Assembly: GCA_945888375.1 (NCBI GenBank)
Contig: CAMCZZ010000004.1
Span: 62,001-126,000, forward strand
From: Akkermansia muciniphila
GTDB lineage: Bacteria; Verrucomicrobiota; Verrucomicrobiia; Opitutales; Opitutaceae
Direction: 5' to 3'
DNA: 64,000 nucleotides
Within the stretch, counting starts at the first letter, position 1; every line of letters begins with the position of its first letter. A program made the translations under genes and the position numbers. The notes beneath the pieces were generated by a model. It made no database searches. It was given only the letters and a program-made list of their open reading frames with translations, and was not told where the DNA came from. Below, one piece after another: positions 1 to 64,000 of this stretch.

Positions 1-102
1 GGCGAACCCGCAGCCTACGCCATGGCCGTCCGCAACAACGAGGCCAAGACCCGCTCCACCCACCTAAAGGAAAAAATCCTCGCGGCTGGGACGAAAGCCT
101 GA
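1..102 (+). CDS. C-terminal fragment of an unidentified protein
   Basis: An open frame runs in from the left edge and stops with TGA at 100-102, giving 33 residues. The end is charged (motif [16 protein letters not shown]). This is too little to name a family. The next gene, mnmA, starts about 65 bases downstream on the same strand, with a TTGACA at 133-138 between them, so the two need not be co-transcribed. The frame is open back to base 1 and its codon use resembles its neighbours, so I read it as the tail of a real gene. Confidence 0.4.
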
Positions 103-167
103 GCCCAGCCGGGCCCCCGCCTTTTCCCCAAGTTGACAAGCCCCCGTCGGCGCGCACGGCATGGCGC

Positions 168-1310
168 GTGCCGTCCACCGTCCCGCCCCCCCCCGAGCCC
201 AAAACCCTCGTCGCCCTTTCCGGCGGGGTGGATAGCTCCGTCGCCGCCTTGCTCCTGCGCGACGCCGGCGTGCCCATCGAGGCCGCCTACATGAAAAACT
301 GGATCAACGAGGACAACATCCTCGGCGATTGCCCGTGGGAGCAGGACATCGCCGATGCCCGCCGCGTCGCCGACCAGCTCGGCATCCCTTTCCGCGTGGT
401 CAACCTGATGGAGGAGTATCGCGAAAAGGTCGTCGCCTACCTGCTCGACGGTTATATGCGCGGCCTCACGCCCAACCCCGACGTGATGTGCAACCGCGAA
501 ATCAAGTTCGGCGTGCTCCGCGCTTGGGCGCGCGACCACGGATTTGCCGCCGTTGCCACCGGCCACTACGCCCGCCGCGCCGAGTTGGCCGGCCGACCCG
601 GCGACTTCGCCCTGCTCGAAGGGGCGGACCCGAACAAGGACCAGACCTACTTCCTCGCGCTGCTCGACCAGGATCAGCTCCGCGCCGCGCGTTTCCCGGT
701 CGGCGACATCCTGAAGCCCGATCTGCGCGCCCTCGCCCGCCGCGCCGGTCTCGCCACCGCCGACAAAAAAGACAGCCAGGGCATCTGCTTCATCGGGCAG
801 GTGAAGATGGCCGATTTCCTCCGCGCCTACGTGCCCGACGCCCCCGGCCCCATCGTGCGCGCCGGCGACGACCGCGTGCTGGGCGAACACCGTGGCCTGC
901 ACTTTTTCACCCTGGGCCAGCGCAAAGGCATCGGCGTGCCGTCCAACACCGACGGCCGCGCCTACGTGGTGGTAGGAAAACGTGCCGCAGATCGCGCCCT
1001 CCTGGTGGCCTTTGATGGCGAATCCGCACCGGGGCTTTTCACCCGTGAGGTGCAGGTGCACGGCCTGCGTTGGAACACCCCCAACCCGCCCGCGAACGAC
1101 CGCGGTCCACTCTCGCTGGAGGGCCGCGTGCGTTACCGCGATCCACGGGTGCGCTTGACCTTCACCCCGACCGGTCCGGACTCGGCAAAGGTGGTTTTTG
1201 AGGAACCCCAGCGCGGCCTCGCCACCGGCCAGATTCTCGCCCTGCACGACGGACCGCGGCTGCTCGGCGGCGGAGTCTACACCGAGGGTAGCCCCAACGC
1301 CCCCGCCTAG
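168..1310 (+). CDS. mnmA: tRNA-specific 2-thiouridylase MnmA
   Basis: MnmA makes the 2-thio group of s2U34 in the wobble position of tRNA-Lys, -Glu and -Gln, using ATP and persulfide sulfur from the relay proteins. The N-terminal PP-loop ATP pyrophosphatase motif [14 protein letters not shown] is at about residues 17-30. The two conserved catalytic cysteines are in [11 protein letters not shown] and SQGICFIGQ. The length of 380 residues is normal. The start is GTG; the ATG at 161 is in another frame. A TTGACA at 133-138 may be its -35 element. Its 3' end overlaps the convergent transglutaminase gene by 4 bases. Confidence 0.95.
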
Positions 1311-3601
1311 CGCCGGTTGGCTTTGCGGCGTTTGAGCGGCCTCAGTAAGCGCAACTGCCGCCGGGCCTCGGCAAACACCTCCAGCGGCGGCGCCCAACTC
1401 TCGCGCGAACCGAAACGCAGACGAAGCAATCGTTCGCGGATCGCGACCAGCCCGGGGGCGCTCGTTGCCCCCAGTGCAGCCGACCTGTTTTGCAGCTTTA
1501 AAAGCCAGTGCGAAGCCTCGCGCCGGACCGGTTCCTGACGCTGCGAAGCCAACCGAAGACTCCGCCACGCCAACCACCGGGAACGGCCATAACGATGCCA
1601 GAGGCCCAGGCCGGCAACGAGGAGTCCGCCACTTGCGGCGGCCACAAGAAGGCGGGGGAAATCCCAAGGCTGGTCGAACCACGCTACCAGCTTGCGCCCC
1701 CCCGTCTCCACGTGCTCACGAAGCTCGCGCACAAGAGCGAGCAAGTGATCTTTCGTGCCGCGGACCAGCTCCAGCTGCGCGGTCTGATCAAAGTTGACGA
1801 TACGCCGATACCAAAACACCCGCAGGCCATCCAGCCGTGCCGACCAACCTGCGTCCTGCACCATCCGACTGCCCGCGTGCGTAAGCACCTCCGGCACCTC
1901 CGGGGGCGTGAGCAGCGAACCCGGGGTCGCATCAACCCGCACCCAAACGCCCTTTTCCTCATCCCAAATCTCACACCACGCATGGGCATCCGAATTACGC
2001 ACCGTGATACTGGCGCTGGTCGGGTTCCAGACTCCGCCCTTAAAGCCGGTCACGAGCCGGACCGGGTGGCCGGCGGCCCGGGCGAGCAGCACCATGCCGC
2101 CGGCAAATAGTTCACAGTGGCCGGGCTGCCGCGAGCCGAGCCAGCGCACCAGGACATCTCCCTCACCCGGCGGCGTGGTGGAATCGAGACTGTAAGGGTG
2201 CCGAGCCTGAAGCCAGGCACCCGCGCGGCGCGCGAAATCGGGTCCGCCCGCACCCGTCCCGCCGATCTCGGACACCCAGACTCGAAGCTTCGCGAGATCG
2301 CCGGCCGCGACGCCGGTCAGGTCGAGAAAGCTGGGCTGCTTTTCCGGCTCCTCGCCGGTTTCGCCAGACCGGGCAGGTCCGGTCTCCTCATTCGAAAACA
2401 TCCGCGAGGGCGCGGAACGCCAAGCCGGGAGGCGGTGGTCCCTTGCAAAAAGAGGATCGCGCAGCGCGCCGTTACCATCCATGCCCTCGACGCGATAGCC
2501 GACCATCTTGGCGGGTTCCGAAGACAACGCCGCGATCCGCAACGCCGGACTCTGCGCCAGCGCTTGCGGTTCGCCAAAATACAAACGGCCAAAGCCACCC
2601 AGAAGTGGAAGATAGCGGCTCACCCCGGGTTGGTAGTAGATCGTCCAGATAGTCCGGTCGGGGCTCGCGCGGCCCGGACCCGCGTGGGCAACCGCCTTGT
2701 CACTTGCGGGAGCGAAACTCCGGAGCAGGCCGGCCGAAGCCCGAAAGCCCTGCCCCGAATATTCGTCCAGCACCAACATGCGCCAATAAAGGCTCGCCGG
2801 CACCGCCGTGGGGTCACTCACATCCACCGCGAAAGCCATGCCGCTGTCTTGGGCGATCTTGTTCACCTCGCCAAAAAGGATGTTTTCCGAAAAGCCGGTG
2901 CGAGAACTCTTGGTTAGCTGCCGGTCGATGAAGAAATCGTTGCTTACTTCAAAACGGGGAAGGGCGAGAAAGAGCAGGGCGGACAGCAGGACCACCCCGC
3001 AGAAAAGTCCGCCGGCCATGGCAACCACTCGCAGATCGGCCGCCGCCCGGAGGCGACGAAACAACTCCGGCCAGCGCACGCGCTCCCAGCCAGTGGCGTG
3101 CGCGGCCAGGCCTCCGGCCCGGGAAGTGGAAAGCGTGACGGCAAAAAGCAAGCCGAGCGCCGCGCCGGTAAAAAAGAGGATCTGCACCACAAAGGCGGGC
3201 GACACCGTGAATACCCCAGTGACCACAACCAGAAAAAGCGCCAGGAGGATAATTTGCAGGTCTTCCCTCGGGCCGCGCGGCGAGCAGCAGCGGTAACCCA
3301 GCAACATCAGATCCAGCCGGATCATCGCCGGCAGGGGCTCGCGATTCCCCCACAAATCCAGGGCAAAAATCGTGACGATCAGCGGAAAAGCCAGGCGGTG
3401 GACAAAGGCCGGCACAGCCAGGGAAAACCGCGGATACAGCGTAAAGAACGGAACCGTGAGCGTGATTCCGCCCAAGGCTAGAATCGCATCCACTTCCATG
3501 TAGAAAACCGACCACGCCGAGACGAGACCGATGAGGCCGCCTAGGAACCAGCGCAGTTGCTGGAGCTCGATCGGACTAAGCTGAGGCCGCGGGTTTGCCA
3601 T
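1307..3601 (-). CDS. DUF3488/transglutaminase-like membrane protein (TgpA-type)
   Basis: The 764-residue protein begins at [10 protein letters not shown]. Several N-terminal membrane segments (the DUF3488 region) are followed by a transglutaminase-like domain. The catalytic triad is visible as Cys in [10 protein letters not shown], His in [10 protein letters not shown] and Asp in WVRVDATPG. One more hydrophobic segment lies near the C-terminus, as in the TgpA family, where the core domain faces the periplasm. The frame is open further upstream, but that extension only overlaps the DUF58 gene. The chosen ATG overlaps the DUF58 stop by 26 bases, which suggests translational coupling. It is the third gene of a MoxR-DUF58-TgpA operon; the substrate is unknown. 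Confidence 0.88.
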
Positions 3602-4790
3602 CGAGCATCGCCGCGACACCGCGCGGACCCAGAGGTTGAAGGTGGAGAAGGCGGCGCCCGCCCACGGAGGCAGCCGCCAACGGCGGCCGCGCGGCGCTCT
3701 TCGGGGGCTCGCTGGTTTCGAGCCGGGCCAGCCGATCGATAAAATACTGCAAGTCGCTCCAGCGGCGGACCCGGTGCGGCGTCTCGCCGTCGATTGCAAC
3801 CGTCTGAAGCCGGCCCAGCCGGAAAAGATCTTCGGCCAAGGTCGCCGCGAGGGAGAGAGCGAGCTCGAACTGATCCGAGCGCGGCCAGACCGCCTTGTCC
3901 GTGTCCATTTGCAAGGCAAAGCCCTCCATACCCTCGGCCGAGAACTGGCGCACCATCAGATGCCGCAGACGCGCACTGGCCTTCCAGTGCACGGTGCGCG
4001 GAGCGTCGCCGGGCGCATAGCGACGCAAGGCCAGCAGATCGCCTTCCTGCCCGATCCGATTAACCGGTCCTTGGCTGCGCACTACACGCCAAGCCACGCT
4101 CTCTTCGTGACGACGATACTCCACCACGGCCGGCCAGACCAGCACCTCCGCGCCGAGCCCGCTCGCCACGGATTTGCGCAGAAACCCGAATGGGAAAAGC
4201 GAACCGACGGCGCGCAGCCGCACCGCCAGCAAACCGCGGCGCGGCGCCCGGACGCTCCACTCCAGCCGGGTGGCGGCGCCCGGATCGAGTCTGAGCTCCA
4301 GATACCGCCGCTGTTCATCCGCGCCCGCCGCGAGATCAAACCACAGGCCGTAGGTCGGCAGCAGGGCGTTGTTGTTCCTCAACTCCAGCGCGATCACTTG
4401 CGACTGGCCCGCCCGCCAGAGACCGCCGTAATGCAGACGCCAGGTGACTGCGCGCAGGTTTAGCCAGGAAAGCACTCCGCTGAGAATGAGACAGGACAAC
4501 AGCAGCGAAAGAGTGATAAAAAGGATGTTGTTGGCGGTGTTGTAGGCCGCCGTGCCTATGCCGATGGAGACCGCAATCAGGAGCATGCCGGTGATGGTCG
4601 GCATGATCCGGTGCCCGCGCGGCGGATACAACAGAGACCACAGCAGGGCGTGCCAGCGCCGGCCTCGCCGCCTCGCTCCGGCCCAAGGCCCTTGCCATTC
4701 GCTGCAACCGGGGACGGACGGCCTCCCACCCTCCGTCGCCAAAGCGTCTTCAGCCGCCGCCGGAAGGGATAGTTTGGCGGTCGTGACCAT
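3576..4790 (-). CDS. DUF58 domain protein
   Basis: The 404-residue protein has two hydrophobic segments at about residues 64-107 (MLLIAVSIGIG and ILFITLSLLLSCLILSGVL). A DUF58 region follows, with the typical DALRTVHWKASAR-like core here as GDAPRTVHWKASARLRHLM. DUF58 proteins form a von Willebrand A-like partner of MoxR ATPases. The first 60 residues are basic and look non-native, so ATG at 4604 (MPTITGMLL) is an alternative start. It lies 13 bases after the MoxR gene and overlaps the transglutaminase gene, so the three are clearly one operon. Confidence 0.85.
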   Translation of the reverse strand: MVTTAKLSLPAAAEDALATEGGRPSVPGCSEWQGPWAGARRRGRRWHALLWSLLYPPRGHRIMPTITGMLLIAVSIGIGTAAYNTANNILFITLSLLLSCLILSGVLSWLNLRAVTWRLHYGGLWRAGQSQVIALELRNNNALLPTYGLWFDLAAGADEQRRYLELRLDPGAATRLEWSVRAPRRGLLAVRLRAVGSLFPFGFLRKSVASGLGAEVLVWPAVVEYRRHEESVAWRVVRSQGPVNRIGQEGDLLALRRYAPGDAPRTVHWKASARLRHLMVRQFSAEGMEGFALQMDTDKAVWPRSDQFELALSLAATLAEDLFRLGRLQTVAIDGETPHRVRRWSDLQYFIDRLARLETSEPPKSAARPPLAAASVGGRRLLHLQPLGPRGVAAMLDGKPAASA

Positions 4791-4803
4791 GCCGAGGAAC
4801 CTT

Positions 4804-5775
4804 TCAGACCGGTGGCGGGACGGCGGCCAGAATGCGCTTCAGGGTCGCCCCGACCATGCGGCGTTCCTCCATGCCCTCCGAGACCGGGCGGACCAGCGTG
4901 AGACGGTGCGCCAGCACGGGCACGGCCAGGGCGGAGATGTCCCCTGGCACCACAAAATCCCGCCCCTCAAGCAGGGCGCGGGCCTGGGCCGCGTGCTTCA
5001 ACGCCAAGCCTCCGCGCACGGATACGCCCGCGCGGAAATCAGCCTCCGCCCTCGTCGCACCGATGATCCGCAGGATGTAATCGAGGACCGTATCCTCGAT
5101 GAACACGTGCGTCGCGCATTGCTGCAGTTGCAGCAGGTCGGCACGCGTCACCACCGGGTCCAGCGCGATCGCATCGTAGCCGGCGCGGGCGCTGCGCAGG
5201 ATCTCCAACTCGTCCGCCGCCTGCGGGTAGCCCATGTGCAGGCGCATCAGAAAGCGGTCCATCTGACTTTCGGGCAGCGGAAAGGTGCCTTCATAATCCA
5301 CTGGATTCTGGGTCGCGAAAACCATGAAGGGCGTGCCCACGGCATGGGCTTTTCCATCGACCGTGACCTTGCCGCGGTCCATGACCTCCAAGAGCGAGGA
5401 CTGGGTTTTGGGCGTGGCGCGGTTGATCTCGTCCGCCAGCACGATGTTGGCAAAAACCGGCCCTTTCTTAAAGACGAACTCCTTGAGCGCCTCGTCGTAG
5501 ATCGCCACGCCCGTGACATCGCTGGGCAACAAGTCGCTGGTGAACTGGATGCGGGAAAAAGCACAATCCATCGAGCGGGCCAGGGCATAGGCCAAGGTGG
5601 TCTTGCCCACGCCGGGCATGTCCTCGATCAACACATGGCCCCCGGCGACCAGCGCGATCAATACCTGATCGACCACCGTGTCCTTGCCCTTGATCGTGCC
5701 GCGCATCGACCGACGGAGCTTGTGCAAGTTCTCACGGGCGGCCGTTAGGGGAAGGGCGGGAAGGGATTCACTCAT
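4804..5775 (-). CDS. MoxR-family AAA+ ATPase
   Basis: The 323-residue MoxR-type ATPase has a Walker A at [15 protein letters not shown] (about residues 58-72), a Walker B at VLADEINRA and a sensor 1 region at [19 protein letters not shown]. The C-terminal lid helices end in RLVRPVSEG-like sequence. MoxR proteins act as chaperone-like ATPases for co-encoded DUF58/VWA partners. It is the first gene of the operon with the DUF58 and transglutaminase genes. An 88-base gap separates it from the next upstream gene, which is also on the minus strand, so its own promoter is probably there. Confidence 0.92.
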
Positions 5776-5863
5776 GAGAAGGCGGCCAACATGCTGCGGG
5801 GGATAAATTCGTCAACGAACCTCCCGGAAAAGCGAAGCCGCAGAGCGCCCCAACCACACCGCG

Positions 5864-6568
5864 CTATCTCGATAAAAACTCCAGCAGGCGGGCGATGAAG
5901 CGATTTACCCGCTCTTGGTTTTCCAGCACCATTTGCTTAAAAGAAGCATAATCAAGGGCCGCGCCCTCGATGCCGTTGGCATAGTTGTCCACCATGCCAA
6001 AGGAGTTGTAACGCAAGCCCAGCTCGGTGCAGAGATCGGCTTCGGGCGCGAGGGTCATGCCCACCACGTCGCCCCAGGCTTTCATCACCCGGATCTCGGC
6101 CCTAGTTTCAAAACGCGGCCCCCGAGTGTGCACATAGGTTTGTCCCGTGGCGACGGAGAACTCGGGGGCGAGGGCGGCCACGATCCCCGGCACGAGATTG
6201 TTGGCTATGCCGGGCGCACCGGCCTGAAGCGCCTCGTCGTGATAGGTGGCCGGGGGCTGCTGGATGGCTACATAATCCGAGCAAGACAACAAAGTCCCCG
6301 GGGCGAGCGAGGGCCGCAGGGAACCGACCGAGTTGAACGACACCACGTCGCTGAAACCCAATTGGGCGAGCGCGGCAAAATTGGCCCGGGCGTTAATCGA
6401 GTGTGGCGGCAGCGGCGCGGGCCCGGCCCCGTGCCGGTTGAGGACCACTTGATCGCCGCGCGAACGCAGCCGGACCGCTCCGTATTTCGTCTCGACCGTG
6501 AAAGGCGCCCAATCCGAGAATAGGGGGGAATGATTAATGCTGGTTCCACTCACGAGGGCGAACTTCAT
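5864..6568 (-). CDS. Purine nucleoside / methylthioadenosine phosphorylase family protein
   Basis: The 234-residue protein belongs to the PNP/UDP phosphorylase superfamily, MTAP-type branch. The signature TRGPRFETRAEIR at about residues 147-159, the substrate loop VGMTLAPEADLCTELGL and the end-of-fold motif MVDNYANGI are present. Members cleave the N-glycosidic bond of 6-oxopurine nucleosides or of methylthioadenosine with phosphate. The residues seen do not let me choose the substrate safely. At 234 residues it is shorter than typical MTAP enzymes (about 260-290). Its first codons overlap the beginning of the divergent lipoprotein gene by 39 bases if both ATGs are right. Confidence 0.82.
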   Translation of the reverse strand: MKFALVSGTSINHSPLFSDWAPFTVETKYGAVRLRSRGDQVVLNRHGAGPAPLPPHSINARANFAALAQLGFSDVVSFNSVGSLRPSLAPGTLLSCSDYVAIQQPPATYHDEALQAGAPGIANNLVPGIVAALAPEFSVATGQTYVHTRGPRFETRAEIRVMKAWGDVVGMTLAPEADLCTELGLRYNSFGMVDNYANGIEGAALDYASFKQMVLENQERVNRFIARLLEFLSR

Positions 6569-7375
6569 GGAGCTGGGTTAACTGCCCGCGGTCTCCGCGC
6601 AAAACCAAAGGGAGCGTTTCACGTATTCTTTCTCCTGGGCTTGCTCGGTTTGGCCCTGGTTTCCGGCGGGTGCAGCACCCCGGGCCCCTGCCATGCCTAC
6701 CTCTTCTGTCCGGCCAAGGAGGCCTGCGTGCGCGATCTTAACCCGCTCGAGCCCACGCCAATGGCCGAAATCCCGGCTTTTGTTAAAAAAAGGGAACACG
6801 TAACCGGCCTCGCCTACGAACCCTACACAGACCACCTCTATATCCGGCTCTCCCCTGGCAACCGGGTCCGGGTGGTCGATCGTCCCGCCCGCAAGATCAA
6901 ACGCGAAATCACGGTGGCTCGCCTGGGACCCGGCGGCCACGATTTCGCGATCCGTTCGCGAGACCGGCACTTCTTTTTTTCCGCCCCGGACTCCCCCGCC
7001 ATCCTGGAGGCCAATCTGGAGGGAAAATTCAAAAACCACATTCCCCTCGAAGGGCTCGCTCAACCGGTGTGGGGCGTGGCGCTGGACAAAAGCACCGGCG
7101 AAATTCTCATCTTGGCGACGGAATACGCCGATCTGGTGCGTCGCCATGGGCCGGACGGACGCCTCCATTCCCAGCTAAGACTGGAGCAATCCGTGCGCGG
7201 CGTTTCCCTCGACTACGATCCGGAAGCGCGCCTATACTACGCCTGCCTCGCGGATGGTTCCGCCATCGGGGTTTTTGATGAGCATGGCCGCCTCCGGCGC
7301 GCCCTCCCCGCCGACGCCTCGTCGCGGGAAACCTTCATCGCGGTCGGGCCGCGCTCGCTCCTGCGCCTGTTTTAA
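6530..7375 (+). CDS. Hypothetical lipoprotein
   Basis: The 281-residue protein has a long basic n-region, a hydrophobic stretch (FHVFFLLGLLGLALV) and a lipobox SGGC at about residues 46-49, so it is probably exported and lipidated. The mature start is Cys-rich (CSTPGPCHAYLFCPAKEAC). The rest has repeated beta-strand patterns such as VTGLAYEPYTDHLYIRL and VWGVALDKSTGEILIL that resemble beta-propeller blades; I do not recognise a named family. The only ATG in frame is at 6530, inside the 5' end of the divergent phosphorylase gene. A shorter form starting at a CTG or TTG near the hydrophobic stretch would lack the basic region, so I keep this start. Confidence 0.7.
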   Translation: MINAGSTHEGELHGAGLTARGLRAKPKGAFHVFFLLGLLGLALVSGGCSTPGPCHAYLFCPAKEACVRDLNPLEPTPMAEIPAFVKKREHVTGLAYEPYTDHLYIRLSPGNRVRVVDRPARKIKREITVARLGPGGHDFAIRSRDRHFFFSAPDSPAILEANLEGKFKNHIPLEGLAQPVWGVALDKSTGEILILATEYADLVRRHGPDGRLHSQLRLEQSVRGVSLDYDPEARLYYACLADGSAIGVFDEHGRLRRALPADASSRETFIAVGPRSLLRLF

Positions 7376-7403
7376 GGGAGTGCCCCAGGGTGTGTCTGGT
7401 TAC

Positions 7404-7510
7404 GATCTCGGCCCATCGCCTTAGCGCTACGAGTGAAACGAGAAAGGGAGCTGGGCCGAGATCTTTCCCAAAAACTCCCTAGGGAGCGGCCGCGCAAGCA
7501 CGCGGCTTGC
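7404..7510 (+). promoter_or_regulatory. Hairpin-rich leader upstream of trxB
   Basis: Three inverted repeats lie in the 180-base gap before trxB. A perfect 12-base pair is at 7404-7415 and 7452-7463. A perfect 12-bp palindrome (ctccctagggag) is at 7475-7486. A 6-base stem GCAAGC/GCTTGC with a 5-base loop is at 7494-7510. No run of T follows, so these are not simple terminators. They could form a structured 5' UTR or a protein site; the function is not known. Confidence 0.45.
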
Positions 7511-7555
7511 ACGTTGCCAAGCCGGCGCCAACGTGTCCGTTTTCACGCATTTAAC

Positions 7556-8500
7556 ATGTCCACACCCGTCGAAAACGTCGTCATCATAGGCACCGGCTGC
7601 GCCGGCCTCACCGCCGCGATCTACACCGCACGCGCCAACCTGAACCCGCTCGTGCTTGAGGGCCCCCTGCCCGGAGGCCAGTTGACGACCACCAGCGAAG
7701 TGGAGAACTTCCCCGGCTTCCCCCACGGCGTGGATGGCTTTCAACTCACGCAAAACATGCGCGAACAGGCCACCCGCTTCGGCACGCGTTTTGAGCAAAC
7801 CCTCGTCACGGCCGTGGATTTCTCGGTTTTCCCCCGCCGCCTGACGCTGGGCAACCGGGAGATCCTCGCCAAGGCAGTGATTATCGCCACCGGCGCTTCA
7901 CCCCGCATGACCGGCATTCCCGGCGAAAAAGAACTTTACGGCGGCAAGGGCGTGACGACCTGCGCGACCTGCGACGGCGCTTTCTACCGCAAGATGGAAG
8001 TGGCCGTGCTTGGCGGCGGCGACAGTGCCGCCGAGGAGGCGCTTTTCCTCACCCGCTTCGCCAGCAAAGTCTACCTCGTGCATCGTCGCGACTCCCTGCG
8101 CGCCTCGAAAATCATGGCTGACCGCGCCCTCGCACACGAAAAGATCCAAATGGTCTGGGATTCCGTGCCCGTGGAGGTGCTGGGCGTATCCGAGGGCGCC
8201 GTCTCCGGCCTGAAGGTGAAAAACCTCAAAACCGGTCTGGACTCCGTGCTCCCGGTCAAGGGTGTCTTCATCGCGATCGGCCATATCCCCAACACCGGCC
8301 CCTTCACCCCCGCCCTCGAGGTCGATGCCGGCGGCTATTTTAAACCCGCTTCCGGCTCCCAAGTGCAGACCGGCATCCCCGGAGTCTATGTGGCCGGAGA
8401 CTGCTCCGATCATGTTTACCGGCAGGCGATCACCGCCGCCGGCATGGGCTGCCAGGCCGCCATCGAAGCCGAACGCTGGCTCGCCGAACACGAAGGCTGA
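7556..8500 (+). CDS. trxB: Thioredoxin-disulfide reductase
   Basis: The 314-residue flavoprotein transfers electrons from NADPH through FAD to thioredoxin in the cytoplasm. The FAD dinucleotide motif [18 protein letters not shown] is near the N-terminus, the redox-active pair is [10 protein letters not shown], the NADPH motif is [15 protein letters not shown], and the C-terminal FAD motif is [16 protein letters not shown]. The start at ATG 7556 (MSTPVENVV) fits the family. An upstream ATG at 7433 would add 41 basic residues and run through the hairpin leader, so I reject it. Confidence 0.95.
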
Positions 8501-8675
8501 AAACCACGGCATACGCGCCCAGTCTTCTCCCTTGCCCGAACAGCCCCCGCGGGCCGGGCCTCGGGCGCTATTGCCGCACGATTTTTCAACCGCCCACGGG
8601 TAACAGGATTGGCCCGCCGGACACCATCCCGTTGCCAACCCCACTCACCAAACTCGCCTAAATTGGGGCAAAACC

Positions 8676-11027
8676 ATGACTTCGCCCCGCCCCACCGCTC
8701 AACCCCCGGACTTCACCGCCGTCACTAAAACCCTGGCGGCGGCGGGTCTTTTGCTCTGCAGCCTGCTTTTGGCGGGCTGGCTGAACGGGACGGAAGCACT
8801 GACCCGGTTTTTAGGGGGGGACCGTTTATGGAGGCCGCCTCTGGCGCTGGCTTTTGGGGCCCTTGCCGTGAGCCTGTGGTTGCGGTGCAGCGGGGACGAG
8901 GCTCGTCGCGCCGGCCAACGGGCCGCCTGGCTCGGAGTCTTGCTGGGCGCCCTGCACTATTTCGGGCAAAGCTGGCCGGCGTGGCCCGCCCCAGCGCACA
9001 CCGGGACCCCGGCGGCCCTCGCGTTTCCCTCGGCCGCCACGCTGTGCGTGCTTTTGCTCGGTGCCGCCTTGCTGGGGCTCGACTACCGTGTCCGCGAGGA
9101 CAAGCGCCCGACGCACGCTTTTGCCCTGCTGGCCGCCTTGATGGCACTCTTTGCCCTGCAAGGCCGGCTTTTCAGCTCCGACTCGTGGATGGGCGAAGGG
9201 TTTTTTCAGGATCTCTCCCTCGCTGGTTCCTGTGTCATTCTGGTGCTCGCCGTCGGCGTGCTCTTCTCCAGGAAAGGAAACGGAGCCCTCCAGATTCTCG
9301 CCAGCGAGGGCCCCGGCGGGTGCATCGCCCGCCGTTTGCTGCCGCTCGGGCTCGTCATTCCCCTGTGCTCGGAATCCGTCCGCATGGTGGGCGTCCAGGC
9401 CGGCTGGTTTGATGAGCCTTTCGCGCGGGCCGCGCAAAGCACCCTCCGGGTTTTCGTCATAGGCTATCTAATCTGGCGTGTTTCCGTGGGGCTGGATCGC
9501 TCGGATGCCCAGCGCCGCACCGCATCACGGTTACTGCTGGAGGGAGAAAAGGGGGCACGGGAGGCACTCGAATCCCTGCCCCAAATCGTCTGGAGCTGCG
9601 CGCCCGACGGCCAGTGTGATTACCTCAGCCCCCAATGGGAACGCTACACCGGCACGCGAGTCGCAGGCGGCCTAGGTAACGGCTGGCAACAACAACTTCA
9701 CCCCGAGGACCGCGAGCACGCCCGCCAAAGCTGGGCGGCAAGCGCGGCCGCAGGCCGCCCTTTCGACAGCGAGCTGCGCCTGCGCCGTCATGACGGCATT
9801 TACCGCTGGTTCAAAACCCGTTCGGAACCCCTGCGTGGCACCGATGGCCGGATTCGCAAATGGTTCGGCACCCACACGGATATTGATGACCGCGTGCGCG
9901 CCGAGGCGGCCCTCGCCGAGTCCAATGCCCGCACCGAAGCGATTTTCCGAGCTTCCCGCGACGCCTTGCTCGTCACCGACCAGGATGGCCGGATACTCGA
10001 CACCAATCCCGCCACCAGCCGCCTCTTGGGCTACGAACGGCAGGAACTGCTCTCCTTCGATTTGTGCCGTCTGGAGCCAGCTGGCCGTCTGGCCGCCGCC
10101 GCCCGCGAACTCGGAAAGCGACTCGGCCGGGAAGGCGAACTCTTTGAAACCCGGCTCTCCGCCCGGGACGGCCAGACGATTGACGTGGAGGCGGCGATCG
10201 CCCCCCTGCACCGCGCTGGCGAGACTCGCCTGATTGCGGCGCTAAGAGATATCACCGGCCGCCAGAAAGCGGCCGAGGCCCTGCGCCAGGCCTATGACGA
10301 ACTCGAACGCAGGGTGCAGGAACGCACCTCGGCCATCGAGCGCAGCAACCGCGATCTGGAGCAGTTCGCCTACGTCGCCTCCCACGACCTGCAAGAGCCA
10401 CTGCGCGCCGTGGCCGGCTGCGCGCAGCTCCTTAAACGACGCTACTCCGGGCAACTCGACGCCGGTGCCGACGAGTTGATCAACCACCTGGTCACGGGCG
10501 CGGTGCGCATGCAAAACTTGATTCAGGACCTGCTGACCTACGCCCGGCTCGACCGGCGGGAGACAACCGGCATCGAGGCGGACTCGGCCCTGGCCTTTAA
10601 AACTGCCCTCACCCAGCTGGAGGTCGCCATCCGCGAGAGCCAAGCCGCCGTCAGCCTCGAGGGCGACCTGCCCCAAGTCCGCGCCGACCGCGCGCAACTG
10701 GTGCTGCTTTTCCAAAATCTGCTGGGCAATGCCTTGAAATACCGCTCCACCGCCACCCCGCGCATACTCCTGTCCGTCCAGCGCAAGGGCAACGACTGGG
10801 AATTCGCCCTGGCGGATAACGGCATCGGTATAGAACCGCGCCACCAGGAACGTATTTTTGTCATTTTCCAACGCCTCCACGCCCAAGGCGAATACGCCGG
10901 CACGGGCATCGGTCTCGCCGTCTGCAAAAAAATCGTGGAAAGGCACGGCGGCCGTATCTGGGTGGAATCCAAACTCGGGGTCGGCTCCACTTTCCGCTTC
11001 ACCCTGCCTGCCATCACGCCGCCATGA
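8676..11027 (+). CDS. Membrane PAS-domain sensor histidine kinase
   Basis: The 783-residue protein has an N-terminal half (residues about 15-270) of seven or eight hydrophobic segments. Two PAS domains follow, at about 295-405 and 415-530, then a coiled coil and a HisKA domain with the phospho-accepting His570 in YVASHDLQEPLRAV. The HATPase domain is complete: N-box LLFQNLLGNALKYR, G1 box ADNGIGIE and G2 box GTGIGLAVCKKI. The stop overlaps the start of the next gene (ATGA at 11024-11027). The coupling implies that it phosphorylates the following multi-receiver protein. The signal is unknown. Confidence 0.92.
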   Translation: MTSPRPTAQPPDFTAVTKTLAAAGLLLCSLLLAGWLNGTEALTRFLGGDRLWRPPLALAFGALAVSLWLRCSGDEARRAGQRAAWLGVLLGALHYFGQSWPAWPAPAHTGTPAALAFPSAATLCVLLLGAALLGLDYRVREDKRPTHAFALLAALMALFALQGRLFSSDSWMGEGFFQDLSLAGSCVILVLAVGVLFSRKGNGALQILASEGPGGCIARRLLPLGLVIPLCSESVRMVGVQAGWFDEPFARAAQSTLRVFVIGYLIWRVSVGLDRSDAQRRTASRLLLEGEKGAREALESLPQIVWSCAPDGQCDYLSPQWERYTGTRVAGGLGNGWQQQLHPEDREHARQSWAASAAAGRPFDSELRLRRHDGIYRWFKTRSEPLRGTDGRIRKWFGTHTDIDDRVRAEAALAESNARTEAIFRASRDALLVTDQDGRILDTNPATSRLLGYERQELLSFDLCRLEPAGRLAAAARELGKRLGREGELFETRLSARDGQTIDVEAAIAPLHRAGETRLIAALRDITGRQKAAEALRQAYDELERRVQERTSAIERSNRDLEQFAYVASHDLQEPLRAVAGCAQLLKRRYSGQLDAGADELINHLVTGAVRMQNLIQDLLTYARLDRRETTGIEADSALAFKTALTQLEVAIRESQAAVSLEGDLPQVRADRAQLVLLFQNLLGNALKYRSTATPRILLSVQRKGNDWEFALADNGIGIEPRHQERIFVIFQRLHAQGEYAGTGIGLAVCKKIVERHGGRIWVESKLGVGSTFRFTLPAITPP

Positions 11028-13090
11028 ACACCACCCCGCCCGCCCTTGCGAAACGCGGTTCAAACTCGCGTCCGTTCCAAATTCTCCTGGTGGAAGACAA
11101 CCCCGCCGATGATTTGCTGGCCCGTGAAGCCTTCCGCACCACCAAGGCGCGCACCGTCGTGCACCGGGTGGAGGACGGCCTCGAGGCCCTCGCCTTTATG
11201 CGCCATCAGGGTCGCTTCAAGGACGCCCCGCGTCCCGACCTCGTTTTACTCGACCTGAATCTTCCCCGAATGGACGGTCGTGAAACCCTGGCGGAGCTGA
11301 AGTCCGACCCCCGCCTGCGCAGCATTCCCGTGCTCGTGCTCACCACCTCGCAGGCGGAAGAGGACGTCGGCGGCGCCTACAGCCTGCATGCCAATGGCTA
11401 CGTGCGAAAGCCGGTCAAATACGATGACTTCATCACGCTGGTCGCGGCCATAGACGCGTTCTGGCTCGGGTGCGCCACGCTTCCCGAGGAGATGCCCGCC
11501 GAGGCGCCCGCCGCCGCAGGCAACGAAGCCTGGAACCGCTTCAACAGCGTGCGCCTGCTGCTCATCGAGGACAGCGCCAGCGATGTCTTCCTGCTCGAAT
11601 CCGCCCTCGCGGAATCCGATGCGCTCAAATTCGAGCTCACCCACGCCAGCCGGCTCTCCGCGGCACGGTCTTTGATGCGCAGGCACATTTTTGACGTCGT
11701 GATCGTGGATCTAGGCCTGCCGGATTCGAATGGCCTCGCCACCCTGAGAGAAGTGCAAAACCAGGGCGGCGGCGCAGCCGTGATCGTGCTCACCGGACTG
11801 GACGACGAAGAAGCCGGCCTGGCCGCCCTCCGCGAAGGCGCCCAGGATTTCATCGTCAAAGGTCAACTCTCCGGCCGCGCCCTGGTCCGCGCGATCCGTT
11901 ACGCCCGAGACCGTCGGCGCATAGAAGACCAGTTGAGACAGGCCCAGCGCGACCAAACCGTGGGGCAACTCGCCGCGGGCGTGGCCCACGATTTCAATAA
12001 CCTGCTCCAGGTTATCCGCGCGCAGGCGGAACTCCTCGCCCTGGGCGCCGCCGGGAGCCGGCCGGAAGTGGCGGAAACGACCCGGCAAATCATCGCCACC
12101 TCAGACCGGGCCGCCAGCCTCACCCGCCAGATGATGACCTATGGCCGCCAGCAAAGAATGGACCTCGCCCCGCTCAATCTGAACGACGTGGTAAACGGAC
12201 TGGAACCCCTAATACGTCGAAGCATAGGCGGCACGATCCTGCTGGACCTCGACCTCAGAAACGGCCTGCCCGCCGTGCGGGCGGATCTCGGCATGGTGGA
12301 GCAAGTGGTCATGAACTTAATGATCCATGCGCGCGACAGCCTGCTCGGCGGCGGCCCCGTCCAACTGGCGACCAGGCTCGCCGATTTTACCCGGCCCGAA
12401 ACAGAAATTGCCCCCGTGTTTGCCAATGCCAGCGGACTTTACGCGGCCCTGGCCGTCACTTATCCCGGGCGCCCCCTCGGACCCGAGGAAATGCGGCGGG
12501 CGTTCGACCCCTTCGCCTTCAGCGGCGACCCCGGCTGCGGCACCGGACTGGGCCTGGCCATGGTCAGCGGCGTGGCCCAACGCCACGGCGGCGGAGTAGC
12601 CGTCCGCTCCAGCCCGGAAACCGGCACCGAGTTCTGGTTCTACCTGCCGGCCATGAATGCAGCCGCCCAAAACACGGCCCACATAGACGGCAAGGCCTGC
12701 ACAATCCTGCTCGTCGAGGACGACGATATCCTACGCAACATGGTGGCGACCGTCCTGCAAGGAGCGGGCCATCAAGTGGTCGAGGCTTCCTCCGGCACCC
12801 TCGCCCTGGACCAGTGGGAGAAAAATCAGGCCGGCCTGGATCTCGTGATCACCGACCTCATGATGCCCGACGGCTTGAACGGCGACGAACTGGGTCGCCG
12901 CCTCGCCACACTTCGCCCGGAATTGCCCATCATCTACATGAGCGGCTACGGGGCCGACGCCCTGACCGCGCAATGGATGCTCCGCGGAGGCGTGGATTTC
13001 TTGGCCAAGCCCTTTTCAGTCGACGAACTGCTCGGCCTGGTGCGGAGCAAGCTGGCGCAAACCGCCCTTTCGCCTACAGCCGGGCAATAA
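11024..13090 (+). CDS. Hybrid regulator: REC-REC-(degenerate kinase)-REC
   Basis: The 688-residue soluble protein has receiver 1 at about 18-145 (phospho-site Asp77 in LVLLDLNLP; Rcp1-like), receiver 2 at 175-295 (Asp229 in VVIVDLGLP), a dimerisation helix with His322 in [13 protein letters not shown], an ATPase-like domain at about 420-545, and receiver 3 at 558-685 (Asp611 in LVITDLMMP). In the ATPase-like domain the G2 box GTGLGLAMV is intact. The N-box reads [10 protein letters not shown], with His where Asn binds Mg, and the G1 Asp is missing (VTYPGRPL). It may therefore be a phospho-scaffold rather than an active kinase. It is coupled by a 4-base overlap to the upstream kinase. Confidence 0.9.
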
Positions 13091-14177
13091 TCGCATCCGT
13101 CATCTCCCGGGTGCCCACCGCCGTGCGCCCGAAGGCGATATCGCCGGTCCGCACACCATCGGTCGCCACCGCCGAGCGGACGGCCGCCTCGATGCGGGCC
13201 GCCACAGCATCGAGACCAAAACTGTAGCGCAACATCATGGCCACGGAGAGAATCTGCGCGCAGGGATTAGCGATTCCCTTGCCGGCGATATCAGGAGCGG
13301 TGCCGCCAGCGGGCTCGAAGAGGCCGAAAGGCAAACCCAAGGAATTCTTCCCCGTGCCCAGCGAGGCGCTGGAAAGCATGCCCAGCGAGCCGCAGATCAC
13401 GGCCATCTCATCCGAGAGGATATCGCCGAACATGTTTTCGGTAAACAGCACGTCGAACTGATTGGGATCGCGGGCCAGCTGCATCGCGGCGTTGTCCACA
13501 TACATGTGGGTGAGGGCGATGTCCGGGTGGTGCTTGGCGAAGTAAGCGGTGACCACGCGACGCCAGAGCACGGAGGTTTCGAGCACGTTAGCCTTGTCCA
13601 CCGAGCAAACTCTTTTGCCGCGCGCGCGCGCGGTGACGGCGGCGACCTCGGCGATGCGCTCGATCTCGGAGGTCTTATAAACCATGGTATCGACCGCCTG
13701 CTCCTCGCCGTTCTCCAGCGTGGTGGTAGTCTTGGGCTGGCCGAAGTAGATGCCGCCGGTCAACTCGCGGATGCAGACGATGTCGATGCCTTGGGGAATG
13801 CGCGCGGACTTGAGCGGGGAGGCGTCGGTCAGATCGGCATACAAAAGCCCGGGGCGGATATTGGCAAAAAGGTTAAAGGCCTTGCGCAAGGGCAGCAACG
13901 CCGCGCGCTCTGGCTGCTCTTTGGGCGGAAGCTTCTCCCACTTGGGACCGCCGACGGAACCGAAAAGGATGGCATCGGCCTCGCGGCAAAGGGCGAGCGT
14001 CGAGTCGGGTAGCGCCTTGCCATGGTTATCAATCCCGGCGCCGCCAACATCGGCTAGGCCGTAGGACAGGGTCAACCCCTCCTGCTTGGCAAGGTGCTCG
14101 AGGACGCGGAGAGCCTCGGACATGACCTCGGGACCGATGTAATCGCCTGGCAGGACAGCAAAATTGAGGGTGGGCAT
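13074..14177 (-). CDS. leuB: 3-isopropylmalate dehydrogenase
   Basis: The 367-residue LeuB oxidatively decarboxylates 3-isopropylmalate with NAD+ in leucine synthesis. Family motifs are [43 protein letters not shown] and [20 protein letters not shown]. The start [19 protein letters not shown] matches the family; the 37-residue upstream extension is out of character. It overlaps the convergent hybrid regulator by 17 bases at its 3' end. The downstream-adjacent methyltransferase is also on the minus strand and ends 67 bases before this start, so the two may be co-transcribed. No other leu gene is in the window. Confidence 0.96.
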
Positions 14178-14244
14178 GGTAAAAGGGGAAAACCGCCAGC
14201 ATGGCGCGCAGTCGGCCGCGCTGGCAAGCCGGCTTTGCCAGCGC

Positions 14245-15552
14245 TCAGGCGCCGCCGCGCCTGAACACCGCCACACCCGCCCCGTCATGGCCAGTGACCC
14301 AAGGCAAGGCCACGCTCGCCTTCACCAACTCGAAGGCCTGGCCCTCGGCCGAGCGCAGGAAAGCCGCCGCCACCGAGGCATTCTCCTCCGCATCAATCGA
14401 ACAAGTGCTGTAAACCAGTCGCCCGCCCGGCTTGAGCCACCGCGCCGCGCCGCCAAGCAATTCGAGCTGTTGCTTCGCGTGCTTGCCAAAATCCGCCGGT
14501 TGCAACCGCCATTTCACATCCACGCGATGCCGCATCACCCCGCTGTTGCTGCAAGGTGCATCGACGAGGACCGCGTCAAAAGTGCCCGGCGCCATGCCCA
14601 TGAGACTGGTGGAACGTCGCAAGTCACCCTCCACCCGCTTGGCCGAGACACCCGCCGGCACGCGCTTTAAGTTCTCCGCCAACCGCTCGTGGCGCGCGCC
14701 CGGCACGTCTAGCGCCACCAGTAAACCCTCCCCCATACGATCGGCCAGCGCGAGGCTCTTGCCCCCCGGCGCCGCGCAGGCATCGATAATCCTTTCGCCG
14801 GCCACCGGCGCCAAAGCCTCAATCGCGATGCGCGTGCCCGGATCCGCAAGATAAACCCGGCCATCCGCCAGGGCGCGAGCCACCTCGGACCAGTGGCCGC
14901 CCTTGACCAAATAATAGCCGGGCCACGGCGTGGACTCGAGCCACCCGGCCTCAGCCGCACCGGGTCCACCGGGCAAACGCCAGCGCGCGTGCACCGGAGC
15001 CGGCTTCAGATTCCACTCAAGCAGCAGGCGGGTGGCTTCGGCGCCAAATTCCACCAGCCAGCGCTCCACCAACCAAGCCGGGGTAGAATAAAAATCCGCC
15101 AGCACGGTCGCCGTGGCGATTTTACCGGGCGCGGCCTGGGCAGCCAACGCCTCCGCCAGCTTGCGCACGACGGCATTCACCAGCTTCGCCTCCGATTCGC
15201 TAGCCAAGGCCTTGGTCTGGCTGACGGCGTGGTGCCCGACTTTGGCCGCATGCCCGTCGCCGCCCCCCTCGATGAGTTCATAGCCCGAAAGCAGAAGAAT
15301 CGCCATGACGCGGGAACGTGGACGCAGGCGCACCAACGTGGAGACCAGAGTCTCGATCCTGCCATAATGCCGGATGGCCCCGTAAAAGAGATTCTGGCAC
15401 CGCGCACGAGCCCCTCCCGTGAGCTGGACCGTGTCCAGCAACGCGTCCGCCCGCACCTCCTCGTCAAGCCAGCGAACCAATAAGCGGGCCGCCACGGGCC
15501 AGGCATCGGGAGCAGGGGAAGCGGACGGGACGGAATCGGTTTCTTGATACAT
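14245..15552 (-). CDS. rsmB: 16S rRNA (cytosine-5)-methyltransferase, RsmB/Sun family
   Basis: The 435-residue protein has an N-terminal NusB-like RNA-binding domain (to about residue 145) and a C-terminal Rossmann m5C methyltransferase domain. The SAM site is [19 protein letters not shown]. The two cysteines of the NOL1/NOP2/Sun mechanism are in [12 protein letters not shown] and [12 protein letters not shown]. coli RsmB methylates C967 of 16S rRNA; the exact target here is inferred. The ATG at 15552 (MYQETDSVP) is preferred over the upstream frame extension because the family N-terminus aligns there. Confidence 0.88.
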
Positions 15553-15656
15553 AAGGAAAAGGTTCTGCGCAAAGGCGGCCGCGACCCCACCAGCCCCCCG
15601 GGGCAACGCAACCCCCAAAACACGCCCGTCCCCGCCAGTCCTGCCAGTCCGCTGCT

Positions 15657-16181
15657 TTATCGCACCACCAGCACACCCCTCATCCCCAACTGGCAGTGGG
15701 CCGGAAAACTACAGAGATAAACATAGTCCCCCGGGGCCGCCGGAACCGTAAAGACCACGGCATCACTGCCGCCTCCCCCGATCAGCTTGGTATGGGCGAT
15801 GACATCCCCGGCTCGGGAGGACGGCACATAATCGGTCGCCTTGGCGCCAAGCGCCGCCTTTAAAAAAGCGGCCTCATCCGCGCCCCCGCGCAGTAAAACC
15901 CAGTTATGTCCCATCGCTTCCTTGGGTGCCGAACCTAGGTTGACCAATTTTAACCGGATGACCTCGCCCGGTGCCACCTCCAGGCGGGTGACACTGAATG
16001 CCATACCGTCACCGACCTCGATCCCCACTGCACGTGGCTGCTCTGCCGTCCCTTTTTCCACAGCCGCCACCAAGACCGGCTCTTTTTTCCCAACCGGAGC
16101 GGGGTGGGTTGCCGGTCCACAGCCGGAAAACACCAATGCCAGCGCCGCACAGGGGAAAACGCATCCAAATCTAGGATTCAT
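15657..16181 (-). CDS. Azurin/plastocyanin-like blue-copper lipoprotein
   Basis: The 174-residue cupredoxin has a signal peptide ending in the lipobox FSGC (about residue 21), so it is probably anchored to a membrane facing the periplasm. The type 1 copper ligands are visible: His in MGHNWVLLRG, then Cys, His and Met in YLCSFPAHCQLGMRG. The spacing fits azurin/auracyanin. It is transcribed away from the caa3 oxidase operon that starts 220 bases away, so a role in passing electrons to that oxidase is a reasonable inference. The shared gap holds a 9-base inverted repeat at 16270-16299. Confidence 0.87.
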   Translation of the reverse strand: MNPRFGCVFPCAALALVFSGCGPATHPAPVGKKEPVLVAAVEKGTAEQPRAVGIEVGDGMAFSVTRLEVAPGEVIRLKLVNLGSAPKEAMGHNWVLLRGGADEAAFLKAALGAKATDYVPSSRAGDVIAHTKLIGGGGSDAVVFTVPAAPGDYVYLCSFPAHCQLGMRGVLVVR

Positions 16182-16269
16182 GACCCAGCCCTGCCGGCAT
16201 CCGCCCCCCGGGGCAAGCCAGCCCTCCCGACTTTAGCTGTGCTATCGCAGCGAGGACCTCAGCTAATAA

Positions 16270-16299
16270 CTCCTTTGCGCGCAACAAACGGCAAAGGAG
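16270..16299. promoter_or_regulatory. Inverted repeat in the azurin-cox divergent promoter region
   Basis: A perfect 9-base inverted repeat, ctcctttgc (16270-16278) and gcaaaggag (16291-16299), has a 12-base spacer. A 10-bp palindrome ttgcgcgcaa overlaps it at 16275-16284. The surrounding gap (16182-16401) contains AT-rich patches (for example 16317-16335) suited to promoters on both strands. It could be an operator shared by azurin and coxB, or an RNA hairpin in the coxB leader. Confidence 0.4.
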
Positions 16300-16401
16300 G
16301 GGTGGAAAATACGCTGTTTGATTATAGCTTGATAACGCTGCCCGAGTCGGAACCCTCCGCCCTTGGTGCAAACCCACCTCCCTTTTTCCCGAAACACGAC
16401 C

Positions 16402-17673
16402 ATGCGATTCAGCCCAGTCCCTTTCCTGCGCCGCGCCGCCACCACCTGCGCCCTGCTCGCCCTGCCCGTCTTGCACGGCGGCTGGCTCTCCGGCCCCCAA
16501 TCCACCTTCGACGTGAAGGGACCGGTCGCGCGCACGCAGCTAGACGTATTTTACGTCACCGTCTGGGTGACCATGATCGTCTTCGTGATCGTCGCCTCCA
16601 TCTTGGCATACGCCACACTCAAATTCCGCACCAAGGGTCCCATTGATAAAAACAGTCCCGTCCCCGACCAAGGTCACGGCAACCCCTTCGTTGAGCTCGG
16701 CCTGATCGGTGCCTCGATCGGCGCTCTTGTGTTCATCGCCGTCCCGACCCTCAAGGCCATTTGGTATACCTATGATGTCCCCGCGGAACAGCGGGCCAAC
16801 GCCTACGAAGTGACCGCCCGCGGCCTGCAATGGTGGTTCCAATTCGAATATCCCGCCGAGCAGATTGACGGCTCCGGCCAGCTGGTGACCGGCAACGAGC
16901 TCGTCATCCCCGCCGGACGCCCCGTGCGCATCAACCTCCGCACCTCCGACGTGATCCACTCCTTCTGGGTGCCCAAGCTCGGTGGCAAAGTCGACATGAT
17001 GCCCAATCGCGGCAACCACCTCTGGCTGCAAGCTGACGAGCCTGGCTATTTCTGGGGGCAATGTGCCGAATACTGCGGCGAATCCCACGCCGTCATGCGC
17101 TTCCGCGTCATCGCACTCGGCGCCGAAGACTTCGCCGCCTGGCTTGAAAATCAGAAGAAGCCCGCTCGCACCGTAGCACCAGTCGCGGACGCCCCCAAGG
17201 CCGCGTTCGCCAGTTACGACATGACTCCGAAGAAGCGCAATTCCCCTGGTTACACCGCCGCATTTGATGCCGACCCGATGGGCGCCTGGACCGCGCTGCA
17301 ATTCCCCGAGAAGAACGAAGACCCCACCCTCATCGCTCAGGGTCGGGCTCTCTTTAAAGAAAAAAACTGCATCACCTGCCACAATGTCCGAGGGCACGAG
17401 GGCATAGGCGTGAACGCCCCCGACCTCACCCACTTCGGCTCTCGTAGCACCCTTGCCGCCGGTCTGTTGGAGAACAACAAGTCGAATCTCCATCGCTGGA
17501 TCGTTGAACCCAACAACGTCAAACCCGGAAACAAGATGTATATGGGAGTCAATGGCATGGCCGGCTACATGGAGATCGATCCCGCCACCAAGGCTATGAA
17601 CGGCAAGGCCCACATCGCGGTGAATGACACCGAGGCCCGCGCCATGGTGGAATACCTCCACAGTTTGAAATAA
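16402..17673 (+). CDS. coxB: caa3-type cytochrome c oxidase subunit II with fused cytochrome c
   Basis: The 423-residue protein has a signal-like N-terminus, two membrane helices (about residues 45-70 and 90-115) and a periplasmic CuA domain, with His in DVIHSFWVPKLGGK and the ligand cluster in GQCAEYCGESHAVM. A C-terminal cytochrome c domain has CITCHNVRGHEG and a later Met ligand. The fused haem domain defines the caa3 subtype, which accepts electrons from small c-type or copper proteins. ATG at 16402 (MRFSPVPFLRR) is preferred to an upstream TTG. It is the first gene of the cox operon. Confidence 0.95.
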   Translation: MRFSPVPFLRRAATTCALLALPVLHGGWLSGPQSTFDVKGPVARTQLDVFYVTVWVTMIVFVIVASILAYATLKFRTKGPIDKNSPVPDQGHGNPFVELGLIGASIGALVFIAVPTLKAIWYTYDVPAEQRANAYEVTARGLQWWFQFEYPAEQIDGSGQLVTGNELVIPAGRPVRINLRTSDVIHSFWVPKLGGKVDMMPNRGNHLWLQADEPGYFWGQCAEYCGESHAVMRFRVIALGAEDFAAWLENQKKPARTVAPVADAPKAAFASYDMTPKKRNSPGYTAAFDADPMGAWTALQFPEKNEDPTLIAQGRALFKEKNCITCHNVRGHEGIGVNAPDLTHFGSRSTLAAGLLENNKSNLHRWIVEPNNVKPGNKMYMGVNGMAGYMEIDPATKAMNGKAHIAVNDTEARAMVEYLHSLK

Positions 17674-17730
17674 ACGCCACTCCCTCTCAAAGTCCCGGTT
17701 CCACGCTCCCAGCTCCACGCACCCTCCGCC

Positions 17731-19695
17731 ATGGCCACCGCCACCCTCAAGTCCGCCCACTACACCGCGCCCCAAGCCGTCAAGCCCGCTACGCGTCCTT
17801 GGTTCTTCACCCGGCCCGCCGCTAAAACCGGACTGGTATCCTGGCTCACGACCGTGGATCACAAGAAGATCGGCCTGCTTTACGCCGTAACCGCCCTGTT
17901 CTTCTTCCTCGTTGGCGGCGTCGAGGCCCTGATGATCCGCGTCCAGCTGGCGGTGCCGAACAACACCTTCATCAGCCATCAGCTCTACAACGAGTTGTTC
18001 ACCATGCACGCGACGACGATGATCTTCCTCGCCGTCATGCCGCTCTCGGCCGCGTTTTTTAATTACATGATGCCGCTGCAGATCGGCGCGCGTGACGTGG
18101 CCTTCCCGCGTCTCAACGGCTTCGCCTTCTGGGTCTTTCTCGTCGGCGCCATCGTGCTGAACGTCGGCTGGTTTACCCGCGCCGGAGCGCCCGATGTCGG
18201 CTGGTTCGGCTACGCCCCGCTCACGTCCGTGGCCTACTCCAGCCAGTTCGCCGGTGACTCCTCGACCGACCTCTGGATCATGGGCCTGCAGATCCTCGGT
18301 GTGTCCTCCGTGATCGGGTCGCTAAATTTCATCGTCACGATCATCAACATGCGCGCGCCCGGCCTTACCATGATGCGCCTGCCGGTGTTCACCTGGATGA
18401 CGCTCTTCACCGCCTTTCTCATCATCCTGTCCTTCCCCGCCATCACCATTGCACTGGTGGAGCTCATGATGGACCGGTCCTTCGGCACCGGTTTCTTCGA
18501 GGTCGCCCGCGGCGGCATGCCCATCCTTTGGCAGCATCTCTTCTGGATTTTCGGCCACCCCGAGGTCTATATTCTCATCCTGCCCGCCATGGGCATCATC
18601 TCGGAGATTTTGCCTACCTTTTCGCGCAAGCCACTCTTCGGCTACCCCATCGTGGTCTTCTCCGGCGCGGTCATCGGCTTCCTCGGCTTCGGCGTCTGGT
18701 CTCACCATATGTTCACCACCGGCCTCGGCACCATGGCCACGGCCGCGTTCTCCCTCGCCACCATGGCCATCGCCGTGCCGACCGGCGTGAAGATTTTCAA
18801 CTGGGTCGGCACCCTCTGGGGCGGCCAGATCTCCACCCGCACCCCGATGATGTTCGCCCTCGGCTTCATCTGGATGTTCATGATGGGCGGCTTTTCCGGC
18901 GTGATGCACTCCGCCGCTCCGGCCGACGCCCAGCAGCAAGACAGCTACTTCGTCGTCGCCCACTTCCACTACGTGCTGATCGGCGGCTCCATCTTCGCCC
19001 TGCTCGCCGGCATCCACTTTTGGTTCCCGCTGGTCTTCGGACGCATCGTATCGGAATTCTGGGGCAAGCTCTCCTTCTGGGTCATTTTTATGGGTTTCAA
19101 CGTGACCTTCTTCCCGATGCACTTCCTGGGCTTGAACGGCATGCCCCGCCGCACCGCCGTGTATGACGGCAACATGGGCTGGAACAGCGCCAACCTCACC
19201 GCAACCATCGGCGCCTTCATCCTCGCGATTGGCATCGGCACCTACTTCACCGTTATGGTATATACCTACCTTAAAGGGAAAAAAGCCACCGGTGACGTCT
19301 GGGACGCCCGCACGCTGGAGTGGTCCGTGCCCACCACCCCGCCCCCGGAGCATAATTTTCACATCACTCCAGTGGTTCATGCCCGCGACGCCTATTGGTA
19401 TGAAAAGACCCATGCCAAAGAGATTGCCGCCGAAAAGGCCAAGAACGCCCAGGCGGAGGAGTCCCACGGTGGCATCCACATGCCGAGCCAGTCCTGGTTC
19501 CCCATCATCACCGCCACGGGCATGCTGATCGGCGGTCTCTTTTTCGCCCATCACCACTTCCTCGGGGCGATCGCCGGCGGTTGCGTGATGCTTCTCGGTA
19601 TCATCGGCTGGGCCTTTGAGGGTCCGGGAGGCTATCACCTCCACATCGCCAAGGACGGCACCGTCACCGGTGGCGAGGGGCAGGACGCGCACTAA
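17731..19695 (+). CDS. coxA: Cytochrome c oxidase subunit I
   Basis: The 654-residue catalytic membrane subunit holds haem a and the haem a3-CuB centre. Haem a His is in TMHATTMIFLAVMP. CuB ligands are in FGHPEVYILILPAMG and SHHMFTTGLG, and the haem a3/haem a His residues are in VVAHFHYVLIGG. The HPEVY form, with the proton-channel Glu and the cross-linked Tyr, places it in the A1 type. The C-terminal part (about 540-654) carries extra hydrophobic segments and a His-rich region, as in other caa3 enzymes. It lies 57 bases after coxB. Confidence 0.97.
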   Translation: MATATLKSAHYTAPQAVKPATRPWFFTRPAAKTGLVSWLTTVDHKKIGLLYAVTALFFFLVGGVEALMIRVQLAVPNNTFISHQLYNELFTMHATTMIFLAVMPLSAAFFNYMMPLQIGARDVAFPRLNGFAFWVFLVGAIVLNVGWFTRAGAPDVGWFGYAPLTSVAYSSQFAGDSSTDLWIMGLQILGVSSVIGSLNFIVTIINMRAPGLTMMRLPVFTWMTLFTAFLIILSFPAITIALVELMMDRSFGTGFFEVARGGMPILWQHLFWIFGHPEVYILILPAMGIISEILPTFSRKPLFGYPIVVFSGAVIGFLGFGVWSHHMFTTGLGTMATAAFSLATMAIAVPTGVKIFNWVGTLWGGQISTRTPMMFALGFIWMFMMGGFSGVMHSAAPADAQQQDSYFVVAHFHYVLIGGSIFALLAGIHFWFPLVFGRIVSEFWGKLSFWVIFMGFNVTFFPMHFLGLNGMPRRTAVYDGNMGWNSANLTATIGAFILAIGIGTYFTVMVYTYLKGKKATGDVWDARTLEWSVPTTPPPEHNFHITPVVHARDAYWYEKTHAKEIAAEKAKNAQAEESHGGIHMPSQSWFPIITATGMLIGGLFFAHHHFLGAIAGGCVMLLGIIGWAFEGPGGYHLHIAKDGTVTGGEGQDAH

Positions 19696-19809
19696 ACCCA
19701 TCAACCCAGAACCGTCGATAGGTCGAAAAGTCGAGGAATCGATTTCCCTTCTAAACCAAGACTTATCGCCCCTTCGACTACATCGCCCCTTCGACCTCAT
19801 TTAAAAGCC
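19696..19809. repeat. coxA-coxC spacer with short repeats
   Basis: The spacer holds two copies of a 14-base direct repeat (atcgccccttcgac at 19765-19778 and 19782-19795). It also holds aggtcgaaaagtcg at 19720-19733, which recurs almost exactly as aggtcgaaagtcg at 20693-20705 in the coxC-coxD spacer. The reverse complement of its core octamer lies at 19790-19797. No open frame or terminator is seen. Confidence 0.5.
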
Positions 19810-20661
19810 ATGTCCGCCCATTCCGCCACCATCGATCACCACCACGATCACACCACCTCGACGGGCATACCGAACAAGAAGCTCTTCATGTGGGCCTTCC
19901 TTGCATCGGACTGCATGTTTTTCGGCACGCTGATCTCGACCCACGTGATCTATCGGCTACACCCCACCCCCGAAGGTGCCGACCCCACCAAGCTCTTCTC
20001 CATCGAGCTGACCTCTTTCTCCACCTTCATCCTGCTGATGTCCTCTTTGCTCATGGCCCTGGCCGTGGGCGCGAGCCAAAAAGGCAAGGTGGAAGCGACT
20101 CGCAAGATGTTGCTTGGCACTATTTTCTTCGGCTTGGTCTTCCTCGGCTGCCAGGTCTACGAATTCACCCATTTCGTGCACTTGGGGCTCACCCTGAAGA
20201 GCGATATGTTCGGAGCCACCTTTTATACCCTTACTGGCACGCACGGCGTTCACGTGGCCATCGGCGTCCTCTGGCTGGTCTTGATGTATATCCGCACGTT
20301 TAAACCCGCCGAAGCCGGCCGGGCCTGGATCACCCGCGCCGTCGTGCAGTTCACCGCCTTCGCGGTGGCGACGGTTGCGATCATGTTCGTGATGCTCGCG
20401 GTCACCCACGTTGGCGCGGAACAAGGCTACTCGCTCTCTTCGGTGGTCCACGCTCTCCACCACGACACCATGACCACCGGGGCAACCATTGCCTTCGCTG
20501 CCTCCACCGCCGTTCTGTTCGCCCTCGGCCGATCTGCCTGGACGGTCGATTTCGGCGAAGCCAACGCCATCGACGTTGAGGGCATGGGCCTCTACTGGCA
20601 CTTCGTGGATGTCGTGTGGATTGTGATTTTCACCATCGTTTACCTGCTCGAATACCTCTGA
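19810..20661 (+). CDS. coxC: Cytochrome c oxidase subunit III
   Basis: The 283-residue membrane protein of the haem-copper oxidase subunit III family has a His-rich N-terminus (HSATIDHHHDHTT) and about seven hydrophobic helices. The family core FYTLTGTHGVHVAIGVLWL lies mid-protein, and the C-terminus is GLYWHFVDVVWIVIFTIVYLLEYL. It stabilises subunit I and the proton path; it binds no metal. It is the third gene of the cox operon. Confidence 0.95.
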   Translation: MSAHSATIDHHHDHTTSTGIPNKKLFMWAFLASDCMFFGTLISTHVIYRLHPTPEGADPTKLFSIELTSFSTFILLMSSLLMALAVGASQKGKVEATRKMLLGTIFFGLVFLGCQVYEFTHFVHLGLTLKSDMFGATFYTLTGTHGVHVAIGVLWLVLMYIRTFKPAEAGRAWITRAVVQFTAFAVATVAIMFVMLAVTHVGAEQGYSLSSVVHALHHDTMTTGATIAFAASTAVLFALGRSAWTVDFGEANAIDVEGMGLYWHFVDVVWIVIFTIVYLLEYL

Positions 20662-20809
20662 TCTTTCCAAGCCGCAGAAAGTCAAAGGTCTCAGGTCGAA
20701 AGTCGCCACCCGCTTCGCGCCCCCAATCAATCCCTCCCCGCGCCGGCCCCGGCCGTGCCGGACACGACTTCCGAACTGAGACCTTCAAACCTTACGCCTT
20801 TCACCTCCC
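20662..20809. repeat. coxC-coxD spacer with inverted repeat
   Basis: This 148-base gap has an inverted repeat, aaggtctcag at 20685-20694 and ctgagacctt at 20776-20785. Overlapping the first arm is the aggtcgaaagtcg motif (20693-20705) shared with the coxA-coxC spacer. There is no T-run after the second arm. It might form a long stem in the operon mRNA. Confidence 0.45.
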
Positions 20810-21181
20810 ATGTCCTCCGCGACCACCGAAACCACCCAGGAGCACGCCCACGCCGACGAGGGCAAATTCCACCTCTTTGTGCAGATTGCCATGATTCTCG
20901 CCGTCATCACCGGCGTCGAGATCGTGCTCATCTACCTGCCTATCGTGAAGTGGCTGCTCATTACCCTGCTCGTGGTCCTTTCCCTGGTAAAATTCCTTCT
21001 CGTGATCTTCTGGTTCATGCACCTGAAGTTCGATAAGCTTTTCTGCACCATCCTCTTCTTTATTGGGTTAGTTCTTGCAGGAGGCACTGTGGCGGCCCTG
21101 CTGGCGATTTTTTCGACCTCGGATGGACTGCCGCTCACCGCGCAAACAATCTACGCCGAGCGCGCCGCCGCCGCCCAGTGA
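20810..21181 (+). CDS. coxD: Cytochrome c oxidase subunit IV (caa3-type, CtaF-like)
   Basis: The 123-residue protein has a short polar N-terminus (ETTQEHAHADEGKF) and three hydrophobic helices. The second contains VKFLLVIFWFMHLKFDKLF, the hallmark of prokaryotic subunit IV (COX4_pro). It is the last structural oxidase subunit of the operon. A strong intrinsic terminator starts 28 bases after its stop, so the operon proper ends here and ctaG lies beyond partial read-through or has its own promoter. Confidence 0.9.
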   Translation: MSSATTETTQEHAHADEGKFHLFVQIAMILAVITGVEIVLIYLPIVKWLLITLLVVLSLVKFLLVIFWFMHLKFDKLFCTILFFIGLVLAGGTVAALLAIFSTSDGLPLTAQTIYAERAAAAQ

Positions 21182-21208
21182 TCCCGGTGCAAAGCCAATG
21201 CAATTTTC

Positions 21209-21234
21209 AGGCACCCCCCCAGGGTGCCTTTTTT
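21209..21234 (+). terminator. Intrinsic terminator after coxD
   Basis: An 8-bp perfect stem, AGGCACCC (21209-21216) and GGGTGCCT (21222-21229), has a 5-base loop and runs into a T tract to 21234. It sits between coxD and ctaG and should stop most transcripts of the cox operon. Confidence 0.85.
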
Positions 21235-21313
21235 GCGCACCCGCGAAGGTAGGATAAAAATCACGCCACGGGCTGCGCTTAGATTTTTTCTGCCCAAGCT
21301 GGACCTGAATCTC

Positions 21314-22135
21314 ATGATCGATTGGACCCACTGGCATAACGAACCCTACCTGATCGGCGGCCTTATCGTGCTTGGCTGGCTCTATGCTCTCGCCACGGGC
21401 CCTTTTCGCTCGCGCCTCGCTCCCCCCGGAACCGCCTATCCGCTGCGGAAAGCCATCTGCTTTTACCTGGCCTTGGTCATTTTTTATTTGGCCGTAGGTT
21501 CCCCGCTCGACCAAGCCGGCGAACGGTTCCTGCTGAGTGCCCACATGATCCAGCACCAGTTGATCATCTACCCCGCCGCCATCCTCTTTCTCATCGGCAT
21601 ACCCCCTTGGCTGGCCAGCCATGCCACCACCCGCCCCGAACTCCAGCTTCCCTTCAAGATTTTCACCCACCCCGCCATCGGCGCACTCGGTTACACGGCC
21701 ATCATCTCGATCTGGCACCTCCCCGCCCTTTACGATTGGGCCCTGCGCGATAAAGCCGTCCATATCCTGGAACACGTTACTTTCTTCATCGCCGCCCTGC
21801 TTTACTGGTGGCCCTTCTTCAGTCCCAGCCGCGAGTTCCCGCCGGCCAAACCCGCCCTGCAAATGCTCTACTTGGTCGCGGTCACCATCATGATGACCCC
21901 GCTCTTCGCCTACTTGGCCTTTTCGAGCGAAATCCTCTATCCAACCTACGAATATGCGCCCCGGCTGTTCGCAGAGTTTACTCCTGCTCAAGATCAACTG
22001 CTCGGCGCCGCCATCATGAAGTTGGGCGGTATGTTCGTATCGTTTCTCGCCCTGATTTATGCCTTTTACCAATGGTATCAAGGCTCCGAACGCTCGCAGC
22101 CCAGCCCGGCTGCCGCCAGAGACGCGACCGGTTAA
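21314..22135 (+). CDS. ctaG: CtaG-family (caa3_CtaG) cytochrome oxidase assembly protein
   Basis: The 273-residue integral membrane protein of the caa3_CtaG family has about seven helices and conserved His positions in AHMIQHQLIIYP and LEHVTFFIAALLYWWP. In Bacillus the CtaG of this family is needed to form active caa3 oxidase; it is unrelated to the copper chaperone Cox11 that is also called CtaG. ATG at 21314 (MIDWTHWHNEPY) fits the family; the longer frame would start inside the preceding terminator. Confidence 0.88.
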   Translation: MIDWTHWHNEPYLIGGLIVLGWLYALATGPFRSRLAPPGTAYPLRKAICFYLALVIFYLAVGSPLDQAGERFLLSAHMIQHQLIIYPAAILFLIGIPPWLASHATTRPELQLPFKIFTHPAIGALGYTAIISIWHLPALYDWALRDKAVHILEHVTFFIAALLYWWPFFSPSREFPPAKPALQMLYLVAVTIMMTPLFAYLAFSSEILYPTYEYAPRLFAEFTPAQDQLLGAAIMKLGGMFVSFLALIYAFYQWYQGSERSQPSPAAARDATG

Positions 22136-22220
22136 CGGAAAAGACTCCGCCGCCGGAGGCGCACAAGCCGGAAGTTTGCCTCCCGGCCCCACCGAACGCC
22201 AGACCGCCAAAAGCTTATAC

Positions 22221-22249
22221 CCGGATAGCGCAATAAGCGCGATAACCGG
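22221..22249 (-). terminator. Possible hairpin between convergent ctaG and TPR genes
   Basis: An imperfect hairpin (ccggatagcgc pairing with gcgcgataaccgg across aataa) lies directly after the stop of the minus-strand TPR gene. The T-run is weak, so it may be a poor terminator or only a 3' stabilising stem. Confidence 0.35.
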
Positions 22250-22251
22250 AT

Positions 22252-23640
22252 TTAACGCGAATAGAAGGCGTTGATCTTGTCCGCCACGTCCCGGAAGCCG
22301 ATATCCTCGCTGTAGATCAGCTTGAACTCATTAATGGCATCCTCCTGCCGTCCCATGCCCTCGAAACACTCGGCGAGCTGATAAATGATATCCTTTTTCA
22401 GATCGTCCATGGTGGGAATCTCCCCTTTGGCGATCTGGAACTGCTGGACCGCAAGATCGAACATGCGGCGGGCCTTTAGGGCACGCCCCATGCCGGCGAG
22501 CGCCGGCACCCGGACCTTGGGCGACTTTTGCGCCTGCTGGAAATTCCCGATCGCGCCCTGATGGTCGCCGGCTTCGAGCAGTAGATTCGCCAGGGTGAAA
22601 CGCGCGGCATAGTCATTGGGGTAACGCTCCACGTAAGCCTTGGCATCGTCTAATTTGGCTTTTGCCAACTCGCCCTTGATCCCGGCCGCCGCCTCTAGCA
22701 GGCCCGCATTTTCAGGATCAGCAGCGAGGGCGGTCTCTGCCACTTTCAGCCGGGCCTCGATCACCGCGATGGTAAGATCGTTCTGCAACTTTTCAAACGT
22801 GGCGTCACCCGCCGCCGAGGGCACCTGCCGCACTTGCTTTACATAGTCGAGCGCGGAGGCAGGGTCATTAAGACGGCGATAACCGTCGATGATGGAGCGG
22901 AAATGGTTAACATTCGCGGGCTCGGCGGCGAGACGGGCCTTGGCTTCCTCAATCAACCGCTCGGTCATCTCAGTAGAGGTCACGACCTTGCTGGCCTGCT
23001 CGAGGGACGTGGCCAGATTCTCGTCCTTGAGTTTGGAACGGAAGGAAGCCTGCGATTCCCAATTACCCTTGTCCATGGTCTGGGCGACCGACGCCTTGCG
23101 CATCAAAGCCAAGGCATCGCCATCCTGCGGCCGAAGCTTCAACAACTCGTCGGCGACTTTCACCGCCTCCTTATTCATTTTAGCACCCAAATAGGCCTCG
23201 GCCAAGTGCACCAGTGTATCATGGTCCTTGGGCTGGGCCTCACGGATGCACTCCCAAGCGAAAGCCGCGGTCTCCATCAACCCGAGCGAGTTGGCCGCAT
23301 CGGCCATGCTCTTGAGGGCCGTGATATTGTTGGGATCAACGTGGAGCATTTTCTCCGCCGCCTCGATGGCCTTGACCGGATCTTTCTTGTTTGAAAACAG
23401 AAAACCTGCCATCGTAACCGATCCGAAAGCCTTGGCCACCAGCATGTTCTTGTTCTCGTTTTGGCGGATGAGCGCCGCACGCTGCAGACGACGCACCGGG
23501 AGGCAACCAGGCGCCTGCTTTAAAACTTGAGAGGTGACTTCAAAAACATACTCAAAATTGCCGCGCTGCAAAGCGACTTGAGCATTCTCGACCTGCTTCT
23601 GCAGGCGAAGATCTAGAGAGGTGAGGGAAACTTCCTGCAT
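22252..23640 (-). CDS. Tetratricopeptide-repeat protein
   Basis: The 462-residue protein has no signal peptide or membrane helix, so it is likely cytoplasmic. TPR-like helix pairs run through most of its length (for example LHVDPNNITALKSMADAANSLG, ERYPNDYAARFTLANLLLEAG and LAECFEGMGRQEDAINEFK). A KLKDENLATSLEQASKV stretch in the middle may be a coiled coil. TPRs are protein-binding scaffolds; no partner can be named. ATG at 23640 (MQEVSLTSLDLRLQ) is chosen because the upstream extension is Arg/Gly-rich and runs into the glmM gene. Confidence 0.82.
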   Translation of the reverse strand: MQEVSLTSLDLRLQKQVENAQVALQRGNFEYVFEVTSQVLKQAPGCLPVRRLQRAALIRQNENKNMLVAKAFGSVTMAGFLFSNKKDPVKAIEAAEKMLHVDPNNITALKSMADAANSLGLMETAAFAWECIREAQPKDHDTLVHLAEAYLGAKMNKEAVKVADELLKLRPQDGDALALMRKASVAQTMDKGNWESQASFRSKLKDENLATSLEQASKVVTSTEMTERLIEEAKARLAAEPANVNHFRSIIDGYRRLNDPASALDYVKQVRQVPSAAGDATFEKLQNDLTIAVIEARLKVAETALAADPENAGLLEAAAGIKGELAKAKLDDAKAYVERYPNDYAARFTLANLLLEAGDHQGAIGNFQQAQKSPKVRVPALAGMGRALKARRMFDLAVQQFQIAKGEIPTMDDLKKDIIYQLAECFEGMGRQEDAINEFKLIYSEDIGFRDVADKINAFYSR

Positions 23641-23714
23641 AGGGTATCGTTCTAAAAAGCTGCCGTAGGCCAATCCGGTCAACGCTAGACTGACCCCATG
23701 TGCCTGGTCCCGGC

Positions 23715-25052
23715 TCAAAGCAGTTCTAAATCGCTGCGGGCCGCGGCCGTGAGACGCTCCAGCGCTGAATCTACCAACGCTTGCGTGCCCGCCTCGGCCA
23801 GCAGCCGCAGCTTGGTCTCGGTGCCCGAAAACCGCGCCATCACCCGGCCGGTATCGCCCATCTCGCTCGCCAGCAAAACCAGTTCCCCACTGAGCGCGGC
23901 GCACTCCGCCATGGGCCGCTTGGCCGCGACCTTGAGACTGCGCTGACCTTGGGGAAATTTTGTGAGCCCCGCACGCAAGGCCGATAGCGGCCGGCCCGTC
24001 GCTCGCATGACCGCAAGGACCCCCAGCGCCGCACCGAGACCGTCGCCAGTCGGGGATAGCGCGAGATTCACGATGTGTCCGCTGGACTCCCCGCCCAGCC
24101 GCGCCCCCGTCTCCCGCAAACGCTCCAAAACATGCCGGTCGCCCACGTCGGTGCGCTCCACCCGCCCTCCCGCGGCACGAATCGCCGCATCCACTCCGAG
24201 ATTGCTCTGCACCGTGACCACAAGCGTCCCGGCCGCCAATTCCCCCCGCGCCAAGGCATCGAGCGCGAGAATCGTGAGAATCTCATCCCCATCAAGCAGC
24301 GAGCCGGTCTCGTCACAAAGCACGCAACGGTCGCCATCCCCGTCATGGGCCACGCCCAAACGCGCACCATGCTCGACCACTGCGCGCGCCAGCGATTCGG
24401 GGTGCTCACTGCCGACCCCTGCATTGATATTCTGCCCGTCGGGCGCCCCGCCGATCACGGCGACCTCCGCCCCCGCTATGCGCAAAGCCTCCGGCGTGGT
24501 CCGGGCCGTCGCGCCATGTCCCGCATCCACCACGATTCTCCAGCCAACCAACGACCCGGCCGGCAAAAGCGCGGCGAGCGCGGCGACGTATCCGGCATTC
24601 GCTTCCATGTGCGGAAGTTCCTCCGCGGCCCCGCCCGCCGCCTGCGGCGGCAGTAAGGCCTCGATGGCCGACTCCTCGCTATCGGCGAGCTTGCGGCCAC
24701 CCGTAGCGAAAAATTTGATACCATTGTCCGCCGCCGGATTGTGCGACGCGGTCACCACCACCCCCAGACTGGCGCCGCGCGCGATCACCGCCCGCGCCAC
24801 CGCGGGAGTCGGGGTGACTCCGAGGGAGATCGGCCGGAGCCCGCCCGCCCTCAGGCCGGCGGCCAGCGCCCGCTCGAGCGCAGGCCCGGAAGCACGGGTA
24901 TCCCGCCCGATCAAGACCTCGCCACCAGGCCCCTGCCGGCCGACCGCCCAGAGGGCAGCCGCTTCACCGAGGCGGGCGGCGAACTCCTCATTGATAACCG
25001 GCCCGCCAAAAGGGCCGCGCACCCCGTCGGTGCCGAAGTATTCGCGTTTCAT
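23715..25052 (-). CDS. glmM: Phosphoglucosamine mutase
   Basis: The 445-residue GlmM converts glucosamine-6-phosphate to glucosamine-1-phosphate for peptidoglycan and lipopolysaccharide precursors. The start MKREYFGTDGVRGPF is characteristic. The phospho-serine loop is VVVTASHNPAADNGIKFF, the Mg loop is HDGDGDRCVLCDETG, the sugar-binding loop is GGESSGHIV, and the C-terminal phosphate site is RFSGTETKLRLLAEA. The start overlaps the trpD stop by 4 bases, so trpD-glmM form one operon. Confidence 0.95.
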   Translation of the reverse strand: MKREYFGTDGVRGPFGGPVINEEFAARLGEAAALWAVGRQGPGGEVLIGRDTRASGPALERALAAGLRAGGLRPISLGVTPTPAVARAVIARGASLGVVVTASHNPAADNGIKFFATGGRKLADSEESAIEALLPPQAAGGAAEELPHMEANAGYVAALAALLPAGSLVGWRIVVDAGHGATARTTPEALRIAGAEVAVIGGAPDGQNINAGVGSEHPESLARAVVEHGARLGVAHDGDGDRCVLCDETGSLLDGDEILTILALDALARGELAAGTLVVTVQSNLGVDAAIRAAGGRVERTDVGDRHVLERLRETGARLGGESSGHIVNLALSPTGDGLGAALGVLAVMRATGRPLSALRAGLTKFPQGQRSLKVAAKRPMAECAALSGELVLLASEMGDTGRVMARFSGTETKLRLLAEAGTQALVDSALERLTAAARSDLELL

Positions 25053-26107
25053 GGATGACTGGAAAAAAACTCGCGGGTCGCCGCGATCTTGGCCCGCACC
25101 GCCCCACCCAGCAGCAACTCGCGCGCCTCGGCCAAGCCTGCCACCGGTGACACACTCTTTCCACATATCCAGAGGGCCACCGCCGCGTTGAGCGCCACCG
25201 TATCCACCAAACCAGCCGGCCCCCGGCCCTCCAATAAAGCATGCACGATCCCGAGGTTCTCCTCCAGCGAGCCCCCAGTCAGCTCGGAAAAATCAGCCCG
25301 TCGCAGCCCGAGGGACTCCGGCGTCCAGACAGCATCAAGGTCGCGCAAACGGCCAAAACCCCGGACACGGGTATCCGTCGCACTGGTCAACTCATCGACC
25401 CCGCGCTGCGCATCCAGCCGGCCATGCGCCGCGAGCCCGGCCGCCGCTCCGAGCCGCTCAAGCGTCTCCGCCAGCAAAGGCGTCCAGGTCTCCGAAAAAA
25501 CGCCCAGCAACACATGGGCCGGCCGCCCCGGGTTAATCAGCGGCCCCAATACGTTGAAAACGGAACGCCGTCCCTCCTGCGCGAGCAGCTTGCGCGCGGG
25601 ACCGATATGCTTGAAAGCAGGGTGAAACGCCGGGGCGAAAAAGAACACATATCCCAGCTCCGCCAGGGCCGCCCGCAAAAGCTCGGGCGGAGCGTCCAGG
25701 CGGAAACCGAGGCCGAGCGGCCCCAATAAATCCGCACTGCCGCACTTGGAAGTGATGCCTCGATTGCCATGCTTCATGACCGGCACGCCGGAGCAGGCCA
25801 GCGTCAGCACCACCAGACTCGATATATTGAAGGCCCCGGTATGATCCCCGCCCGTGCCCACCACGTCGATGGCGCGAGCCGCGCAGCCCGCGACCCCCGG
25901 GTCCACCGCCCGGGCACGAAACGCCGTGGCAAACGCCGCCAACTCGGCCGCCGTCTCCCCTTTGTCGCTGAGTGCCCGCAAAAAATCCGCCTTTTCGGTA
26001 TCCGGAACCGCAGCGTGCGCCAGCGCGTCCGCGGCGGCCTCCACCCCCGCGACATCAAGATCGGAGCGTTGACGCAATCCCTGGGTAAGTTCGGCAAGCG
26101 AGACCAT
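25049..26107 (-). CDS. trpD: Anthranilate phosphoribosyltransferase
   Basis: The 352-residue TrpD joins anthranilate to PRPP in tryptophan synthesis. The PRPP/anthranilate motifs are VGTGGDHTGAFNISS and VMKHGNRGITSKCGSADLL. The family more often has GDG and GNRxxSS at these places, so the fit is good but slightly divergent. The N-terminal helical domain contains DKGETAAELAAFATAFRA. The start is ATG 26107 (MVSLAELTQGL). It is upstream of and coupled to glmM; no other trp gene is in the window. A remote TrpD2-type relative of unknown function cannot be excluded. Confidence 0.85.
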   Translation of the reverse strand: MVSLAELTQGLRQRSDLDVAGVEAAADALAHAAVPDTEKADFLRALSDKGETAAELAAFATAFRARAVDPGVAGCAARAIDVVGTGGDHTGAFNISSLVVLTLACSGVPVMKHGNRGITSKCGSADLLGPLGLGFRLDAPPELLRAALAELGYVFFFAPAFHPAFKHIGPARKLLAQEGRRSVFNVLGPLINPGRPAHVLLGVFSETWTPLLAETLERLGAAAGLAAHGRLDAQRGVDELTSATDTRVRGFGRLRDLDAVWTPESLGLRRADFSELTGGSLEENLGIVHALLEGRGPAGLVDTVALNAAVALWICGKSVSPVAGLAEARELLLGGAVRAKIAATREFFSSHP

Positions 26108-26124
26108 AGTGAGGTTGGTCAGAG

Positions 26125-27186
26125 ATGGCCCGCGCCCCCTGCCAAGGGAAAGCCAAAACTCGACACCCGCCGTCAGCTGTGACGCATTTCCCCGTGACTC
26201 GCCCATTCACCTATCTTTTCCTGGCCCTGCTCGCCGCCACCTCGCCTGCCGCCCCCGAGCCGCCACCCGCCGAAAATACCCCGGCCGCCGAGGCCAAGAC
26301 CCGGCCCACCCTCACCGACGGCCTCATCCTCGGACTAGTCGAGGGCATCACCGAGTTTCTGCCCGTCTCTTCCACCGGGCATTTGGTGATCGCCAACCAC
26401 GCGCTGGCACTCGACTCGGCCGCACCGATCGGCACCGATAAACACGGCCGAATCATCACCCTCAAAGACGCGGCCGACACCTACGCGGTGGTTATCCAAG
26501 CCGGCGCTATCGCCGCCGTCGCCTTTCTCTACTGGGCGCCTCTGACGACCATGTTCGCCGGTCTCGCCGGCCGGAATCCCGCCGGGCTCCGCCTGCTGCG
26601 CAACCTCATCCTCGCCTGCCTGCCGCCCGTCATCACCGCGCTTCTGTTTAAAAAATACATCAAAGCCCACCTGTTTTCCGTCCAGACCGTCGCCTGGGCG
26701 CTTCTTGTCGGCGCCGGCATCATGTTGTTCACCGAATATCGCCGCCGGCGCACGCATTCCCGCCAGTCCGGGGTGCTCGCTTCGCCGGGGGCCGAACTCG
26801 CCGGCGCCGACCTGTCGCCCCTGGCGGCCCTGCTGGTAGGCTTCGGCCAATGCCTCGCCCTGTGGCCCGGTATGAGCCGCTCCATGACCGCGATGGTATC
26901 CTGCTATTTCGTCGGCCTGAAACCCGCTCGCGCCGCCGAGTTCAGCTTTCTCCTGGGTCTGCCACTGCTGGGCGCCGCTGCCGCCAAGGATGCCCTGGAT
27001 GGAGGTCCGGCGATGGTGGCCGCCTTCGGCTGGACCACTCTTGTCGCCGGCCTCGTAGTTGCCTTTCTGAGCGCCGCCGTCGCCGTAAAACTCTTCGTGG
27101 GGCTGCTGACCCGCCTCGGATTGGTGCCGTTTGCCATATACCGGGTAATTCTTGGCCTGCTTTTGCTGGGCTTTTTCGCCAACTAA
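26125..27186 (+). CDS. uppP: Undecaprenyl-diphosphatase UppP/BacA
   Basis: This integral membrane phosphatase recycles undecaprenyl diphosphate for cell-wall synthesis. Catalytic motif 1 is EGITEFLPVSSTGHLVIAN at about residues 73-91. The second motif is LWPGMSRSMTAMVSCYFVGL, a small variant of the usual PGxSRSG. Eight or so hydrophobic helices are present. The first 60 residues are a Pro/Ala-rich lead not typical of the family. GTG at 26179 or 26194 would give a signal-like start (VTRPFTYLFLALL), so the start is uncertain. It is divergent from trpD, with only 17 bases between the ATGs. Confidence 0.9.
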   Translation: MARAPCQGKAKTRHPPSAVTHFPVTRPFTYLFLALLAATSPAAPEPPPAENTPAAEAKTRPTLTDGLILGLVEGITEFLPVSSTGHLVIANHALALDSAAPIGTDKHGRIITLKDAADTYAVVIQAGAIAAVAFLYWAPLTTMFAGLAGRNPAGLRLLRNLILACLPPVITALLFKKYIKAHLFSVQTVAWALLVGAGIMLFTEYRRRRTHSRQSGVLASPGAELAGADLSPLAALLVGFGQCLALWPGMSRSMTAMVSCYFVGLKPARAAEFSFLLGLPLLGAAAAKDALDGGPAMVAAFGWTTLVAGLVVAFLSAAVAVKLFVGLLTRLGLVPFAIYRVILGLLLLGFFAN

Positions 27187-27322
27187 ACTCCTTCGCCGGC
27201 ACGGTGAATAAGCGCCGACATCACGCTTGACCGCACCGTTTCCGGCCTTCATTCCGTTTAACCTTTACTCACTCAAACTCGCACGGCCGCCGCCGCGCCC
27301 CCACCCTCCAAGCCCTCCTCCC

Positions 27323-27502
27323 ATGGCCAATCCGAAACGCAAGCAATCCAAACGTCGCAGCGCCAACCGCCGCGCAGCCAACGCCTTCCAGGCCCCCGAA
27401 TTCGCCAAGGACCCCGTCGATGGCAGCCTTTTTCGCCCCCATCGCGTGAATCCGGCCAACGGCCTCTACCGTGGGCGCCAAGTGCTGGACGTCTCCGTCT
27501 AA
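27323..27502 (+). CDS. rpmF: 50S ribosomal protein L32
   Basis: The 59-residue basic protein begins MANPKRKQSKRRSANRRA, the L32 signature, and ends LYRGRQVLDVSV. The zinc-binding cysteines seen in some L32 proteins are absent, so this is the zinc-free form. It stands 39 bases before plsX; rpmF-plsX-fabH is a widely conserved order linking ribosome and lipid synthesis. Confidence 0.93.
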   Translation: MANPKRKQSKRRSANRRAANAFQAPEFAKDPVDGSLFRPHRVNPANGLYRGRQVLDVSV

Positions 27503-27541
27503 GCACCTCGTCCAGCCCCCGCTTCACTCACGCACCACCCG

Positions 27542-28639
27542 ATGGGAGCACCCACCGGTTCCCTCGGCCGGATCGCGTTGGACGCCATGGGCGGCGACCT
27601 TGGCCCGTCCGAAGTCGTAGCCGCCGCCCAACTCGCCCTGAGCGATAGTCGTCTTGGCTGCGATCTCACTCTGGTGGGACAACCCGCGATTTTAGAGCCC
27701 TTGCTTCAGCAGCAAGGGCTTTCTTCGCATCCCCGCCTTTCGCTCCACCCCGCTTCGGAGGTGATCACCATGGAGGATAAACCTATCCAGGCCCTCCGTC
27801 GTAAAAAAGACTCTTCGATGGCCCGGGCCATCGAACTTATCAAAACCGGGGACGTCGGCGCCGTCGTATCCTGCGGCAACACCGGCGCCCTCATGGCCGG
27901 CGGCACCCTGCGCCTGCGCACGCTTGACGGCATCGACCGCCCTGCCCTCGCCGCCATCATTCCCCGGGAGAACGGCTTCTTTATCCTGATTGATGCCGGC
28001 GCCAACCCCGAGGCGGAACCCCGCCACCTCGCCCATAACGCTCTACTGGGCAGCCATTACGCCCGCCTCATTCTCGGCGTAGCCCACCCCCGGGTCGGCC
28101 TCCTGTCCGTGGGCACAGAGGAAGGCAAGGGCAACGCCCTCACCAAGGCTACCCACGAGATTCTCAAGCGCGCCGACGCCGAGGGTATTCTCAACTATGT
28201 CGGCCCCACCGAGGGCTTCCAAGCCTTCACTGACCACTGCGACGTCGCCGTGTGCGACGGCTTCGTCGGCAACCTGCTGCTGAAGAGTTGGGAATCCCTC
28301 GCCAAATTCTTCAAAGCCACCCTCGAAAAAGAGCTGAAGGCCAACCCGCTCCGCCTCACCGGCGCCGCCCTCTCGCGCGGCGCCTTCAAGGCCCTCAAGG
28401 CCCGCATGAACCCCGATGTTTACGGCGGCGCCCCCCTGCTCGGCCTGCGCGGCAATGTCCTCAAGGCCCATGGCTCCAGTAACCGCCACGCCCTCCACGC
28501 CGCCATCATCGCCGCCGACAAAGTGATTCGGGCCGATTTCCTTGCCCAAGTTTCGCGCGACACCACCCCGCTGAATAGCCTGATCGAAGCCTGCCCCGAC
28601 GCCCCCGCCGCCACGGGTGAGACCCCTCCCGCAGCCTGA
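27542..28639 (+). CDS. plsX: Phosphate acyltransferase PlsX
   Basis: The 365-residue PlsX converts acyl-ACP and phosphate to acyl-phosphate for phospholipid synthesis. Motifs are IALDAMGGDLGPSEVVAAA at the start, VVSCGNTGALMAGGTLRLRTLDGIDRPAL, LIDAGANPEAEPRHLAHNA and VAVCDGFVGNLLLKSWE. The length and order fit the family. It is followed by fabH after 18 bases and shares the rpmF operon. Confidence 0.95.
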   Translation: MGAPTGSLGRIALDAMGGDLGPSEVVAAAQLALSDSRLGCDLTLVGQPAILEPLLQQQGLSSHPRLSLHPASEVITMEDKPIQALRRKKDSSMARAIELIKTGDVGAVVSCGNTGALMAGGTLRLRTLDGIDRPALAAIIPRENGFFILIDAGANPEAEPRHLAHNALLGSHYARLILGVAHPRVGLLSVGTEEGKGNALTKATHEILKRADAEGILNYVGPTEGFQAFTDHCDVAVCDGFVGNLLLKSWESLAKFFKATLEKELKANPLRLTGAALSRGAFKALKARMNPDVYGGAPLLGLRGNVLKAHGSSNRHALHAAIIAADKVIRADFLAQVSRDTTPLNSLIEACPDAPAATGETPPAA

Positions 28640-28657
28640 AGCCGTCCCGTTTCCGCC

Positions 28658-29641
28658 GTGTCCTCGCCCCCCATCCACGCCATCACCCTCCTCGGCACCG
28701 GCTCCCAAGTGCCCGGGCGCATCGTCACCAACGATGACCTCGCCAAGTTGGTGAACACCTCCGACGAGTGGATCCATACCCGCACCGGCATACGCGAACG
28801 CCGCCTGGCCAGCCCCGGCGAAACCACCACCAGCCTGGCCCTCGGCGCCGCCCGCTCCGCCCTCGCCGATGCCCAAATCGAAGCCTCGGCGATCGACCTG
28901 CTGATCGTTGCCACCTGCACCCCGGATCTGCCCATGCCGGCGACCGCCTGCCTCGTGCAAACCGCCCTGGGACTGCCCGCCACGACCGCCTGTTTTGACC
29001 TCAATGCCGCCTGCACCGGCTTCGTCTACGCCCTCGACACCGCCTGGGCCCTCCTCGCCAGTGGTCGCTACCATCACGCGCTCATCATTGGAGCGGAGAA
29101 AATGTCCTCCGCCATCGACTGGAGCGACCGCACCACCTGCGTGCTCTTCGGAGATGGCGCCGGCGCCGCCGTCCTCGGTCCAGCCCCCGCCGGCTCCGGC
29201 ATCGTCGCAACCAAGCTCGGCGCGATACCCGGCACCAGCGACCTGTTGCTCATCCCCGGCGGCGGCAGCTCCCCCCTGGCCCCCGACGCCCCTCGCCACA
29301 TCCAGATGAAGGGCAAGGAAGTGTTCAAATTCGCCGTCCGCGCCATGGACGAGGTCTGTCGCGATCTACTCACCCCCCAGGGCCTCACCCCCCAAGACGT
29401 CGCGCTCATCGTGCCCCACCAGGCCAACCTGCGGATCATCCACGCCATCGCCGAGTATCTGGAACTGCCGCACGATCGCTTTTTCGCCAACGTCGACCGC
29501 TACGGCAACACCTCCGCCGCCTCCATCCCCCTAGCCCTCGACGAAGCCCGCCGCGCCGGCCGGCTGCAACGGGGCGACCTCATCCTGCTAGTCGCATTCG
29601 GGGCGGGCTTGACCTACGGGGGCGCGCTGGTTCGCTGGTAA
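28658..29641 (+). CDS. fabH: 3-oxoacyl-ACP synthase III
   Basis: The 327-residue FabH starts fatty acid synthesis by condensing acyl-CoA with malonyl-ACP. The catalytic triad is visible: Cys in FDLNAACTGFVYAL, His in IVPHQANLRI and Asn in YGNTSAASIPLAL. The start is GTG (28658), 18 bases after plsX. Normal length and complete active site. Confidence 0.95.
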   Translation: MSSPPIHAITLLGTGSQVPGRIVTNDDLAKLVNTSDEWIHTRTGIRERRLASPGETTTSLALGAARSALADAQIEASAIDLLIVATCTPDLPMPATACLVQTALGLPATTACFDLNAACTGFVYALDTAWALLASGRYHHALIIGAEKMSSAIDWSDRTTCVLFGDGAGAAVLGPAPAGSGIVATKLGAIPGTSDLLLIPGGGSSPLAPDAPRHIQMKGKEVFKFAVRAMDEVCRDLLTPQGLTPQDVALIVPHQANLRIIHAIAEYLELPHDRFFANVDRYGNTSAASIPLALDEARRAGRLQRGDLILLVAFGAGLTYGGALVRW

Positions 29642-29649
29642 CTCAAATC

Positions 29650-30708
29650 ATGCCCCTCGCGCCGCGCCGTCTCGGTTTTGCTCTCTCCCTGCTTTTGCTC
29701 TGGACCCTGGGTGTAGCCCCTTCCATGCGGGCCGACTTGGTCTGGGACACCCGCACCGGCTGGCGCGTGGAAGGCGGCGCACCCGTCCCCTTCCTCGACA
29801 CCCCCGCCGGCCACACCGCAAAGTCCCTGATGGACAATGCCCGCCGCGCCGAAGACGCCGGCCGCGCCGGCACCGCCCTATCGGGGTATAAACGGGTTTT
29901 TAAGAAGTATCCCACCTCGCCCTTTGCCGCCGAGGCCCTCTACCGCTCCGGCCGACTCTACGAAAACCGCCGCCAATACACCAAGGCCTTCCGCAACCTC
30001 CAACGCGTGATCGTCGAACACCCGGCCTACCCCGCCTTCACAGAGGTGCTGGGCTCCGAATACCGCATCGCAGATAAACTCGTGCAAGGCGCCCGCCCCT
30101 TATACTGGGGCCTCATCCCCGGCTTTAAACAGCGCGACAAGGGCCTGGAGTTCCTCGAGCAAATCGTAACCAACGCACCCTACAGCGAATATGCCGCCAT
30201 TTCGCTCATGAACGTCGCCGCCGGCTACACCCGCTCCGGCGATCGCGACGGGGCCATCGACGCCCTCGACCGGATGATTAACAACTACCCCGACAGCTTC
30301 CTCACCCCCGACGCCTACCTGAAACTAGCCGCCGCCCAGGCCTCGATCACGCAAGGCCCCGCTTACGATCAAGCCTCCACCCAACTCGCCCTGACCTACT
30401 TCCAAGATTACACCATCCTCTACCCCGGCGAGGCCGACGTCACCATCGCCAACAAAGGCTTCGACAGCGCCCGCGCCCTGCTCGCCGAGAGCAAGATGAC
30501 CATGGGCGATTTCTACTACAAGAAACGCTCTAATTACAAAGCCGCCAAGGTCTTCTACAACGAGGCGATCACCACCTACCCGGATTCCCCGACCGCTGAA
30601 CGCGCCCGGCGCTACCTCGCCGCGATCGAGAAAATCGAGTCCGGCGAAGACACCGCCGAGGGCGCCGCCCGCGGCGGCCCCCGCGCCAAGCGTTTCTGGA
30701 TTTTCTAG
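29650..30708 (+). CDS. BamD-like outer-membrane assembly TPR protein
   Basis: The 352-residue protein has a signal peptide (FALSLLLLWTLGVAPSMRA) and no lipobox cysteine, unlike classic BamD. TPR-like repeats of the BamD/YbgF type follow (YKRVFKKYPTSPFAAEALYRSG, FYNEAITTYPDSPTAERARRYL). BamD works with BamA in inserting outer-membrane beta-barrels; here that role is inferred from the fold only. It begins 8 bases after fabH and is followed by the LptE-like gene, so envelope-assembly genes are grouped after the lipid-synthesis genes. Confidence 0.78.
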   Translation: MPLAPRRLGFALSLLLLWTLGVAPSMRADLVWDTRTGWRVEGGAPVPFLDTPAGHTAKSLMDNARRAEDAGRAGTALSGYKRVFKKYPTSPFAAEALYRSGRLYENRRQYTKAFRNLQRVIVEHPAYPAFTEVLGSEYRIADKLVQGARPLYWGLIPGFKQRDKGLEFLEQIVTNAPYSEYAAISLMNVAAGYTRSGDRDGAIDALDRMINNYPDSFLTPDAYLKLAAAQASITQGPAYDQASTQLALTYFQDYTILYPGEADVTIANKGFDSARALLAESKMTMGDFYYKKRSNYKAAKVFYNEAITTYPDSPTAERARRYLAAIEKIESGEDTAEGAARGGPRAKRFWIF

Positions 30709-30734
30709 AGCGACCCTACGCTTCCCCCGCCCCC

Positions 30735-31271
30735 ATGGCCCGTCTCCTCTCCGCGCTTTTTGCCGGTTTTGTCCTGCTCTTCCACAGCGCCTGCTCGCAC
30801 TACCGCCTGGGCACCGGCGTGGAGCGTGATTACCAGAGTATCTTCATCGCCCCGGTCCAAACCAACGCCGCCTACCCCCAGGCCGCCGCCGTGCTGACCA
30901 CCCAGATCCGCGAGACCTTCATCCGCGATGGCCGCGTCCGCGTGGTCAACACCCCCGAGGAAGCCGACGCCGTGCTTTCGGTAAAACTCTCCAGCCTGCA
31001 ACGCGCCAAACTCACCTCGCTCACCTCCGACGCCGGACTCGCCCGGAAAATGGGCCTCACCCTCTCCGCCACCGCCACCCTGCAGGATCCCGCCGCCCAA
31101 AAAATCTGGTTCGCCGACCGCCCCCTGTCCGTCGAGCGCCAGCTGTTTACCGATAACGGCTCCCCCGACCTCCAACCCCTCCAGCAAACCCAGGCCGAAT
31201 ACGCCCTCCTCCCCCAGTTGGCGGAACCGTTCGCCAAACAACTGCTCGGCTCCGTCTTGGATACTTGGTAA
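30735..31271 (+). CDS. LptE-like lipopolysaccharide-assembly lipoprotein
   Basis: The 178-residue protein has a signal peptide and a probable lipobox (FHSAC at about residues 16-20), so it is likely an outer-membrane lipoprotein. The core GVERDYQSIFIAPVQTNAAYPQAAAVLTTQIRE resembles the LptE family fold: a short beta-strand, then a helix ending in RETFIRDGRVRVV. LptE plugs the LptD channel in LPS export. The sequence is divergent, so the assignment rests on fold pattern, lipobox and context. A terminator follows at 31300-31327. Confidence 0.7.
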   Translation: MARLLSALFAGFVLLFHSACSHYRLGTGVERDYQSIFIAPVQTNAAYPQAAAVLTTQIRETFIRDGRVRVVNTPEEADAVLSVKLSSLQRAKLTSLTSDAGLARKMGLTLSATATLQDPAAQKIWFADRPLSVERQLFTDNGSPDLQPLQQTQAEYALLPQLAEPFAKQLLGSVLDTW

Positions 31272-31299
31272 AAACACCTGCCATCGACACCTTAAAATC

Positions 31300-31327
31300 G
31301 CCGCGCTCCTCCCGGACGCGGCTTTTT
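31300..31327 (+). terminator. Intrinsic terminator after the LptE-like gene
   Basis: Stem GCCGCG (31300-31305) and CGCGGC (31317-31322) with an 11-base loop, followed by TTTTT to 31327. It ends just before the ATG at 31329, which argues that rpe really starts further down. Confidence 0.6.
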
Positions 31328-31391
31328 CATGGCCGTTTCCAAGCCCCGCCCTTGCGCTTGCCCGCGACCTTTATCCACCCTGTTCCCCGTC

Positions 31392-32060
31392 GTGCCCGCC
31401 CCCCTTCACTCCGCCCTCCTCGCCCCGTCCCTGCTGGCCGGCCGCCACACGCACCTCGCCGCCAGCGCCATCGAGGTCGCCAACGCCGGCGCCCCTTGGC
31501 TCCACCTCGATATCATGGACGGGCATTTCGTGCCCAACCTGACTTTTGGCCCCCAGATGATCGCCGAGCTGCGCCGCGAAGTCCCGGGCCTGTTCTTTGA
31601 TGTCCACCTGATGCTGGACGAACCCCAGCGCTACGCAGAGAACTTCATTCAAGCCGGCGCGCAGCTCGTGAGTTTCCACATCGAGCCCGCCCTCGACCAC
31701 CGCGCATTGCTCGCCCGCATCCGCGCCCTCGGCTGCCAAAATGGGCTCGTGCTCAACCCGGGCACCCCCGCCGATGCAGTCGAGCCTTTCCTTCACGAAG
31801 TCGATCTGGTCCTCGTGATGACCGTTCAGCCCGGCTTCGGCGGCCAACCCTTCCGCCGCGATATGCTGGCAAAACTCGCCCGCCTCGACACCCTCCGCCG
31901 CGAACGCAAACTGCACTTCCGGCTCGAAGTCGATGGCGGCATCGACCCTGCCACCGGCCGCGATTGCCGCGCCGCCGGAGCCGATACCTTCGTCGCCGGC
32001 ACCTCGTTTTTCAAATCCTCCGACCGCGCCGCCTTCGTGCGCGAAGTTGCCACTTGGTAA
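31392..32060 (+). CDS. rpe: Ribulose-phosphate 3-epimerase
   Basis: This pentose-phosphate TIM-barrel enzyme interconverts ribulose-5-phosphate and xylulose-5-phosphate. Motifs are LLAPSLLAG, LHLDIMDGHFVPNLTFGP (metal and catalytic Asp), DVHLMLDEP, VLVMTVQPGFGGQPF and LEVDGGIDP. I choose GTG 31392 because the family begins a few residues before IAPS, and because the in-frame ATG at 31329 sits directly on the preceding terminator's T-run. With the longer start the protein has 243 residues instead of 222. It is followed by pyrR after 20 bases. Confidence 0.92.
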   Translation: MPAPLHSALLAPSLLAGRHTHLAASAIEVANAGAPWLHLDIMDGHFVPNLTFGPQMIAELRREVPGLFFDVHLMLDEPQRYAENFIQAGAQLVSFHIEPALDHRALLARIRALGCQNGLVLNPGTPADAVEPFLHEVDLVLVMTVQPGFGGQPFRRDMLAKLARLDTLRRERKLHFRLEVDGGIDPATGRDCRAAGADTFVAGTSFFKSSDRAAFVREVATW

Positions 32061-32080
32061 CCACCCTCCCCCGACCGCCC

Positions 32081-32638
32081 GTGCCCTCCCCCGCCCTTCC
32101 CTCCGCCGCCATCAGCGAAGCCCTCGCCAAACTCGCCGACGGGATCGCCGCCCGCCACCCGGCCAACCCCGCCGACCGCCTCATCCTGCTCGGCGTGGCC
32201 AACGGCGGCGTCCACGTCGCCACCCGCCTTCAATTGCTGCTCCGCGACCGCTACCCCGAGGCCGCCCGCCCTCGCACCGGCATCATCGACATCTCCTTCC
32301 ACCGCGACGACATCGGGCGCAACCCCATCCCGAAGGAGTTTACCCCCACCCTCATCCCCATCGATGTGACCGGCGCCACCGTGATTCTCGTCGACGACGT
32401 CCTCCAATCCGGTCGCACCATAAAGGCCGCTCTGGACGAGCTCTTCGACCACGGCCGTCCCGCCAAGGTCGAACTCGCCGTCCTCGTCGATCGCGGCGGC
32501 CGCACCCTGCCCGTCGCCGCCGACTACACCGGCCTCACCCTGCAAGCCGGCCCCGAGGAAAAAGTCTCCGTTGTCCTCCACTCGACCGATTCCCGCCACG
32601 ACGCCATCACCGTCGCCCGCCCCTCCCCGAAATCCTGA
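32081..32638 (+). CDS. pyrR: PyrR-type uracil phosphoribosyltransferase / pyrimidine regulator
   Basis: The 185-residue type I phosphoribosyltransferase has a PRPP loop at VILVDDVLQSGRTIKAALDEL, and IGIID-like strands (TGIIDISFHRDDIGRNP) typical of PyrR. PyrR binds pyr mRNA and often also has UPRT activity. The start is taken as GTG 32081 (VPSPALPSAA); an upstream frame extension of 39 Arg-rich residues overlaps rpe and is rejected. It lies just before pyrB, as expected for this regulator. I see no obvious attenuator in the 10-base pyrR-pyrB gap. Confidence 0.88.
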   Translation: MPSPALPSAAISEALAKLADGIAARHPANPADRLILLGVANGGVHVATRLQLLLRDRYPEAARPRTGIIDISFHRDDIGRNPIPKEFTPTLIPIDVTGATVILVDDVLQSGRTIKAALDELFDHGRPAKVELAVLVDRGGRTLPVAADYTGLTLQAGPEEKVSVVLHSTDSRHDAITVARPSPKS

Positions 32639-32648
32639 ACCTTAACCG

Positions 32649-33593
32649 ATGTCCTGGAACCGACGCCACCTGATCACGATCGAGGAACTCTCCCTCGCCG
32701 AACTGGAGCAAATCCACACCGTCGCCGCCGCCTTTAAAAAGGTGCTGGGCCGCTCGGTTAAAAAAATCCCCGCCCTGCGCGGCAAGACGATCGTCAACCT
32801 CTTCCTGGAGCCGAGCACGCGCACCCGCATGGCCTTCGACATGGCCGCGAAGCGCCTCAGCGCCGACGTCATTTCCTTCGACGCCGCCAGCTCCTCCACC
32901 ACCAAGGGCGAGACGCTCCGCGACACCGCGGAAAACATCGCCGCCCTCGGCGCGGACATGATCGTCATCCGCCATAACTGCGCCGGCTCCCCGCTCTACC
33001 TTTCGCGCATCCTCGACATCCCCGTCATCAACGCCGGCGACGGCTCGCACGAACACCCCACCCAGGGCCTGCTCGATACCTTCACCATAAAGGAGCGCCT
33101 CGGCACCCTGCGGGGCCGCCGCGTCGTCATCCTTGGGGACATCCTCTTCAGCCGGGTCGCCCGCTCCAATATCCACGCTCTCGTGAAATTCGGCGCCGAC
33201 GTCACCCTATGCGGCCCCTCCACTCTGGTGCCCGAGTCCCTGCGCAGCCTGGGGGTCAAGGTGTCCCACGACCTCCGCTCCGCCCTCGCCGACGCCGAGG
33301 TGGTCATGCTGCTGCGGATACAACACGAGCGCCAGACCGCCTCCATGTTTCCCAGCCTCGGCGAATACACCTCGATGTTCGGCCTGAACCGCACCCGCGC
33401 CGGGTGGCTGCACCCGAACGCCATCATCATGCACCCCGGCCCCATCAATCGGGGCGTCGAGATCGATAGCGACCTCGCCGATGGCGACCGCAGCGTGATT
33501 CTCGACCAGGTCTCCAACGGCATCGCCGTCCGCATGGCCTGCCTGTATCTCTGCGCCGGAGGCCGCCCGGAAGCCGTCACACCGACGGAGTGA
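32649..33593 (+). CDS. pyrB: Aspartate carbamoyltransferase catalytic subunit
   Basis: The 314-residue enzyme makes carbamoyl-aspartate, the committed step of pyrimidine synthesis. The carbamoyl-phosphate site is LEPSTRTRMAFDMAAKRL, with DGSHEHPTQGLLD for the second domain interface, LRIQHERQ and IIMHPGPINRGVEI. Length is normal and no regulatory subunit gene (pyrI) is adjacent. It is followed by a broken GxxExxY gene and then pyrC. Confidence 0.96.
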   Translation: MSWNRRHLITIEELSLAELEQIHTVAAAFKKVLGRSVKKIPALRGKTIVNLFLEPSTRTRMAFDMAAKRLSADVISFDAASSSTTKGETLRDTAENIAALGADMIVIRHNCAGSPLYLSRILDIPVINAGDGSHEHPTQGLLDTFTIKERLGTLRGRRVVILGDILFSRVARSNIHALVKFGADVTLCGPSTLVPESLRSLGVKVSHDLRSALADAEVVMLLRIQHERQTASMFPSLGEYTSMFGLNRTRAGWLHPNAIIMHPGPINRGVEIDSDLADGDRSVILDQVSNGIAVRMACLYLCAGGRPEAVTPTE

Positions 33594-33603
33594 TATTGGG
33601 CCC

Positions 33604-33626
33604 CAAAAGGCACAGAAGGCGCAAAA
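33604..33626 (+). repeat. Left arm of a 23-bp inverted repeat flanking the GxxExxY gene
   Basis: The 23-base arm (core GGCACAGAAGGCGCAAAA) lies 5 bases before the GxxExxY start codon. It matches the reverse complement of 34060-34082 with a single mismatch, so the broken gene is bounded by near-perfect inverted repeats about 0.43 kb apart. Confidence 0.8.
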
Positions 33627-33630
33627 GCTT

Positions 33631-34016
33631 ATGACCGAAACCGATGCCCGCCGACTAGCTGACACCATCAGCGAAACCGCCTTCGCCGCCCACCGCTTCC
33701 TTCGCCACGGGCAGAACGAAAAGGTTTACGAAAACTCCCTCCGCAATCGCCTCCGCAAACTCGGCCTAAAATCGACCAGTAACACCCGATCAATGTCTTC
33801 GACGAGGATGGCAGTCTGCTGGGCGAATTCTTCGCCGACCTCCTTGTAGACGGCGAATTCATCATCGAACTTAAAGCCGTGCGCGCCCTGAACGACGACC
33901 ACACCGCCCAGGTTCTCGGCTACCTCCGCCCCTCGCGCCTGGAGCACGGCATGCTCGTCAATTTCGGCGCCCCCAAGATCGAAGTCCGCAAATACATCCT
34001 CAGAAACGAGGACTAA
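33631..34016 (+). pseudogene. Broken GxxExxY-family protein gene
   Basis: The first reading frame gives a typical GxxExxY start (TISETAFAAHRFLRHGQNEKVYENSL). After LRKLGLK at about 33771 the frame is lost. From about 33789 the next frame continues the family sequence as HPINVFDEDGSLLGEFFADL, then FIIELKAVRALNDDHTAQVLGYL and VNFGAPKIEVRKYILRNED, ending at TAA 34016. One base seems to be missing after the AAA codon, and the restored frame would still carry a stop (CAG TAA CAC, probably once CAA). Two lesions make a sequencing slip less likely. The family, related to PD-(D/E)XK nucleases by fold prediction, has no settled function. It interrupts the pyrB-pyrC spacing. Confidence 0.85.
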
Positions 34017-34059
34017 AACCCGCTTAATTCTCCAGCCTCCGCCCACCAACCGCCTCCGT

Positions 34060-34082
34060 TTTTGCGCCTTCTGCGCCTTTTG
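34060..34082 (+). repeat. Right arm of the 23-bp inverted repeat flanking the GxxExxY gene
   Basis: This arm (core GCGCCTTCTGCGCC) is the reverse complement of 33604-33626 with one mismatch. It ends on the in-frame GTG that would otherwise be read as the pyrC start. Confidence 0.8.
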
Positions 34083-34102
34083 TGGCCAACTCTCCGAATC
34101 CC

Positions 34103-35398
34103 ATGCCTCTCCTCCATATCACCCAGGCCCGCGTTATCGACCCTGCTTCCGGCCGCGACGCCGTCGGCGACCTCTTTATCCGTGACGGCGTCTTCATCGC
34201 CCGCCCCTCCGCCGCCGAACTGGCCTCCGCCGTTACTTTCAACGCCGAGGGCCTCGTCGCCGCGCCCGGCCTGATCGATGTGCACGTCCACTTCCGCGAA
34301 CCCGGCCAGACCCACAAGGAAACCATCGAGTCAGGCTCCCGCGCCGCCGCCGCCGGTGGCTTCACCAGTGTCGTCTGCATGCCGAACACCGCCCCCGTCG
34401 CGGACAACGCTGGCACCATCCAGTTGATCAAGGATTCCGCGGCCCGCTCCGCCGCCGTCCATGTTTACCCGACCGGCTGCATCACCGTGGGCATGAAGGG
34501 CCAGGCCCTCGCCCCCATCGGCTCGCTGAAACGCGCCGGGGTGATCGCCATCACCGACGACGGCGATTGCGTGCAATCGAATGAATTGATGCGCCGCGCC
34601 TGCGAATACGCGAAGATGTTCGACCTGCCGCTCATGGACCACTGCCAGGACCACTCCATGACCGTCGGCGCCGTGATGAATGAAGGGGCCATGTCCGTGA
34701 AACTTGGCCTGAAGGGTTGGCCCAACGCCGCCGAGGACTTGATCGTCGCCCGCAACTGCATCCTGTCGGAATACACCGGCGCCCACATCCACATGCAGCA
34801 TGTCTCGTCTCGCAACGCCGTCGAGGTGCTCCGCCGCGCCAAGAGTCGCGGCGTGCGCGTCACCGCCGAGGCCTGTCCCCACCACCTCGCGCTCACCGAC
34901 GAAGCCCTCGCCACCTACGACACCCATTTAAAAATGAATCCGCCCCTCCGCACCGAGGAGGACCGCGTGGCCCTGATCGCCGGCCTGCGCGACGGCACCC
35001 TGGATATTCTCGCCACCGACCACGCACCCCACACGCCCGACGAGAAGGACCGTGAGTTCGACCTCGCACCCAACGGCATCCTCGGCCTCGAGACCGCACT
35101 CGCCGTCACGCTCGAAGTGCTCGTTCGCCAAAACGGTTTCAGCCTCGCGACCTTGATCGACCTCTGGACCCGCAAGCCCGCCGAGTTGCTGAAGCTCCCC
35201 GCCGGCACCCTCGCCGAGGGCGCTCCCGCCGACCTCGTGCTCTTCGATCCCGAGGCCGAGTGGACTTACGATGCCTCCGCCGGCTTCTCCAAGTCCCGCA
35301 ACAGCCCCTGGAGCGGTCAAAAACTACGCGGCCGCGTGCGCCACACCTACGTCGCCGGTCGTCTGGTTTTCGCGAACGGCGACTTCCTCCCAGCCTGA
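34103..35398 (+). CDS. pyrC: Dihydroorotase (class I)
   Basis: The 431-residue enzyme closes carbamoyl-aspartate to dihydroorotate. The zinc-site motif is LIDVHVHFREPGQTHKE, then MPNTAPVADN, MDHCQDHSM, HIHMQHVSSRNAVE, EACPHHLALTDE and ILATDHAPHTPDEK, in the order of the class I family. ATG 34103 (MPLLHITQARV) is chosen over GTG 34082, which lies on the inverted-repeat arm. It completes the pyrR-pyrB-pyrC set. Confidence 0.95.
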   Translation: MPLLHITQARVIDPASGRDAVGDLFIRDGVFIARPSAAELASAVTFNAEGLVAAPGLIDVHVHFREPGQTHKETIESGSRAAAAGGFTSVVCMPNTAPVADNAGTIQLIKDSAARSAAVHVYPTGCITVGMKGQALAPIGSLKRAGVIAITDDGDCVQSNELMRRACEYAKMFDLPLMDHCQDHSMTVGAVMNEGAMSVKLGLKGWPNAAEDLIVARNCILSEYTGAHIHMQHVSSRNAVEVLRRAKSRGVRVTAEACPHHLALTDEALATYDTHLKMNPPLRTEEDRVALIAGLRDGTLDILATDHAPHTPDEKDREFDLAPNGILGLETALAVTLEVLVRQNGFSLATLIDLWTRKPAELLKLPAGTLAEGAPADLVLFDPEAEWTYDASAGFSKSRNSPWSGQKLRGRVRHTYVAGRLVFANGDFLPA

Positions 35399-35479
35399 CG
35401 CCCCACGCGTTCGCCGCGGCCCGAGCCCCGGCAAACTCGCTGGCCCACCACCGCGCCCCACCGCCCATCACCTCCACCT

Positions 35480-36364
35480 GTGCCTGACCTTGTTTTCACT
35501 CCGACCCTCTCCGCCATTCTCGGCCTCCAGATGGTGCTCTTGCTCGCCGGCTGTGCGATTCTGGCCGCGCGCGTCCGGTCCCTCCCCGCACGCTTTGTGG
35601 GCCTCGCCCCTAACCGCCTCACGTCGTCCCCGTTCCGCGCCAGCGAACTCTTCCTCGGCGCCGCTTTTGCATTCGGTGGCGCGATGATTTTCCACGTCGC
35701 GGTCAGTTACATCGCCAGCCGCTGGTTTCCCGCTCCGGCCGACGGCTCCCTCGGGCGTTTCCATGCCCTCACCGGCGCAGGCGTCCAACTCGGCGCGCTG
35801 GCCGGCCTCGGCCACGCCTGGTTCTGGCATCTCCGCCCCTCCAAACGCGTCGGGGAACCAATGGCTGTAACCACCGCCGCCAGGCCGCTCCCCGCTTTGT
35901 CCACCGCCGTTGCCCTGCGCGAAGGCGGGCTGGCCTTCCTCGCTCTGCTTCCCGTGGTCTGGCTGGTAAATCTAGGCTGGCAGGGGCTGCTCGGCCGTCT
36001 CGATATCCCCGCCCCGCCGCAGGATCTGGTCGCGCTCTTCGCGCGCTCGGGCGACACTCCTTCGCTCGTCATCATGGTGGTTCTGGCCGTGGTGATCGCA
36101 CCACTCACCGAGGAAATGGTCTTCCGCATTGGCCTTTTCCGCTGGATCCGCACCCGCTCGCTGCGCGGCGTCGTGCTTTTCCTCCCCGCAGCCGGTTTTG
36201 CCCTGCTCCATGGCAACCTCGCGGTGTTTCTGCCCATCGTGGTCCTGGCCGTCTGCCTGGCCCTGGCTTACGAACGCTCCGGGCATGCACTCGTGCCCAT
36301 CACGGCCCACTCGCTGTTCAACCTGAACACCGTCATCCTCATCCTCGGCGGCTACCCCGTCTAA
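35480..36364 (+). CDS. CPBP-family intramembrane metalloprotease
   Basis: The 294-residue membrane protein has about eight hydrophobic segments. The CPBP (Abi/Rce1-like) motifs are in the C-terminal half: EEMVFRIGLFRWI (EExxxR-type), FALLHGN (metal His) and ITAHSLFNLN (HxxxN-type). Known members cleave prenylated proteins or process peptides in the membrane; the substrate here is unknown. The start is GTG 35480. A run of genes on the same strand (thiL, tsaE) follows 11 bases later. Confidence 0.85.
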   Translation: MPDLVFTPTLSAILGLQMVLLLAGCAILAARVRSLPARFVGLAPNRLTSSPFRASELFLGAAFAFGGAMIFHVAVSYIASRWFPAPADGSLGRFHALTGAGVQLGALAGLGHAWFWHLRPSKRVGEPMAVTTAARPLPALSTAVALREGGLAFLALLPVVWLVNLGWQGLLGRLDIPAPPQDLVALFARSGDTPSLVIMVVLAVVIAPLTEEMVFRIGLFRWIRTRSLRGVVLFLPAAGFALLHGNLAVFLPIVVLAVCLALAYERSGHALVPITAHSLFNLNTVILILGGYPV

Positions 36365-36375
36365 ACTCGGTCCGC

Positions 36376-37320
36376 GTGCATCCCTTTTCCGATACCCCCT
36401 CCGCCACCATCGCCGCCCTCGGCGAACAAAAACTGCTGCCGCGCATCCGCCGCTGGCTCGGCTCCGCCATGCCCGCCGCGCCCCACGGCATGGGCGACGA
36501 CTGCGCCGTCCTGCCCGTGCCCCGCACCCGCCGGAATCGCGCCCCGCTCGTTACGGTGGATCCGGTGATTTACGGCGAGCACTTCGATGACGCCGTCGCC
36601 CCCCGGGCCGTCGGCCAAAAACTCCTTTCACGGAATCTCTCCGACATCGCCGCGATGGGCGGACGGCCCGACGCCGCCGTGGTCGCCCTCGCCCTCGATC
36701 CTCGGGTGCGGCTCGAGTGGCTGGAGGGCTTCTATCGGGGCCTCGCTGCCACCGCCCGCCGCCATGGCGTGCCGCTCGTCGGCGGGGACCTCGCCACCCA
36801 CCGGGGCGGGCTCGTCGCCACCCTCACCCTGCTCGGCCGCTCCGCCGGTCCGCGCGTGCTCACCCGCGCCGGGGCCCGCGTCGGCGACTTCATCGCTGTC
36901 ACCGGCGTGCTCGGCGGCAGCCTGCTGTCGGGCCACCACTGGAAGTTCACCCCGCGTCTGGCCGAGGGCGCCTGGCTCGCCGCCCGCCGGGAAGTCTCCG
37001 CCATGATGGACCTGAGTGACGGCCTGGCCAAGGACATCCACGCCCTGACCCCGCCGCGGGCCCGGGCCGCCCTGTTTGGCGACCTGCTGCCGCTCCGTCC
37101 CGGACACGACCTCCACGCGGCTTTGGGGGATGGCGAGGATTACGAACTCCTTTTCACCCTGCGCGGCGAGCCTACCGACGCCCGCCGCCTGGTCGCCGCC
37201 TGGCGCAAGAAATTCCCCCGCGTCCCGCTCACCGTGATCGGCCGCCTCGAACCCGCCGGAGCGCCGTCCGACGGCACCATCGACCTCTCCGCCCACCATG
37301 GCTTCGAGCATTTTGACTGA
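36376..37320 (+). CDS. thiL: Thiamine-monophosphate kinase
   Basis: The 314-residue ThiL phosphorylates thiamine phosphate to the active cofactor. The N-terminal metal/ATP motif is HGMGDDCAVLPVP, followed by GQKLLSRNLSDIAAMGG, GGDLATH, AVTGVLGGSL, MMDLSDGLAKDIHAL and LGDGEDYELLFTL, all as expected for the PurM/ThiL fold. The start is GTG 36376. The 3' end overlaps tsaE by 23 bases. Confidence 0.94.
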   Translation: MHPFSDTPSATIAALGEQKLLPRIRRWLGSAMPAAPHGMGDDCAVLPVPRTRRNRAPLVTVDPVIYGEHFDDAVAPRAVGQKLLSRNLSDIAAMGGRPDAAVVALALDPRVRLEWLEGFYRGLAATARRHGVPLVGGDLATHRGGLVATLTLLGRSAGPRVLTRAGARVGDFIAVTGVLGGSLLSGHHWKFTPRLAEGAWLAARREVSAMMDLSDGLAKDIHALTPPRARAALFGDLLPLRPGHDLHAALGDGEDYELLFTLRGEPTDARRLVAAWRKKFPRVPLTVIGRLEPAGAPSDGTIDLSAHHGFEHFD

Positions 37321-37747
37321 ACTTCGCGCCGGCGTCAGCACCGCCTCGGCCGAGGCCACCCGTGACCTCGCCGCCCGCCTCGCCTCCGCGCTGCCCCCCG
37401 GTTCCGTGCTGGCCCTCCATGGCGACCTCGGCGCCGGCAAGACGACCTTCGTGCAGGGTTTTGCTGCCGGCCTCGGTATTCATGAAACCATAACCAGCCC
37501 GACGTTTAACATTTTCACGCTCCATCGCGGCGCCGGTCGCACCTTGGTGCACCTCGACGCCTACCGGCTCGATTGCGGCGCGCAGCTAACGGACCTCATG
37601 ATCGAGGATTTCCTCATCCAGCCCTGGTGGCTGGCCGTCGAATGGCCGGAAAAAGTCGCCGGCTGGCTGCCGCCCGGCGCGCTGCATCTGGACCTGGGCC
37701 ACGCCCCCGGGGCTGAGCGCCGCCACACCCTGCGCTTGCGCCCGTAG
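37298..37747 (+). CDS. tsaE: tRNA threonylcarbamoyladenosine ATPase TsaE
   Basis: The 149-residue TsaE is the ATPase of the t6A37 tRNA modification complex with TsaB and TsaD. The Walker A is HGDLGAGKTTFVQGF, followed by the conserved TSPTFNIFTLH, HLDAYRL and VEWPEKV motifs. It overlaps the thiL stop, so it is translated from the same message. Confidence 0.95.
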   Translation: MASSILTELRAGVSTASAEATRDLAARLASALPPGSVLALHGDLGAGKTTFVQGFAAGLGIHETITSPTFNIFTLHRGAGRTLVHLDAYRLDCGAQLTDLMIEDFLIQPWWLAVEWPEKVAGWLPPGALHLDLGHAPGAERRHTLRLRP

Positions 37748-37765
37748 GCTTGGCGTTTGCCTCCT

Positions 37766-38560
37766 TCAGGCCAGCAGGGCCGTCAACTCGTCGCACGCCG
37801 CCGACGCCCCGGCTACGAAAGGCACGCGTGCCATCGTGAGATCAAAAACCTCGAGCGGAAACAGCGGCGCGCGCAAATACCGCACCTCGCCACCCGCACC
37901 TTGGCAAAGGGGCACCGCCGCCGCGATGTCCCAAACCTTTACGTTGTGATCGACGACGGCATCGATGAGCCCCGCGCCGACATAGGCAAGATGCAGGGTG
38001 CTGCTGCCGAGGCCGCGGATCTTGTAGCGCTCCACGAGCAGCGCGGCATGAGCGGAAAAGCGCCGGTCCATCGGACTGTGAAACCCCAGTGTGCGCCGCC
38101 CCGCCGGGGTATCGGTATTCACCCGCACCGCCCGGTCCCCGTCCCAAGCGCCGATCCCCGGCCCGCCGTGCATCAACGTGCGCCGGGAGAGGTCGTAGAT
38201 CACGCCGTAGACCGGCACGCCCTTTTCGAGCAGGGCGAGGGAGATCGCGCAAAAAGGGATGCCGGCGGCGAAGTTGTTAGTGCCATCGATGGGATCGAGC
38301 ACCCAGGCGAAGCGCGCGCGCAGGGCGATCGGCGCGGAGCCGTCGCCGAGCTCTTCGCTGAGTAATTCGTCGGCCGGGAATTGCGCGCCGAGTTCGCGGA
38401 AGATGTCCTGGGAGATCGCGATATCCGCGGAGGTGACGCGGGAACCGTCGGCTTTCCACTCGCTCGCCACCTGGCCGAATTCGCGATGCATGAAGTCCGT
38501 CCGCGCGAGGACGGCGGCCTTGGCGGCGGCGATGCGGGAGAAAACCTCGGGGGACGACAT
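37766..38560 (-). CDS. Inositol monophosphatase-family phosphatase
   Basis: The 264-residue protein has the lithium-sensitive phosphatase motifs: Glu pair in LLSEELGDG, metal loop WVLDPIDGTNNFAAGIPF, and C-terminal KVWDIAAAVPLCQGAGGEV. Members hydrolyse inositol-1-phosphate, 3'-phosphoadenosine-5'-phosphate or fructose-1,6-bisphosphate, and I cannot tell which here. It converges with tsaE and lies just downstream of the FmdB-like gene on the same strand. Confidence 0.9.
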   Translation of the reverse strand: MSSPEVFSRIAAAKAAVLARTDFMHREFGQVASEWKADGSRVTSADIAISQDIFRELGAQFPADELLSEELGDGSAPIALRARFAWVLDPIDGTNNFAAGIPFCAISLALLEKGVPVYGVIYDLSRRTLMHGGPGIGAWDGDRAVRVNTDTPAGRRTLGFHSPMDRRFSAHAALLVERYKIRGLGSSTLHLAYVGAGLIDAVVDHNVKVWDIAAAVPLCQGAGGEVRYLRAPLFPLEVFDLTMARVPFVAGASAACDELTALLA

Positions 38561-38577
38561 GGCGGCAGCGTGGCGCT

Positions 38578-39147
38578 CTACTCGTAATCGTAAAGCTTTG
38601 GGTCACGCCGGGGCTCGGTTAGGGCACGCCGCAGCTTGTAACGCATGCGGGCCTCTTTTTTTTCCGTTTCGGTGACCGCCCCGGCCCCCGGGCCCTCACC
38701 GTAGGGATCATCCTCCGCGCCCTCGGGGCCACCGGCGCCGGCACCCAGTTTTTCCTCCAAGGCATCGGGATCGACGCCCTCCTCGAGCTTGCGCACCACC
38801 TCCTCCATCTCGCCGTCGATCTTTTCGCCGGTGAGTTCAGCCATGCGCCGCATCATGCGCGCCATGGCGCGGGGATCATTCTCATCCAGGGCGGAGAACT
38901 CCTTCTCCATCGCACCCATCGCCGCCTCCATCCGGGCATCTTCCGCCGTGTCCCCGGCTGACGCACCTGCGTCGGCGGCCCCGGGCTCCTGGGCCCGACC
39001 GGTGAAGGCAAACTGCGAGACCACCCGCCGCAGCGGCCAGCGCGGATTATCCGGGCACTTCGGCGTGCTTTGCCCCTGGCTCAGGCTGCGGGCGAAGAAC
39101 TGATAGACCGTGTGGTTCTTCGAACAATAATACTCATAGATGGGCAT
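38578..39147 (-). CDS. FmdB-like zinc-ribbon protein with reduced cysteine set
   Basis: The 189-residue protein starts MPIYEYYCSKNHTVYQFF, the FmdB/CxxC_CxxC_SSSS pattern, but only two cysteines are present (Cys8 and the Cys of PKCPDN near residue 31). Normal members have two CxxC pairs. Asn/His replace the missing partners, so zinc binding is doubtful or uses His. The rest is an acidic, Glu/Met-rich helical region. FmdB proteins are small putative regulators with no firm function. It is 17 bases upstream of the inositol-phosphatase gene. Confidence 0.75.
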   Translation of the reverse strand: MPIYEYYCSKNHTVYQFFARSLSQGQSTPKCPDNPRWPLRRVVSQFAFTGRAQEPGAADAGASAGDTAEDARMEAAMGAMEKEFSALDENDPRAMARMMRRMAELTGEKIDGEMEEVVRKLEEGVDPDALEEKLGAGAGGPEGAEDDPYGEGPGAGAVTETEKKEARMRYKLRRALTEPRRDPKLYDYE

Positions 39148-39260
39148 AAATTTAAAGAGGGGGGCACCCTACGCGCAAAGCCCGCCGCCCTCAAGCCCGC
39201 GGCAAGAAGCGTGGTCTTTGGCATTTTCACCGCGGCCAGGACCGGTAATCTTCCGTCCAC

Positions 39261-41243
39261 ATGTCCGACCCGGGCCCACTCGTAGCCGACCGGACCGCGC
39301 TTCTTTCCCAAGCGCGGCTACGCCTCGCCTTGGGCCTGCGCATCGTGGACATCCGCACCGATCGCGTGGCGGTGAAATTCATGACCGGCGGGACCTACCT
39401 GGTCGTCACCCGCGCCCAGTTGGATATTTTATTGCGCTTCCAGGACGGTGACACCGTGCCGCAGGTGCTTTGCAGACTCCTGTCCGAACGCCAGAGCCCG
39501 CCCCTTCGCGAGTATTACGAACTCCTGTTGAAAGCCGTCCGCTCCGGCGTCCTAGTCACCCCGGAGCAACCGGAGCCACCGGCCAAGATCGCCGCCCTCT
39601 GGCCCTTCCGGCTGCCAGGCGGCCTGGGGCGTTTTTTTGCGCTTACCACCATGGGCGTAGCGTCACTGCTGATCACCACCCACACCCTCGAGCTCCCGAC
39701 CCACGCCGGGCAACTGCTGCTGGGCTGGATCACCGTCTGCCTCTGCGTGAGTCTCGGCCATCTCGCCGGCGCGAGCGTGCTGGCCGGCGGCGAAGGCGAG
39801 GTCTATGCCCCGCGCTGGGTGCTCCGCTCCGCGCTGCCCGGTTTTCGTTTTGATGATGCGGACGCGATCATGCTCGGCCGTGACGGAGAGGCCGACCTGG
39901 CCTTGGTGCGCCTCGCCCCGCTGTTTGCCGCCACCGCACTCGCCGCCGTGTGGTATCCCGCCTTGGTGCTGCCATTGTTCGCCGGTCTGCTTTACCAGCT
40001 CTGTCCATTTTTCAACACACCGCTCATGGCGCTCCTGCGCGCGACTTACCGGGATCCGAAACTAGATACCGCTTACGACCTGCATTTCGCCAAGAGTCAG
40101 CTTTTCCTGGTTCTGCTTCGCGCGCGCCTGAAATTTGCCGATCAACGCTTCCTGTTGATGTCCGCCGGCTACAGCCTGGTCTGGCTGGGCTTGGCGTTTC
40201 TCTGCGGGTGCGCCCTGCTCCATGCCAATGCCGGTCAACTGCTCGCCATCGCGATTAAAGAAGGCGGTTCGCACCTGACCCCCGTGGTGCTTCTGGCCGG
40301 GATGGGCACGCTGGTGGCGAGCGGTGCGGGCCTCGCCGGGTGGTTCGCGGCGCGCCATGTGCGCAACGCCGTGGCTCCCTGGCTGGAGCAGCGGGCGGCC
40401 CGTCGCCGCCGGCCGGTCCTCACTCCCGAATCCATCCGTTCCTGTCTGGCGGGCACCCACTTGTTCCGTTCATTCCCGCCGCAAGATTTGACCGTGCTGG
40501 CAACCGCCGTTCGCACCGAGGAAGTGAAGCCCTACGTGAACATCGTGCGCCAAGGCCAGCACGGCGACCGCCTTTACGTGGTGTTTTCCGGTGCCGTCGA
40601 GATTGTCCGCGAACCGCCGGTGGGACGCATAGAGGTCGTGGGCGAATTGCAGGCGGGCGAGGTTTTCGGCGAGATCGCCCTGCTCCGGGGAGGACTGCGC
40701 ACCCGCACCGTGCGCGCCTCCTGCCGCACGGTTTTGCTGAGTATCACCCAAGATGATTTCGCCGCTTTGGTGCTTTCGAGGATTTCGCGCGAGACCGTGG
40801 AAACCGCCGTGCAGAAACTCGCTTTCCTCGCCCGCATCCCGCTCGCCCGCAGTTGGAGCCCGCGCGCCGCGAGCATTTTCGCGCAACGCAGCCAGTTTAA
40901 AGACTTCCCCAAGAGCGAAGCCCTCATCCGGGAGGGCGAAGACAATCTGTTTTTCTATATCGTGCAGGAGGGTGCGTTCTCCGTCCGGAAGCATGATGCC
41001 GAGATCGCCCGCCTGCGCGTAGGCGATTTTTTTGGCGAGATCAGCCTGCTGCAAAGCAGCGTCGCCACCGCCTCGATCCTGCCGGCGACCTCGTCCCGCT
41101 GCCTCGTGATGCCCCGGCGGGAGTTTCTGGATTTTATCACCCACGATTTCCTGATCGGCCTGCAATTCGAGGAGATCAGCTCACGCCGGCTCGGTAAGCC
41201 GATTTTCCCCCTTGCCCCCGCCGCTTTTGCCGAAGCGCGCTGA
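39261..41243 (+). CDS. Membrane protein: PqqD-like + pseudo-M50-like + two cyclic-nucleotide-binding domains
   Basis: The 660-residue protein has residues 25-100 forming a PqqD-like winged helix ([22 protein letters not shown]). Residues about 124-365 are a multi-helix membrane region arranged like M50-type peptide export proteases. Where these have HExxH, this protein reads VSLGHLAGA (163-171), so the first His and the Glu are gone. Two CNB domains follow at about 395-505 (phosphate cassette [20 protein letters not shown]) and 520-630 ([18 protein letters not shown]). The first cassette keeps the Arg that binds cyclic nucleotide; the second does not. Ligand-controlled membrane sensing is plausible but not shown. 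Divergent from the FmdB-like gene. Confidence 0.8.
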
Positions 41244-41367
41244 GCCCTCGGGATCCTCCCGCCGGCAGCCCCCCGGCCTGCGCCGAGGAGCTTTCGTTTT
41301 TGCACGGGCTGCGCAGTTCGTTCGTGTAAACCCTGCCGCGCCCGTGCTTGGCTGGCGCCGCTTCCCC

Positions 41368-42120
41368 ATGCCCGCCGCCAAACTCCGCCTCGACGAACTG
41401 CTCGTCGCCCGCGGCCTCGCCCCCACCCGGGCCAAGGCCAAGGCCTACGTCATGGCCGGACTCGTCCGAACCGGCACCGAGCGACTCGATAAACCCGGCC
41501 GCGAATACCCCGCTGATTTTCCTGTCGAGCTCGTCCAGGCCGATCGCTTCGTCTCCCGAGGCGGGGAAAAACTCCAAGGCTGGCTCGACGCCCAGGCGCT
41601 CGACCTGCGCGGCGCCCACGTGCTCGACGTCGGCGCCTCCACCGGCGGCTTTACCGATTGCGCCCTCCAGGCCGGAGCCGCGTCCGTGACCTGTATCGAC
41701 GTCGGCCGCGCCCAGCTTCACGGAAAATTGCTCGCCGACCCCCGCGTGACCAACCTCGAACAAGTCAACGCCCGCCACCTCGACCCCGCCCTCCTCCCCC
41801 GCCCTGCCTATGACGCCTTGGTGATGGACCTTTCTTTCATCTCCCTGCGCAGCGTCCTGCCGGCCGTCTGGCCCGCACTCCGCCCCGGCGGCACCCTAGT
41901 GGCCCTGGTGAAACCCCAGTTCGAAGCCGGCAAGGCCGAGGTGGACAAAGGCCAGGGCATCATCCGCGACCCCGCCGTGCAGCAACGCGTGCTCGACGAT
42001 ATCCGCGCTTTCGCGGTCGAACAACTCCCCGGCGCCCGCCTCATCGCCACGATGGACAGCCCCATCACCGGCACCGACGGCAACCGCGAGTTTCTCCTCG
42101 GCCTGGAAAAGCTCCCTTAG
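41368..42120 (+). CDS. tlyA: TlyA-family RNA methyltransferase
   Basis: The 250-residue protein has an N-terminal S4 RNA-binding domain ([27 protein letters not shown]) and an FtsJ-like SAM methyltransferase domain ([58 protein letters not shown]). TlyA enzymes 2'-O-methylate rRNA; older annotation as haemolysin is misleading. ATG 41368 ([12 protein letters not shown]) is chosen; the upstream open frame is not family sequence. Confidence 0.93.
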
Positions 42121-42226
42121 CCCACCCGCGTTTCCATTTTCCGCTTTCCGCTTTTCGTTTTTCCTCCGCCCTCCCGCGCCCGTCTGTTTTTCCGCGTTTC
42201 CGCTTTTCCGCTTTTTCTTCCTACCC
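42121..42226 (+). repeat. Pyrimidine-rich spacer with repeated TTTCCGCTTT-like units
   Basis: This 106-base gap between tlyA and the gluconokinase gene is almost all T and C on the plus strand and contains many variants of ttttccgctt (for example around 42137-42160 and 42188-42215). No frame, terminator hairpin or promoter stands out. It looks like low-complexity slippage growth. Confidence 0.6.
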
Positions 42227-43195
42227 ATGCCCTCAGTGCCCGGTCTCCGCAGTCCCTACGCCCGCGTGGGTCGCCTCGTCTATTTCGGCCGCCTGCTCGA
42301 TAAGATCCGCCTCCACGCCGCCGGCACCCTGCCCGCTGAGTATCTGGACAACCTCGGCGACGCCAAACCCACCGTCTTCGACGGCCGCATCTGCCGTTTC
42401 CTGCGCGTGCCCTTTGCCGAGATGCAGGCCCGCGTGCGCGTCGAACCCACCGCCAGCGACGCCGAACACCTCGCCTGGGTCGAGGCCCGCGCCCTCGCCG
42501 CCGGCCACCCGCCGCGCACCGACGAGGAGTGCGAGATCTTCAGCGCCTTCCTGAGTAAACGCGGCTGGCGCGATGCCGGCGCCGTCATCCTCGCCCAGCG
42601 CGCCACCGAGCCCGCCGTCGCCGGACAGCCCATCGCGACGATGTTTGACTACATCGATTTCGACGAGGGCCGCGACCCCGTCGCCACCCATGCCTGGGAG
42701 GTAAAACCGCTCGTGCTCGTGATCATGGGTGTAGCCGGCTCCGGCAAGACCACCCACGGCCGCGCCCTTGCCACCGCCCTCGGCTGGGAGTTTGCCGACG
42801 CAGACGACCACCACCCCGCCGCCAACGTCGCCAAGATGCGCGCCGGCACCCCGCTCGACGACGCCGACCGCGCCCCCTGGCTCGCCGCCCTGCGCGCCCT
42901 GATCGAGGGCCACCTCGCCGCCGGGCGCCCCCTCGTGCTGGCCTGCTCCGCCTTGAAACAAGCCTACCGCGACGCGCTCTGGGCCGATCGCCCGCGCATG
43001 CGCCTCGTCTATCTGGAAGGCACCCGCGAGGAACTCGCCGCCCGCCTCGCCGCCCGCAGCGGGCATTTCATGCCGGCGGCATTGCTCGACAGCCAGCTCG
43101 CCGACCTCCAGCCCCCGGCCGACGCCATCCGCGTGCCCCTCGCCCTCTCCACCGAAGCCCAAATCGCCACCACCCGCGCCACCTTGGCGCTTTGA
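42227..43195 (+). CDS. DUF5069 - gluconokinase fusion protein
   Basis: The 322-residue protein has residues 1-150 as a DUF5069 domain (SPYARVGRLVYFGRLLDKIRL, ending FDYIDFDEGRD). From about 160 on it is a complete GntK-type gluconokinase: Walker A VIMGVAGSGKTTHGRALA, DADDHHPAANVAKMRAGTPLDDADRAPWL, LACSALKQAYRDALW and LEGTREELAARLAAR. GntK makes 6-phosphogluconate for the pentose-phosphate or Entner-Doudoroff path. DUF5069 is of unknown function. The fusion is the odd point. The stop overlaps or abuts the next gene start. Confidence 0.88.
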   Translation: MPSVPGLRSPYARVGRLVYFGRLLDKIRLHAAGTLPAEYLDNLGDAKPTVFDGRICRFLRVPFAEMQARVRVEPTASDAEHLAWVEARALAAGHPPRTDEECEIFSAFLSKRGWRDAGAVILAQRATEPAVAGQPIATMFDYIDFDEGRDPVATHAWEVKPLVLVIMGVAGSGKTTHGRALATALGWEFADADDHHPAANVAKMRAGTPLDDADRAPWLAALRALIEGHLAAGRPLVLACSALKQAYRDALWADRPRMRLVYLEGTREELAARLAARSGHFMPAALLDSQLADLQPPADAIRVPLALSTEAQIATTRATLAL

Positions 43196-43197
43196 AC

Positions 43198-44106
43198 GTG
43201 AGTGCCGCCCCTTCCGCCCCCGCCATTGGGCCGCTCCTCGCCCTCCCCGCCGAGGCTTGGCAGGCCCGCGCCCACGCCCACGAGACGCGTGTGCGGGCCT
43301 GGACGGATCCGCATCAGGCCCGCGCCGGTCGCGGTGAGAAGCACCCCGTCTACGATTTTCTTTTCACCTACTACGGTTTCCGCCCCGCCTGGCTGCGGCG
43401 CTGGCATCCCGGCCCCGGCGTCACCCTCGCCGGCCCCGAGGCACGGACCTTCCTGCGCGACCTCGAATACCACGAGACCGCCGACGGCGTGACCCTCCGC
43501 CCCGACGCCCTGCCGGAAAAACGCCGCGCCTACGTGCGCTGGCTGCGCGAGTTGCTGGTCAACACCCTCGACCGCCCCGCCCACTTCGCCTGCTTCGGCC
43601 TCCACGAGTGGGCCATGGTCTATCGCCAGACACCCGAGGAGACGCGCCATAACCAGTATCCGCTGCGCTTCCCGCCCGACGAACTGGCCCGCCTGGTGGA
43701 GGCCCAACCCCTCCGCTGCACTCACTTCGATGCCTACCGGTTTTTCACCGCCCCCGCCCGCCCGCTAAACCGCCTCGCCCTCGCCCGCGAGACCACGCTC
43801 GAGCACGAGCAAGCCGGTTGCCTGCACGCCAATATGGACCTCTACAAGTGGGCCCATAAACTCGTGCCGCTGGCCCCCGCCGAGCTCATCGCCGACTGCT
43901 TCGAACTCGCCCGCGATATTCGCGAACTGGACATGCGGGCCAGTCCCTACGACCTCGCCGCGCTCGGTTTCCCCCCAGTCAAGATCGAGACCCCCGAGGG
44001 CCGCGCCGACTACGAGCGCCAGCAACGCTCTTTCTCCACCCGCGCCCGGCCCTTGCGCCTCCGCCTCCTCGCCCTCTGCGACCACCTGCTGCGTTTCGAT
44101 CTATAA
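43198..44106 (+). CDS. Uncharacterised protein (family sometimes labelled 3-methyladenine DNA glycosylase)
   Basis: The 302-residue soluble protein has the conserved block KHPVYDFLFTYYGFRPAWLRRWHPG near the N-terminus, HFACFGLHEWAMVYRQ and LRCTHFDAYRFFT in the middle, and GCLHANMDLYKWAHKLVPL later. Similar proteins from other bacteria carry a 3-methyladenine glycosylase label in databases, but I see no helix-hairpin-helix or other known glycosylase feature. I would keep it as unknown. Many His, Trp and Cys residues in the blocks suggest a metal or redox site. The start is GTG 43198 (TTG 43192 also possible), 2 bases after the gluconokinase stop. Confidence 0.75.
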   Translation: MSAAPSAPAIGPLLALPAEAWQARAHAHETRVRAWTDPHQARAGRGEKHPVYDFLFTYYGFRPAWLRRWHPGPGVTLAGPEARTFLRDLEYHETADGVTLRPDALPEKRRAYVRWLRELLVNTLDRPAHFACFGLHEWAMVYRQTPEETRHNQYPLRFPPDELARLVEAQPLRCTHFDAYRFFTAPARPLNRLALARETTLEHEQAGCLHANMDLYKWAHKLVPLAPAELIADCFELARDIRELDMRASPYDLAALGFPPVKIETPEGRADYERQQRSFSTRARPLRLRLLALCDHLLRFDL

Positions 44107-44374
44107 ACCCGGCTCCGCGCTTACCGCGGGTTCCCCTCGCGCAGCCTGTTGGCCGCCGGATTGCCGCATCACCCGCGACCAGCCCCTTCTAGGTGCAGGC
44201 CACGGACTCCGCACCGACTAGTCGGCTCAACGTCTTGTGCGCTACTCCGCCGAGATGAACCGCTATTAAACTAGTCGGTAAACTTCCACGAGCACTCACT
44301 TGCTCTCCTAGAAGGCGGACGTGAGAGGTGGAATAAATTGCCGCAAAAAGCGCAGAAACTCTCCGAACTCGCGC
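44107..44374. other. Intergenic gap with palindrome and repeat fragment
   Basis: 268 bases between convergent genes. A 12-bp palindrome ccgactagtcgg is at 44214-44225, and a partial copy (actagtcgg) recurs near 44271. Around 44340 the text ccgcaaaaagcgcagaaa resembles the arms that flank the GxxExxY gene at 33.6-34.1 kb. No open frame is supported. Confidence 0.4.
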
Positions 44375-47300
44375 CTAAGGAGCGGGTTGGCTCCTGAGGC
44401 GGTAGAACTGGGTGGAGGAGTCGAGCGCGGGCAGCTCCAGGCGAAGGACGCCGCCGGGATAGGTGAGCATCGGCGCGGTGAGGGTGCGCTTGGTCCAGGT
44501 GTTGAGGTCGGTGGATTCCTGCACGGTGACATCTAGTAGGAAGTTGCCGTTTGCGCCGCGTTGCAGGGTGGGGCTGCCGACCGCGAGACCCCGCATCTGG
44601 TCGGCGGTGTAGTAGATGCCGAGTTCGGGGATCATGGCCAGGAGACGGGTCCACTCCTCGGTGGAATCGACCGCCGGATCGAGGCCGAAGACAGAAAGGT
44701 AGGTTTCGAGCGCGTCGGAAATCCCGTCGCCATCGGAATCGGGCGAGGTGGGGCTGATGGTGATGGTGAGCGTGGCAGCGGTGCTTGGCGCAGTCCCGAA
44801 GGCGTTGGAGACCAAGCAGGCGTATTTGGCCTCATCCAGGAAGCGCACGTCGGTCAAGGTGAGGGTGCTGGCAGTCGCGCCCGCGATGTCGCGGCCGTTT
44901 TTGCGCCACTGGTAGCCCAAGGGACCGGTGCCTGTGGCGGTTACGCCAAAGGTGGCAGAGGCAGCCGGATTGACCGACAGGGAGGCTGGCTGGGCGGTAA
45001 TGGCTACGGGAATATTTACGGTGAGCGTAGCGATATTGGAAGTAACGGAACCGGCGGCGTTGGTGACGACGCAGGTGTAGTTACCCGCGTTTGCGGTCTG
45101 GGCGGAAGCGATGGAATACGAGGTTTCAGTAGCCCCGGAGATTGAGGTGCCATTGAACTTCCACTGATAGGTGGGAGCCGGCGTGCCCGTCGCAGTGATG
45201 CTAAAGACAGCGGCGGCGTTTTGCAGCACAGACAAGGACGTGGGCTGGACCGTGATTGCGGGCGGAATTTGAACCGTAAGGGTGGCCGCCGAGGAGGTGA
45301 CGGAACCGGCGACGTTGGTCACCACGCAAGTGTAGGTGCCCGCATTGGCAGCCTGGGTGGAGGCGATTGTATAGGAGGCTGAAGTGGCGCCGGAGATATT
45401 CGTGCCATTGAGCCGCCATTGATACGTTGGGGCCGGCGTCCCCGTGGCCGTGATACTCAAGACCGCAGAAGCGTTTTGATTCACGGTAAGGGACGTGGGC
45501 TGGGCCGTGATGGCCGGCGCGATCTGGACGGTGAGGGTGGCTGCGGCGGAGGTGACGGAGCCCGCCGCATTGGTGACCACACAGGTGTAGCTACCCGCGT
45601 TGGCAGCCTGGGCGGAGGCGATGGAGTAGGAGGCCGCGGTGGCGCCGGAGATATTCGTGCCATTGAGCCGCCATTGATACGTGGGAGCGGGCGTCCCCGT
45701 TGCGGTGATGCTCAAGACCGCGGCGGAGTTTTGCAGCACCGCCAGGGACGTGGGTTGGGAGGTGATGGCCGGGGCGATTTGAACGGTGAGGGTCGCTGCG
45801 GCGGAGGTGACGGAGCCCGCCGCATTGGTGACCACACAGGTGTAGCTGCCCGCGTTGGCAGCTTGGGCGGAGGCGACGGAATAGGAGGCCGCGGTCGCGC
45901 CGGAGATATTGGTGCCATTGAGCCGCCATTGATACGTGGGAGCGGGTGTGCCCGTAGCGGTGATGCTAAAGGCTGCGGAGGCGTTTTGATTAACGGTGAG
46001 GGAAGACGGTTGCGAGGTGATGGCGGGGGGGATTTGGACCGTAAGAGTCGCCGTCGAGGAGGTGACGGAACCTGCCGCATTAGTCACGACGCAGGTGTAG
46101 CTACCGGCGTTGGCCGCCTGGGTAGATGCGATGGTGTAGGAGGCCGAGGTGGCTCCGGAAACATCGCTGCCGTTGAGCTGCCATTGATAAGTGGGAGCCG
46201 GTGTGCCGGTGGCGGTTACGCTCAAGACCGCGGAAGCGTTTTGATTGACGGTAAGAGAAGACGGCTGGGAGGTGATGGTGGGGGCAATCTGGACTGTAAG
46301 GGTGGCCGCCGTGGTGAGCAGCAACTCATCGGGATCGCTCACTATACAGGTATAGTTAGCCGCGTCTGTGCTCGAAACAGCGGGGATCGTGTAACTGGAA
46401 GAGGTAGCACCCGAGATAGAGATACCATTTTTGCGCCACTGATACCCAATAGGCTCAATACTGGTAGCCAATACGCTAAACGTGACGCTATTGCCCAAGT
46501 TTATGCCTTGGGAAGCGGGCTGGGTGCGGATAACAAGGTTGGTCTCGGGGTAAACCGTGAGGGTGGCCGCCGAGGATGTTACCGAGCCCGCCACGTTAGT
46601 TATCAGGCAAGAATAGCTGCCGGCGTCGGCCAAGACCGCCGAAGCCAGAGAAAGAGTCGATGCGACGGCACCGGGGATAGAAACGCCGTTTTTACGCCAT
46701 TGATAAGTCGGGGATGGAAAGCCGGCGGCTGTCACCGACATGCTTAAGCCAGACCCTGCGGCGATCGATTGGCTTACTGGGTGCGTCTGAATAAACGGTC
46801 CTGAAGCCGTGGTAGTGATATAAACCGGAGGAGTGTAAACAAGGCCAGTGTTCTGCTGGGCTAGTTGCCCATACAAATTGGAGCCGCAGCCATACACGGT
46901 GCCATCGGTTTTAATAAACAAACTATGCCTACCCTCTGTGTGATCAGCTGATACGGCAAAGACCTCCTTGGTAAATTGTATGATTTGCGATAGCGGTTGA
47001 CCGCCGGCCATGATTGTGCTTCCCAAAAATTGGAAGTGAGCATTATTCCCGCATCCCCAAAGGGTGCCATCGGTCTTGATAAAAAGACTGTATGTATTTC
47101 CAGCCGACACTACTGAAACATTATCCAACACTTGTGTATGATCGACTGTCTGAAGGGAGTGGCCGAGTTGGCCATAATAGTTATTGGGGCCAAATGTCCA
47201 GGCCGTAAGGTCATCCTTAACATAGATTACATGACTATACGCAGAAGACATAGTGCGAACGCCGGATGCAATTTTAAGGATTAAGCTGTAAGAATAGGGG

Positions 47301-47983
47301 CTGTTCGAGCCGACACTTTGACCTGACGTCTGCCAGAGTGTTTTGTCATTTTTTAAGAAAAGGCTGCAGCCGGCATCTGCGCATATCTGGGCAATATCAG
47401 TTAGGGCCACCTGGACAGGCCAGGTTTTATATGCATTCCAAGCACCTGGATTGTAGCTTAATCCATCCCCCAACTGGCCGTTATTATTACTTCCGCAAGA
47501 CCAAGCTGAGCCATCAGATTTAAGAAATAAGCTGTGGCCAAAACCAGCAGCAATAGCCTTTACACCTGACATCACTTGTATTGGAGTGTTGCTATTAGTA
47601 ATGGTGCCATCGCCGAGTTGGCCATACCAGTTTACACCAGTAGTCCACACGGTTCCATCGGTTTTAAGTATCATACTATGATTAGATCCACATGCGATAG
47701 CCTGCGCATTTTCCATAATCTTTACCGGAACCAAACGATCAACATTAGTGCCATCGCCGAGCTGGCCGTATTGGTTGCTACCAAAGGCCCACACCGAACC
47801 GTCGGATTTTAGGATCAGGCTGTGTCTGCCACCCGCCGCTACCTGAGGCTGCACTACTGTCTGAGCGAAACAAACTGACGCCCCGCCAGTCAGGACCGCT
47901 ACCAGCAGACTAACCCGTGCTATCAAGCCGAGAAGCCATGAGGCGATAGATAAGGAGTTCGGATTTGGGGGGGGGTTTTTCAT
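44375..47983 (-). CDS. Secreted RCC1-repeat / Ig-like-repeat protein
   Basis: The 1202-residue protein has a signal peptide ([15 protein letters not shown], residues about 26-40). Residues 45-390 hold about seven RCC1-type blades ([20 protein letters not shown] and relatives), likely one beta-propeller. Eight Ig-like domains lie at about 395-1076; units 3-7 are near-identical 85-residue repeats with the Trp and paired Cys of the Ig fold. A calcium-type motif [17 protein letters not shown] (1078-1094) and a C-terminal domain with QESTDLNTW follow. A surface adhesion or binding role is inferred. A Shine-Dalgarno-like aggaa precedes ATG 47983. A C9 tract lies in codons 3-6. Divergent from the XRE regulator gene. 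Confidence 0.85.
45011..46285 (-). repeat. Five tandem 255-bp Ig-domain repeats
   Basis: Residues 567-991 of the RCC1/Ig protein are five successive 85-residue units that differ at only a minority of positions, so the DNA repeats every 255 bases across this span. The outer Ig units (1, 2 and 8) are clearly more divergent. Recent duplication or homogenisation by recombination is the natural reading. Confidence 0.88.
47967..47975 (-). repeat. Nine-base G/C homopolymer at the start of the RCC1/Ig gene
   Basis: Nine G on the plus strand (nine C in the coding strand) cover the end of codon 3 and codons 4-6 of the large secreted protein, 6 bases after its ATG. A gain or loss of one base would abolish the protein, so it is a candidate phase-variation tract. 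Confidence 0.6.
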
Positions 47984-48100
47984 AAATTTCCTGAAGGGGG
48001 TTAGCGGTAAATGCAGCCTCCCCTACCCATATTTCAGGAGGGTGAGTCTGCTTAAGCAATCCAATTACGCCTAGATCGAGACGTTAAAAGTCAACAAAAA

Positions 48101-48120
48101 TACGTCATGATCATGGCGTA
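48101..48120. promoter_or_regulatory. 20-bp palindrome at the XRE regulator start codon
   Basis: The sequence tacgtcatgatcatggcgta is an 18/20 palindrome whose last base is the A of the regulator's ATG (48120-48122). On the opposite strand a TTGACT (48094 to 48089) that could serve the RCC1/Ig gene lies 6 bases beyond it. A helix-turn-helix protein binding here could repress its own gene and affect the divergent one. Confidence 0.6.
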
Positions 48121-48428
48121 TGCCCTTGATCCCGCTAATCGCCGAACGATTGCGGGCTCTGCGTTTACGACATGGGATTACGCAAGAGGAAGCTGCTGCC
48201 ATGATGGCACTTAGCCTGCGGTTCTACCAATTGCTGGAGTCGGGACGAAAAAAGCAGATCTGGCTCGAAACCGTAGAGCGCGCGGCCGCCGCCTATGGTT
48301 TACAAGCCTGCGACTTGATCGCTCCGCAGTTGCCCGAAGTCTCCCAAGTGCCGCGGGTGCTGGCCGAAAGCAGCGTCCACTACAAACGCCGGAGGCGCGG
48401 GCCTTATGGTGGGGCGACTGCCGAGTAG
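48120..48428 (+). CDS. XRE-family helix-turn-helix regulator
   Basis: The 102-residue protein has a Cro/C1-type helix-turn-helix at about residues 7-63 (LIAERLRALRLRHGITQEEAAAMM, then SLRFYQLLESGRKKQIWLETVERAA). A short basic tail (HYKRRRRGPYGG) follows. It has no sensor or enzyme domain. The start codon overlaps a 20-bp near-perfect palindrome. It is divergent from the large secreted protein, with 136 bases between starts, so control of that gene and of itself is a good hypothesis. Confidence 0.8.
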   Translation: MPLIPLIAERLRALRLRHGITQEEAAAMMALSLRFYQLLESGRKKQIWLETVERAAAAYGLQACDLIAPQLPEVSQVPRVLAESSVHYKRRRRGPYGGATAE

Positions 48429-48511
48429 GACTGCCACTCCGGGGATGTTGGGTGGAGCAGCGGAGAAATTAACCGCAGGTGCCGCCGATATCCGCCGATA
48501 AACAATCCGGC

Positions 48512-48541
48512 ATCCGCGCCCATCCGCGCTATCCGCGCTTA
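48512..48541 (+). repeat. Degenerate ATCCGxG repeat, copy 1
   Basis: The 30-base stretch has three ATCCGCG units and matches 49861-49890 at 24 of 30 positions in the same orientation. The spacer 48429-48618 has no supported gene; next to the repeat is an acacagagacgcggaggtgc-like string (48582-48602) of the kind often seen before GxxExxY genes. Confidence 0.55.
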
Positions 48542-48618
48542 GATCGCTGCGATGTAGGGGTTAAAATGCAGACATGATTCTAACACAGAGACGCGGAGGT
48601 GCAGAGAGAGACACACTT

Positions 48619-49158
48619 CTAACTATTGGCGGATTGAACCGACAGCCGACGGCTTATGAGCAGGCTGTGAACGAGTTCGCGGCGGCACTGTTGGAAGCGA
48701 CGCTGGCGCTCGGCGTTTTTGGCGCGCCGGTGTTCGGCGGATACGAGGGGACGGCCGGCGCGCAGGCGCACCGGCAGGTCCGGCGCGGCGGAGAAAAGAT
48801 TGCGGCGCTTGAAGGCCGGCGGCGTGTCGCGCAGCGCGAAGATGCGACCGCGCGGGCCCTCGCTCGCGAACCACGGCTCGGGCGCCACGCGGTCGGCGGC
48901 GAGACACCAGGCAGGCGGCGCGATGCCGATGCGTGTGGCGAGCAGGTCGGCGTAGGCGGCCAGGGTGGCGTCGGCCAGCGCGCCGTCGGTGAAGCGGCCG
49001 GCGAGCAAGGCGGGCTCCTCGGCGACGGTGGCGGCCAGCGCCGGGCGCGAGCCAAGCCCGCGCAGCGTGTGCAGCCAGTCGGCTAGCTCGCGCCCGAAGC
49101 GTTCGAGCGAATCGGCACGCGCGGAGACTTCCGCAAGAGTGGTCGGGCGGGCTTGCAT
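48619..49158 (-). CDS. Partner protein of the nucleotidyltransferase (possible antitoxin or toxin)
   Basis: The 179-residue protein starts at MQARPTTLAEVSARADSLERF, 7 bases after the nucleotidyltransferase stop, so the two are co-translated. The N-terminal part is helical (FGRELADWLHTLRGLGSRPAL, FTDGALADATLAAYADLLATR). The C-terminal part has CLAADRVAPEPWFASEG, RGRIFALRDTPPAFKRRNLF, a block I recall from proteins paired with nucleotidyltransferases in actinobacteria. The last 30 residues run into repeat-derived DNA and may be a recent tail. No catalytic motif is seen. The pairing suggests a toxin-antitoxin or abortive-infection module; which partner is which cannot be told. Confidence 0.6.
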   Translation of the reverse strand: MQARPTTLAEVSARADSLERFGRELADWLHTLRGLGSRPALAATVAEEPALLAGRFTDGALADATLAAYADLLATRIGIAPPAWCLAADRVAPEPWFASEGPRGRIFALRDTPPAFKRRNLFSAAPDLPVRLRAGRPLVSAEHRRAKNAERQRRFQQCRRELVHSLLISRRLSVQSANS

Positions 49159-49165
49159 GGGAGAG

Positions 49166-49714
49166 TCAATCCGGTCGGGCCAGCCAGGCGTCGATGATGT
49201 CCTCCGCGCGCGGGGACATCGCATCGTGGGGAAAGAAGCGCGCGAAGCCGGTTTCGATTTCTTCGCGCGAGGCGGGGCGGATTTTCCGCAGCAGAAAAAG
49301 GATGTCCGCTTCGTCTCCCGGATACCCGGGCAGGGGAGGGCGGCAGGCGCGCAGTTTAAGCGCCAGCAGATAAGCGGCGGTGGGAATGGTGACGACCAGG
49401 TCTGGACCAAGATCGTCTTTGGGGTAAGGCCTCCGCTCCTCGCGTTCGGAAAGAAACTGGGCTACGCCACTGTTCAGCCAGTCCTCCGGCAGGGACTGCT
49501 CGCGGGCGACCTGCCGGGCGAATTTGAGGCCCAGTTCAGCCGGGCGAATGACGCCGTCCACGTCCTTGGTGCTCTCCCGCGAGCCATAGACCAAGGTGAA
49601 GACTGCGCCGCCATAAAGGCAGAGTTCGAGTTCGACGCCCTCCGCCCGCGCCAACTCTCCCAAGCGCCGTAGAGCTTGGCGAAGGCGATCTTGGCTGAGG
49701 GCGTCGTAGGGCAT
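49166..49714 (-). CDS. Nucleotidyltransferase-fold protein (DUF6036/AbiEii-like)
   Basis: The 182-residue protein has a nucleotidyltransferase core YGGAVFTLVYGSRESTKDVDGV at about residues 34-55: a GG loop, then Asp-x-Asp in KDVD, the usual metal-binding pair. Further blocks are DLGPDLVVTIPTAAYLLALKLRACR and DEADILFLLRKI, typical of AbiEii/DUF6036-type proteins. Some relatives are tRNA-modifying toxins of MenAT or AbiE systems. It is the first gene of a two-gene operon. A perfect 26-bp palindrome ends 2 bases before its ATG, and a TTGACA lies just upstream of that, so autoregulation is likely. Confidence 0.7.
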   Translation of the reverse strand: MPYDALSQDRLRQALRRLGELARAEGVELELCLYGGAVFTLVYGSRESTKDVDGVIRPAELGLKFARQVAREQSLPEDWLNSGVAQFLSEREERRPYPKDDLGPDLVVTIPTAAYLLALKLRACRPPLPGYPGDEADILFLLRKIRPASREEIETGFARFFPHDAMSPRAEDIIDAWLARPD

Positions 49715-49716
49715 TA

Positions 49717-49742
49717 GATAAACCGTTAGCTAACGGTTTATC
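49717..49742. promoter_or_regulatory. Perfect 26-bp palindromic operator of the nucleotidyltransferase operon
   Basis: The centre ccgttagctaacgg extends to a 26-base perfect palindrome (49717-49742). On the coding (minus) strand a TTGACA at 49750 to 49745 precedes it by 2 bases, and the ATG follows by 2 bases. The palindrome therefore covers the spacer, the expected -10 and the start of the transcript, the classic position of an autorepressor site. Confidence 0.75.
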
Positions 49743-49819
49743 GCTGTCAACTTGTCGGCGAGTGGATGTGCGTCCCGACCCCATCGGCTCGGCGCCGGAA
49801 ATCATTATGGTGAGAGCTT

Positions 49820-49890
49820 TACCACGAATCGCACGGATACTCACGAATACACCGGGCTCAATCCGTGCCCATCCGGGAAATCCGTGGTTA
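49820..49890. repeat. Degenerate ATCCGTG repeat, copy 2 with inverted half
   Basis: The right half 49861-49890 (three ATCCGxG units) resembles copy 1 at 48512-48541. The left half 49820-49848 (ccacgaat, cacggat, cacgaat) is an imperfect inverted match to the right half. The two halves can fold into a long weak stem. Copies 1 and 2 bracket the nucleotidyltransferase gene pair. Confidence 0.6.
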
Positions 49891-49905
49891 AAGCCCGAAC
49901 GGGAT

Positions 49906-49935
49906 AAAAAAACCCGCCGCGGATGAGGCGGCGGG
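49906..49935 (-). terminator. Intrinsic terminator after accC
   Basis: Read on the minus strand: stem CCCGCCGC (49935-49928), a 7-base loop, GCGGCGGG (49920-49913), then seven T (49912-49906). It lies about 30 bases after the accC stop and is convincing. Confidence 0.85.
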
Positions 49936-49965
49936 GGGTGATTCGGAGGCGAGGATCGCTCGGGC

Positions 49966-51333
49966 TTACTGGGTGAACAGATCGACCGGGGTGCGGGCGA
50001 AGAACTCTTCCATGTAGGCGGTGGTGGCCTTGCCTTCCATGAAGGTAGGGTCGCTCATGATCGCCTTTTGGAGCGGGATGGTGGTCTTGATGCCGCGGAT
50101 GAGATACTCGCTCAGGGCGCGGTAGCTGCGCTCGAGGGCGATCTTACGGGTGGACCCGAAGCAGATCAGCTTGCCGATCATGGAGTCGTAGTAGGGCGGG
50201 ATGGTGTAGCCCGAATACGCATGGCTATCGACGCGCACGCCGTGGCCGCCGGGGGCGTAGTAGAGGCCGATGGTGCCGGGACTGGGCGCGAAGTTACGCG
50301 CGGGGTCCTCGGCATTGATGCGGCACTCGATGGCGTGCTTGGTGAAGGTGATATCGCTCTGGTCGAAGGCCAGCTTCTCGCCGTTGGCCACGAGGATCTG
50401 CTGCTTGATGAGGTCGATGCCGGTGACCTCTTCGGTGACGGGATGCTCCACCTGGATGCGGGTGTTCATCTCGATGAAGTAGTAGTTACCCTTGGCATCG
50501 ACGAGGAACTCGATGGTGCCGGCGTTTTGATACTGAGCGGCCTCGGCGGCACGGATGGCGGCCTTGCCCATCTCCCGGCGGAGGCTGGGGGTGAGGAAGG
50601 GCGAGGGAGACTCCTCGATGAGTTTCTGGTGGCGGCGCTGCACGGAGCAGTCGCGCTCGCCAAGGTGGAGGGTCTTGCCGTGGCTGTCGGCGAGGATCTG
50701 AAACTCGATGTGGCGGGGCTTCTCGATGTATTTCTCGAGGTAAACGGAGCCGTTGCCGAAGGCTTTCTCGGCCTCGTTGCGGGCCACGTTGAACTCCTTG
50801 GCGAGGGAGACGTCGTTGTGGGCGATGCGCATGCCGCGACCGCCGCCGCCGGCCACGGCCTTGATGATGACGGGGTAGCCGATCTTGCGGGCGATCTTGA
50901 TGGCCTCGGTCTCGCTGGTCACGGGGCCGTCGGAGCCGGGGACGGTGGGGACCTTGGCCTTGCGCACGGTATCCTTGGCCACGGCCTTGTCGCCCATCAT
51001 CTCGATGGACTTGGACTTGGGGCCGATGAACTTGATGTTACACGCCTCGCACTGGGCGGCGAACTTGGCGTTTTCGGAAAGGAAGCCGTAGCCGGGGTGG
51101 ATGGCATCGACGTCGGCGATCTCGGCGGCGGCGATGATGCGGTCGGCGCGCAGGTAGGAATCGGCGCCTTTGGGGCCACCGATGCAGATGGCCTCGTCGG
51201 CGAGCTGCACGTGGAGCGACTGGGCATCGGCCTCGGAGTAAACCGCGAGGGTCTTGATGCCGAGCTCGCGGCAGGCGCGGACGATACGGAGAGCGATTTC
51301 GCCGCGGTTGGCGATGAGGACCTTTTGGATCAC
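49966..51333 (-). CDS. accC: Biotin carboxylase subunit of acetyl-CoA carboxylase
   Basis: The 455-residue ATP-grasp enzyme carboxylates the biotin on AccB. It starts [28 protein letters not shown]-binding glycine loop is [15 protein letters not shown]; the metal and catalytic region is [21 protein letters not shown]; and RINAEDP follows. All as in E. coli AccC. The accB gene is upstream on the same strand with a 130-base spacer that contains an imperfect inverted repeat. A strong terminator follows. Confidence 0.97.
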
Positions 51334-51350
51334 GGGAGGTAAAAATAAGT

Positions 51351-51446
51351 TAACCGCTAGAGCTCGCTAAAGGGCGCCCAACCAAGCTTTCGAAGCACTT
51401 CCGAAAGGTCGATGAGCAGCGTAATTTAGCGTTCTTTAGCGGTTTA
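51351..51446. promoter_or_regulatory. Imperfect inverted repeat between accB and accC
   Basis: Arms taaccgctagagctcgctaa (from 51351) and tttagcgttctttagcggtt (from 51425) can pair with a few mismatches across about 53 bases. No T-run follows on either strand. It may be an mRNA stem that tunes accC expression relative to accB. Confidence 0.4.
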
Positions 51447-51463
51447 GTGAAATCAGGGTGGGT

Positions 51464-51940
51464 TTAGCCTTGTTTGACCTTGAAGAGCTTCTGGCCGTAT
51501 TCGACCGGGGAGCCATTCTCGACGAGCACTTCGACCACGGTGCCTTTCACCTCGGACTGGATCTCGTTCATGATTTTCATGGCCTCGATGATGCAGACCA
51601 CGCTGGTCTCGGTGACCTTGGTGCCGGGCTCGGCAAAGGCTTTGGACTCGGGGGAGGCGGCCTTATAGAAGGTGCCGACCATGGGCGACTTCACGTAAAC
51701 AATGCCGGTCTCCTCGCCTGCGGGAGCGGCAGCCGGAGCGGGGGCGGGAGCTGCCTCCGCGACGGGCGCGCTCAACACCGGGAAAGGCGTCGCAGAACCG
51801 TAGGACTGGGAACTGATGACCGGCGCGCCGGAAGCTCCGCGACGGATCTTTAACTTAAAGCCCTCCTCCTCGACCGCGAATTCGGTCAGGTCGGAGCGCT
51901 TCATGAGATCGATGACGAGTTTGATTTGTTTGAGGTCCAA
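51464..51940 (-). CDS. accB: Biotin carboxyl carrier protein of acetyl-CoA carboxylase
   Basis: AccB carries biotin for AccC and the carboxyltransferase. The C-terminal lipoyl/biotinyl domain has the biotin Lys in [13 protein letters not shown], preceded by [15 protein letters not shown]. An Ala/Pro-rich hinge ([12 protein letters not shown]) separates it from the N-terminal helix [20 protein letters not shown]. The family begins M-DLKxIK; here that codon is TTG at 51940, giving 158 residues. An ATG at 52036 in the same frame adds 32 residues not typical of the family, so the start is not settled. Confidence 0.92.
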
Positions 51941-52306
51941 GGGAAGGGCCTGGGTTGTGGTGTGAATTAAAGGCTGACGGGGTTTAGACCGCTTCGCCAA
52001 GGTGACGTTCAATGATGCCCGTGCGCTTGAAGGCAAATCCCAATTTTCGCCCTGTTTTCACCCTAAAATTGGTAAAAACAGGCTGAAAAACGGGTAAAGA
52101 GTGCGGGATTTTGAGTTAACCAAGATCGCGAAATCCTCGCGCCGACACTCGCTCCACAGCCCCTTTAGCCATGAAAACGAGGGGGGCGCGCACTACCCGA
52201 TGCGGCGGGCGACGAGGCGCTTGGGATGACCCAAATCGCGGCACCGCCGAGGAGATTTATGGCATTTACGTTACAGCGACGAGCCGTGGGGGACGGTGAA
52301 AGCCAG
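51941..52306. other. Gap upstream of accB with an inverted repeat
   Basis: About 366 bases. Apart from the possible 32-codon N-terminal extension of accB, I see no gene. An inverted repeat cctgtttt (52051-52058) and aaaacagg (52075-52082) lies in an AT-rich patch that is the likely accB promoter region on the minus strand. The stretch 52140-52306 next to the oxidoreductase stop shows nothing clear. Confidence 0.4.
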
Positions 52307-53392
52307 TCAAATCCGCACCGGACGGCCGGCGGCGGAGGACTCGAAACACGCGTCCAAAACGCGCTGCACTTCACTGCCTCGGGCAAAGTCCGGCTGTTCG
52401 GGCCGGCCGGTGCGGATGGCGGAAATGAAGCGGGTGTGGTTGTTGGGCGTGGGCTCGGCCCGGACCTCGCGCCAGGTCGCGGTGGCGGCATCGGCCCCGG
52501 CGCAAGCACGGTAGACGTCGGTGCCGAGGTCGGAATCAAAGGACAGGGCGCCAAGGGTGCCGTGGAGTTTCAGGGCGAGGCGGTTCGGATGGCCGGTGGC
52601 CCAGCGGGTCGTATGGATCGTGCCGAGGGCGCCGTTGGCGAACTCGACGTTCATGATGGCGCTATCGTTGGCATCCAGCTGGTATTCGCCGATGCGGTTG
52701 CGCGGAGCCTTGGGGAAAGTCTTGAGCTGGCAATAGACCTGCTTGATCGGTCCCGCCGGAAACGTCGCGAAATCAACAATATGCACACCCACGTCGCCCA
52801 AGACGCCCTTTGATCCATGGCCGGTCGAGAGCCGCCAGAGCCAGGCCGGCGTGGTCCGCCAATCGCCCCAAAGCGGAGCGGTCAACCAGGTTTGCAGGTA
52901 GCTGGCCTCGACATGCCGCAGCTCACCGAGTTCCCCCTGCCCCACCCTCACGGCCATGGCCTGAAGCGCGGACCAATCCCGGTAGGAGAAATTCACCATC
53001 GCCACTGTGCCGGCTTTTTTGGCGGCAGCGACCATGCGGCGCGTCTCGGCGTGGTCGAGCCCGAGAGGTTTTTCGCAAAGCACATGTTTGCCGGCTTTTA
53101 ACGCCTGAATAGAGAGCGCGGCGTGAAAGGAGTCGGGGGTCACATTCGAGACTGCGTCGCACGCGACCTCCCGCAGCAGCGTGCCGGCATCGGTATAAGC
53201 GCCGGTGGCCGGGATGCCGTGCCGCGCGCAAAAGTCCAAGACCCGCGCCCGGTCCACGTCGCAACCCGCGACGATCTCGACTCCGGGGCTCTGGCGGTAG
53301 AGCTCGACGTGACGGTTGGCCATGCCTCCGGTGCCAATGATGGCGACGCGCACGGGCTTGGGTTTGACGGAGGTTTTTTTAGCGGAGGCCAT
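52307..53392 (-). CDS. Gfo/Idh/MocA-family oxidoreductase
   Basis: The 361-residue NAD(P)-dependent sugar oxidoreductase family protein has a Lys-rich lead (MASAKKTSVKPKP), then the Rossmann motif VAIIGTGGMANRHVELY. The catalytic region VLCEKPLGLDHAETRRM carries the family's EKP Lys, and HIVDFATFPAG holds a further conserved Asp. No twin-arginine signal is present, so it is cytoplasmic. The substrate is unknown. It follows the ThuA gene by 37 bases on the same strand; such pairs are common in sugar catabolism clusters. Confidence 0.9.
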   Translation of the reverse strand: MASAKKTSVKPKPVRVAIIGTGGMANRHVELYRQSPGVEIVAGCDVDRARVLDFCARHGIPATGAYTDAGTLLREVACDAVSNVTPDSFHAALSIQALKAGKHVLCEKPLGLDHAETRRMVAAAKKAGTVAMVNFSYRDWSALQAMAVRVGQGELGELRHVEASYLQTWLTAPLWGDWRTTPAWLWRLSTGHGSKGVLGDVGVHIVDFATFPAGPIKQVYCQLKTFPKAPRNRIGEYQLDANDSAIMNVEFANGALGTIHTTRWATGHPNRLALKLHGTLGALSFDSDLGTDVYRACAGADAATATWREVRAEPTPNNHTRFISAIRTGRPEQPDFARGSEVQRVLDACFESSAAGRPVRI

Positions 53393-53429
53393 GGGATAAG
53401 AGGGGGGCTGGGAATCGCCGCCGCCCGCT

Positions 53430-54206
53430 TTAACGGTGCCCCTCAGTCGGGCGGAGGGCAGCCTCGGCATCGGCCGGCAAAGGCTCCAGGGGCCTTGCGT
53501 TCAAACAGCTGTCGGCGATGCGCAGCCCAGAGTGCGCCCAACGCACGCCGTTGGCGATAACTTGTTGGACTTGAGGGTTATGATAAGTCGGGTAGGTCTC
53601 GTGCCCGGGACGGAAGTAGAAGATTTTCCCGTTGCCCCGCCGCCAGGTGGCACCGGAACGGAACACCTCCCCGCCGGTGAACCAGCTGATAAAGATCAAC
53701 TCGTCGGGGGTCGGGATGCCGAAGGGCTCGCCATACATCTCCTCGGCCGGCAGCTCGAAAAACGCGCCGAGCCCCCGGGCGATGGGGTGCGAGGGGCACA
53801 CCACCCAAAGGCGCTCCTTATCCGTCGCCTCGCGCCAGGTCAGTGAGCAGGTATCGCCCATGAGGCTTTTGAAGATCTTGGAGTAATGGCCGCTGTGCAG
53901 GACGATGAGGCCCATTCCCTCCAGCACGCGGGCGCGGACGCGCGCGACGATCTCGTCCGCCACCTCGTGGTGCGCCATGTGCCCCCACCAGACGAGCACA
54001 TCGGTCTGCTCCAGCACCTCCACGGTGAGACCATGCTCCGGCTCGTCGAGGGTGGCGGTGCGGACCACCAAATCAGCATGATGCCCCAGCGCATCGGCGA
54101 TGGTGCGGTGCATGCCGGACGGGTAAAGCGCGGCGACCTTGGGGTTTTTCTTTTCGTGGCGAAACTCGCTCCAGACGGTCACGCGGATCAAGGGGGTGGG
54201 TGGCAT
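53430..54206 (-). CDS. ThuA-like protein
   Basis: The 258-residue ThuA-family protein has a class I glutamine-amidotransferase-like fold. Motifs are [62 protein letters not shown] and [30 protein letters not shown]. ThuA was found in trehalose use in Sinorhizobium; its reaction is not firmly known. The start is ATG 54206. It is first of a pair with the Gfo/Idh/MocA gene. A structured 238-base region precedes it. Confidence 0.88.
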
Positions 54207-54444
54207 GGCGGGAATGAAGTCAGCGCAGGGCCGCGATTGGCTCCATCGCAAAATCGGCCGGGCCGCAACCGGGATCAATCCCGGGTAAAGGACGGTGCGA
54301 AACGGAGCAGGCGCAGCCCGGAGCCCTAGGCGGAGGGTGCGCCCGCAGGGCCAACACTACCCAGAGGGTTTTCGAGCCAGGGGCCCCACGGAAAGGGGCC
54401 GCCCAGTCGCCTCGAAGCGACCCGGGCAACGGAAGGCTCCCGGC
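54207..54444 (-). other. Hairpin-rich region between DUF983 and ThuA genes
   Basis: The gap is very GC-rich and has several self-complementary segments: gtcgc/gcgac at 54406-54421, ggcccc/ggggcc at 54382-54400, and a near palindrome ccgggatcaatcccgg at 54269-54284. I see no family motif of RNase P, tmRNA or 6S RNA. Reading frames exist on the minus strand, but they have no start signal and an odd composition. It could be a 5' leader of thuA, a small RNA gene or an intergenic repeat. Confidence 0.35.
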
Positions 54445-54858
54445 TCAGGTATTCGCGTCCTCGCTCGCGGCGATCTGACGCTGGTTGGCCGGCAGATGGT
54501 GAGGCAGGACTAGATAGTAATTCATCAACCACCAACTGCGCGAGGACCGGTAGAATAAGATGGGAAACCCCACCGCACCCAACCCCGCGAGGATAACCGC
54601 CGGCCGGCCGGCCAGCAGGCCCGTCAGGTAGGCGATGAGGACCGGGACCAGAAAGCCGCACACGGTGACGCCGTAGTTTAGCGACATCGCGCCGAGAAAG
54701 CTGCCTTCATCGCGTTCGAACTTCAGCCCGCAATCGGCGCAGGCGGGCGCGATAGTGAAAAGCGAACCGGCTACAAAAAGCGTGGGCGCGCCGCAATTCG
54801 GGCAGCGGTGACTGAGGCCGCGCTGCAGGATGGCTCCGCGGGTGACGGTGAACTTCAT
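54445..54858 (-). CDS. DUF983 membrane protein
   Basis: The 137-residue protein starts at ATG 54858 (MKFTVTRGAILQRGLSHRC). Two CxxC pairs (HRCPNCG and PACADCG) form a zinc-ribbon-like head, followed by two membrane helices (MSLNYGVTVCGFLVPVLIAYL and PAVILAGLGAVGFPILFY). DUF983 function is unknown. It begins just past the tsf terminator, so it is a separate transcript or read-through. Confidence 0.88.
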   Translation of the reverse strand: MKFTVTRGAILQRGLSHRCPNCGAPTLFVAGSLFTIAPACADCGLKFERDEGSFLGAMSLNYGVTVCGFLVPVLIAYLTGLLAGRPAVILAGLGAVGFPILFYRSSRSWWLMNYYLVLPHHLPANQRQIAASEDANT

Positions 54859-54866
54859 GCGGCCAC

Positions 54867-54898
54867 AAAAAAGACGCTTCCCCGCGAAGGGAAGCGTC
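54867..54898 (-). terminator. Intrinsic terminator after tsf
   Basis: Read on the minus strand: a 10-bp perfect stem GACGCTTCCC (54898-54889) and GGGAAGCGTC (54882-54873) with a 6-base loop, then six T (54872-54867). It is a strong stop for the rpsB-tsf transcript. Confidence 0.92.
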
Positions 54899-54922
54899 CA
54901 GTGGGAAAAACCCGGGGCCGGC

Positions 54923-55519
54923 TTAGGCGCCAAGCTGATAACGGGTGAAGCGGCGGACGACGATGTTCTCGCCAGTCTTGGCGATCGTCTCGGTGACGAC
55001 CTCCTTCACGCTCTTCTCGGCTTGCTTCACGAAGGGCTGATCGAGGAGGCACACGGTGGCGTAGAATTTCTCCAGCTTGCCCTCGACGATCTTCTGCACC
55101 GCGGCAGGCGGCTTGCCGACCACCTGGGCAGCGGCGATCTCGCGCTCCTTGGCCAGATCGGCCTCGGGCACTTCCTCGCGGGTCACGTAGAGGGGGCTCA
55201 CAGCCGCGATGTGAAGGCAAAGATCCTTCACAAACTGGCGGAACTCCTCGTTGCGGCCCACGAAGTCGGTCTCGCAGTTGACCTCGATGAGGACGCCGAC
55301 TTTGCCGCCGACGTGGATGTAGCTCTCGACGACGCCTTCCTTGGCGGTGCGGTCGGCGCGCTTGGCGGCGGAGGCCGCGCCCTTTTTACGGAGGATGGTG
55401 ACAGCCTCCTCGAAATTGCCATTGGTCTCAACCAAGGCGCGCTTGCAGTCCATCATGGCGGCGCCCGTCTGGGCGCGCAGGTCGTTGACCATGCTGGCGG
55501 TGATCGTGGTGGTGCTCAT
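54923..55519 (-). CDS. tsf: Elongation factor Ts
   Basis: The 198-residue EF-Ts exchanges GDP on EF-Tu. The N-terminal UBA-like domain is MVNDLRAQTGAAMMDCKRALVETNGNFEEAVTILRKKGAASAAKRADR. The core has VLIEVNCETDFVGRNEEFRQFVKDLCLHIAAVSPLYV. It is the short form, like that of Thermus, rather than the about 280-residue E. coli form. It is 35 bases after rpsB in the conserved rpsB-tsf order. Confidence 0.96.
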   Translation of the reverse strand: MSTTTITASMVNDLRAQTGAAMMDCKRALVETNGNFEEAVTILRKKGAASAAKRADRTAKEGVVESYIHVGGKVGVLIEVNCETDFVGRNEEFRQFVKDLCLHIAAVSPLYVTREEVPEADLAKEREIAAAQVVGKPPAAVQKIVEGKLEKFYATVCLLDQPFVKQAEKSVKEVVTETIAKTGENIVVRRFTRYQLGA

Positions 55520-55554
55520 GAATGAGTTGTTAAACGGGGATTAAGCGGGAAAAA

Positions 55555-56418
55555 TCAGGCCTTGGGAGCGGCGATCTTCTTGCGAGTAGCGGGTTTCTTG
55601 ACCTCGACCGCGGGCTCGCCCTCAACGGCCGCAGGAGCAGCCTCGGTGGAGGGGGTGAGGTCGATACCGGTGGCAGCGGCCACGGCGACGGTGGCGGCCT
55701 TCAGATCAGGCTGGCCGCGCTGACCGCGACGGCTATCGCGCTGCGCCAAGCCGGACTGAATGGCGGCGACGATGGTCTCCACGATGATGCGGATGGACTT
55801 CACGGCGTCGTCGTTGCCCGGGATGGGGTGCGAGAGCTGGGTGGGATCGGAGTTGGTATCGACCAGGCCGACACAGGGGATCTCGGAGCGCTTGGCCTCG
55901 GCGACGGCGATCTCCTCGTGGTTCGCATCGATCACGAACATGATGGAGGGAAGCTCGGGCATTTCGAGAATACCGGAGAAATTCTTGGTCATGCGGACCA
56001 TCTCGCGCTTGATGGAGGCCTCTTCTTTGGAAGACAGCTTGGCGAGCTCGCCGTTCTGCTCCTGCTGTTGGTATTTCTTAAACTTGGCGATGGACTTCTT
56101 GACCGTCGCGAAATTCGTCAAGGTGCCTCCGAGCCAACGATCCACGCAAAAAGGCATACCGGTGGAATTAGCCGCCTCGCGCATGATCTCGCGGGCTTGC
56201 TCCTTGGTGCCGACGAAGAGCACATTGCCGCCCGAGGCGACTTTATCTTCAACGAACGAGTAGGCCTTGGCGAGGAGCTCGTGGGTCTTGCCCAGATCGA
56301 TGATGGTGATGCCTTGGCGATGGTCGAAGACATAGGGCTTGGAACGGGGGTTCCAGCGCTTGGTCTGATGGCCGAAATGGACGCCGGCATCGAGGAGGTC
56401 TTTAGCAGTGACTTGCAT
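55555..56418 (-). CDS. rpsB: 30S ribosomal protein S2
   Basis: The 287-residue S2 has motifs VTAKDLLDAGVHFGHQTKRWNPRSKPYVF, GGNVLFVGTKEQAREIM, WLGGTLTNFATVKKSI and PCVGLVDTNSDPTQLSHPIPGNDDAVKSI. After about residue 240 there is a low-complexity Ala/Glu/Lys tail (EVKKPATRKKIAAPKA), longer than in E. coli. It is first of the rpsB-tsf operon; the 230-base leader may hold its regulation. Confidence 0.97.
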   Translation of the reverse strand: MQVTAKDLLDAGVHFGHQTKRWNPRSKPYVFDHRQGITIIDLGKTHELLAKAYSFVEDKVASGGNVLFVGTKEQAREIMREAANSTGMPFCVDRWLGGTLTNFATVKKSIAKFKKYQQQEQNGELAKLSSKEEASIKREMVRMTKNFSGILEMPELPSIMFVIDANHEEIAVAEAKRSEIPCVGLVDTNSDPTQLSHPIPGNDDAVKSIRIIVETIVAAIQSGLAQRDSRRGQRGQPDLKAATVAVAAATGIDLTPSTEAAPAAVEGEPAVEVKKPATRKKIAAPKA

Positions 56419-56607
56419 GGGAGGGATCTATGTATCGGTCGGAAACACAGGTCGGCCAAAGGGCCGCCTTGCGATCGTAGGATAAGGACGTGGGTTATGG
56501 GTTAGGTTGGTTCTCTTCCGAAAGGAAAAGAGGATTGAGCACACGGAGCGGAAAAATCGGAGGCAAGCGCGTTCTCATGCTTTTTTAAAAAAACCTGGAA
56601 AAGGTCG

Positions 56608-56636
56608 TTGACAGAGCCAAAAGCCGGCGCACAGTC
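56608..56636 (+). promoter_or_regulatory. Probable promoter of the tRNA gene
   Basis: TTGACA at 56608-56613, a 17-base spacer and acagtc at 56631-56636 lie 15 bases before the mature tRNA. The -35 is ideal; the -10 is poor by E. coli rules. Confidence 0.45.
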
Positions 56637-56651
56637 TGCCCCCTCACTTGT

Positions 56652-56728
<77 letters not shown>

Positions 56729-56732
56729 ATTT

Positions 56733-56762
56733 AGCCCTTCCCCTGCTCGGAAGGGCTTTTTT
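56733..56762 (+). terminator. Intrinsic terminator after the tRNA
   Basis: Stem AGCCCTTCC (56733-56741) and GGAAGGGCT (56749-56757) with a 7-base loop, then T to 56762. It starts 4 bases after the tRNA CCA. Confidence 0.92.
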
Positions 56763-56862
56763 GTAAAAATTTACCAAAATCAAAGGAGTATCGGGCGAAC
56801 CATGCCCGGGGCCACGCATGCTCTTGTGGACAAGACCGGTCCGGCGCGCAATCTGACCGGCC

Positions 56863-57909
56863 ATGCAGCTGCACAAAACCTGGGCCGCCCCTCTCGACGA
56901 CTACGTGATCGACCTCGCCTGGTCGCCCGACGGCGTGCACCTCGCCGCCGCCTCCCAGGCCGGCCCCCTGCACCTCTTCGCCGGCCCCACGGGCGAAAAC
57001 CGGCGCGATCTGCCCGGCCATGCCGACGGCGCCAATTGCCTGGCCTTCGCCCCCGCCGCGCCCGGCGCCTCCTCCCCGCTGCTCGCCTCCGGCGGCCAGG
57101 ACGGCGCGGTGAAACTTTGGGACGCCGCCGCCGGCCAGCACCTCGGCACCGCCGCCCTCGGCTCCGCCTGGATCGAACACCTCGCCTGGCGCCCCGCCGC
57201 CCCCGCCGGAAAGCCGCCCGCCCCCCCGCTCCTCGCCGCCGCCTCGGGTCGCGACCTCGTTTTCCTGCGCCCCGACGCGACCATCGCGCACCGTTTTAAG
57301 CCCGCCCCCAAGACCCTCTCCGCCCTCGCGTGGCATCCGCAGGGCGGCGCACTCGCCGCCGCCTACTTCGGCGGCGTCTGCCTCTGGGACGCCGACGACC
57401 ACCTCGCCCAGAAGGAATTTCCCTACGCCCAGGGCATCGCCACCCTCGCCTGGTCGCCGCCCGACGGCCGCTGGCTCGTCTCAGGCAACGCCGACCCCTC
57501 CGTCCACCTCTGGCTACCCGAGGAGGACCAGGAGTTCCACATGAGCGGCTACGAGACCAAAGTGCGCCAGATCAGCTTCAACCACACCGGGCAAAAACTC
57601 GCCACCACCGGCGGCCAGGACGTCTGCGTGTGGGACTGCACCGGCGCCGGCCCCGAAGGCCGCGAACCCATCATGCTGCCCCACGACGCCCCGCTCGTCG
57701 CGGTCGCCTTCCAGCACCGCCACAACCTGCTCGCTGCGGCCAGCAAGGACGGCGTGCTCCAGCTCTGGAGCACGGAACGCCCCCAGCCGCTCCGCGCCAC
57801 CGTAAAAATGCCCGCGCCCGCCACCCGCCTCGCCTGGTCGCCCGACGACGCCCTCCTCGCGGTCGGCACCGAAAAAGGCATCGTCTACGTGCTCCGCGTC
57901 GAGCCCTGA
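56863..57909 (+). CDS. WD40-repeat protein
   Basis: The 348-residue protein has no signal peptide and about seven WD40 blades, for example VIDLAWSPDGVHLAAASQAGPLHLF, GGQDGAVKLWDAAAGQHLG, FNHTGQKLATTGGQDVCVWD and AASKDGVLQLWSTERPQ, which would make one closed propeller. It is a binding scaffold; no partner is known. An 80-base gap separates it from the DUF2059 gene. It lies between the tRNA and the iron genes with no clear link to either. Confidence 0.88.
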   Translation: MQLHKTWAAPLDDYVIDLAWSPDGVHLAAASQAGPLHLFAGPTGENRRDLPGHADGANCLAFAPAAPGASSPLLASGGQDGAVKLWDAAAGQHLGTAALGSAWIEHLAWRPAAPAGKPPAPPLLAAASGRDLVFLRPDATIAHRFKPAPKTLSALAWHPQGGALAAAYFGGVCLWDADDHLAQKEFPYAQGIATLAWSPPDGRWLVSGNADPSVHLWLPEEDQEFHMSGYETKVRQISFNHTGQKLATTGGQDVCVWDCTGAGPEGREPIMLPHDAPLVAVAFQHRHNLLAAASKDGVLQLWSTERPQPLRATVKMPAPATRLAWSPDDALLAVGTEKGIVYVLRVEP

Positions 57910-57989
57910 CCCAATCGCCGGCAGCCACTCGCGATCCGACCCCGATTAACATTTCCCCGCCGCGCCCTCTCGGACAGGCTGGTGGCCCG

Positions 57990-58772
57990 ATGAACCCCTT
58001 CCCCGCCCTCCGCATCTCCAGCCTCGCCCTGCTCCTCGCCCTAGCGCCCGCCGCCCGCGCGGCCGACGATCTCCCGCAATTCCGCAGCGTCCTGATCGAC
58101 GGCCAGACCAACCTCTTTTCCCTCGCCGACGGCAGCGGCGCCGGCCGTTGGGTGAAACTTGGCGAGGCCTTTGACGGCTGGAAACTCGCCTCCTTCGACC
58201 CCGTCACCCAGCGCCTCACCCTCACCCGCGACGGCGAGACCCGCGAACTCGGTCTGGCCGACGGCAGTCTGGCCAACGGCAGCACACCCGTTGCCGCCAC
58301 CGTGGCCGACGCCGACGCCCTGCTGGAAAAGATGCGCTTCGAGGAGATGATCGAAAAGGCCCTCACCACCCAACAGGAAGCCATGGCCGAATCCATGGGC
58401 CAGATGATGGGCAAACAAAAGATGTCCGACGCCGACCGCGCTCGAATGGCCGAATTTCAGCAACGCGCCATGAAGGTCATGATCGACGAGATGGACATTC
58501 CCGGCATGCGCGCCGATGTCGCCAAAATCTACGCCGGCACCTTCTCCGCCGCCGAACTCAAGGCCCAGGCCGATTTCTACACCACCGCCGGCGGTCAGGC
58601 CATGATCGATAAACAGCCCGCCCTCCAGCAGCGCATAGCCGAGCTCATGATGCCCCGCATGATGGCCGCCATGCCCAAGATCCAAGCCATGGCCGCCGAA
58701 TTCGCCCCGCCCCCCGCCCCGCCAAAGCCCGCCGCCACCCCGGCCATCGAGACGGTTACCGAGGCACACTGA
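57990..58772 (+). CDS. Exported DUF2059-like protein
   Basis: The 260-residue protein has a signal peptide (RISSLALLLALAPAARAADD). The C-terminal part resembles DUF2059: FQQRAMKVMIDEMDIPGMRADVAKIYAGTFSAAELKAQADFYTTAGGQAMIDKQP. An N-terminal half of beta-strand character (FRSVLIDGQTNLFSLADGSG) precedes it. It is periplasmic, of unknown function. ATG 57990 is chosen, and the open frame further upstream is the shadow of the WD40 gene. A 13-base tandem repeat (gccgcaggaaaaa, 58773-58798) follows the stop. Confidence 0.85.
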   Translation: MNPFPALRISSLALLLALAPAARAADDLPQFRSVLIDGQTNLFSLADGSGAGRWVKLGEAFDGWKLASFDPVTQRLTLTRDGETRELGLADGSLANGSTPVAATVADADALLEKMRFEEMIEKALTTQQEAMAESMGQMMGKQKMSDADRARMAEFQQRAMKVMIDEMDIPGMRADVAKIYAGTFSAAELKAQADFYTTAGGQAMIDKQPALQQRIAELMMPRMMAAMPKIQAMAAEFAPPPAPPKPAATPAIETVTEAH

Positions 58773-58821
58773 GCCGCAGGAAAAAGCCGCAGGAAAAAAC
58801 CACCGGAAATCGGCAAATCAT

Positions 58822-58852
58822 TTGACCGGAGATAAGACTGAGTCTCAGTCTT
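58822..58852 (+). promoter_or_regulatory. Probable feo promoter with palindromic operator
   Basis: TTGACC at 58822-58827 is followed by the 19-base palindrome aagactgagtctcagtctt (58834-58852; 9-base arms around one central base). The palindrome covers the expected spacer and -10 and ends 11 bases before the feoA GTG. An iron-responsive repressor (Fur or DtxR class) is the natural candidate; the sequence is not a standard box of either. Confidence 0.6.
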
Positions 58853-58863
58853 GAGCCTCTGCC

Positions 58864-59127
58864 GTGTCCGCCACCCTTGCCCGACTTTATCCTGAGTCCT
58901 TGCCGCTGTGCCAATTACCGGCCGGCGAGTCAGCTCGCGTGCAAGCCCTGAGCGGCGAGACCGCCTTTTGCCAACGCCTCCGGGAGCTAGGCTTTGGTGA
59001 GCGCACCTTTGTGACCAAGATAAGCGGTCGCGGCCCCTTCATTTGCGTGGTCAACGGTTGTCGCCTCGCCCTTAGCCACGATGCCGCCGCCTGCATCCTG
59101 GTCGAGCCCACCGGACTCAGGAAATAA
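58864..59127 (+). CDS. feoA: FeoA-domain protein 1
   Basis: The 87-residue FeoA (SH3-like) domain protein has the family core LCQLPAGESARVQALSGETAFCQRLRELGFGERTFVTKI, ending VVNGCRLALSHDAAACILV. FeoA binds the cytoplasmic side of FeoB and is needed for ferrous iron uptake in known systems. The start is GTG 58864, just after the palindromic operator. Three cysteines (in AFCQRL, NGCRL and AACIL) are unusual for FeoA. First gene of the feo operon. Confidence 0.88.
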   Translation: MSATLARLYPESLPLCQLPAGESARVQALSGETAFCQRLRELGFGERTFVTKISGRGPFICVVNGCRLALSHDAAACILVEPTGLRK

Positions 59128-59211
59128 CCGCAGGCTTCGGCCCCGATTCCCCTGACAATTCCGCAGCAGTCTAAAGCCCCGCAGGGATAAAACCCGGATA
59201 CCCCGCCCAAC

Positions 59212-59451
59212 ATGAACCTCGCCCAGTTGCCCGTCGGCGCCTCCGCCGCGATCCAAGCCTACCCGCAGGCCGGCCCCGCCTTTACCCGCCTCCGCGAGAT
59301 GGGGATGCTGCCCGGCACCCGCGTCACCTTGGTGCGCGTCGCTCCGCTCGGCGACCCGATCGAGATCCAAGTCCGCGGCTACCGCCTTTCCTTGCGCAAG
59401 TCGGAGGCCTCCCAAGTGGAACTCGCCCCCGAGCCACCCGCCGCCACATGA
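59212..59451 (+). CDS. feoA: FeoA-domain protein 2
   Basis: The 79-residue second FeoA has MNLAQLPVGASAAIQAYPQAGPAFTRLREMGMLPGTRVTLVRVAPLGDPIEIQVRGYRLSLRKSEASQV in family order and lacks cysteines. It overlaps feoB by 4 bases, so it is translationally coupled to it. Two FeoA proteins before one FeoB occur in several phyla. Confidence 0.93.
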   Translation: MNLAQLPVGASAAIQAYPQAGPAFTRLREMGMLPGTRVTLVRVAPLGDPIEIQVRGYRLSLRKSEASQVELAPEPPAAT

Positions 59452-61601
59452 GTGCGCCCTCCCCCGCCCCCGCCGCGCCCCGGTCCGCCCCGGTTTACGC
59501 CCTCGTGGGCAATCCGAACTGCGGCAAATCCACCCTGTTCAACGCCCTCACCGGCTTGAAACAAAAGGTGGGCAACTACCCCGGCGTCACCGTCGAGCGC
59601 AAAGTCGGCACCGCCTACACCCAGCACGGCCAGCCCCTCACCCTGATCGACCTGCCCGGCGCCTACTCGCTCGCCGCTCGCTCGCCCGACGAGGCCGTGA
59701 CCCGCGACGTGTTGCTCGGCCGTCGCGCCGACACCCCCACGCCCGACCGCATCATCTGCATCGCCGACGCCACCAACCTCGAGCGCAACCTCTACCTCGT
59801 CCACCAGATCCTCGACCTCGGCCGGCCGGTCATTCTCGTGCTGAACATGATGGACCTCGCCGCCCAGGCCGGCCTGACCGTGCGCGCCGACCACCTCAGC
59901 CGCGAGCTGGGCATCCCTGTGATCCCCTGCGAAGCCGCCCACGGCAAAGGCTTGATCGAGCTAAAGCTCGCGCTGTCCCGCCCCGACCTGCCCCTCCCCC
60001 GCCACGCGTGGGATATCCCCGCCGCCCTCGCCCCCGCCGTATCCGAACTTCAAGCCTCGCTCAGCGCCCAGGACGGCAAGGCCCCGCTCGTCGCCCGCGC
60101 CGAGGCCCTGCTCCTCCTCACCGACCCCGACCCGGTGCGCGTCGCCGGCTCCACCCCGCTCTCCGCCGCCACCGCCCGCATTCTCGAAAGTTGGAAACAA
60201 CGCTGGTCGTCCGACGGCACCGATTGCTCCGGCACGCTTGTCGCCGCGCGCTACGACGCCATCGGCCGGCTCGCCCGGGAGACCATCGTGCCGCCCGCCA
60301 CCGGCGCCCACCCGACCGCCGCCGACGCCACCCTCGCACTGAGTGACCGGATCGATGCCGTCGCCACCCATCCAGTCTGGGGTTGGGTGATCTTTGCCAG
60401 CATCATGGCAACGATGTTTCTCGGCATCTTCACCCTCGCCGGCATCCCGATGGGCTGGATCGAGAGCCTGATGGGCTGGCTCGGCGACCACGTCTCCGCG
60501 CTCCTCCCGCCCGGAGATTTTCACGACCTGGTGATCGACGGCGCCCTCGCTGGGATAGGCGGTGTGATCATTTTTCTACCCCAGATCCTCATCCTGTTTT
60601 TCTTCATCGGCCTGCTCGAAAGCACCGGCTACATGGCCCGCGCCGCGTTCATCATGGACCGCGTGATGAGCCGCGTCGGCCTGAACGGCAAAAGCTTCAT
60701 CCCCCTGCTCAGCTCCTACGCCTGCGCCATCCCGGGCATCATGGCCGCGCGCACCATCGAGGAGCCGAAGGACCGCCTCGCCACCATCCTCGTGGCCCCC
60801 TTCATGAGCTGCTCGGCGCGCCTCCCGGTTTACCTGCTGCTCATCGCCGCGCTGGTGTCGTCCAACGAGGTCCCGCTCGGCACCCAGGTCGGGCTGATGT
60901 TGCTCATGTATTTCCTCGGCACCGCCGGGGCCTTCGCCTTCGCGTGGCTGTTCAAAAAAACCCTCCTGCGCGGCGCGCCTCCGCTCATGATCATGGAGCT
61001 GCCGCCCTACCGCCTTCCGCGCCTGCGCGACGTCGCCTGGCAGATGTGGGAACGCGGGGCGGTCTTCGTGAAACGGGCCGGCACCGTCATCCTCGCTTTA
61101 TCCATCGTGCTCTGGTTTTTGGCCAACTTCCCCAAGCCCCCCGCCGTCGCCGAGGGCGAGCCGCCGGTGGACGCCCTCGCGCACAGCTTTGCCGGTCGCG
61201 CCGGCCACGCCATCGAGCCGCTCATCGCCCCTCTGGGTTTCGATTGGCGCATCGGCATCGGCCTCATCCAGTCCTTCGCCGCCCGCGAGGTGTTCAACAG
61301 CTCCATGGGCGTGATTTTCGCGGTCGAGGAAAGCGACGACGAGGCCGCCACCCAGGCCCACCTGCGCGACGCCCTGCGCACCGCAGTCCGCCCCGACGGC
61401 ACGCCCCTCTTCACGCCGCTAGTCTGCCTCTCGCTGATGGTCTTCTACGTCTTCGCCATGCAGTGCATCAGCACCATCGCGGTGGTGAAGCGCGAGACCG
61501 CCGGCTGGAAATGGCCCCTCTTCCAGCTCGCCTACATGACCGGCACGGCCTGGCTGGCCTGCTTCATTCTTTACCAAGTCGGCCGGGCCCTCGGCTTCTG
61601 A
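59448..61601 (+). CDS. feoB: Ferrous iron transporter FeoB
   Basis: The 717-residue FeoB has an N-terminal G domain (GNPNCGKSTLFNALTGLKQ, GNYPGVTVERKVG, LIDLPGAYSLAARSPDE, LNMMDLA), a helical spacer and about ten membrane helices with the gate motifs ILFFFIGLLESTGYMARAAF, LLSSYACAIPGIMAARTI and APFMSCSARLPVY. It imports Fe2+ across the inner membrane. Cys in YACAIPG and MSCSARLP are the usual ones. It is coupled to feoA2 upstream and followed by the Cys-rich small protein. Confidence 0.97.
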   Translation: MSAPSPAPAAPRSAPVYALVGNPNCGKSTLFNALTGLKQKVGNYPGVTVERKVGTAYTQHGQPLTLIDLPGAYSLAARSPDEAVTRDVLLGRRADTPTPDRIICIADATNLERNLYLVHQILDLGRPVILVLNMMDLAAQAGLTVRADHLSRELGIPVIPCEAAHGKGLIELKLALSRPDLPLPRHAWDIPAALAPAVSELQASLSAQDGKAPLVARAEALLLLTDPDPVRVAGSTPLSAATARILESWKQRWSSDGTDCSGTLVAARYDAIGRLARETIVPPATGAHPTAADATLALSDRIDAVATHPVWGWVIFASIMATMFLGIFTLAGIPMGWIESLMGWLGDHVSALLPPGDFHDLVIDGALAGIGGVIIFLPQILILFFFIGLLESTGYMARAAFIMDRVMSRVGLNGKSFIPLLSSYACAIPGIMAARTIEEPKDRLATILVAPFMSCSARLPVYLLLIAALVSSNEVPLGTQVGLMLLMYFLGTAGAFAFAWLFKKTLLRGAPPLMIMELPPYRLPRLRDVAWQMWERGAVFVKRAGTVILALSIVLWFLANFPKPPAVAEGEPPVDALAHSFAGRAGHAIEPLIAPLGFDWRIGIGLIQSFAAREVFNSSMGVIFAVEESDDEAATQAHLRDALRTAVRPDGTPLFTPLVCLSLMVFYVFAMQCISTIAVVKRETAGWKWPLFQLAYMTGTAWLACFILYQVGRALGF

Positions 61602-61603
61602 CC

Positions 61604-61780
61604 ATGGCCGCGGACTGGCAAACCCCGCTCGCGCTTCTCGTCGTGGCCGTCGCCGCCGCCAGCCTGCTCATGCCTGCCCTCCGCCGGTTGCGCGCCGGCG
61701 CCGAGGCGAAAGGCGGTTGCGCCTCCGGCGACGAAGGCTGCGGCTGCACCGCCGTGAAGAAAAACCTCCGCGTCAAATGA
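61604..61780 (+). CDS. FeoB-associated Cys-rich membrane protein
   Basis: The 58-residue protein starts 2 bases after the feoB stop. One membrane helix (TPLALLVVAVAAASLLM) is followed by a cytoplasmic tail with GGCASGDEGCGCTAVKK, which holds three cysteines. This is the pattern of the small proteins often encoded next to FeoB, probably an FeoC-like or iron-handling partner. Its stop overlaps the next start (ATGA at 61777-61780). Confidence 0.82.
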   Translation: MAADWQTPLALLVVAVAAASLLMPALRRLRAGAEAKGGCASGDEGCGCTAVKKNLRVK

Positions 61781-62082
61781 ACTCCCTCGCCACGCCCCTC
61801 GCCCGTCTCCGCCTCATCGGCCTGCTCGAAGGCGTTTCCTTTCTCGTGCTTCTGCTGGTTGCGATGCCGCTCAAATACCTCGCCGACCAGCCCTTGGCGG
61901 TGCGCTACGTGGGCATGGCGCACGGCGTCCTCTTTATGCTCTACCTGCTCGCACTGGTGCCGGTCGCACTCGACCGCCGCTGGAGCTGGAGAACCTGCGC
62001 GCTGGCCGTGCTGGCCAGCGTGTTCCCCGCCGGCCCCTTCGTCTTCGACGCCCGCGTCTTGCGGCCGCTGGAAAAAAACTGA
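61777..62082 (+). CDS. DUF3817 membrane protein
   Basis: The 101-residue protein has three hydrophobic helices: GLLEGVSFLVLLLVAMPLKY, VGMAHGVLFMLYLLALVPVAL and CALAVLASVFPAGPFVFDARVL. The GxxEGxSFLxLLxxAMPLKY and HGxLFxxY motifs define DUF3817, whose function is unknown. It is coupled by a 4-base overlap to the Cys-rich gene, so it is the last gene of the feo transcript. Confidence 0.9.
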   Translation: MNSLATPLARLRLIGLLEGVSFLVLLLVAMPLKYLADQPLAVRYVGMAHGVLFMLYLLALVPVALDRRWSWRTCALAVLASVFPAGPFVFDARVLRPLEKN

Positions 62083-62141
62083 GGCCGACGCGCTCGAACG
62101 GCGCGCCGGCCCCATGAAATTCCGAAGCGGCTCGCGGCGGC

Positions 62142-62762
62142 TCAATACTTCACGCCGCAGCCGTAGGGCTGGGTCGAGGACGTGGCCACGGGCTGGCCGG
62201 CCTTGAGGGCGGCGAGCGCGGTCTTCACGTAATTCTCGGCGCCGGCGATGTCCTTGGCGTCAGCGGAGCGCTTGCTGTCGATCGCGCCCTGATAAACCAG
62301 CACGCCCTCGGGGTTGATGACATAGAGGTGCGGCGTGGTCTTGGCGGCGTAGGCCTTGCCGACCTTGCCGTCGCGGTCGCGCAAATACGCGGTGGCGGCG
62401 GCCTGGTTCTTGGCTAGCCAGGCCTTGATGGCCGCGTCGTCATAGTCACCCTGCTTGCCGGTGGCGGCGGAGTTGATCTGGAGCCAGACCACGCCGTCGG
62501 ACGTGGCGGCTTTCTGGGTGGCAGGAAGGTTGCCGCTCTGCTCGTAATGTTTGACCACAAACGGGCATTCCGGGTTGGTCCACTCGAGGACCACCGTCTT
62601 GCCTTTGAAATCAGCCAGCTGATGGGTTTTGCCGGCGAGATCAGTCAGGGTGAAGGCCGGCGCGGGCTCGCCGACGGTGGCGGCCGAGAGCAGGCCGGCA
62701 GTGCAAAATCCGAGGACGGCCAGGCCGCCGCGGACGAGGGTGAGGAGGGAGGTGGTGGTCAT
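62142..62762 (-). CDS. Exported redoxin-domain protein
   Basis: The 206-residue thioredoxin-like (AhpC/TSA-type) protein has a signal peptide (LAVLGFCTAGLLSAA). The redox site is EWTNPECPFVVKHY, with a single Cys in place of CxxC, and the C-terminus ends PYGCGVKY, a conserved tail whose Cys could be the partner. The fold core is TPHLYVINPEGVLVYQGAID. It probably acts in the periplasm in thiol redox work or peroxide removal. ATG 62762 (MTTTSLLTLVR) gives the normal signal peptide; the ATG 42 bases upstream is less good. Confidence 0.85.
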   Translation of the reverse strand: MTTTSLLTLVRGGLAVLGFCTAGLLSAATVGEPAPAFTLTDLAGKTHQLADFKGKTVVLEWTNPECPFVVKHYEQSGNLPATQKAATSDGVVWLQINSAATGKQGDYDDAAIKAWLAKNQAAATAYLRDRDGKVGKAYAAKTTPHLYVINPEGVLVYQGAIDSKRSADAKDIAGAENYVKTALAALKAGQPVATSSTQPYGCGVKY

Positions 62763-62906
62763 GGATGGAGGTGGAGAGGTTGCGGAATCTGACAATACGG
62801 ACACCCACCATCAAACCCAAGAACCCGGTCCGCGCCAGCCGACCATGTTTTTTTGCCTCTCGCTTTGCCCTCGCCCCACGCCGTCCCGCCACGCACCTTT
62901 CACACC

Positions 62907-64000
62907 GTGGCTGGCTGGCTGAACGACACCTTTCGCCTCGGCTGGGGCGCTCTTTATTGGAACACGCGCAAAACGTGGTTCGCCGCGCGCGGCCGTCGCG
63001 GCCGTTGCCCGTGCCAGGTCGGCAGCGACTCGGGCCGGGGCGGTGAAACCGGCTGCGAGGCCGTGCTCGGCTACCGTTCGCCCGCGCGTTTCCGCGCCCT
63101 TTGCCCCCTGCTGGCGCAACGCGCGAACGGCGACTGGGTATGCTTGGTGGACACGGCGGCGGTGAGGCCGTTCTGGAGCCGGGTGGCCGCCGGGCTCGGC
63201 GTCGCCAGCCTCGTGCTCGCCCTCACCGCCATCCTCGGCGCCTACCTCCTCCTGCGCGGCATCGGCTATGAAGTGTCCTTCACCCAGGTCGCGTGGCCGC
63301 CCGCCTGGCACCAGTTTCGCCAAGTGCAATCGGCCTTCTACTTGGACCGGGCTCGCGCGGCCCGCGCGGAGGGGCACATGGAGGAGACCCTGCTTTCCCT
63401 TTCCAACGCCTATGAACTCAACCCGGCCGACCATCGCACCGGGCTGCTCCTCGCCCAGCTCTGGCAAGCCGGGCAACCCCTGCTCTCCGACCAACTCTAT
63501 GCCCGGCTCTTCCGCGAACACCCCGCCCACCGCGCCGAAATCGCCCCGGCCTGGTATCGCGCCCTCCTGGCCCGCGGCGATTTCAACGCCATCCAGCGCC
63601 TAGCCGGGGAACGCCTGCTCTCCAGTGGCCCCGCGCCCGCCGCTTGGCTGCAGGCGATCCTGTTCGCCAGCCGTCAAACCGGTGAGGCCGCCCCTCTCGC
63701 ACGCCTGCTGGCCGAGCCCGCCCTGCCCCCCGACCTCGCCCCGCTGCTACGTCTGGAATACACGCTCTACTCGGCTCCTCCCGAGACCCGTATCCAGCTG
63801 CTCGCCCAAGCCGCCGAAGGCGAAACCAACCCCTTCGCCCGCTACCACCTGCTTTGCCGTCTGCTGGCCGAAGGCCGCCCCGAGCTGGTGCTCGCGCGGC
63901 TCGACCTGCCATCGTGTCCTTTGGGCAACCGCGAAAAAATCCGCCTACGGCTCGATTCGCTTGCCGTGCTCGGGCGCCCTGATGTCCGGGCCGAGCTCGT
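62907..64000 (+). CDS. Membrane protein with TPR-like repeats, cut by the window end
   Basis: An open frame from GTG 62907 runs to the right edge, giving at least 364 residues. The N-terminal 75 residues are cytosolic, with cysteines in RGRCPCQVGSD, ETGCEAVLGY, ALCPLL and DWVCLVDT, suggesting a metal site. A single membrane helix follows (VASLVLALTAILGAYLLL), then helical TPR-like repeats (TLLSLSNAYELNPADHRTGLLLAQLWQ, LYARLFREHPAHRAEIAPAW). I do not recognise a named family. It is divergent from the redoxin gene. Confidence 0.72.
   Translation, partial: MAGWLNDTFRLGWGALYWNTRKTWFAARGRRGRCPCQVGSDSGRGGETGCEAVLGYRSPARFRALCPLLAQRANGDWVCLVDTAAVRPFWSRVAAGLGVASLVLALTAILGAYLLLRGIGYEVSFTQVAWPPAWHQFRQVQSAFYLDRARAARAEGHMEETLLSLSNAYELNPADHRTGLLLAQLWQAGQPLLSDQLYARLFREHPAHRAEIAPAWYRALLARGDFNAIQRLAGERLLSSGPAPAAWLQAILFASRQTGEAAPLARLLAEPALPPDLAPLLRLEYTLYSAPPETRIQLLAQAAEGETNPFARYHLLCRLLAEGRPELVLARLDLPSCPLGNREKIRLRLDSLAVLGRPDVRAEL

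Follow-up and report, generated by a model that had tools for sequence, protein, structure and literature searches.

The 64-kb window, the whole stretch of DNA analysed here, contains an open reading frame of 660 residues, present as described in an earlier note made from the sequence, whose product joins an RRE-type winged-helix domain, a pseudo-M50 membrane core and two cyclic-nucleotide-binding (CNB) domains in a single chain (Table 1). The source genome is an assembly of 3.2 Mb, 99.5% complete. Upstream of the gene, on the opposite strand, lie a zinc-ribbon gene, which we take to be FmdB-like, and an inositol-monophosphatase gene, and downstream, on the same strand, an S4-FtsJ gene, presumably TlyA-like. 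Scanning of the eight neighbours at 35480-44103 with Pfam returned families of other kinds for seven and none for the eighth, and thus revealed no RiPP gene cluster around the gene.

Table 1. Features of the gene and its product, with the basis of each assignment.
Feature	Position	Strand	Basis
Whole gene, 660 aa, RRE - pseudo-M50 - CNB1 - CNB2	39261..41243	+	ORF, Pfam, models, VIA-align
PqqD/RRE-type winged-helix domain, residues 10-108	39288..39584	+	VIA-align to TigE, MccB, TbiB1 and PqqD; hhalign to the RRE part of RRE-M50-HlyD proteases
RRE helix 3 region, residues 80-92, top-conserved 13-residue stretch	39498..39536	+	Conservation in relatives
Site-2-protease-like membrane core, residues 110-275	39588..40085	+	hhalign, AlphaFold2 model, VIA-align
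Predicted dead active-site segment, residues 163-170, VSLGHLAG	39747..39770	+	78-member alignment
Putative relic of the NxNPxxxxDG zinc motif, residues 246-255	39996..40025	+	78-member alignment
Remaining membrane helices and helical stalk toward the CNB domains, residues 276-385	40086..40415	+	Model; no significant profile match to active relatives
CNB1, residues 386-508	40416..40784	+	Pfam, structure comparison
CNB1 phosphate-binding cassette, residues 466-484, E471 and R480	40656..40712	+	Alignment
CNB2, residues 509-645	40785..41195	+	Pfam, structure comparison
CNB2 cassette, residues 588-606, E593 kept, A602 replacing Arg	41022..41078	+	Alignment

The gene is not a chance reading frame, because homologues of residues 1-385 occur in 66 of 200 genomes of the host's bacterial family, spread over 21 of its 49 genera, and because its dN/dS values are low (0.17 and 0.20, see below). 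Across the phylum a 28-row profile found a match in at least 22 of 387 genomes, 7 of them outside the host's family, a lower bound since five candidates were scored per genome. Sixteen loci from this search were aligned in full, and both CNB regions were present in 15, the second one only in L051, a frame of 562 aa. Additionally, a scan of contigs in named records, with 11 closer rows as the profile, returned 24 related loci, all from Verrucomicrobiota and mostly from Opitutaceae, Opitutus, Opitutia/Opitutae and Lacunisphaera. The comparisons below use a non-redundant set of 78 members. Of 102 matching loci, 10 were set aside because they fall short of 560 aa, at contig ends or in broken frames, and 14 because they duplicate another at 95% identity or above.

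The zinc-ribbon and inositol-monophosphatase neighbours are common to the two closest relatives, and CPBP-thiL-tsaE lie 2-3 kb upstream of the gene in three further cases, G020 and G064 of one genus and L075, with pyrC as well in two of them; CPBP-thiL-tsaE are also found upstream in the window. For these members of the family, this suggests vertical inheritance at a chromosomal site. In other lineages the gene neighbours differ. Response regulators adjoin some copies, in unlike positions and on unlike strands.

Residues 1-385 gave no Pfam match to PqqD or to M50 even at E 10, and a profile search of PDB sequences returned nothing related at E 10; the assignments of this half of the chain are drawn from predicted structure and from comparison of profiles. 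AlphaFold2 models reached a pLDDT of 81.6 at full length and 84.8 for residues 9-385, which were modelled alone because CNB chains took up the VIA-align list when the full-length model was used. VIA-align placed RREs on roughly the first 100 residues of the N-terminal model (TigE Z 11.2, MccB 8.4, TbiB1 8.0, PqqD 5SXY 7.1), in agreement with a winged-helix fold of the RRE type. The PqqD-like N-terminus proposed in the earlier note is thus upheld by the match of the model to RREs together with hhalign, and it holds despite the lack of a Pfam PqqD match. In known RREs, helix 3 forms the helix and cleft that bind the leader peptide. In the present family the helix 3 region has a mean conservation of 0.77 versus 0.46 overall, the joint highest 13-residue stretch with the CNB2 cassette. 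The excerpted text of a study on RRE discovery (PMC12710340) makes no mention of transmembrane or cyclic-nucleotide proteins.

For the membrane part, the model of residues 104-314 aligned by VIA-align with SpoIVFB (8VJM, Z 6.9; 8VJL, Z 6.7) and MjS2P (3B4R, Z 6.2), and these site-2 proteases were the only membrane proteins above Z 4.5 for the N-terminal model, although Z values below 8, or below 13 for helical bundles, may reflect merely a common arrangement of helices. The structural check that had been suggested, prediction followed by Foldseek, bore out one half of its subject: RREs headed the Foldseek matches, weakly, whereas no site-2 protease stood among the best 50, and the M50 likeness emerged from VIA-align at Z 6-7.

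Profile comparison points in the same direction. Seven HExxH proteins from the host's bacterial family (L108-L114), of the RRE-M50-HlyD type by NCBIfam and Pfam matches in the members scanned, were aligned and compared with the 28-row family profile by hhalign, which gave E 2e-5 and a probability of 77 over one collinear alignment of 251 columns, spanning the RRE, the active-site helix, the GGEV...P...VD stretch and the NP of the second zinc motif. A 22-row full-length alignment gave E 4e-5 and a probability of 70. A rerun scored 48.6 (E 3e-5) versus 22.1 and 24.7 for reversed controls and 28.1 for the best of 40 block shuffles, and each part by itself aligned at the correct place, the RRE at E 0.009 and the core at E 2.5e-4; residues 276-384 gave no significant hhalign alignment to the seven proteins. 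Because two methods, profile-profile comparison and VIA-align, concur, the membrane part is probably a site-2-protease homologue, a conclusion of moderate strength, and the M50-like region of the earlier note stands at that strength.

This homologue appears to have lost its active site throughout. Residues 163-167 of the window protein read VSLGH, exactly as had been noted at the HExxH site, the membrane part contains no HExxH in any register, and HExxH occurs in the membrane part of none of the 78 relatives. Compared with active enzymes, 3 extra residues separate this position from the GGEV-like motif, so that VSLGH can be set against HExxH only to within 3 residues; this leaves the count of 0/78 unchanged. 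In the second zinc motif (NxxPxxxxDG), the DG is likewise found in 0/78 and Pro249 in 78/78, and Trp308 is also invariant (78/78). A single HETLH does occur in the set, in the CNB region of L156. Judged from these residues, the family is predicted to be catalytically dead across the 78 relatives examined. Versus two relatives at 78 and 75% identity, the whole gene has dN/dS of 0.17 and 0.20 and the membrane part 0.18-0.29, with dS high in both comparisons (0.86-0.91). The protein, including its dead core, is therefore under purifying selection.

The C-terminal half is recognised directly: cNMP_binding, matched at E 1e-34 over two stretches, is the only Pfam domain seen in the chain, and the model of the tandem CNB matches PKA/PKG regulatory domains. 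In the 45-row alignment from which the residues of the window protein were taken (the N-terminal part of row L023 is out of frame), CNB1 has both the ligand Glu and the ligand Arg, E471 and R480, and CNB2 has A602 at the phosphate-binding position, where Arg is missing. The earlier claim of two CNB domains with Arg only in the first is thus confirmed. Among the 78 relatives, CNB1 keeps both residues in 35, neither in 42 and Arg with Asp in 1. On a quick tree, this state changes 3 times versus a mean of 26.8 when shuffled, with none of 200 shuffles as low, and it splits the tree into two large groups, the window protein falling in the one that keeps Glu and Arg; at least five genomes (G016, G064, G095, G175 and G186) have one copy from either side. 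Since the pair is missing in 42/78, any cyclic-nucleotide control is not universal, and for the window protein cyclic-nucleotide gating is plausible.

The CNB2 cassette has Glu in 76 and Asp in 2 at the acidic position, Arg in 0/78 and a mean conservation of 0.77 over its 13-residue stretch. According to the part of PMC10959531 on kinetoplastid PKAR, a second Glu two residues past the cassette Glu, combined with the lack of Arg, is the signature of a nucleoside-binding CNB. A pocket of this kind was considered for CNB2, but the window protein lacks the signature, with S595 in place of the second Glu. Elsewhere in the family, Glu595 accompanies Glu or Asp593 in 6/78, all inside one subclade of 8 rows whose remaining two rows have Asp.

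A possible source of ligand is common among the genomes that carry the gene. A class III cyclase was matched in 64 of 66 genomes with the gene versus 97 of 134 without it (Fisher p 8e-6 over the 200 genomes, uncorrected for kinship), an association that may be inflated by kinship and by genome completeness. The only two gene-bearing genomes without such a match, G055 and G155, belong to the 8-row subclade just described. The source genome has one class III cyclase match, of the CHASE2 type, and at E 0.001 three CNB proteins, namely the window protein, a sulfate-permease/STAS/CNB protein and a CNB-CNB-ferredoxin protein; no Crp-like protein is among these three.

In several relatives, signalling genes lie close by. 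Thirteen genomes have both the gene and one for an FHA/cyclase-like protein, and in 5 of these the two lie no more than 6 kb apart, versus 0.06 expected under uniform placement, a proximity that was first noticed and then counted. The five genomes (G025, G047, G156, G186 and G198) represent five genera. The putative, divergent class III cyclase-like part of the FHA protein is unrecognised by Pfam; it matches the CHASE2 cyclase of the same genome over about 50-70 residues (E 1e-7 to 4e-6) and, in an alignment of four rows, retains a pair of invariant Asp residues and one invariant Arg. At these five loci, matches were also obtained to a Ser/Thr kinase of the Hanks type and to a PP2C phosphatase, with the kinase confirmed by Pfam in four and the PP2C in two, and in G186 the kinase stop codon lies directly against the gene's start codon. 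The kinase also occurs, together with an FHA fragment at a contig end, in a sixth locus, L073. Of the 5 sampled genomes of one genus that bear the gene, 4 have a CHASE2-cyclase gene upstream of it in the same orientation; the distance is 2.1-2.4 kb in three of these and about 6 kb in the other. The search for this module covered 57 loci, with some genomes represented twice; most of the loci have none of it, and the 64-kb window gave no match to its CHASE2-cyclase, FHA/cyclase-like, kinase or PP2C genes; the link to the module therefore rests on the relatives.

Known systems resemble the window protein in part. The closest are the RRE-M50 proteases of RiPP maturation. Three active relatives matched NF041824, the daptide intramembrane metalloprotease, at E 1e-47 to 6e-50 and NF058609, of the YydH/LiaK epipeptide type, at E 1e-9 to 4e-12, in both cases below the equivalog cut-off. 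Like these proteases and like L108-L114, with which it is collinear over about 250 columns, the window protein places a PqqD/RRE-like domain before an M50 core; unlike the RRE-M50-HlyD proteins, it has two CNB domains and no HlyD part, and unlike the RRE-M50 proteases, 78/78 relatives of its type lack HExxH and DG. The layout of an M50-type protein working with a PqqD-like domain, which the earlier note had likened to peptide-exporting systems, is retained in this comparison; a separate PqqD-like partner is not, since the active relatives appear to have the RRE within the M50 chain (by hhalign, with weak PqqD matches under the cut-off in one of those scanned). M50 proteases act in RiPP pathways and one of them, EpeP, is thought to cleave and export its peptide, according to part of a review (PMC10885120).

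Two proteins from elsewhere offer analogies. In Arabidopsis, EGY3 is a functional site-2-protease homologue that lacks HExxH and helps to stabilise other proteins, as one section of PMC10978774 describes; it is likewise without the motif, but it is a chloroplast protein, and RRE or CNB domains do not come up in the excerpted text of that article. HetC is a peptide exporter whose CNB domain is required for function and binds ppGpp, not cAMP, and degenerate C39 domains still act in substrate interaction, as given in a portion of PMC10986499. Because the CNB of HetC binds ppGpp, not cAMP, the ligand of a CNB domain is unreadable from the name of the domain. HetC and TIGR03896, a two-CNB family named "bacteriocin-type transport-associated", resemble the window protein in having CNB domains joined to or associated with peptide-handling membrane systems; however, HetC, as far as that portion goes, is an ABC exporter whose cysteine protease is active and which has a single CNB, and the window CNB domains score 60.6 bits against TIGR03896, far under its cut-off of 161.05. 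The tandem arrangement is shared with PKA/PKG regulatory domains, including kinetoplastid PKAR, whereas the window protein has no kinase and no Arg in CNB2, and the second ribose-binding Glu of PKAR is S595 in it.

Based on these comparisons, we propose that the protein is a non-proteolytic membrane receptor or adaptor that binds peptides under the control of a cyclic nucleotide and derives from RRE-M50 proteases of RiPP maturation, a proposal to which we give about an even chance of being right. A RiPP-type origin is favoured because the active relatives match models of RiPP-maturation proteases, and the window protein looks like such a protease that kept its RRE and core, lost its cutting site and has CNB domains where the relatives have an HlyD-like part. 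Its ancestor would have been an RRE-M50 peptide-maturation protease of the daptide, YydH-EpeP or RRE-M50-HlyD kind. For its present working we infer the topology, the identity of the ligand, the binding of a peptide and the direction of the signal, with EGY3 and HetC as analogies for the role. The N-terminal RRE would bind a partner, either a peptide or a protein, by a short segment, and the RRE would be cytoplasmic if about six membrane helices place it on the CNB side. The dead site-2-protease core would hold the hydrophobic part of the partner in the membrane, uncut. CNB1 would bind a cyclic nucleotide from a class III cyclase, and its signal, passed through the hinge of the tandem CNB and the long stalk helix, would alter the holding or release of the partner; CNB2, a conserved pocket without Arg, may take a different ligand or act as a lock of the tandem.

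Several other readings share parts of this evidence. The core could be a dead M50 conduit for peptides that the CNB domains open, a cyclic-nucleotide-gated translocator after the manner of HetC. The active relatives do have an HlyD-like part in the chain (by NCBIfam, and above the Pfam cut-off in one of two scanned), several genomes have another HlyD-like match immediately upstream, and both the export activity thought to belong to EpeP (in the review part cited, PMC10885120) and the coupling of a CNB to a peptide exporter in HetC, with substrate interaction retained by degenerate C39 domains (in the same portion of PMC10986499), lend it precedent. However, the Pfam scan of the chain shows neither an ATPase nor an adaptor domain, and the only exceptions among the eight window neighbours are two P-loop proteins, TsaE and a gluconokinase-like kinase; we regard a translocator as unlikely. 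Pseudoproteases often bind and control active proteases, and by this logic the protein might instead regulate an active membrane protease, either the other M50 of the genome or an RRE-M50-HlyD enzyme, for which the stabilising action of EGY3 (in the cited section of PMC10978774) is a parallel. Co-occurrence with such a target is not clear: an RRE-M50-HlyD enzyme, counted at E 1e-60 or better by our own cut, is found in 24 of 66 genomes with the gene versus 32 of 134 without it (p 0.07), and the source genome has just one Pfam-M50 gene at E 0.001. This regulatory role seems to us decidedly improbable.

The neighbourhoods of the relatives bear on two more readings. Kinase, PP2C and FHA genes adjoin the gene in five genomes of five genera, and a structural scaffold, with core and CNB pockets free of ligand, might organise a membrane signalling complex of Ser/Thr kinase, PP2C and FHA proteins. 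The loss of Arg from every CNB2 and of the Glu/Arg pair from CNB1 in 42/78 would suit empty pockets, but the joint retention of Glu and Arg by CNB1 in 35/78 and the place of the CNB2 cassette among the top-conserved stretches would not, and we think the scaffold as improbable as the regulatory role. The combination of CNB domains with membrane helices also recalls a Pycsar-like anti-phage effector triggered by a cyclic pyrimidine nucleotide: PADLOC models of Pycsar and TIR effectors match the CNB parts (E 4e-15 to 2e-12) and cyclases lie near the gene in some relatives. The PADLOC matches are nevertheless confined to the CNB domains, the whole window gives no match to CHASE2-cyclase or FHA/cyclase-like proteins, the types searched, and in three other genomes the housekeeping genes that accompany the gene in the window are again found, 2-3 kb away from it, so that a defence role is highly improbable.

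Returning to the peptide-binding receptor or adaptor, a more specific version would make these proteins coincidence receptors, in which a retired peptide-maturation protease serves as the membrane receptor of a cyclic-nucleotide pathway without Crp; the RRE would sense a peptide, CNB1 a cyclic nucleotide and the Arg-less CNB2 a second, phosphate-free ligand, with output to the Ser/Thr kinase, PP2C and FHA-cyclase module, and the CNB2 of one subclade, to which two genomes without a class III cyclase match belong, would have moved to a kinetoplastid-like nucleoside-type pocket with two Glu. This version is tentative, and we think it possible but rather unlikely.

In full-text literature, mostly of non-subscription journals, no description of a CNB-bearing M50 or site-2-protease homologue was found, and the earlier statement that no function had been described for such an architecture agrees with these searches. 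The parts of the protein are all known; as far as we searched, there is no description of their combination, of the family-wide loss of the active site or of the kinase/FHA-cyclase neighbourhood. In conclusion, cells may use a former peptide-cutting enzyme as a signal-controlled receptor for peptides. The protein is a candidate receptor for the class III cyclase of a genome in which no Crp-like protein was found, and, if the proposal is true, it would be the first described case, as far as searched, of a site-2-protease scaffold placed under a cyclic-nucleotide-type sensor after the loss of its active site, and a clean test case for the purpose that a dead intramembrane protease serves.

The sequence Glu/Asp-x-Glu in the Arg-less CNB2 cassette was confined to a single subclade of the RRE-pseudo-M50-CNB family (loci L132, L134, L136, L046, L159 and L161), and no match to a class III cyclase was found in G055 and G155, two of its genomes. 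In this motif, the cassette resembles the nucleoside-binding kinetoplastid PKAR. In the window's own genome, the remaining CNB proteins (L164, L166) are a sulfate permease-STAS-CNB and a CNB-CNB-ferredoxin protein.

Additionally, FHA proteins of about 290 aa (Table) end in a C-terminal region that is class III cyclase-like but divergent; Pfam does not recognize it, and in it the Asn expected close to the invariant Arg has presumably been substituted; relatives of these proteins are present in 19 of the 200 sampled Opitutaceae genomes.

Table. Coordinates of genes discussed here (L, locus of another genome).
Location	Strand	Product	Basis
L174:8232-9089		FHA/cyclase-like	
L182:1606-2463		FHA/cyclase-like	
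L187:1992-2858		FHA/cyclase-like	
L183:5316-6110		FHA/cyclase-like	
L127:3763-4326		small protein 3′ of the gene	
L128:7767-8276		small protein 3′ of the gene	
window 42227-43195	+	DUF5069-P-loop kinase domain (AAA_33) fusion	Pfam
window 43192-44106	+	304-aa protein	
window 44375-47983	-	1202-aa repeat protein	translation, by eye

Among other copies of the gene, that of Candidatus Synoicihabitans palmerolidicus (L075:8046-9953) is disrupted, its reading frame being split into three open segments that lie in two frames, and its neighbourhood is still pyrC-CPBP-thiL-tsaE. The MAG contig L054, labelled Akkermansia muciniphila, holds the gene and two neighbours close to the window's counterparts, and is probably a mislabelled bin. 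In two distant genomes, G303 and G513, the gene is followed, some 100 bp further downstream, by one encoding a small protein (170-188 aa), with a C-terminal part that we take to be reminiscent of GspG-type pseudopilins. Compared by eye, the two are similar to each other.

Downstream in the window, the kinase of the fusion is, from its motif, presumably gluconokinase-like, and the repeat protein comprises RCC1-like repeats followed by a series of very similar Ig-like repeats. The 304-aa product has no match in Pfam; its 63% identical homologue in another genome (L130:3642-4490) adjoins a family member lacking the ligand Glu and Arg pair in the CNB1 cassette.
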